A stretch of DNA of 22,728 bases from a virus. The stretch lies in the IMG/VR virus record IMGVR_UViG_3300028597_000078, positions 1-22,728 of that record. The stretch is one strand, 5' to 3'. The notes beneath the pieces were generated by a model that was given only the letters and a program-made list of their open reading frames with translations, made no database searches and had not been told where the DNA came from. Below are positions 1 to 22,728 of the stretch, piece after piece (the first letter of the stretch is position 1; every line of letters starts with the position of its first letter). A program made the translations under genes and the position numbers.

Positions 1-351
1 GTTGTTCTCTACCGTGTTTTGCCAGTAACCGCTGGAATCCGCCTTTAAAAGTAGCGCACCCTTTGGATACCCACCGATTGCAGCGGAAAATGCCGAATCG
101 TACTTGAACATACCTCCAGCCGACTGCCATTGCTGGATTATGGTGATGGCATAGAGTATGCCGTTCATGTCCGTGCCGAATGGAGGCTTACCGCCAGCTG
201 CAAGCGGCGTTCTGGTCAGCGGCGGGAATCCGTCCTCATAAGATGCCCTAGCATCCTCAATCCCGATCTGCGAATCTACGGGTATCGTTGCCTTTTGCCC
301 AGAGTCTGCAAACGGTACGGATATCTTGCTAGGAGAATTGCTAGACTGCAT
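1..351 (-). CDS. Tail fibre protein, N-terminal part (runs off the window)
   Basis: This is an open frame of 117 codons with no stop before the left edge. It starts at ATG 351 with a GGAG ribosome site 6 bases upstream and overlaps the preceding DUF2612 gene by 11 bases. The N-terminus has the pattern of phage tail-fibre attachment domains: an early VPFADSGQKATIP stretch, then DGFPPLTRTPLAAGGKPPFG, a DMNGILYAIT segment and IGGYPKGALLL followed by a W at the start of the next strand. Such proteins sit on the baseplate and carry receptor-binding domains at the C-terminus, which is outside the window. Position at the end of the baseplate cluster fits. Receptor specificity cannot be judged. Confidence 0.85.
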   Translation of the reverse strand, partial: MQSSNSPSKISVPFADSGQKATIPVDSQIGIEDARASYEDGFPPLTRTPLAAGGKPPFGTDMNGILYAITIIQQWQSAGGMFKYDSAFSAAIGGYPKGALLLKADSSGYWQNTVENN

Positions 352-1075
352 TTATCACTCCATCGTCTCCAAAGAAGACGCCATGATCGAATGGTTGCCA
401 TGTCTCAGCTTCGGCAAAGCCGAATGTGCCACCGACATCAACTTGGACAATGGTCAATTTTACACCGGCAGGCCTGGGAATTACACCTGAGTATACCGCA
501 AGCGTCTTCTCGACGGGTGTCAGCTGAAACTCAAATACAAAGCTTAGGTCCATCAGATTACTGGTTGTCGCGTAGCATCTGCGCGAGTCGCTGCCATCAA
601 AAAGGAATCTTAATGCCTTGTTTAGGCTAGGCATTGTGCAGTCGGATATGTTCGAAAGGGCTTTTGCGAGTATGAGCTTTCGGTAGGCGTCATCGCTCAG
701 GGTAATAGTTTCTGTAGCCTGAATCCCTTCGTAAAACGGGGCATCATCAAACGGAGTGATTCGGTCGTCAGTGGCTGACGCTGGCGGCACGCCGACAACA
801 AATGCTATTGGATTAACGATCACCGGCCCAGGTGGCGGGATGACCCCGGATGATCCTGACCATGCCTCGTAATAGCCGAAGGTTGTATCGGTAAACTCAG
901 TGATGACATTGCGTCCGATAACAACTATGCGCCCCCATATATCCAGGCCGAACCCATTGGCCGTGTCCACGTTCCAGACATTTGTGTAAAACTGATCTTC
1001 CCAGCCGGTCGCAAAATAGCTAGATCGGTCAGCGACCAAGGTCTGTATTACGGGTGATGCAGCATACTGCCTCAT
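341..1075 (-). CDS. DUF2612-type tail/baseplate protein
   Basis: The protein has 244 residues. An N-terminal helical part (LVADRSSYFATGWEDQFYTN, then a GLDIWGRIVVIGR segment), a middle ITLSDDAYRKLILAKALSN helix and a C-terminal beta-rich part are the usual arrangement of DUF2612 proteins. These are found between baseplate J and the tail fibre in myophages with a DUF3383 sheath. The role is probably that of a baseplate periphery or fibre-connecting protein, comparable to gpI of P2; this is inferred from position. The start ATG overlaps the stop of the baseplate J gene as ATGA, which suggests translational coupling. The stop overlaps the fibre start by 11 bases. Confidence 0.8.
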   Translation of the reverse strand: MRQYAASPVIQTLVADRSSYFATGWEDQFYTNVWNVDTANGFGLDIWGRIVVIGRNVITEFTDTTFGYYEAWSGSSGVIPPPGPVIVNPIAFVVGVPPASATDDRITPFDDAPFYEGIQATETITLSDDAYRKLILAKALSNISDCTMPSLNKALRFLFDGSDSRRCYATTSNLMDLSFVFEFQLTPVEKTLAVYSGVIPRPAGVKLTIVQVDVGGTFGFAEAETWQPFDHGVFFGDDGVINAV

Positions 1076-2280
1076 ACGATCACCACGGTGATATCGGACT
1101 CCGTGACGGTCGGCTCTTGATCAATCCCTACATTGAGGGAGTCAAGGTTTGCGGTCACCGTACCGACCTTGATGCCAATAATGGATACGGCTGTGGATAT
1201 GGATGAGATCGGGCCGTAATAGCTCGATGCAAAAATCTGGCCACCCATGCGGGCGCGCTGGGCGCCATTTGTGCCGGCCAGGGTGGCGATAACTTCTTGC
1301 TTTGCCAGATCCTCAATGTTGGATGGCAGGCCGGGCGTATTTGCGATAGTGATAAGGAATTTGACTGGTAGACTGTCAGGCCGGTTGAACTGGTAGACGT
1401 AAACTGGCTGCGGGTAGGAATAATCAGTATCTGGCACGTTTACCGAGGTATTGCCGGTCATGCCGCATCCGGCATCCTTCCTGGACTGGATAGCCGCAGC
1501 AATATCGTCATCCAGGCCGCCAACTACGCCGATATAGATGCTGTGCGCTGGAATCGGATAATTTGTTGCTCCATACAGAATCTGGCTATTGGTGTAGTTG
1601 TCATAAACGAAGCAATCAATCACTCCGTCCACGGAGAAGACTGCGGCGCGTATTGCTGCTGGAGTGCCATGGGCGCCCCTTGCGACGCTTAGCTGACGGC
1701 GCAGCTCATAGTCAGCCCTGCTCTCTACGTTTGACCCAACAATGGCTGGCGAGAGATTGGTTATCGCATCCCAGCCAGGGACAAGCTGCGCGATTCTGGT
1801 TAGCGTGCCAATGCCCAGCTGAATAGGCCCGGTGGTTACGCAGGCAAATTGGCCATTAGCCGTCCCGCCAATCGGAAAGGTAACATCTCCGGTCGAACTC
1901 CAAAGGTTGCCGTCATCGTCTTCTGCCAGTGATCCTGCTGGAACCGTGGTATTGGGCTGCCCAGTCATTAGCGCGGTCACGACACTGGACGTGGCGCCTT
2001 TGCGGTCAAGGAAATAAATCCTACCGACCCCATCCTGCATGCGCCCCTCTGATGTCGCCGGATCTACTTGCGAGATCATGTAGGCAATTGCAGCATTGGA
2101 ATCGCGGATATTGTCCGTGAGCTTATCGGCCAAATAGGCTTGTGGCGTCGATGGCGTAACAATGTCCAGATCTCCGCCAAACGCCTCGTTCATATCCTCA
2201 AGAATGCCTTGGCGGATATCTACGGATTCCGGAACAACAACTCCGGTTGGCAAAATCTCCAGTGGCGGTACGTTAGACAT
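1072..2280 (-). CDS. Baseplate J-like wedge protein (T4 gp6-like)
   Basis: The protein has 402 residues. It has the usual start of Baseplate_J proteins: a helical N-terminus (VDIRQGILEDMNEAFGG), LADKLTDNIRD, a beta segment with VPAGSLAEDDDGNLWSSTGD, and RADYELRRQLSVARGAHGTP followed by a VFSVDGVIDCFVYDN segment. In related phages this protein builds the ring of wedges that surrounds the hub and triggers sheath contraction. It lies between the gp25-like gene (8-base overlap) and the DUF2612 gene (ATGA overlap), which is the standard order. Length is normal and no defect was seen. Confidence 0.9.
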   Translation of the reverse strand: MSNVPPLEILPTGVVVPESVDIRQGILEDMNEAFGGDLDIVTPSTPQAYLADKLTDNIRDSNAAIAYMISQVDPATSEGRMQDGVGRIYFLDRKGATSSVVTALMTGQPNTTVPAGSLAEDDDGNLWSSTGDVTFPIGGTANGQFACVTTGPIQLGIGTLTRIAQLVPGWDAITNLSPAIVGSNVESRADYELRRQLSVARGAHGTPAAIRAAVFSVDGVIDCFVYDNYTNSQILYGATNYPIPAHSIYIGVVGGLDDDIAAAIQSRKDAGCGMTGNTSVNVPDTDYSYPQPVYVYQFNRPDSLPVKFLITIANTPGLPSNIEDLAKQEVIATLAGTNGAQRARMGGQIFASSYYGPISSISTAVSIIGIKVGTVTANLDSLNVGIDQEPTVTESDITVVIV

Positions 2281-2614
2281 TGATCACGGTTCCGTCGTCA
2301 AGCGTGCATTGGATTTGGCCGCTAAGGCCACGATTTGCGTATTGTAGTACCGCAGTCGCAGAAGCGATACCTGGCACTGTTTTTGCCTCGGTCTCAAATA
2401 ACCCGTACAGGACTCGCGGTGGCGGCTGCTGGCCAAGAACGTCAGTCTCGTATGGTATGCCTCTGTCAGTGTTGAAAGGCGCCTCCCCCTTCCATAGCCG
2501 GCAGGCATTCGCCACGGATTGAGCGCGCTCATAAGGAGCTGTCGCTATGGCTATGCTACGGCTGGCGTCGAGAGCCAAATCCCAGCTGTCTGGGTCAAGG
2601 TATAGCGTCGACAT
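2273..2614 (-). CDS. Baseplate wedge protein, gp25/gpW-like
   Basis: The protein has 113 residues. The pattern is that of small phage wedge proteins related to T4 gp25: an early SRSIAIATAPYERAQSVANA helix, then WKGEAPFNTDRGIPYETDVLG, then VPGIASATAVLQY and a C-terminal beta hairpin. T4 gp25 links the baseplate wedge to the first sheath ring. The start overlaps the spike gene stop as TAATG and the end overlaps the baseplate J gene by 8 bases. Some databases label this group phage GP46 family. Family assignment is by pattern and gene order. Confidence 0.8.
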   Translation of the reverse strand: MSTLYLDPDSWDLALDASRSIAIATAPYERAQSVANACRLWKGEAPFNTDRGIPYETDVLGQQPPPRVLYGLFETEAKTVPGIASATAVLQYANRGLSGQIQCTLDDGTVINV

Positions 2615-3279
2615 TAGTTTGCCTCCGTAGCGACGGTAAGAACTGTTTCCGGCGTGAGCTGCACATTAGGTACTGGACCTGATCCATGCTGATGCGAGTT
2701 GTATAGCGGGATCAGCCGTTCATCAACCAACTTTCGCAGAGCGCCTTCAATGTTGCCGAGTTGCACCACTGGCGCGTCATTCTTGATTGAGGTTGGGCTA
2801 TGCAGCAGAATCCCGCCCTCTGTGAACTGGATGTACTGGGTTGGCGCGCCATTCAGGAAGCCACCGAAATACATGCAGTCCGAAAAGCTATACTGTCTTC
2901 GGCTGCCGGGCGGGGCTGATTGCCTGGCGTTCTTTACCGCGCTGATATCCCGACTGCAGAAGCTGGCCATACCGATGTCGCCAACCTCAGGATCGATGAC
3001 TACCGCATTGGCGCCGCCCTGAAGGCGGAAGTAGGGCACATTCGGGATGTCCGAGTGAGGAATGGCTTTGTCATTACCAGACACCTGATCAACCAATATG
3101 CGCACAGTGACGAAGCCAACCGGGTCAAGGCCTGTCGCCTGAACCGAGATCACGCGCACAGGCATGCTTGTGTTCAGCTTCGCCATCTGCTGGCGAATCA
3201 GGAACCTCATCTGGTTCCAGTCACCCTGTGCGGATGTAAGGTCCGTCTGACCGAAGTAGGGTGAATTGTCAGTTGCCAT
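2614..3279 (-). CDS. Baseplate central spike protein, Gp138-N/gpV-like
   Basis: The protein has 221 residues. The first half carries an OB-fold-type segment typical of Gp138 N-terminal domains: MPVRVISVQATGLDPVGFVTV, then IPNVPYFRLQGGANAVVIDP and VGDIGMASFCSRDISAVK, then PPGSRRQYSFSDCMYFGGFL. The second half is a short beta-helix-like region ending in SHQHG (H196, H198). The H-x-H pair fits the metal-binding spike tip known from P2 gpV and phi92 gp138. The trimer would sit under the hub and pierce the outer membrane. It lies between the hub and the gp25-like gene, with 1-base TAATG junctions on both sides. Confidence 0.85.
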   Translation of the reverse strand: MATDNSPYFGQTDLTSAQGDWNQMRFLIRQQMAKLNTSMPVRVISVQATGLDPVGFVTVRILVDQVSGNDKAIPHSDIPNVPYFRLQGGANAVVIDPEVGDIGMASFCSRDISAVKNARQSAPPGSRRQYSFSDCMYFGGFLNGAPTQYIQFTEGGILLHSPTSIKNDAPVVQLGNIEGALRKLVDERLIPLYNSHQHGSGPVPNVQLTPETVLTVATEAN

Positions 3280-4166
3280 TATCTCGCCCGAATGGTTACG
3301 TTCTCAGGGGTGGCGATGAAGTGTGTGAACCATGCGCCGCCAGGGAGCATCGCATCAAGTCGATGCGACATACTGATAATGTACCATTCGCCGTTACAGG
3401 CGGATATGTCGGATTCCATCAGGATTGGACAACCATGGAATGCGGCGGGATTGAACAGCGCAGTAAAAGCTACCCCGACATGAGTTTTGATTGGCCAGCC
3501 GACAAGGCCGGTGTTGAAATTGAAATTGATCCTATTCCCGCGCCTCGGCACGCCCATTGGGGCAATCGCAAGAACGCCCTGTTCTGGCTGATACCAATAT
3601 TGGATCCGCGCAGCTTCGGCCAGCTCCTGCACCTTACTTAGCGGGCTTCCAGCCAAGTACATATCGGTTACGGTGCTTTCAACTCCATTGTTCTCAAGCG
3701 CAACGCCAAGCTCTCGCGCTAGCCTGGACATGATTGCGCTGACTTTCTGCGCGCCAGGGAATGCATTTGGAGAAGCCACAGATAGCGAGCCGATCAGGCC
3801 TGAGCGTGCTTCGGCAACAAAGGCGACATCAGGTACTCCGGTGTAATCCGGCTGAGCTGTGTATATCTCGCCATGAAAAATGACTGTGAACTGCCCGTCA
3901 CCATCAGTCGCCTCCACCAGCATAACGTTGCGGTAGAAGTCCAGGTTCTGATAGTTGATCACGGTCAGCCGGTCCATTGTCAGCTGCTCAACGCCATAGA
4001 TGCGCAGCCTGCAAACGGCAAACTCATAGCCGCCAGGCGCATCAATCTCCACGCTAGTGCGATAATCCTCCAGCTGCACGGTATCGGGATTGCCTTCCTG
4101 AATGAAGGTGCCAGAAGCCAACTGGAAAGTGACCCTTAGGCGGCGTCGTTGAAAGCTAGAAGCCAT
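3279..4166 (-). CDS. Baseplate hub protein (gp27-like)
   Basis: The protein has 295 residues and is mostly beta-strand. The N-terminus (RRRLRVTFQLASGTF, then an RTSVEIDAPGG segment) and the later blocks IMSRLARELGVALENNG, SKVQELAEAARIQYWYQPE and a C-terminal EWYIISMSHRLDAMLPGGAW segment match the order in phage baseplate hub proteins of the T4 gp27/P2 gpD type. The helper segment between domains resembles the part that loads the spike. The hub connects the tail tube to the spike. It overlaps the plug gene upstream by 31 bases and the spike gene downstream by 1 base. The exact family was not verified by search. Confidence 0.75.
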   Translation of the reverse strand: MASSFQRRRLRVTFQLASGTFIQEGNPDTVQLEDYRTSVEIDAPGGYEFAVCRLRIYGVEQLTMDRLTVINYQNLDFYRNVMLVEATDGDGQFTVIFHGEIYTAQPDYTGVPDVAFVAEARSGLIGSLSVASPNAFPGAQKVSAIMSRLARELGVALENNGVESTVTDMYLAGSPLSKVQELAEAARIQYWYQPEQGVLAIAPMGVPRRGNRINFNFNTGLVGWPIKTHVGVAFTALFNPAAFHGCPILMESDISACNGEWYIISMSHRLDAMLPGGAWFTHFIATPENVTIRAR

Positions 4167-4435
4167 CGAGTACCCCAGCCAGTGAATTGTGGGGCTTCGT
4201 CGCCCTGAGTGTCGATTGCGGCCAGGTCGCCAATGAATCCAGCGTACCCAGCGCGGATGATAGCTGAGCGGTTCACTATCAGAACATTCTGGCAGATTAC
4301 GTCACCGTTGACGCTCAGGCTCAAATATTGGCGATTCCCGATCAGCCTGATATCAATTATGCACGGCTGTCCGGCAAGAATGACGTTGATCGACTGCGAA
4401 GGAACTGCCTTCAATGGAATGGTGGCTATTGCCAT
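4136..4435 (-). CDS. Baseplate plug protein (Pam3 gp18-like)
   Basis: The protein has 99 residues. It begins IATIPLKAVPSQSINVILAG, continues with GQPCIIDIRLIGN and ends with GWGTRWLLAFND. The opening PL-x-x-x-PSQ motif and the closing G-x-G-x-R-W/Y-x-L motif are typical of the small plug proteins that sit in simplified myophage baseplates, between the Dit-like and hub genes. A strong AGGAGG ribosome site lies 9 bases before ATG 4435. The start overlaps the Dit-like gene by 10 bases and the stop overlaps the hub by 31 bases. The function is taken from the family and context. Confidence 0.7.
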   Translation of the reverse strand: MAIATIPLKAVPSQSINVILAGQPCIIDIRLIGNRQYLSLSVNGDVICQNVLIVNRSAIIRAGYAGFIGDLAAIDTQGDEAPQFTGWGTRWLLAFNDAA

Positions 4436-5028
4436 GACACCGGGCCTCCTGCCGAGTTGGGCGCCGAGCTGATCGGGTTTACGCGAGCGGTTGGCGTTGT
4501 TGGCTGGTCCTGATCGTCCTCAATGCGAGTCGTACTGTATTGCGCCGCGATCTGCCTGACCTCCTGCCACAGGGTGTCGACAGTGATCATTGCGGCACCG
4601 GAGCGCGCTGAGCGCGATAGCCGATAACTTACAAGCGTCATGCTTGAATAGCGCGATTCAGGCGTAAGGATATCAAATAGAGTGGTATCAGCCTTGTTCG
4701 CCTCAAGCCACTGCAGAAGCTCAAGGCGACTAGTTTCGCTGCCATCCTTCGTCACGCGCAGTGTGATGAAATTTGGATTCGCCACCTTGTTGTAGCTGAC
4801 GAAGCTGCCGGTCTGGATCGGGTAATCAGATACGCGGGAGTCGGCAGAAATATCGACCTCGACCACGCTGCTCAACTCGATGGCCCTGTTAGTGGTCCCG
4901 CTTTCAAATACGCCCCAAATTGCGCCAGGAAATAGGAGATCCCACAGATCGGAAATAATATTGCCGAGCAACGTAATAGCTGTGCGCTTGACGATGCCAT
5001 TTAGGAGATTTGGCGCTCCAAACATCAT
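4426..5028 (-). CDS. Dit-like tail/baseplate protein
   Basis: The protein has 200 residues. A hydrophobic N-terminal part (IVKRTAITLLGNIISDLWDL) precedes a beta domain with VVEVDISADSRVSDYPIQTG and SFVSYNKVANPNFITLRV, then a helix with RLELLQWLEANKADTTLFDI and a TPESRYSSMTLVSYRLSRSA block, and a low-complexity T/P/S-rich tail. The SDYPI-x-x-GSF-x-SYNKV motif is characteristic of Dit-like phage tail proteins, which cap the tube and dock the hub. The ATG overlaps the tape measure stop. Either ATG 5028 or ATG 5025 could be used; a GGAG site lies 4 and 7 bases upstream respectively, which slightly favours the second. Confidence 0.75.
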   Translation of the reverse strand: MMFGAPNLLNGIVKRTAITLLGNIISDLWDLLFPGAIWGVFESGTTNRAIELSSVVEVDISADSRVSDYPIQTGSFVSYNKVANPNFITLRVTKDGSETSRLELLQWLEANKADTTLFDILTPESRYSSMTLVSYRLSRSARSGAAMITVDTLWQEVRQIAAQYSTTRIEDDQDQPTTPTARVNPISSAPNSAGGPVSWQ

Positions 5029-6752
5029 TGAACTCCGGTGTCGGCCTGGCGGACCATCGCGCCGCGAATATCGCGAGCTATGCCATTGGCGTCTGTCGCC
5101 TGAGTATACACTTTCACCTCGCCAATGGTGACGCTGCTACCTTGCTGCGCTGCGCCAGGTACGCCGGCCATGGTTAGGCCGGTCATGACTTGCTGGTCAG
5201 ATAGGAACGAGCGGCCAGCCTCATGGCGACTAATGCCCTGGATCAACCCTGAGAGTACCTGCGGGTCATTCAGATCAAGCTGCTGATTGGCCGAAACCTT
5301 GAGCCGATTGACCATTGCGTTGATATAAGCTGAGGTGTTGTTTTCGCTGGCTGGCGCATACTTGCCGATGATCTCCTCAATGGTATCGATTCCGCGAGAG
5401 CCGTAAAGCTGGAGCTGGCGAGCGAGGGCGGCAACGCCTTCCTCGGTGCTGCCGAATTTAGCGAAGCGCCCTTCGCCATCCTCTCGGGTTGCTCCGCGCT
5501 GGCCACGGAACTCCAGATTGCCTGGGTTATTGTTGCGTTCTGCGCGGGATAGTCGGCGCTCGGGCATCTGGCCGCTCGCCTGGATCTGATCTGCACGTTC
5601 CTGCACTTCCTGTTCGGTGACTGGCCCGCCGATCCATTTACGCCACCACTGATTGCCAAGCTGAGTGCGAGCCAGGGCGACAGCGGCGTCACGGTTGCCG
5701 CTTTGCGCTTGCGCCTGCTGAGCCTTGGCTTGCTTAGATGATTCGGATTCGTCGCCACGAAGAAGCAATGCAGCCGCAGCGGCTCCTCCGAGCGCGCCAG
5801 CCAGCTTTGTGATGCCAGAGATAACGCCGGCACCGCCGAGCAGTCGCAGCGTTGCCAGGCAGGCTAACAATGTCGTTGACCACCCATCCGTGGCCTTGTC
5901 CAGCTCTACGAACTCGTTCGCCAGCATAACGAGCACAGGGACAGCCTCGGCAGCCAGCCGCTCAAAGATCCGCGCCATCTGCTCAAGCGCAGGCAGCGCC
6001 TTGATGACTAGCTCCTGGGTGGTCCGCTCAATGTTGAGCTTGACTCGCTCCCATTTCTCCTGGGCTTCGCGAGCAGCCTTTGCATCAGCATCCGAATAAG
6101 CCTTCTGCGCAGTCAGTAGGCGCTCAATTTCACCGCGATTCTTGAGCAGCAGATTTGCCGTGCCATCATCGATGCCCAGCAACTTCATGAAGTTGTACTG
6201 ATCACCTTTCGGGATCTTGGTCTTCACGGCATCGCTGATATCGAGGAGGATTTGTTCTAGCGGCTTGGCCTTGCCATTGGCGTCTGCCAGGGATACACCG
6301 AGCGACTGCAGGTAGGGGAGGATGCCGGTTGTGCCAGTCAGCCGCAGCTCAGTCAGTGCGCCACTCAGGCCCTGCATGGTGCCCATCAGGCCTTCAGCAG
6401 TACCGCCAGACTGGCGCACAGCTCCTTGCCAGCGGGATAGGCGATCAGCACTAGTGCCGAGATATCCGGCCATGCGATCAAGCTGGGCGCCGGTCTGGAT
6501 GATGGTGCGAGTGAAATCGGAGAGGCCGCGACCAACAGTGATTACGGCGAAGAATTTTACTGCAGCCTTTTCTAGCTGGCCGAAGAACTCGGCAGCACGC
6601 TTGCCGTTAGCGGAAATATCGCGGGCAGTCTTGTCGGTCGTCTTACGGGTGGCATCAAGCTCCTGGCCGACCTCCTTTGTGCCTTTTTGGAAGTCCGACG
6701 AATCAAGGCCAAGCTTGACTACCAAGCTGTCAATCGTGGTTTCGGCCATCAT
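5025..6752 (-). CDS. Tail tape measure protein with C-terminal muralytic-type domain
   Basis: The protein has 575 residues, short for a tape measure. The N-terminus (DSLVVKLGLDSSDFQKGTKE) is the common tape measure start. A long helical region follows, with a hydrophobic stretch at about 292-332. The C-terminal part, residues about 400-515, has NNNPGN at 407-412, then GRFAKFGSTEEGVAALARQL and IDTIEEIIGKYAPASEN. This layout is known from virion-associated peptidoglycan-degrading proteins of the NNPGN type (often called structural protein P5 or lysozyme-like). The protein would set tail length, then help DNA cross the periplasm. It starts at ATG 6752 or 6749, overlapping the stop of the frameshifted chaperone. 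Confidence 0.85.
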   Translation of the reverse strand: MMAETTIDSLVVKLGLDSSDFQKGTKEVGQELDATRKTTDKTARDISANGKRAAEFFGQLEKAAVKFFAVITVGRGLSDFTRTIIQTGAQLDRMAGYLGTSADRLSRWQGAVRQSGGTAEGLMGTMQGLSGALTELRLTGTTGILPYLQSLGVSLADANGKAKPLEQILLDISDAVKTKIPKGDQYNFMKLLGIDDGTANLLLKNRGEIERLLTAQKAYSDADAKAAREAQEKWERVKLNIERTTQELVIKALPALEQMARIFERLAAEAVPVLVMLANEFVELDKATDGWSTTLLACLATLRLLGGAGVISGITKLAGALGGAAAAALLLRGDESESSKQAKAQQAQAQSGNRDAAVALARTQLGNQWWRKWIGGPVTEQEVQERADQIQASGQMPERRLSRAERNNNPGNLEFRGQRGATREDGEGRFAKFGSTEEGVAALARQLQLYGSRGIDTIEEIIGKYAPASENNTSAYINAMVNRLKVSANQQLDLNDPQVLSGLIQGISRHEAGRSFLSDQQVMTGLTMAGVPGAAQQGSSVTIGEVKVYTQATDANGIARDIRGAMVRQADTGVQ

Positions 6753-7344
6753 TCATCCCCGCGAAGAATTGGTGCGTTGTAGGCGTCGATCTGGTGAATC
6801 TCCAGCATCCGGTAAGCATCTTGCGCCCCGTACACTGTCTGCAGCTCATGAAGCGTGGCCAGCCGAGCAGATACCAGTGAAGCAATAATGCCGGGGTTAT
6901 TGGCGTATGACACCAACTTCCCGGCATTCTTACCTGGCGCTCTTATGCCCCAGTCTATTCGCCGCCACGCAAAGAAAAACCCGTGTGCAGCTCGAAGACT
7001 GCTTGGCGGAGGCGGAGGCGGGTGGATACTTCTTCAATGTCACCATCCAGAAGCTCGCGAGAGCCATTGCTAGGCAGGCTCATCTTCACGCAGCCCATCA
7101 TTTCTTCCATGAGCGGCTTAGCCATATTCCATGGAATGGAAGCCATGGCCTTGAAGCTTTGCGCTGCCAGTTGCGCCAGCGGGGCATTAAAATTCACCTC
7201 AGCATCGCCGCCGAGAATGCCTTGCAGTGCGCGGAATGCCCACCACTCAGCTTGCTCGGCTGCCATCTCGGTGATCAGATAGGACTTGCCATGGTCACGG
7301 CTATCCTTGTCGTCAATTGTTACCAAAGTCGTGCGTCGTGCCAT
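6749..7344 (-). CDS. Tail assembly chaperone, -1 frameshift fusion (G-T-type long form)
   Basis: This is the long product made if ribosomes slip back one base at the heptamer GGGTTTT (plus-strand 6976-6982). Translation follows 7344-6976 and then restarts its count at 6976, ending at TGA 6751-6749. The result would be 198 residues. After the slip the frame reads FFFAWRRIDWG and continues for 75 codons to a region with AQDAYRMLEIHQIDAYN, which looks like a genuine C-terminal domain of frameshifted tail chaperones. The stop overlaps the tape measure start, as expected for the lambda G/GT arrangement. The slip itself is inferred from the site and the open frame. Confidence 0.75.
6955..7344 (-). 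CDS. Tail assembly chaperone, short form (lambda gpG-like)
   Basis: The unshifted product has 129 residues and stops at TAG 6955. It has an early SRDHGKSYLITEMAAEQAEW block and WAFRALQGILGG, a common start for tail chaperones placed between the tube gene and the tape measure in DUF3383/DUF3277 phages. Chaperones of this kind coat the tape measure before tube polymerisation and are absent from the virion. The last codons contain the G GGT TTT slippery site in the correct phase, nine codons before the stop. The ribosome site is weak (AAGG about 10 bases upstream). Confidence 0.8.
   Translation of the reverse strand: MARRTTLVTIDDKDSRDHGKSYLITEMAAEQAEWWAFRALQGILGGDAEVNFNAPLAQLAAQSFKAMASIPWNMAKPLMEEMMGCVKMSLPSNGSRELLDGDIEEVSTRLRLRQAVFELHTGFSLRGGE
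6976..6982 (-). promoter_or_regulatory. Programmed -1 ribosomal frameshift site GGGTTTT
   Basis: Read on the minus strand the sequence is G GGT TTT in the zero frame of the short chaperone, which fits the X XXY YYZ rule for simultaneous slippage. It is followed by TCT TTG in the zero frame, and by TTC TTT GCG TGG in the -1 frame. The -1 frame stays open for 75 codons up to the tape measure start. Position, phase and the quality of the downstream frame make this a strong candidate. A stimulatory pseudoknot or upstream Shine-Dalgarno was not established. Confidence 0.75.
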
Positions 7345-7369
7345 CTGTCAAGCGCCTTATGGTTAGAGG

Positions 7370-7810
7370 TTAAGCCAGCGGGATAGTTGTTACGCTTTCC
7401 CACTCAATCTGGAACGTCATTGGCTGCAGAACGCGCTGAGCGTTGGCCATGGCGCTGATGTTGCGAAGAACGCCGCGAGCCAGGCTGTGGCTGTACTGGT
7501 TGCCAGGAAGCGTAATTACGCCGTTTAGCCGGAAGACGGTTCGGGCGGCATCTTGGGCGCCGACGATGGCGTTAAAGATTGGTCTGGATGGACTGTCCGG
7601 CTGTAGGGTGATGGTTTGCGGATAGCTTCGCGGCACCCAACCAGCAGACAGCTTGCCGTCAACGCCAAGCGACGTTTCGGCGGTGTCCACGTTATCCATG
7701 GCAAACGCAGCATCAGCTGCGTAACCTTCCAACTGGAAGTTTGCCAGTGCAAAGTCCGCCGACGAAATAATGAATACCGAGTCGGCGGAAGTAATCAGGC
7801 GTTCGGCCAT
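7370..7810 (-). CDS. Tail tube protein (DUF3277)
   Basis: The protein has 146 residues and is nearly all beta-strand. The start MAERLITSADSVFIISS, a central DGKLSAGWVPRSYPQTITLQ block, then SPSRPIFNAIVGAQ and the end MTFQIEWESVTTIPLA fit the DUF3277 family found directly downstream of DUF3383 sheath genes. It would stack as hexamers to form the inner tube of the contractile tail. An AAGGAG ribosome site lies 8 bases before ATG 7810. It follows the sheath gene by 12 bases, in the order expected. Confidence 0.85.
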   Translation of the reverse strand: MAERLITSADSVFIISSADFALANFQLEGYAADAAFAMDNVDTAETSLGVDGKLSAGWVPRSYPQTITLQPDSPSRPIFNAIVGAQDAARTVFRLNGVITLPGNQYSHSLARGVLRNISAMANAQRVLQPMTFQIEWESVTTIPLA

Positions 7811-7822
7811 TTGGTCGGCTCC

Positions 7823-9307
7823 TTAGAGTACGGCGATGGATGCGAGGGTGACTTGCTGGATGCTGCCTCCGTCGCAATAGAACAGTTTCACTGGAGGCGA
7901 CTGGCGCTGCTGTCGAACCTGAGTGGTAGCAGGCAGGATCTGCAGATAGTAGCCATCGTTCTGCAGGCTGTTGGTGATATCAAAGCCAACCTGCGCAGCG
8001 ATATTGGTCTTTTGCGACTCGCTCAGCGGTACGCCAGTCCGAATAGAGCCATTATTTAGCGCCTCGCTGATCGGGTCAGTACACCAAGAGCGAATGTAGG
8101 TTTCGCCCAGGGCATTGTATGGCGCCGAGTTAACAGAGCGCAGGCCATTGAAGATAGCCAGGGCCAACTGAGAGTTCAGGTAAACCTGGTTCAGGAAGGT
8201 ATCCAGCCAGCGGAACTTGGAGCCATTCATGCGACCGTCATACAGGATGCTGTAGACGTTATCCGGGCCTGGCGCCTGATAAAGGCCGTAGTAGCTGGCG
8301 TTGTTCGACAGCACGGCAGTTGCATCGGCAAGACTGTCAACAGATGTTGCAAGTCCTGATTGAGACTTGAATGCTGCAGTGGCGCGCCCGTTTACGGCAG
8401 CCCAATCGATGCAGCCAGCGTAGCTGCAGACGAATGCGCCGATGCTTACCGGGCCGTAGAAGACCGCGACGCCTTCGTAGTTCAGCAGGTCAACGATGCT
8501 GCCGAACACGGCGGCGTTGTTCGCAGTCTTGTAGCCAACCTCGGTATCCCAGGCGATGTACGCATAGCGGTTATTCTGCGCATTCGACCAGACTGCAAAA
8601 GCGGTTTTGTTTGCCAGGTCCGGCTCCCACAGGGTGGTAAAGGTCGCCCAGTTCTGCTCTTGCAGCTTGATGCGATCCATGGCCGAAGCGGGGGTGTCAA
8701 CGTCGGCGCCCTGCGACAGGACGCCAGCGGACAGGCCGAGCGATGCGGCTGCAGTGCCGGTTGCCTGGGTGATGGTCGAAGTGGCGCCGGTAGTGCCGGA
8801 TGTCACCACGAAGTTCGACGCCAGCGGATCCCAGGTCACGGCAGCAGGGCCAACCAGGCCGAGCGCAGTGGTCAGCAGGGTTGCGGCGTTCGTGAAGCTG
8901 GTGGCGCCACTCAGGTCGATGGAAGCTGCGGTTTTCACGACACCATCAATAGTGATGGTCAACGAGCCGGTGATCGCCTGCAGCTGGGTCAGAGTCAGAC
9001 CTGCCAGCGATTGGCCGCGCAGCCAGGCTGCACGCGCCACATTCGCATAGCCAGCAAAGAACAGGGTGCCAGGCTTCTTGGTGCTGTTGTCGAAGCCGGT
9101 GAAGTAGATGTCAGCTGCAGTCTTCTCGGCAGAGTTACTGCCAAAGTAGGCGCCAACCGAATCGGCATCAGCGAACGACAGCAGGCTGGAAACAGGAACC
9201 AGAAGGCTTTGATCCAGGAATACAGCATTCAGGGAGAGCGGGTTGCCACCGGCTTCGACAACTGCCGGATTTACGGTGGCGATTTGCGAAATCGGGATCG
9301 CTCGCAT
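7823..9307 (-). CDS. Contractile tail sheath protein (DUF3383)
   Basis: The protein has 494 residues, a normal length for the family. It opens with AIPISQIATVNPAVVEAGGN and LNAVFLD, then SFADADSVGAYFGSNSAEKT, which is the typical start of DUF3383 proteins. An inserted domain (about 100-200) is rich in G, T and A. The C-terminal part (FRWLDTFLNQVYLNSQLALA, then YIRSWCTDPISEALNNG) is the conserved sheath core that makes the inter-subunit contacts. The ribosome site GGAG lies 8 bases before ATG 9307. The sheath contracts to drive the tube through the envelope. Antisense frames here are long because of the GC-rich codons and are ignored. Confidence 0.9.
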   Translation of the reverse strand: MRAIPISQIATVNPAVVEAGGNPLSLNAVFLDQSLLVPVSSLLSFADADSVGAYFGSNSAEKTAADIYFTGFDNSTKKPGTLFFAGYANVARAAWLRGQSLAGLTLTQLQAITGSLTITIDGVVKTAASIDLSGATSFTNAATLLTTALGLVGPAAVTWDPLASNFVVTSGTTGATSTITQATGTAAASLGLSAGVLSQGADVDTPASAMDRIKLQEQNWATFTTLWEPDLANKTAFAVWSNAQNNRYAYIAWDTEVGYKTANNAAVFGSIVDLLNYEGVAVFYGPVSIGAFVCSYAGCIDWAAVNGRATAAFKSQSGLATSVDSLADATAVLSNNASYYGLYQAPGPDNVYSILYDGRMNGSKFRWLDTFLNQVYLNSQLALAIFNGLRSVNSAPYNALGETYIRSWCTDPISEALNNGSIRTGVPLSESQKTNIAAQVGFDITNSLQNDGYYLQILPATTQVRQQRQSPPVKLFYCDGGSIQQVTLASIAVL

Positions 9308-9311
9308 GTTT

Positions 9312-9818
9312 TTACTCCGTAGGTGTAGTCTGATCTACAGGATCGACCATTACGTCGCCGACCTCGATGAAAGATTCCTGGCCAACCGTAACACTGGCAT
9401 TGTACTGCAATGACAGGGTTATGATCCAGCGCGCTTCGAATTGCTTCTCGCCAGTGATCAGCGGGGCTTGAATTGCATCCGAACAGTAGAGCGGGGCAAC
9501 TCCATCGGGGAAGTTTTCGACGGCATAACCGCTGCGAAGCATGGTGTTTGCGATGCCGGACATATCGCCAGCTTGCAGGCCGTAGAAGTCCAGTTGAACG
9601 TCCAGGCGAACTGGCTGCAGATAGGTGTCCTGCTGAATGACGCCACCAGAGGTCACGCGAGTAGTCGTGTATTGCGGCTTGCCGACTTCGGTAATAACTA
9701 TCGACGGCGGAAGTGGTGGCGGCACATCGTTGGTCTGCCCGCGAACAATGGTTGTCGCAACAGGCATTAGCGGCTGCAGGAAGTCGGCTACTGCGACGAT
9801 TGCTTCGTCAATGGTCAT
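9312..9818 (-). CDS. Neck / tail terminator protein (gp12-like, LIC_12616-type)
   Basis: The protein has 168 residues from ATG 9818, which is chosen over a start 63 bases upstream because the preceding gene stops across it as ATGA and because MTIDEAIVAVADFLQPL is the usual beginning. Further blocks are IVRGQTNDVPPPLPPSIVIT and YLQPVRLDVQLDFYG. This pattern is common in the protein encoded just before DUF3383 sheaths and thought to close the tube or neck. The C-terminus carries ITLSLQYNASVTVGQESF and a short acidic tail. Family and function are inferred from pattern and position. Confidence 0.7.
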   Translation of the reverse strand: MTIDEAIVAVADFLQPLMPVATTIVRGQTNDVPPPLPPSIVITEVGKPQYTTTRVTSGGVIQQDTYLQPVRLDVQLDFYGLQAGDMSGIANTMLRSGYAVENFPDGVAPLYCSDAIQAPLITGEKQFEARWIITLSLQYNASVTVGQESFIEVGDVMVDPVDQTTPTE

Positions 9819-10000
9819 GGGTATTGCTCTTGGGCAGAATAACCGCGCAGCCATTCCGTTTGTTCGTACGAATGCCTGCATCCGCTATACGGGCACGATA
9901 TCCACGATTGTCCATTGCGCCTAGCCTCGCACCCCTCTTGGAATGGACTTTTTTTGGCTGCGCCGCCAATTAGAATGGTGGCAATCTCTTCATTAGTCAC
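9815..10000 (-). CDS. Small RMF/CrpP-like protein
   Basis: This 61-residue gene starts at GTG 10000. The GTG overlaps the TGA of the upstream gene as GTGA, and its own TGA overlaps the next ATG as ATGA, so it fills the space exactly. AGGAG lies 8 bases before the GTG. The core is EGCEARRNG (22-30), then SCPYSG (35-40) and EWLRGY (49-54). The spacing G-x-x-A-x-x-x-G, CPY and WL-x-G is that of ribosome modulation factor and the related CrpP-fold proteins. RMF of E. coli binds the 16S rRNA 3' end region and drives ribosome dimers. Extra cysteines C24 and C41 are present. Its target here is unknown. Confidence 0.7.
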   Translation of the reverse strand: MTNEEIATILIGGAAKKSPFQEGCEARRNGQSWISCPYSGCRHSYEQTEWLRGYSAQEQYP

Positions 10001-10398
10001 GCTACTGGCTCCTGATAAACAATTGCCACCTTGCACCAAGTCGGCCAGGTTTCAAGCACTTTGAATACGCCCCATTCGCGCTCTTTGGTGATGCCAGCCT
10101 CATTACTAGTGAAGATTACGTGCGATTGCGGGCTAGCATCTTGGCGAACGACGCCTGCAATACTCCCGTAGAGGTACATGGCGCGGATGGTGCCCTGGAT
10201 GTTTAGCCCATTGATCTGAGCTAGATCATCGCCATCGAGTGCCTGCAATTGGCCTTGGGCAGATTGCGTGATGTATCCAGGCACTTGGCGGCGAGTAACA
10301 GGGTCAATCGTATAGCCGTTCGGCAACTTCACAGTCACCGGAATGTTTGGGTTTACCGCCTGGATCGCGCCATTGGCGATGCCGCGAACGTTGATCAT
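9997..10398 (-). CDS. Conserved head-tail connector-region protein (collar type)
   Basis: The protein has 133 residues. It opens with MINVRGIANGAIQAVNPNIP and has QLQALDGDDLAQINGLNIQG, RAMYLYGSIAGVVRQD and a C-terminal VLETWPTWCKVAIVYQE block. This combination is common in phages with DUF4054 and gp10-like neighbours, and some annotations call it a collar or head-completion protein. I do not know of a proven biochemical role. It overlaps the upstream gp10-like gene as ATGA and the downstream RMF-like gene as GTGA, so it belongs to a tightly coupled neck operon. Confidence 0.65.
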   Translation of the reverse strand: MINVRGIANGAIQAVNPNIPVTVKLPNGYTIDPVTRRQVPGYITQSAQGQLQALDGDDLAQINGLNIQGTIRAMYLYGSIAGVVRQDASPQSHVIFTSNEAGITKEREWGVFKVLETWPTWCKVAIVYQEPVA

Positions 10399-10931
10399 TG
10401 ATCGACCTCGTAGTCGATGGAGTTGAGCATGTGGCCGGTCCAGACAAGTGGCTTGGCTTGAGTACCGCCAGCGCCCTTGGCGCCTTCTGCCGCATCACGC
10501 TGAGCGTCCAGCACATCACCGAACCGGATATCCTGCGGGTTAGTCCAGAATCGCTGCCTGAGTACCAGTGTAGTTGGCGACAGCTCTGGTCCGCTGATAT
10601 TGATTATGCTCTCGCGCAGCTCACCAGCGATACTTTCACCCATCGCGCCCAATGCCTTTTGGGCATCCATGTCGAAATAGGAGAGAGCCTTCCCGAGCCG
10701 AACAGCCCAGCCAGGCGAATCATTGGCGACCATAGTGCGGAAGAATGGGCGAGGAGGGGATGGGAACCGCCCTCCATGACCGAATTCGTTCCAAAATGCG
10801 ACCTGCGCAACCGGGGTGCCATCTGGATAGGTTGCGCCAGCCAGGAATCCAACTTTGACGGATCCCTTGGCATTCTCTGCAATCTGCGCGAGAACCTTTT
10901 CCAGCTTGTCACCGCCAGTTAGCGCGGCCAT
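10395..10931 (-). CDS. HK97 gp10-like neck/tail completion protein
   Basis: The protein has 178 residues. Residues 27-39 read VGFLAGATYPDGT and 48-65 run NEFGHGGRFPSPPRPFFR. The VGF-x-x-G...Y-x-DG-x-x-VA...NEFG...PPRPFFR layout is the signature of the HK97 gp10-like/virion morphogenesis group, which forms part of the head-tail interface. The C-terminal half contains helices, a TTLVLRQRF segment and a KPLVWTGHMLNSIDYEVD end. The start overlaps the DUF4054 stop by one base (TGATG). Confidence 0.75.
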   Translation of the reverse strand: MAALTGGDKLEKVLAQIAENAKGSVKVGFLAGATYPDGTPVAQVAFWNEFGHGGRFPSPPRPFFRTMVANDSPGWAVRLGKALSYFDMDAQKALGAMGESIAGELRESIINISGPELSPTTLVLRQRFWTNPQDIRFGDVLDAQRDAAEGAKGAGGTQAKPLVWTGHMLNSIDYEVDQ

Positions 10932-11338
10932 CAGTAGCGAGTGCAGCGAGGGCGATAGCGGAAAGACCGCAGATAAGCGGTAGCCTGCCAGAATGATGCG
11001 CCATATGGCGTCTGCGCAAACCAGGCCGCAGTCCAGGGAGCATTATATTCCGAACTTATCGAAACACTGCCCTCTGTAGCGCTGGAGGTGCGCCCAACCA
11101 TGCCAGTCGGAATGCCACCATTGGTCGCACCATTGATCTGCGCCAAGTGAGCAGTCAGCATCCAAAGCAACTGCTCGCGCTTGGTCATGCTCTTGACGAC
11201 CGAGCAGCAGTCATTGGCCAGGTACAAGCCAGCCTCATCAAAGTACGACTGCAGCAGGCTGTCGGATACACCGGCAAATGCGGGATAGCGCTCTTTGAAG
11301 CGCGCAGGGTCGAAAATGACGGTGCATTCGTCAGCCAT
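10931..11338 (-). CDS. DUF4054 head-tail connector protein
   Basis: The protein has 135 residues. The N-terminal FDPARFKERYPAFAGVSDSL segment, the LLWMLTAHLAQIN helix and the block VGRTSSATEGSVS (81-93), then AWFAQTPYGASFWQATAYLR, are diagnostic of DUF4054. These proteins behave like the gp6/gp15-type adaptors that bind the portal. The gene starts across the stop of the 79-residue gene as TAATG. The C-terminus RPRCTRY looks slightly extended and basic. Confidence 0.85.
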   Translation of the reverse strand: MADECTVIFDPARFKERYPAFAGVSDSLLQSYFDEAGLYLANDCCSVVKSMTKREQLLWMLTAHLAQINGATNGGIPTGMVGRTSSATEGSVSISSEYNAPWTAAWFAQTPYGASFWQATAYLRSFRYRPRCTRY

Positions 11339-11577
11339 TAGCAGGTGATCCTTAGGTCGCTCGGATATCGTGAGAGATCGCGAATCAGGTCAGCCTGACG
11401 AAGCTCCGAAGATCGATTGATCTCAAGCGGCGCAACCCTGATCTCCGGCGTAACTTTGACGAAAACCGTCTTGAGGTGATCTTTGACCATTTGCCATTGC
11501 TCAGGCGTAGGCATCTCCTGAGCGGGATTCATTTCTACATGCCCTTGCAGCCAGTATGCGAATTGCTCAGGAGTCAT
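11338..11577 (-). CDS. Conserved small phage protein
   Basis: The protein has 79 residues and begins MTPEQFAYWLQGHVEMNP, followed by PTPEQWQMVKDHLKTVFVKV. This start is common in small proteins of phage structural clusters, but I know of no assigned function. The first 45 residues are predicted to be two helices; the rest is polar and basic. A GGAG ribosome site lies 8 bases before ATG 11577. It lies 5 bases downstream of the 110-residue gene and overlaps the DUF4054 gene by one base. Confidence 0.7.
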   Translation of the reverse strand: MTPEQFAYWLQGHVEMNPAQEMPTPEQWQMVKDHLKTVFVKVTPEIRVAPLEINRSSELRQADLIRDLSRYPSDLRITC

Positions 11578-11582
11578 GGCGA

Positions 11583-11915
11583 TTACTCCGGTTTGATCTT
11601 GCCAGTGCCGTCATCTTGCGGCATTGGCTCATGACCGGTCTTTTCTTTCCTCAGCTCTTTGGCCTTGGAGCGAGCCTCGGACTGGTTTTTGGCCTCGAAG
11701 ATCAGGCCGGTTTCCAGCGGCGCAAAGCCAGCATTGGCCTTTTTCCACGCCGCCCAGTACGACGAATCAACGATGGTTTCGCCGTAGTCATCTTCGGTCA
11801 GCAGGATGATGCCCGACTTGTTCTGGTTCTGACCAGCCAGGGTGACTTGAACGCCATCATGCTCCAGCACGATACCAGCTGGGTGGCGACACCCAATAAC
11901 AATTACATCAGCCAT
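11583..11915 (-). CDS. Hypothetical virion-cluster protein, 110 aa
   Basis: The start is ATG 11915, supported by GGAG 7 bases upstream and by the protein start MADVIVIGCRHPAGIVLEHD. An open frame extends further upstream, but it would run through the hairpin and promoter region and has no other good start. The first 45 residues look like a small beta barrel. The middle has LTEDDYGETIVDSSYWAAWK, and the C-terminal part is a lysine/glutamate-rich helix (EARSKAKELRKEKTG). The type is often found between the capsid and connector genes of this phage group. No function is known to me. Confidence 0.7.
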   Translation of the reverse strand: MADVIVIGCRHPAGIVLEHDGVQVTLAGQNQNKSGIILLTEDDYGETIVDSSYWAAWKKANAGFAPLETGLIFEAKNQSEARSKAKELRKEKTGHEPMPQDDGTGKIKPE

Positions 11916-11930
11916 TTGAAATCTCCGGTT

Positions 11931-11991
11931 CGGGTATTGCTCTGTCGAGCGCTTGAGTTGTGAGCATACCCGCAGCAGGGAGAATGGGCAA
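11931..11991 (-). promoter_or_regulatory. Candidate promoter overlapped by an inverted repeat
   Basis: On the minus strand TTGCCC (11991-11986), a 17-base spacer and TATGCT (11968-11963) form a moderate sigma-70-like promoter (4 of 6 matches each). The -10 lies in one arm of an imperfect inverted repeat: 11962-11972 pairs with 11931-11942 with one bulged base. The repeat could be an operator or a 5' RNA stem-loop. It precedes the 110-residue gene and the connector operon and lies just after a strong hairpin. Promoter activity is inferred only. Confidence 0.4.
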
Positions 11992-11997
11992 ATTTTG

Positions 11998-12034
11998 GGC
12001 AAAGTAAAGCCCCGGTTAAGGGGCTTTACTTGCC
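11998..12034 (-). terminator. Strong hairpin, probable intrinsic terminator
   Basis: Bases 12002-12013 pair perfectly with 12020-12031 (12 bp, loop of 6). The stem continues for 3 bp past one bulged base. It starts 9 bases after the stop of the 71-residue gene. Read on the minus strand, the hairpin contains AAAGCCCC...GGGGCTTT followed by a short U-poor tail (ACTTTG), so it could be a weak or leaky terminator or an RNA stability element. Confidence 0.55.
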
Positions 12035-12042
12035 GGTCCAGC

Positions 12043-12258
12043 TCAATCTTCGGCAATCGTCACAGTGTAAGTTTTGCCGCTATCAAGCTTATCCGCCTCA
12101 TCCAGACTCATAAGGCCAAGGCTGATCTTGGCGTAAGGCGCCCATGCGAACAGCGCCTCATTGTCAGCATTATCGCTGACAACTGGAATCATCTCTACCT
12201 CGGCGCTCGCATCGTAACGGATGATCCTTTCGATCTTGAATTTGGCTTGAATGGCCAT
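12043..12258 (-). CDS. Small conserved phage protein, 71 aa
   Basis: The protein begins MAIQAKFKIERIIRYDASAE and ends with LDSGKTYTVTIAED. The pattern (short beta strands, a central acidic N/D-rich segment, then a strand ending in GKTY) resembles a common group of small phage proteins found next to capsid genes, for which I know of no function. AGGTG lies 6 bases before ATG 12258. The gene sits between two hairpins, at 12271-12294 and 11998-12034, and so is the only gene in its own small segment. It may be expressed by read-through from the capsid gene. Confidence 0.7.
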   Translation of the reverse strand: MAIQAKFKIERIIRYDASAEVEMIPVVSDNADNEALFAWAPYAKISLGLMSLDEADKLDSGKTYTVTIAED

Positions 12259-12270
12259 CTAGCACCTCGT

Positions 12271-12294
12271 AAAAAGCCCGCCGTAGCGGGCTTT
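12271..12294 (-). terminator. Intrinsic terminator after the major capsid gene
   Basis: On the minus strand a 7-bp GC-rich stem AGCCCGC / GCGGGCT with a 4-base loop (12282-12285) is followed by a run of five T. Two further A-T pairs extend the stem. It lies 8 bases after the capsid stop. In the plus direction the T-run is only three, so the minus reading is favoured. Partial read-through is likely because no strong promoter was seen before the next gene. Confidence 0.8.
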
Positions 12295-12301
12295 GCCTTG
12301 A

Positions 12302-13375
12302 TCAAACGCCCAGCATGCCCTGGATGAACAGCGGACGGTAGATCACCGTACCCCAGGTGCCAGCTGACTTCTTCTGCTTGAACGCCGACAGCTCCTGAAT
12401 GATCGGATGCGCACGCATCTTCTCGGTGAAGGAGCAATCCCAGGTGCGCTGGCCTTCGTACTCTTCGATGACCATCTGCACCTTCTGGCCGCCAGCAGTG
12501 GCGTACTCAGGAACGGTGCGGATCTCCAGGCGCGGATAGGTCTTCTTGAGGATGTCTGCCACGTTCACGTTGAACTGATCGGTGATGGTCAGCGCAACAG
12601 AGGCTTGCGGCGACATGATCAGCACGATCGGGTCGGTGGTTTCCAGCAGGCCTTGGGTGCGAGCCTGCAGCGTGAAGAACATCTTGGAGATGTCACGCTG
12701 AACCTCGACGGCGGTTGCGTTGACGTTGCCGTTTGGCAGGATCCACGCGGTGCCACCAGCGGCCTTGGTGATCGGGGTCAGGTCTGCTGGCAGAGCCGGG
12801 TCGTTCAGCATGCCGTAGTTCTGCAGGCCCGAGACGCCGAACAGGTAGGTCTTGTTCTGGTACTTGTTCAAGGTCAGCGCCGAAGCGATGTTCTTGCGAG
12901 CAGCCAGGTCGATCTTGGCTAGGCCAGTATCAGCCAACTCCTTTTCACCCCACTGGGTGATGGTCTGATAGCTGTACGACTGGCGTTGCGGGAACTGGAA
13001 GTTCACGCCAGCGCTGCCGGAGTTGTTGTAGTCGCCGTAACTGGTCGCCTCGCCGGTGGATTCGATCACCGGGAACATCGCGGTCCGAGTGGTCCAGTCG
13101 CCAGTTTTCTTCTCGCCGCCAGCCGCTTCCGCAGCTTTCATCGGGGCGACCAGAACCTCGATCAGCTTCGGATCGATGTAGGTGGAAAGCATGGCCGGAA
13201 TGCCGGCGTTGGAGGTGGTGATCAGCGGATAGGCCGCATCCATCGCCACCATGGCGCCAGCGTGGTCCATGCCGATGATGTCGCGGTAACCGCGATCATC
13301 CGGCAGCATGCGAGCGTTGAAGCCATCGAAGGCGATACCTGCGCGCTCAAGCAGGGCTTTCATTTTCGGGTCCAT
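12302..13375 (-). CDS. Major capsid protein (DUF2184)
   Basis: The protein has 357 residues. It has the DUF2184 capsid pattern: a helical N-terminal arm, PAMLSTYIDPKLIEVLVAPM (E-loop side), then GDWTTRTAMFPVIESTGEAT, then GVNFQFPQRQSYSYQTITQW and GEKELADTGLAKIDLAARKN, and a C-terminal MRAHPIIQELSAFKQKKSAG end with GTWGTVIYRP. It would adopt the HK97 fold and form hexamers and pentamers. A strong AAGGAG lies 6 bases before ATG 13375. The gene is followed by a terminator, which fits the need for much more capsid protein than downstream connector proteins. Confidence 0.9.
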   Translation of the reverse strand: MDPKMKALLERAGIAFDGFNARMLPDDRGYRDIIGMDHAGAMVAMDAAYPLITTSNAGIPAMLSTYIDPKLIEVLVAPMKAAEAAGGEKKTGDWTTRTAMFPVIESTGEATSYGDYNNSGSAGVNFQFPQRQSYSYQTITQWGEKELADTGLAKIDLAARKNIASALTLNKYQNKTYLFGVSGLQNYGMLNDPALPADLTPITKAAGGTAWILPNGNVNATAVEVQRDISKMFFTLQARTQGLLETTDPIVLIMSPQASVALTITDQFNVNVADILKKTYPRLEIRTVPEYATAGGQKVQMVIEEYEGQRTWDCSFTEKMRAHPIIQELSAFKQKKSAGTWGTVIYRPLFIQGMLGV

Positions 13376-13385
13376 TGCGTGCTCC

Positions 13386-13892
13386 TTAGGCCGGACGAGA
13401 CATTACGACCAGCTCGCCAACGGCACCAGTGCCGCCGACCGGGAAGCCGGTGATGGTGAAAGCGGTTTCGATGTAACCCGCTACGGTTGCGCCAGCTGCA
13501 GCGCCCTGGATCTCGCCAGTGGTCAGCGAGGCGAATACCTTCTGGCCAACGGTGACAGGGTTGGTAATCGGGGCGACCCAGTAATCACCAGTTACCTGCA
13601 GGGTGACTTCGAAGCCCTGAGGGATGACCATCGAGGTTTCGGCCAGGTAGGTGGTGATCAGCGCCGAACCTTGCAGGCGGTTGACGAAGCCAGTCGGAAC
13701 GCCCGAACCTGCGTTGGTTACTACGCCAGCGCCGGTTGCCCAGGCGAAGCAACCGACAGTTACGCCGCCGACGCCAGCAACCAAGGTGCCTTCGTGCGAA
13801 ACGAACGAGCTACGCGGGTTGGCAGACGCGAAGTCACCAGCTACAGCCGCAGCCTGCTGGAGTTGAACGGTTTGTTGGAAACCAGTTGCCAT
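13386..13892 (-). CDS. Capsid cement/decoration-type structural protein
   Basis: The protein has 168 residues and is beta-rich with many G, A, T and V. It begins MATGFQQTVQLQQAAAVAGD and contains HEGTLVAGVGGVTVGCFAW and DYWVAPITNPVTVGQKVFAS. The position between the DUF2213 and capsid genes, and the similarity to structural cement proteins (Gp24 type), suggest that it stabilises the capsid. AAGGAG lies 8 bases before ATG 13892. It stops 10 bases before the capsid start. Confidence 0.7.
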   Translation of the reverse strand: MATGFQQTVQLQQAAAVAGDFASANPRSSFVSHEGTLVAGVGGVTVGCFAWATGAGVVTNAGSGVPTGFVNRLQGSALITTYLAETSMVIPQGFEVTLQVTGDYWVAPITNPVTVGQKVFASLTTGEIQGAAAGATVAGYIETAFTITGFPVGGTGAVGELVVMSRPA

Positions 13893-13904
13893 GATGTCGT
13901 CTCC

Positions 13905-14618
13905 TTAGCTGAAACGTTCGAGGCCTTTGATGGTCGCGGCAATCGCGGCATCGGAGGCAAGGGAAACGGGAGCCTGCTCGACCTTACGGCCATTGGCGAC
14001 CTTGAACAGGTTGGCCAGGCCAGCGTCAGGAGTATCCTTATGCTCGACCTTCATGTGGTCGAGGGCGAAGCGGTAGACCTGAGCGGCGGAGTCCATAGCA
14101 ATTACGTCGCCAACCACTGGGCGGACGGCCGCTTTGGCGGCATCCATTTCGCGGAATTGCTTGGTCAGGTCGGCGCGCATGGAGTCCATGGCGGTCTTGA
14201 CATCTTCTTCTTTCATGAAGCCCTCGGGGTCTTCGTCGGTTGCGCCAGGGGATTCCTTGGCCGACAGCATGGCGCCGACAGCCTCCAGATCTTCTGGAGT
14301 CAGGCCCTTGCCGCGCAGGAAGTCGATGATCTCGGCGTGCTTCGGATCGGTCGATGGATCGTTGTCGGTCGCAGTCGCGGTCAGATCCTGCGGACTCGGA
14401 TCCTGCTCGACATCGAGAACGGCATCGATGATGTTGTCCAGCTGCTCGGTATCAACTTCGCTGTCCATCGCAACGATGGCGGCGACGATATCCTCGCGCT
14501 TGAAGCCTTTCTTCTTGGCGCCACCCACCTGAGCAGCCAGGGCCGAATCCTGGGCGAGCTTAGGGGCGACGCCAGAAAGCGCGGCCAATAGGGCAATGCC
14601 CAGTTTCGTTTTCTTCAT
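13905..14618 (-). CDS. Possible nested scaffold product from an internal ATG
   Basis: In the same frame as the DUF2213 gene, ATG 14618 (residue 196) is preceded by AGGAAG at 8 bases, an almost complete Shine-Dalgarno. The 237-residue product would begin with MKKTKLGIALLAALSGVAPK and contain only the acidic helical scaffold half. Lambda C/Nu3 shows the same protease plus nested scaffold arrangement. The initiation itself is an inference; the site could also be chance. Confidence 0.4.
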   Translation of the reverse strand: MKKTKLGIALLAALSGVAPKLAQDSALAAQVGGAKKKGFKREDIVAAIVAMDSEVDTEQLDNIIDAVLDVEQDPSPQDLTATATDNDPSTDPKHAEIIDFLRGKGLTPEDLEAVGAMLSAKESPGATDEDPEGFMKEEDVKTAMDSMRADLTKQFREMDAAKAAVRPVVGDVIAMDSAAQVYRFALDHMKVEHKDTPDAGLANLFKVANGRKVEQAPVSLASDAAIAATIKGLERFS

Positions 14619-15203
14619 GACAGGGGCTTCCTGTTTATTGGTGAAGGGGTTGGCGTCGGCCACCACAACATCGGGGCCAGCTCGACCGGATTCTACCAGA
14701 GCGAGATGATTGCCGCGAATATTGGTCATTCTGCCGTCGTATGGTTTGCCTTCGAACTCGCCTGGCTCCATTACCGCTTCATAGTGATAGGAGGAGGATA
14801 GTTCGACCATTGCCTTAGTTTCGACGGCAGCGATCCCGCGCTCATCCCAAATGCACATGGATGCGCGTAGGTAGGGGTGATCGTAGCTGGTATCACTGAT
14901 TGAGCCGACGATGATATCGGTCTGCGGATCGCCAGCCTTCTGATGCACATGCTTGAGCATCAGCGGCAGATTGTTGAAGCTGTCTGCGGCGCGCTCCAGC
15001 TCTACGGGGTCGCGGAGAAGGTAGTAGATCTTTTGCGGATCAAGGCCAAGCTCGGCAAAGCGAGGGATCTCGCTCCCATAATACGGATTGACGACCGCCT
15101 TACTGATATTCGACTGAGCAACATGCATCCGCCCATCGTCGTCAATACGTCGAGCAGAGGCCCGGTCAAACGCGATCAGGTTGGCGGTATTCGCTTTCGG
15201 CAT
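13905..15203 (-). CDS. DUF2213 protein, probable head maturation protease/scaffold
   Basis: The protein has 432 residues. The N-terminal half (1-180) is the DUF2213 domain, ending in RGNHLALVESGRAGPDVVV (163-181). It begins with FDRASARRIDDDGRMHVAQS and contains FNNLPLMLKHVHQKAGDPQT and VGSISDTSYDHPYLRASMCI. The C-terminal half is acidic and helix-rich (EDIVAAIVAMDSEVDTEQLD, and FMKEEDVKTAMDSMRADLTK), as in phage scaffolds. DUF2213 proteins are thought to be prohead proteases fused to scaffolds; catalytic residues are not assigned here. The start overlaps the membrane protein stop (TGATG). An internal start at residue 196 is listed separately. Confidence 0.8.
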   Translation of the reverse strand: MPKANTANLIAFDRASARRIDDDGRMHVAQSNISKAVVNPYYGSEIPRFAELGLDPQKIYYLLRDPVELERAADSFNNLPLMLKHVHQKAGDPQTDIIVGSISDTSYDHPYLRASMCIWDERGIAAVETKAMVELSSSYHYEAVMEPGEFEGKPYDGRMTNIRGNHLALVESGRAGPDVVVADANPFTNKQEAPVMKKTKLGIALLAALSGVAPKLAQDSALAAQVGGAKKKGFKREDIVAAIVAMDSEVDTEQLDNIIDAVLDVEQDPSPQDLTATATDNDPSTDPKHAEIIDFLRGKGLTPEDLEAVGAMLSAKESPGATDEDPEGFMKEEDVKTAMDSMRADLTKQFREMDAAKAAVRPVVGDVIAMDSAAQVYRFALDHMKVEHKDTPDAGLANLFKVANGRKVEQAPVSLASDAAIAATIKGLERFS

Positions 15204-15391
15204 CAGTTCTCTAGCCTTCGATCAATGTTGTTCCGCATCATCGCATAACAGTCATCAACTTCGCCCCGAGTTTGTGCAAGCTCGAAGCAGGTGGATTCGT
15301 TGCGCATCTGAGCCTTAATTTCCTGGCGATCTTCGTGAGTCCAGATGAACCATATGCAAATCGCCACAGCAATCATGATGCGCATAGCCAT
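15203..15391 (-). CDS. Small single-pass membrane protein
   Basis: The protein has 62 residues. After MAMR the segment IMIAVAICIWFIW forms one membrane helix, followed by a charged cytoplasmic or periplasmic part with two cysteines (C35 and C48) and many R/E/D residues. It does not look like a holin (only one short helix) and has no lipobox, so the function is unknown. AGGAG lies 3 bases before ATG 15391 and 9 before ATG 15385; the second start, giving 60 residues, has the more usual spacing. The gene lies between the HNH gene and DUF2213 and overlaps the latter by one base. Confidence 0.6.
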   Translation of the reverse strand: MAMRIMIAVAICIWFIWTHEDRQEIKAQMRNESTCFELAQTRGEVDDCYAMMRNNIDRRLEN

Positions 15392-15422
15392 TATCTCCTG
15401 TCAGATCTTGGCGGGGTTAGTA

Positions 15423-15447
15423 TGCGCTCACCTCAGTGATGAGCGCA
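15423..15447 (-). other. Stem-loop after the HNH gene
   Basis: TGCGCTCA (15423-15430) pairs with TGAGCGCA (15440-15447), an 8-bp perfect stem with a 9-base loop. It starts 9 bases after the HNH stop. There is no T-run, so it is not a typical intrinsic terminator. It may protect the mRNA end or reduce transcription. Confidence 0.45.
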
Positions 15448-15455
15448 ATAGTGGA

Positions 15456-16229
15456 TCAGGGCATGTCAGGCCAGTGACGGTTGCCTTTCGACGCGTTGTC
15501 GGCTTTGCTGATGACCCTCATATTTCCGTGCCAGTGTAGGCCGCACACGACCTCGGAATTTATGGGAACGATATGGTCAACCTCATGCTTTATGCCGGTT
15601 TCCCTTGTGATACACCCCGCAATCTCGTAAAGCTTTGCGCACTCTGCAGCATCAAACCACGCAGGAATTGCTCGCTTAATTTTTGCTCTGCGCTTGGCGG
15701 TATCTATCGCTCTCGCTCGCAGAAACCCCGGAGACCTGGCTGCCGCTCTAGCCCTAGAATACCCTAGGAATTTATCTTTATTCGCAAGGTAATACTTTCT
15801 GTGGCCCCCTCTCAGGCGTTCGCGGTTTTTGATGTAGTAAGCCGCCATGTTCTCCTTGCAGGATTTGGCATTTTCCCTTCGATAGGCGGCGGCGCAGCCC
15901 AGCAGATAACCCCTATTTCTTTGGTAGTATTCTTTCTGTCTAGCCCTTACGGATTCACGGTTGTCCCTGTACCTTACGCGATCCTTTTCACGGGCCTCGT
16001 CAAGATTATTGATCCGCCTATCTCTTTGATATTTTGAGGTTTTCTCCTTGTTCTCGCTTCGCCAAATGGCGCTGTAGGCTTTGACTTTTTCGCGATTAGC
16101 TTGAGCATAGGCCTTGGTTTTTGCTGCATTGCATTTTCTGCAAATCGACATCAGGCCGTCTTTAGCTGATCTTCTAATGCTAAATTCAGGTAAAGCCTTC
16201 TCTAGGCCGCACTTTCGACATTCTTTCAT
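15456..16229 (-). CDS. HNH endonuclease, free-standing homing-type
   Basis: The protein has 257 residues from ATG 16229; a GTG six bases upstream is the alternative. The N-terminus has two CxxC pairs (C4/C7 and C30/C33) spaced as a zinc-binding knuckle. Residues 40-170 hold several diverged 18-20-residue repeats with YY-x-x-NR or NRE-x-x-R motifs, likely an extended DNA-binding helix. The C-terminus (215-257) is the HNH nuclease: HEVDHIVPI, then GLHWHGNMRVI, then ADNASKGN. The base composition appears more AT-rich than neighbouring genes, and the gene breaks an otherwise regular head cluster, so it is probably a mobile insertion. It would cut a related phage that lacks it. Confidence 0.85.
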   Translation of the reverse strand: MKECRKCGLEKALPEFSIRRSAKDGLMSICRKCNAAKTKAYAQANREKVKAYSAIWRSENKEKTSKYQRDRRINNLDEAREKDRVRYRDNRESVRARQKEYYQRNRGYLLGCAAAYRRENAKSCKENMAAYYIKNRERLRGGHRKYYLANKDKFLGYSRARAAARSPGFLRARAIDTAKRRAKIKRAIPAWFDAAECAKLYEIAGCITRETGIKHEVDHIVPINSEVVCGLHWHGNMRVISKADNASKGNRHWPDMP

Positions 16230-16261
16230 TGACACTCACTCATCAAGTGGCCATCTGAAGG

Positions 16262-16324
16262 TCGCGACAGGTAGTGATGAGCTACTTTTCGGCTGGCCTG
16301 CCTAGTCGCGAATTGAGTATATCA
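16262..16324 (-). promoter_or_regulatory. Candidate extended -10 promoter and stem-loop before the HNH gene
   Basis: On the minus strand TGATATACT (16324-16316) matches the extended -10 form TG-N-TATAAT in 5 of 6 core bases and overlaps the stop of the head morphogenesis gene. The expected RNA start near 16309 falls at the start of an imperfect inverted repeat, 16298-16311 against 16262-16274, bearing TCGCGA in both arms. No good -35 is visible. The motif resembles that at 21980-21988. Confidence 0.35.
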
Positions 16325-17113
16325 GAAAGGAAGAATTGTTTTGCTTACGCAACGACAGTTCACAAGAATCCCGGGAAGAATGTGCTCACCATCTATTAAG
16401 GCTCCCTCGCGCACATCGAATCTCAGGCGATCTTTGCCAGCCTTTACATGAGATGCCCTGGGTGTTTTCCCGCCATGGCTGTGGACCCATTCGGCCTCAA
16501 ACAACCCAAGCTCTACGCGCCTAGCTTGGGTGACCACCGCGGAAAGCTTGTTGCTCTGATCCCTGCTGATAGTTGCAGCCCTGCGCCTGCATATTCCAGT
16601 TTGCTTAACCAGCTCATCAGTGATGTAGCTTAGATCTCTCCCGGTAGCAAACCCCCTCATTACAATTCCCTGGACCTCGGTAGAGTATTTCTGGGGTATT
16701 GATTTTATGAGCCGAATATTTTCTTCGATTGATGCATTAGCCGCATCCCGCATAGCCGGAGTCATCTGAAACTCAACCGCCCAGCCTGCGTCCTTTAGCG
16801 CCGACTGGAATGCCTTTGTGGTCGCAACTTGGCCGGAATCCACGAACTTCTCGGCAACGGTTTTCGCGACATCATTAAAGCGCCTTTCCCATTGCTTGGT
16901 TAGGGCGCGGATCCGCTTAGCCAGAGCTTGCGAGGGAAGGGCGTCCATAGCCACCTCCATGCGCGGAGGATTGGCCTTGTACGCAGCCGTTATCCAGTAG
17001 TCGAAGCTGCGGACCATATCGGAGACAAGCACGTCGAGGCGCTTGCGATAAGCAGCCTCGACGCCTTGGTTTGGGTGAACTGCTCGCGCAGTTTTAGGCT
17101 TTTTGGTTGCCAT
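16322..17113 (-). CDS. Head morphogenesis protein, Mu gpF-like
   Basis: The protein has 263 residues from ATG 17113. The C-terminal quarter has the Mu F signature: RRAATISRDQSNKLSAVVTQ, then GLFEAEWVHSHGGKTPRASH, and ILPGILVNCRCVSKTILPF at the end. The N-terminal part is helical and basic. Mu gpF-like proteins are minor head proteins injected or used in capsid assembly and are usually encoded next to the portal. Here they are separated from it by two unknown genes. A TTG nine bases upstream of the ATG has AAAGG at better spacing and is an alternative start. The upstream gene overlaps by 20 bases. Confidence 0.85.
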   Translation of the reverse strand: MATKKPKTARAVHPNQGVEAAYRKRLDVLVSDMVRSFDYWITAAYKANPPRMEVAMDALPSQALAKRIRALTKQWERRFNDVAKTVAEKFVDSGQVATTKAFQSALKDAGWAVEFQMTPAMRDAANASIEENIRLIKSIPQKYSTEVQGIVMRGFATGRDLSYITDELVKQTGICRRRAATISRDQSNKLSAVVTQARRVELGLFEAEWVHSHGGKTPRASHVKAGKDRLRFDVREGALIDGEHILPGILVNCRCVSKTILPF

Positions 17114-17933
17114 CGATATCAATTAAGCCTTTGTCGTATAGCGCGCCAATAACATCAGCTACAGAGCTGGCGCTAGTAATTGGCGAGTTGGCGCCACCAA
17201 TTTTGCGGAGGCATGCGCCGATGATTTCGCTCTTTTGCTTTTCGCGCTCTTCCGCCGCGATCTGCTCGGGAGTGCGGATGGGGCGAAAACAGCCGAAGCT
17301 CCCCTGTTCAACTTGAACCATTCCGCGATCTGTGTTTTCAGGATCGAACGTAAAGGCTGCCAGTGTGAAGTCGCCGCTCTTGAAGTGAGCGATGATTGTT
17401 ACACGCATACCCTCTCGCAGATCTTTGTCGAAGGGGTCTTCAGGGCATGGCGTTCCGCCTGCGAACTCGCAAACGGTTCCAACCGGCGGCATCCCTTTGC
17501 CGGTCCATTCTTTCTTCCGCAGCGACTCATGAATCGGCTTCATCAGATTCTTCTGCCTAGCCGAAGGGGTATCGAGCGCCCATTGCCTGGAAGGCTCGGC
17601 CCACAGATACCAATTATCGCCAGGTTCACGCATCCACCAGCTGTGGATATCGACCTTGCTCCTGCCTACCGCAACGCCGATGTAGTGAGTGGCGCCGACT
17701 GGGGGGCTGTCCAGATTGGAATGCCTACCGGAGATCAGCGCCTCCCGCGCTTTTTGCCATTGGGCGCGGGTGACGCCATTTGCGCCATCATGCGATGCGG
17801 CAAAGAATAATCTGGAGCTAATATCTGCGCCACCATGAAGATACAGCTCGCCATCAATTGCGCTCTGGGTGATTTCAGATGTGTGCTCCGGCCACTCCTT
17901 CAACTCCCGCGCCAAAATATCAACTAGCTTCAT
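17094..17933 (-). CDS. Hypothetical phage protein, 279 aa
   Basis: I do not recognise a function. The N-terminus (MKLVDILARELKEWPEHTSE) and the C-terminal block GMPPVGTVCEFAGGTPCPED, MRVTIIAHFKSGDFTLAAFT and CFRPIRTPEQIAAEEREKQK recur in many phage hypothetical proteins of varied N-terminal content. The last 40 residues are a small helical tail (SASSVADVIGALYDKGLIDI). The central 60-120 region has WMREPGDNWYLWAEPSRQWA. The protein seems modular: DNA-associated or virion roles cannot be told apart. It overlaps the 71-residue gene as ATGA and the Mu F-like gene by 20 bases. Confidence 0.7.
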   Translation of the reverse strand: MKLVDILARELKEWPEHTSEITQSAIDGELYLHGGADISSRLFFAASHDGANGVTRAQWQKAREALISGRHSNLDSPPVGATHYIGVAVGRSKVDIHSWWMREPGDNWYLWAEPSRQWALDTPSARQKNLMKPIHESLRKKEWTGKGMPPVGTVCEFAGGTPCPEDPFDKDLREGMRVTIIAHFKSGDFTLAAFTFDPENTDRGMVQVEQGSFGCFRPIRTPEQIAAEEREKQKSEIIGACLRKIGGANSPITSASSVADVIGALYDKGLIDIDGNQKA

Positions 17934-18145
17934 GCTGATTCTCCTTTGGCGCGTTCGATTTCGCGAGCGGTAATCGCATCGTGCCTAGCCTGCATGGCCT
18001 TTAAGGTCGCCTCGCGAGTGTCGTGATCGCCGCAAACGGTAAAGCATTCCAAGGCGACACCGGAAATGGTGCCCTCAACCTCCGAAATCATGTTCGGCAT
18101 CCAGATCTTCACTTTGGCGAAATTTGTGCGAGTCGAGCGAGCCAT
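17930..18145 (-). CDS. Hypothetical protein, 71 aa
   Basis: The protein begins MARSTRTNFAKVKIWMPNMI and ends in a charged helix (KAMQARHDAITAREIERAKG). It has no recognised domain. The start is well supported: AGGAG lies 6 bases before ATG 18145, inside a leader that follows a good promoter and a hairpin. The stop overlaps the next ATG as ATGA, so it is the first gene of a three-gene unit (71 aa, 279 aa, Mu F-like). Confidence 0.7.
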   Translation of the reverse strand: MARSTRTNFAKVKIWMPNMISEVEGTISGVALECFTVCGDHDTREATLKAMQARHDAITAREIERAKGESA

Positions 18146-18163
18146 ATCAATCTCCTGTCATTT

Positions 18164-18180
18164 CAGCCCCTCATGGGCTG
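18164..18180 (-). other. Stem-loop at the predicted 5' end of the mRNA
   Basis: CAGCCC (18164-18169) pairs with GGGCTG (18175-18180), a 6-bp stem with a 5-base loop. It starts about two bases after the predicted transcription start and leaves the AGGAG of the 71-residue gene exposed. Such 5' stem-loops often protect phage mRNA from decay. No T-run follows, so it is not a terminator. Confidence 0.4.
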
Positions 18181-18188
18181 GTATTCCG

Positions 18189-18218
18189 ATCATAGATTGA
18201 CATAGTGAATGAGGTCAA
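18189..18218 (-). promoter_or_regulatory. Sigma-70-like promoter between portal and 71-aa gene
   Basis: On the minus strand TTGACC (18218-18213) and TATGAT (18194-18189) are separated by 18 bases. The -35 matches 5 of 6 consensus bases and the -10 matches 5 of 6. The -35 overlaps the portal stop codon. The expected start near 18182 lies just before a hairpin (18164-18180) and 37 bases before the 71-residue gene. Confidence 0.5.
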
Positions 18219-19609
18219 GCGGGAATCTCATCATCTCGCTCTTCAGGCGGCGTCGGGTCAATCGGATTCCCATCAGCATCAAACTCTTCGCTCTCGGGCA
18301 TCTCCGGCAGATCCTCAGGGTCGATGCCCGCATAACCACTATTCTGATCCGAAGACAACCGCTTACGCACATCCTCAGGCGACAGAACGCCGCGATCCAG
18401 ATACACGCCATCGGCATTCGCTTCATTGCTGCGAATGGTGCTTTCCTCTTCCTCGGACATTTGCCAGAGCGGGCAGAATTCGTAGGTGATCGTGGGATCG
18501 ATCTCGCCCCACAGGTTGAGCATGACGACCTTCAGGATCACATCGAGCGGCTTAGCCCAAAATGCTTGCTGCTGGGCTGCAATCCAGTCGTAGAACACGC
18601 GAATCTCGCCATCGCTGGAGGCATTCAGGCCGCTTGGGCTGATGCCGGTAAGGATCATTGCAGGGATCTTCGACACTGAGCACATGTGCTCCTGGGACTG
18701 CGCCTGCAGCTCATGCAGGCCTGACAGCGGCGTGTTGACCTGGGCCAGATCTTCGGTATTGAAGTCGAGGAGCATCAGCCCCAAGTTGCTGCGTGTCGCG
18801 GTGAACAGGTCGGCACGATTCATGACCTCATCAGCACCATCTTCGCAACCACCCTGGAGAAGCGTCTCCATGTTCGTTTTGAGCGTGGTGATCGAGAAAT
18901 TGTTAATCAGATCCGCCACAGACTGCCGAGTGCGCAACCAGTTGTTCACATACGGCTCAGCCAGCTGCGACAGGGACATGCCGCTAAAGTTGAACGCAGG
19001 CTTGAGGATGTCGGGCAGCGGGCGTGTGATGATCGTCAGCAGCCTGGAAGCATGGATGCGCTTGCCCAGGACGAACCACTCACGCGGCACGTAGAAGTCA
19101 GGCGCAGTCGGGTCAATGGCGTTGTAGGCGCTTGGCGAGGTCCATAGCGGCTCAATGGCCGTGAAACTGCGCAACGAACCCTGCTTGATAGTCATGGGCG
19201 AGATGACAAGCGGCAACTCTTCGTCAGCGCCATCAATGTTGATGCTGAACTGAGCGCGGCCAAAGTAGCAGTCGTGCTCGGCCAGCTTCTGGAACAGGTC
19301 GCGGACGCACAGGCGATCCAGCTCCTCGCGCAATTGCGAGATCTTGTGCGCATCGGCCTGCTTCTCGCCGTCGTCGCCCTTGGACTTGATCTCGATCCAT
19401 TTGCGTGTCAGCTCGGTGGACATGGTGGACGCGAACGCCCGGTACTCAGCCCGAGTAGAGAGGTTGGCCAGGTATGGATAGCCAGGGAAGCCATCGAAGG
19501 TCGCACCGTAGCACTGGGCCGCATATGCGTAGACGCCAGGATTGTAGTCCATGGCGACTGCGGACTGCTTACCGGCAGGAATGACGCCAGGAAGGATTGT
19601 CGGGGGCAC
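18215..19609 (-). CDS. Portal protein (DUF1073 family), N-terminus uncertain
   Basis: The protein has 464 residues when started at GTG 19609. Recognisable blocks are PTILPGVIPAGKQ, AVAMDYNPG, FPGYPYLANLSTRAEYRAFA (41-60), ELTRKWIEI, then SGLHELQAQSQEHMCSVSKI and LTGISPSGLNASSDGEIRVF, which are typical of DUF1073 portals. Databases sometimes label this family anti-CBASS Acb1-like; nothing here indicates that activity. The dodecamer forms the DNA entry vertex. No ribosome site precedes GTG 19609, and the open frame continues upstream with protein-like codons to 19753 but without an ATG, GTG or TTG. The real start is therefore in doubt (see finding). Confidence 0.85.
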   Translation of the reverse strand: MPPTILPGVIPAGKQSAVAMDYNPGVYAYAAQCYGATFDGFPGYPYLANLSTRAEYRAFASTMSTELTRKWIEIKSKGDDGEKQADAHKISQLREELDRLCVRDLFQKLAEHDCYFGRAQFSINIDGADEELPLVISPMTIKQGSLRSFTAIEPLWTSPSAYNAIDPTAPDFYVPREWFVLGKRIHASRLLTIITRPLPDILKPAFNFSGMSLSQLAEPYVNNWLRTRQSVADLINNFSITTLKTNMETLLQGGCEDGADEVMNRADLFTATRSNLGLMLLDFNTEDLAQVNTPLSGLHELQAQSQEHMCSVSKIPAMILTGISPSGLNASSDGEIRVFYDWIAAQQQAFWAKPLDVILKVVMLNLWGEIDPTITYEFCPLWQMSEEEESTIRSNEANADGVYLDRGVLSPEDVRKRLSSDQNSGYAGIDPEDLPEMPESEEFDADGNPIDPTPPEERDDEIPA

Positions 19610-19658
19610 AATCGGGAAGCGCGGCGCTTCACCTTTTGGCTGGCGCTCGCGAGCCTTG

Positions 19659-19751
19659 TCAGTTGCGCGACTTTTCAGTAGGCACTGGCAGCGGCAGAAC
19701 CTTGGCTTTGACCTTGGCCTTTTCCTTAGACTTCTTCTCTTTCTTCGCCAT
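19659..19751 (-). CDS. Lysine-rich 30-aa ORF, probable portal N-terminus or small gene
   Basis: ATG 19751 lies two bases after the stop of the 70-residue gene. The ORF begins MAKKEKKSKEKAKVKAKVLP, then PLPVPTEKSRN, and stops at 19659. One base shifted at the GAAAAG run (minus strand) would join it to the portal frame as TESRATDKARERQPKGE, giving a portal with a basic N-terminal tail. It may be a free-standing peptide, a frameshifted portal start or an effect of an indel. Confidence 0.45.
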   Translation of the reverse strand: MAKKEKKSKEKAKVKAKVLPLPVPTEKSRN

Positions 19752-19753
19752 GT

Positions 19754-19966
19754 TTACTTGGCCTTGGCATCCGAAGCAGGGGAGTCCGCGACAACGAATA
19801 GGCTATCGAGGCCTTTGGCATCGGCAGCGAAGGCGTCGAGAGCGATGATGCACTCGCCCGGCAGCACGGCTCGATTGCGGACCATCGATTCGATCAGCGC
19901 GACCAGCTTGTCGGCTGCCTTCGCATTTACCCTTACTTCAATGGTGAGCGTATCGACCTTAGCCAT
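19754..19966 (-). CDS. Hypothetical protein, 70 aa
   Basis: The start is ATG 19966, preceded by AGGGG at 6 bases. The protein begins MAKVDTLTIEVRVNAKAADK, followed by LVALIESMVRNRAVLPGE and a polar A/D/S/K tail. It resembles a small beta-strand plus helix fold. I recognise no function. It lies between the large terminase and the portal and ends in ASDAKAK. Confidence 0.65.
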   Translation of the reverse strand: MAKVDTLTIEVRVNAKAADKLVALIESMVRNRAVLPGECIIALDAFAADAKGLDSLFVVADSPASDAKAK

Positions 19967-20015
19967 TGGCAGCCCCTGCAAACATGGAATGGAAATAGTG
20001 GCCGAAGTATTGCAT
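19959..20015 (-). CDS. Tiny ORF after terminase, 18 aa
   Basis: ATG 20015 comes three bases after the terminase stop. The ORF (MQYFGHYFHSMFAGAANG) ends in TAA overlapping the first codons of the 70-residue gene. No good ribosome site is visible. It could be a coupling leader that keeps ribosomes flowing into the next gene, or a chance frame. Confidence 0.2.
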   Translation of the reverse strand: MQYFGHYFHSMFAGAANG

Positions 20016-20018
20016 AGC

Positions 20019-21281
20019 TCAGCGGCGCCGACCAGCGATCTTGCTGATGGCGTCTTTGCTGATGTTCATTTTGCCTTTGCCCTGGATCATTGGGTTGAGC
20101 GCATAGCGGATGGCGTCAATGTAGTGGTTCCACTTGTCCACAACGTCAGTCTTGATATCGCCGGTCAGGCGGTCAACCTTGAAACTGTACATGCGGAACT
20201 CTTTGATCGTCTCCTTGCACCTGGCATGAATGACGATCTCCTTGTAGCTGCGCATGTGGCTAATACCGTCCTCGACGGAGCCTTGCCATTTGGTCACGCC
20301 CTCGATGGCTAGCATGCCATGGCGCTTGAGGTAGCTGATCGACTCAGGACGGGCGCTATCAGCGCGGATGACGCCTTTGCCGAAGCCAGCGATGCGCTCC
20401 TCAATGAATGCACTCGTATCGTCCAACTCCAGGCCGACCTTGCCCGCCTCATGCTCGATGTACAGGCGCTCTTTCGTCTCATCGACCCAGCAGACAACGG
20501 CGGCGGTAGGATCCTGTGCAAAGCCGAAGTCCAGCCCCTTGTAAGGGCCGTGCCACTTGGAAGAAACCTCGAACTCGGATATCCGATATTTGTTCGCGAA
20601 CACTTGGGCGTCGGAGTTTTCGCGGTAGGCGCCATCCCAAATCCAGGCGTAAGTTTGAGGGTCTAGGCGGTCGTAGTCGTCGCGGCGCTCTTGATCGAGC
20701 ACATCAGGGAACCATGGGTTGTCCGAATAATTCAGCTCGACAATCTTGGCGTGCTCGGATAGATGCTTGCGGAAGCGATGATCGGTAGGGGAGCCATCAA
20801 GTTCCGGATTCCAAGTACACCAAATCTCGGAGTTGTCAGCGCGGACAGTTGGATTGAGTTTCGACCAGGCGACTTCGGAAACCGTTTCAGCCTCGTCCAC
20901 CCAGGCGATCAGGATGCGAGCCTTGCCCTTGAGGCTATCGAGATTGTGGCGCATGCCAGCAAACACGTAATGCACGCGCCGATTCTTGGTGCGAATGTAC
21001 TTCTCGCCAATGTCGAAATAATCATTAAGCCATGGCACGCTGCGAATGGCCTGCTTGACCTCCTCAAGCGAGGAGTCCTCCAGGCTGTTCATGTACTCGC
21101 GAGCGCAAAGCACAACACCACTAACGCCAGCTTCAGCGAACATGTAAGCGCGTACAGCGGTCATCATGGCGAAGGTGCGGGTCTTGCCAGAACCGCGCCC
21201 ACCATGAGCGCCACGGTAGCGGGCTGAGCCGCTGAAGACCGGTATCAGCTTAGGGGGCAGCTCAAGACGAACTGCTGTCAT
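20019..21281 (-). CDS. terL: Terminase large subunit (Terminase_3/PBSX type)
   Basis: The protein has 420 residues. Walker A is GGRGSGKT (27-34), Walker B is ILIAWVDEAE (D129, E130), and a coupling-type WCTWNPE motif lies at 154-160. The nuclease half carries D251 in GLDFGF, D308 in IRADSARPE and D389 in NHYIDAIRYA, the acid triad for metal binding. It is an ATP-driven packaging motor and headful or cos endonuclease, docking on the portal. All key residues are present, so it should be active. The start overlaps the small terminase gene by 20 bases. Domains match Terminase_3 with the C-terminal Terminase_3C part. Confidence 0.95.
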   Translation of the reverse strand: MTAVRLELPPKLIPVFSGSARYRGAHGGRGSGKTRTFAMMTAVRAYMFAEAGVSGVVLCAREYMNSLEDSSLEEVKQAIRSVPWLNDYFDIGEKYIRTKNRRVHYVFAGMRHNLDSLKGKARILIAWVDEAETVSEVAWSKLNPTVRADNSEIWCTWNPELDGSPTDHRFRKHLSEHAKIVELNYSDNPWFPDVLDQERRDDYDRLDPQTYAWIWDGAYRENSDAQVFANKYRISEFEVSSKWHGPYKGLDFGFAQDPTAAVVCWVDETKERLYIEHEAGKVGLELDDTSAFIEERIAGFGKGVIRADSARPESISYLKRHGMLAIEGVTKWQGSVEDGISHMRSYKEIVIHARCKETIKEFRMYSFKVDRLTGDIKTDVVDKWNHYIDAIRYALNPMIQGKGKMNISKDAISKIAGRRR

Positions 21282-21720
21282 TCGGCGCTACCAGCTCTAT
21301 GGTGGTTGGCTTCTGGCTCATGCTGCCGTCAGACGAGGTGTGGTCGATGCGCTCGCCATACTTCCTTGGCGACCACTTAGCCAGCAGCTTGAGTCGCGTT
21401 TCGATCTGCAGCTTGCGATGACCAAGCATGTCCTCGGTCTTGATCTCTTCGCCCCATTCTTTACTGGTGACGGTCTGGCCTGGACATGGCGTGTTGGCGA
21501 TCAGCAATGCATCCTCGGCAATCGCATCAAAACCCACCTCTCTCGCGTGCGCGATGCGGGAAGCGAACTCGGGATCATCCTCCCTCCACTGGTACACAGT
21601 GCGCCAGCTAGGCATTCCCTCTTCTCGGCAGATAACACGCAGAGGCTCGCCGTCAGATACGCGCTCGCAGATCTCGGTCTTGATCTCGGCCTTTCGCTCT
21701 TCGGTAAAATAAACGGTCAT
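21262..21720 (-). CDS. terS: Terminase small subunit (Sf6 gp1-like)
   Basis: The protein has 152 residues. The N-terminus has a helix-turn-helix: ERVSDGEPLRVICREEGMPS and WRTVYQWREDDPEFASRIAH (about 20-58). A helical oligomerisation segment follows (AREVGFDAIAEDALLIANTP), and then RKLQIETRLKLLAKWSPRKY, ending in YGERI. This is the usual order in small terminases that recognise the packaging site. The tail is low-complexity and ends in four serines. The start overlaps the upstream 75-residue gene as ATGA and the end overlaps the large subunit by 20 bases. Confidence 0.85.
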   Translation of the reverse strand: MTVYFTEERKAEIKTEICERVSDGEPLRVICREEGMPSWRTVYQWREDDPEFASRIAHAREVGFDAIAEDALLIANTPCPGQTVTSKEWGEEIKTEDMLGHRKLQIETRLKLLAKWSPRKYGERIDHTSSDGSMSQKPTTIELVAPNDSSSS

Positions 21721-21944
21721 ACCGGATCCCAGCCCTCAGGCCGAAACGACTCGCCATTTGCATCGCGAACGAATGTCCCGCCAAGCAATTCTGATGGCTT
21801 TCGCGAGACGACCTCATGGCACTTAGTGCGGACCAGCTGGCGCCCATCAATGCGAATATCGTACGCGCCGCCACGACAAATGGCCGCAGCGGTTACGATT
21901 CCGGCAACCGGAAAACCTGGGAAAGTTAAGACGTTGGATTTCAT
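21717..21944 (-). CDS. Hypothetical protein, 75 aa
   Basis: The start is ATG 21944, with AGGG 9 bases upstream. A longer frame from GTG 21977 is open, but that codon lies upstream of the predicted transcription start. The protein begins MKSNVLTFPGFPVAGIVTAA, contains DIRIDGRQLVRTKCHEVVSR and ends in GESFRPEGWDPV. It may be a small beta fold. Function unknown. It stops across the small terminase start as ATGA, so it leads the packaging unit. Confidence 0.65.
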   Translation of the reverse strand: MKSNVLTFPGFPVAGIVTAAAICRGGAYDIRIDGRQLVRTKCHEVVSRKPSELLGGTFVRDANGESFRPEGWDPV

Positions 21945-21979
21945 TTTGAATCGCCCTGTCGCGACCAATAGGAGCACTC

Positions 21980-21988
21980 ACTATATCA
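21980..21988 (-). promoter_or_regulatory. Candidate extended -10 promoter of the packaging operon
   Basis: On the minus strand the sequence is TGATATAGT: the TG-N extension plus TATAGT (5 of 6). It begins 13 bases after the terminator T-run and precedes the 75-residue gene by 36 bases. The -35 is only a T-run. It differs from the motif at 16316-16324 in a single base. Confidence 0.4.
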
Positions 21989-22000
21989 CCGAATCCAAGG

Positions 22001-22030
22001 CAAAAAAATGCCCTCGCTGGTGGAGGGCTA
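22001..22030 (-). terminator. Intrinsic terminator before the packaging operon
   Basis: On the minus strand GCCCTC (22028-22023), a 7-base loop and GAGGGC (22015-22010) are followed by A and seven T. It lies 14 bases after the stop of the 109-residue gene. This is the best terminator in the window and marks a transcription-unit boundary. Confidence 0.85.
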
Positions 22031-22043
22031 AGGCGGGGATGAA

Positions 22044-22373
22044 TCAGGAATCCAAATCGAGCAGCCTTTGCTTTTCGGCTTCTGGCATTCCGGTAATCGT
22101 TGCGGTGATCTCGATTGCTTCAGCCCATTCGACTGGTCGCCCTCGAACAAGTGAAAGCTGGCTGATCAGGGCTGACGCCAGATCCTGCTTGCTCGCCTTT
22201 TGCTGAACCCTACTGAACTGAGTAAGCATGGCAGAGAATGCTATTGTCGATCCGAAGCAGAGCTGCCCATGTTCGTTTTCCCAGGCCCCAACATGAAGCC
22301 ACCAATCCTTTACGGTCCACTCCCTGCGAGATTCATCGTCATCAGGTTTTCCGCATAGCGATGAAGTCTGCAT
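22044..22373 (-). CDS. Hypothetical protein, 109 aa
   Basis: The protein begins MQTSSLCGKPDDDESRREWT and is mostly helical after WLHVGAWENEHGQLCFGSTI. The central LTQFSRVQQKASKQDLASAL and IEITATITGMPEAEKQRLL segments are amphipathic helices. I recognise no family. GAGGGG lies 8 bases before ATG 22373, within the end of the previous gene. It is the last gene before the terminator and belongs to the unit upstream of the packaging genes. Confidence 0.65.
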   Translation of the reverse strand: MQTSSLCGKPDDDESRREWTVKDWWLHVGAWENEHGQLCFGSTIAFSAMLTQFSRVQQKASKQDLASALISQLSLVRGRPVEWAEAIEITATITGMPEAEKQRLLDLDS

Positions 22374-22374
22374 C

Positions 22375-22677
22375 TCAACCCCCCTCGCCGCGAGCTTTGG
22401 CGATGACTCGATAAGCGTTGTTTAGAGCAATCGCGTTAGATGGCTTAGGGGGAACAAATAGAACAAGCTTCTCGAGAGCATCAAGAATCTCAGGCGAGAT
22501 TGATGCGATATTCGCGTTTGATTTTGATTCTTGATCTGAATAATCAACGCTCTCAAAGATTATCGAGTAACCGTCGCCATCATCGTCCCATTTGACGATG
22601 CTTGCGGAACCCTCAGCATCGCCAGAACCAAAAACCTCCCGATGAGCAATAGCCCAAGGCCCAGGCGTAAAACTCAT
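22375..22677 (-). CDS. Small phage protein of the TPGPW...AAPELLEAL type, 100 aa
   Basis: The start ATG 22677 is chosen over a GTG twelve bases upstream because the preceding frame stops across it as ATGA. The protein begins MSFTPGPWAIAHREVFGSGD and ends with NANIASISPEILDALEKLVL, then RVIAKARGEGG. The N-terminal TPGPW and the C-terminal P-E-x-L-x-ALE-x-L...A-x-A-x-G end mark a very widespread but uncharacterised group of small phage proteins. Function unknown. Confidence 0.7.
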   Translation of the reverse strand: MSFTPGPWAIAHREVFGSGDAEGSASIVKWDDDGDGYSIIFESVDYSDQESKSNANIASISPEILDALEKLVLFVPPKPSNAIALNNAYRVIAKARGEGG

Positions 22678-22728
22678 AACCACCCCCACTTGCCGTTAGT
22701 GTAAGAGATCTGGCCGGCCTTGCGTAGC
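22674..22728 (-). CDS. C-terminal end of an unidentified gene (partial)
   Basis: Reading from the right edge, 17 codons (ending KAGQISYTNGKWGWL) run into TGA 22676-22674, which overlaps the next ATG. The stretch reads as plausible protein and the ATGA junction supports it. Too little remains to name the gene. Confidence 0.45.
   Translation of the reverse strand, partial: LRKAGQISYTNGKWGWL

Follow-up and report, generated by a model that had tools for sequence, protein, structure and literature searches.

The gene studied here lies on the minus strand of a 22,728-base viral contig (hereafter the window) at 9815..10000 and consists of 61 codons and a stop, beginning with GTG. Its start overlaps the stop of the upstream gene by the four bases GTGA (9997..10000) and its stop overlaps the start of the downstream gene by the four bases ATGA (9815..9818), and an AGGAG at 10009..10013, 8 bases ahead of the GTG, would serve as its ribosome-binding site judging from sequence and spacing. 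The upstream neighbour is a head protein gene at 9997..10398 (phrog_1912, 3.6e-33) and the downstream neighbour is a phage neck terminator gene at 9312..9818 (PF23961, 1.9e-21; phrog_1876, 5.7e-39), with the conserved start MTIDEAI at 9818. The tail completion or Neck1 gene is at 10395..10931 (phrog_222, 1.6e-36), and all of these features are on the minus strand; further out, a DUF4054 gene was found upstream and a sheath gene (phrog_205) downstream. The gene, both overlaps and the AGGAG are exactly where an earlier note on this DNA had placed them. The translation, VTNEEIATILIGGAAKKSPFQEGCEARRNGQSWISCPYSGCRHSYEQTEWLRGYSAQEQYP followed by the stop, has G23-x2-A26-x3-G30, C36-P37-Y38 and W50-L51-x-G53, which is the conserved core of the Rmf/CrpP family, and the additional cysteines C24 and C41, so that the motif spacing and the cysteines described in that note are borne out as well. 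A metal site made up of C24, C36, C41 and H43 would be only speculation. A zinc finger was considered and rejected, as the top phmmer matches (YY1 and others) were non-significant and the C2H2 histidines are missing.

In DNA and protein similarity, the structural genes of the window come nearest to the ones in Amjad_SA and Orimi01, two phages of Pseudomonas, and in vB_AsaM-56 and 2_D05, two phages of Aeromonas; in the annotations of these phages, Burkholderia Bcep1/BcepNY3 and Acinetobacter AB1 are cited. We take the phage in the window to be Bcep781-like, that is, a myophage related to Burkholderia phage Bcep781, and from the nearest named phages Pseudomonas is a guess for its host. Neither an Rfam family nor a tRNA was found in the window. 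The head module also holds, at 15456-16235 on the minus strand, a gene for 259 amino acids with CxxC pairs and a HEVDHIVPIN...N-type C-terminus that looks by eye like an HNH endonuclease; Pfam gave no match to it at E 0.01.

When the protein was compared with curated profiles, it scored 30.1 bits with NF041886, the NCBIfam model of the Rmf/CrpP family, which is above the curated cut-off of 28 (29.3 bits in the genome scan). With the narrower models the scores were below the cut-offs, namely 29.5 bits with NF041887, the equivalog for Rmf/CrpP fold proteins of phages (cut-off 40; positions 7-41 of the 43-position model matched), 18.9 bits with the RMF equivalog PRK14563/NF011162 (cut-off 40), 21.8 bits with Pfam RMF PF04957 (cut-off 27.9) and 21.6 bits with CrpP, NF033696 (cut-off 55). 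ORF34 of Tr60_Ab31, a known phage relative, likewise falls under the NF041887 cut-off with 29 bits. In a control with NF041886 one of 14 well-known genomes was above the cut-off, and at the strict threshold only E. coli, which has rmf, was found. With a profile that was derived from five phage RMF-like proteins and did not include the window, the protein scored 40.5 bits, whereas the best of 20,000 shuffles reached 12.7 bits and no other six-frame segment, in the window or in its relatives, scored above 9.6 bits; a mixed profile gave 39.3 bits. The profile from canonical RMFs only gave 11.3 bits, a score that some shuffles exceeded. Since the phage profile scores high and the canonical one does not rise above shuffles, the gene belongs on the divergent phage side of the Rmf/CrpP family. 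In hhalign comparisons with canonical RMFs, residues 19-55 aligned with RMF 12-45 with an E of 1.9e-4 for the protein alone and 5.8e-5 when it was used as a phage profile. Judged by these matches, the gene is a member of the broad Rmf/CrpP family and not a canonical RMF. The RMF/CrpP-like label of the earlier note thus holds at the level of the family, through NF041886, the phage profile and hhalign, but not at the level of RMF or CrpP proper.

The AlphaFold2 model, made from a shallow alignment of 11 rows, has a core at residues 21-50 with a pLDDT of about 90 and predicted helices at 3-11, 19-28 and 41-59. When the PDB was searched with this model, the top match was RMF (2jrm), and it was non-significant (E 1.8, TM 0.39). 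A viral structure library yielded 126 matches at E values of up to 10; none was below 0.001 and many had a probability of 1.0. Several were named ribosome modulation factor (E 0.1-1), and many small phage proteins matched at 1-2.5 A over about 40 residues. The assignment of the fold therefore comes mainly from the sequence profiles, with the predicted structure as support. Close orthologues were not found by pattern scans of viral contigs and phages, and the protein is so far a single sequence; a plasmid scan gave one weak match and no close orthologue, and 398 and 199 sampled genomes gave no close orthologue in two scans that, having no positive control, are weak negatives. The gene had no match in a defence-system library.

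Over 12302-19731 the window is 99.2% identical to its nearest relative, IMGVR_UViG_3300033551_000079, and around the junction of the head and terminator genes about 91%; this relative does not have the RMF-like gene. There the head gene runs straight into the terminator gene with a GTGA overlap, the junction reading ...CAGGAGCCAGCAGCGTGACCATTGACGAAGC..., and the same AGGAG lies ahead and serves the terminator gene. What is absent from this relative is a segment of 182 bp, 9818..9999 on the minus strand, the ends of which are ambiguous by a few bases because of a shared TGAC. Among 33 relatives that have both genes, the junction was empty in 29, with the genes adjacent, overlapping by 4 or 1 bases or separated by a gap of a few bases, and was occupied by another ORF in four; none had an RMF-like gene there. 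The earlier note had proposed checking whether related phages have the gene at this place; none of the 33 does, the one with 91-99% identity included. That note had also held that absence of the frame from close relatives would refute its proposal. This absence does away with a conserved role linked to the neck, but it leaves the family assignment untouched because the insertion is precise and both flanks have stayed intact. An extra gene that is missing from close relatives between intact flanks is what is seen for an accessory cassette. As all the other relatives are without the RMF-like gene, its gain in the lineage of this phage seems more parsimonious than repeated loss, and since a closely related phage has the same neck genes with an empty site, the gene appears to be dispensable for this type of neck.

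Rmf/CrpP-like genes were found elsewhere in the genome in two distant relatives, one scoring above the cut-off (G023) and one below it (G019). A Pfam RMF match in another relative (G005, L130) was dismissed as chance, being antisense within the head protease gene and containing a stop. The window has a second cassette that is missing from the nearest relative, a gene for 79 amino acids at 11338-11577 on the minus strand, directly upstream of the DUF4054 gene, with an N-terminal match to phrog_35763/28500. There is also a mosaic breakpoint at 11969-12302, where identity to the nearest relative rises from 83-91% to 99.2% and where the window has 333 bases against 945 in that relative.

The four other ORFs at the head/terminator junction encode 26 amino acids (L014; possibly not a gene at this small size), 86 amino acids (L010, 1920-2180), 104 amino acids (L017; phrog_11861) and 127 amino acids (L022; phrog_3362/DUF6527), and they share no family match and are unrelated. 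Each of the four overlaps the end of the head gene by 4 bases, as the RMF-like gene does; at the terminator start the overlap is again 4 bases in three of them and 1 base, at the conserved ATG, in L022. Each newcomer begins at the position where the terminator gene would start and therefore takes its ribosome-binding site. The neighbouring Neck1/head junction also has further ORFs in three relatives (L002, which is Amjad_SA, L054 and L028), and in another (L015, 782-1579) a gene resembling GIY-YIG/NUMOD3 homing endonucleases lies between the DUF4054 and Neck1 genes. The first 11 bases of the L010 cassette (ATGAATATCGA) also open the terminator gene that follows it, which hints at a duplication upon insertion. 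When cassette starts were compared with terminator starts, L010 matched at 10 of 15 bases (0.7% of background pairs) and the window at 8 of 15 (3.7%), which is weak, and the other three cassettes showed no such resemblance; insertion by target duplication is suggestive only. With the nearest relative empty, 29 of 33 junctions empty and the remaining four holding ORFs of which none is RMF-like, the most likely reason for the neck location of the gene is that the junction is a slot for repeated insertion, and not that the gene has a function in the neck. The coupling to neck genes, which the earlier note had called unexpected for a ribosome factor, is indeed there, the gene being embedded and coupled by its overlaps, and it would be explained by the junction being such a slot.

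The explanation that we consider probable is that the gene encodes a late accessory, moron-like protein which was inserted into this slot and docks on a host partner, and which is neither a part of the virion nor a classical dimeriser of ribosomes. The word moron-like is used because a simple consensus scan of 9300-10950 found no promoter- or terminator-like signal, such as a classical moron would have of its own. The 182-bp segment that holds the RMF-like ORF would have been inserted at the overlap junction of the head and terminator genes in the lineage of this phage, and late transcription would then produce one structural mRNA that covers both the RMF-like and the terminator genes. Ribosomes that finish the head gene, or that bind at the AGGAG, would begin the RMF-like gene at its GTG, and the terminator would be translated largely by termination-reinitiation at the ATGA. 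The ATGA end of the RMF-like gene supplies the new start codon for the terminator, in front of which the sequence CAAGAGCAATACCC would offer only a weak ribosome-binding site. The product would be small, probably soluble and late, and its helical RMF core may dock on a regulatory protein or an RNA of the host and thereby tune host physiology late in infection. The protein is thus probably a cargo that acts on the host rather than a part of the particle. Late expression from a strong ribosome-binding site would, however, also suit a protein that is made in quantity.

Host RMF hibernates ribosomes, and the earlier note had considered that a phage copy might dampen host translation or protect ribosomes. 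The main rival to the accessory-protein explanation is that the ribosome is the target and is bound through other residues. In its favour are the homology with the core of RMF, which extends over about 37 residues, and the retention of the equivalent of G23 of RMF together with the core glycines and the CPY and WLxG residues. Other hibernation-type factors do occur in phages, hpf in rV5 phages (PMC6969025) and a homologue of a hibernation factor in phage TayeBlu (PMC12772287). In E. coli RMF, however, R3, K5 and R11 are needed for ribosome binding and G23 and R45 for dimerisation (review, PMC8778775), and these five correspond to L10, G12, S18, G30 and S55 in the window protein, so that only G23 is retained, in an ungapped mapping that starts from CPY and WLxG, the motifs common to both proteins, and is approximate in the N-terminal part. 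The protein is also acidic, with a pI of 5.69 against 10.86 for E. coli RMF, and its N-terminal stretch MTNEEIATILIGGAAKKSPFQ has a net charge of 0 where E. coli RMF has +4 over the equivalent stretch; the relatives encoded by the phages Paride, Tr60_Ab31, PS2 and Cr30 are likewise acidic. If the RMF scores below the equivalog and Pfam cut-offs and the canonical-RMF score within the range of shuffles are added to this, the ribosome is a possible but doubtful target. Family membership by itself does not imply hibernation either, given the lost RMF residues and given that BatR (PA3049), a chromosomal RMF homologue of P. aeruginosa, reportedly does not hibernate ribosomes (PMC13411936). The hibernation idea is weakened on both counts.

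BatR instead reportedly binds the kinase SrkA and influences the expression of pyocin and Pf4 (PMC13411936), and one specific form of the accessory-protein explanation is that the phage protein mimics BatR or competes with it at a host kinase, for instance SrkA, and thereby shifts programmes of lysis or of prophages. That the nearest named phages have Pseudomonas as their host would fit, but Pseudomonas as the host of the window phage is no more than guessed and the protein is less close to canonical RMFs than to other members from phages, and we regard this form as improbable. A bolder reading, in which a BatR/RMF mimic made late from a slot that captures a start codon rewires lysis under the control of a host kinase, and not ribosomes, and in which the Bcep781-like junction is a general plug-in site for mini-proteins of this host-directed sort, is a long shot. 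The structural mini-protein that the earlier note had also entertained, a minor component of the virion or neck at the head-tail joint, would agree with the position of the gene between two neck genes and with its coupled translation, but the gene is missing at this junction in all the relatives, including the near-identical one with the same neck genes, and its homologues in other phages are located in small-gene or replication regions, which makes such a role very improbable.

Phage RMF/CrpP-like proteins are an established and named kind that is mostly uncharacterised. What is new here is that a divergent member lies within a structural operon, that its empty site is precise and that the slot is recurrent; a literature search, most subscription journals lying outside it, gave no paper on phage RMF/CrpP-like proteins, the empty site or the slot. 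Mini-proteins with the Rmf/CrpP fold are widespread in phages and their function is almost untested, and the two closely related backbones, one with and one without the gene and both with intact flanks, offer an unusually clean comparison. A junction that repeatedly receives ORFs overlapping start and stop would also aid in finding host-directed mini-genes in structural operons.

The best matches among named phages are Paride_0351 (L058, 3989-4195; annotated as hypothetical) and its relatives in PA5oct-type Pseudomonas jumbo phages, with 34-41% identity and an E of 3e-4. Paride_0351 is also above the NF041886 cut-off of 28, with 29.7 bits, and the PA5oct-type relatives encode a family member too, but Paride_0351 sits among small genes of unknown function and not in a structural operon. 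Paride reportedly replicates in deep-dormant P. aeruginosa, and the main text of the Paride paper does not mention RMF or ribosomes; with a family member in a phage that kills dormant cells, a role in resting hosts becomes testable. The Tr60_Ab31 ORF34-type proteins of P. aeruginosa phages and prophages are 38% identical over the core, and their genes, unlike the window gene, are near genes for ssDNA-binding, exonuclease and recombination proteins. Hypothetical proteins of Serratia phage PS2 (L126, 2465-2614; 33.5 bits) and Caulobacter phage Cr30 (L128, 2462-2659; 34.4 bits) are above the Rmf/CrpP cut-off and are both encoded near a DNA helicase gene. Gp19 of Arthrobacter phage Kovu, which adjoins the capsid protease, was rejected as a precedent in a structural operon, since its 15.5-16.3 bits are below every cut-off. 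BatR, comparable as an RMF homologue with a reported role other than ribosome hibernation, differs in being chromosomal and in having a C-terminal helix extension. Compared with RMF itself (PRK14563/NF011162, PF04957; PDB 6h4n, 2jrm), G16, A19, G23, S25, C29, P30, Y31, W40, L41 and G43 are conserved, and the loop between CPY and WL is three residues longer than in E. coli RMF. With the NF041886 family the window protein shares G-x2-A-x3-G, CPY and WLxG, and what is its own is the long non-basic N-terminus and the two extra cysteines.
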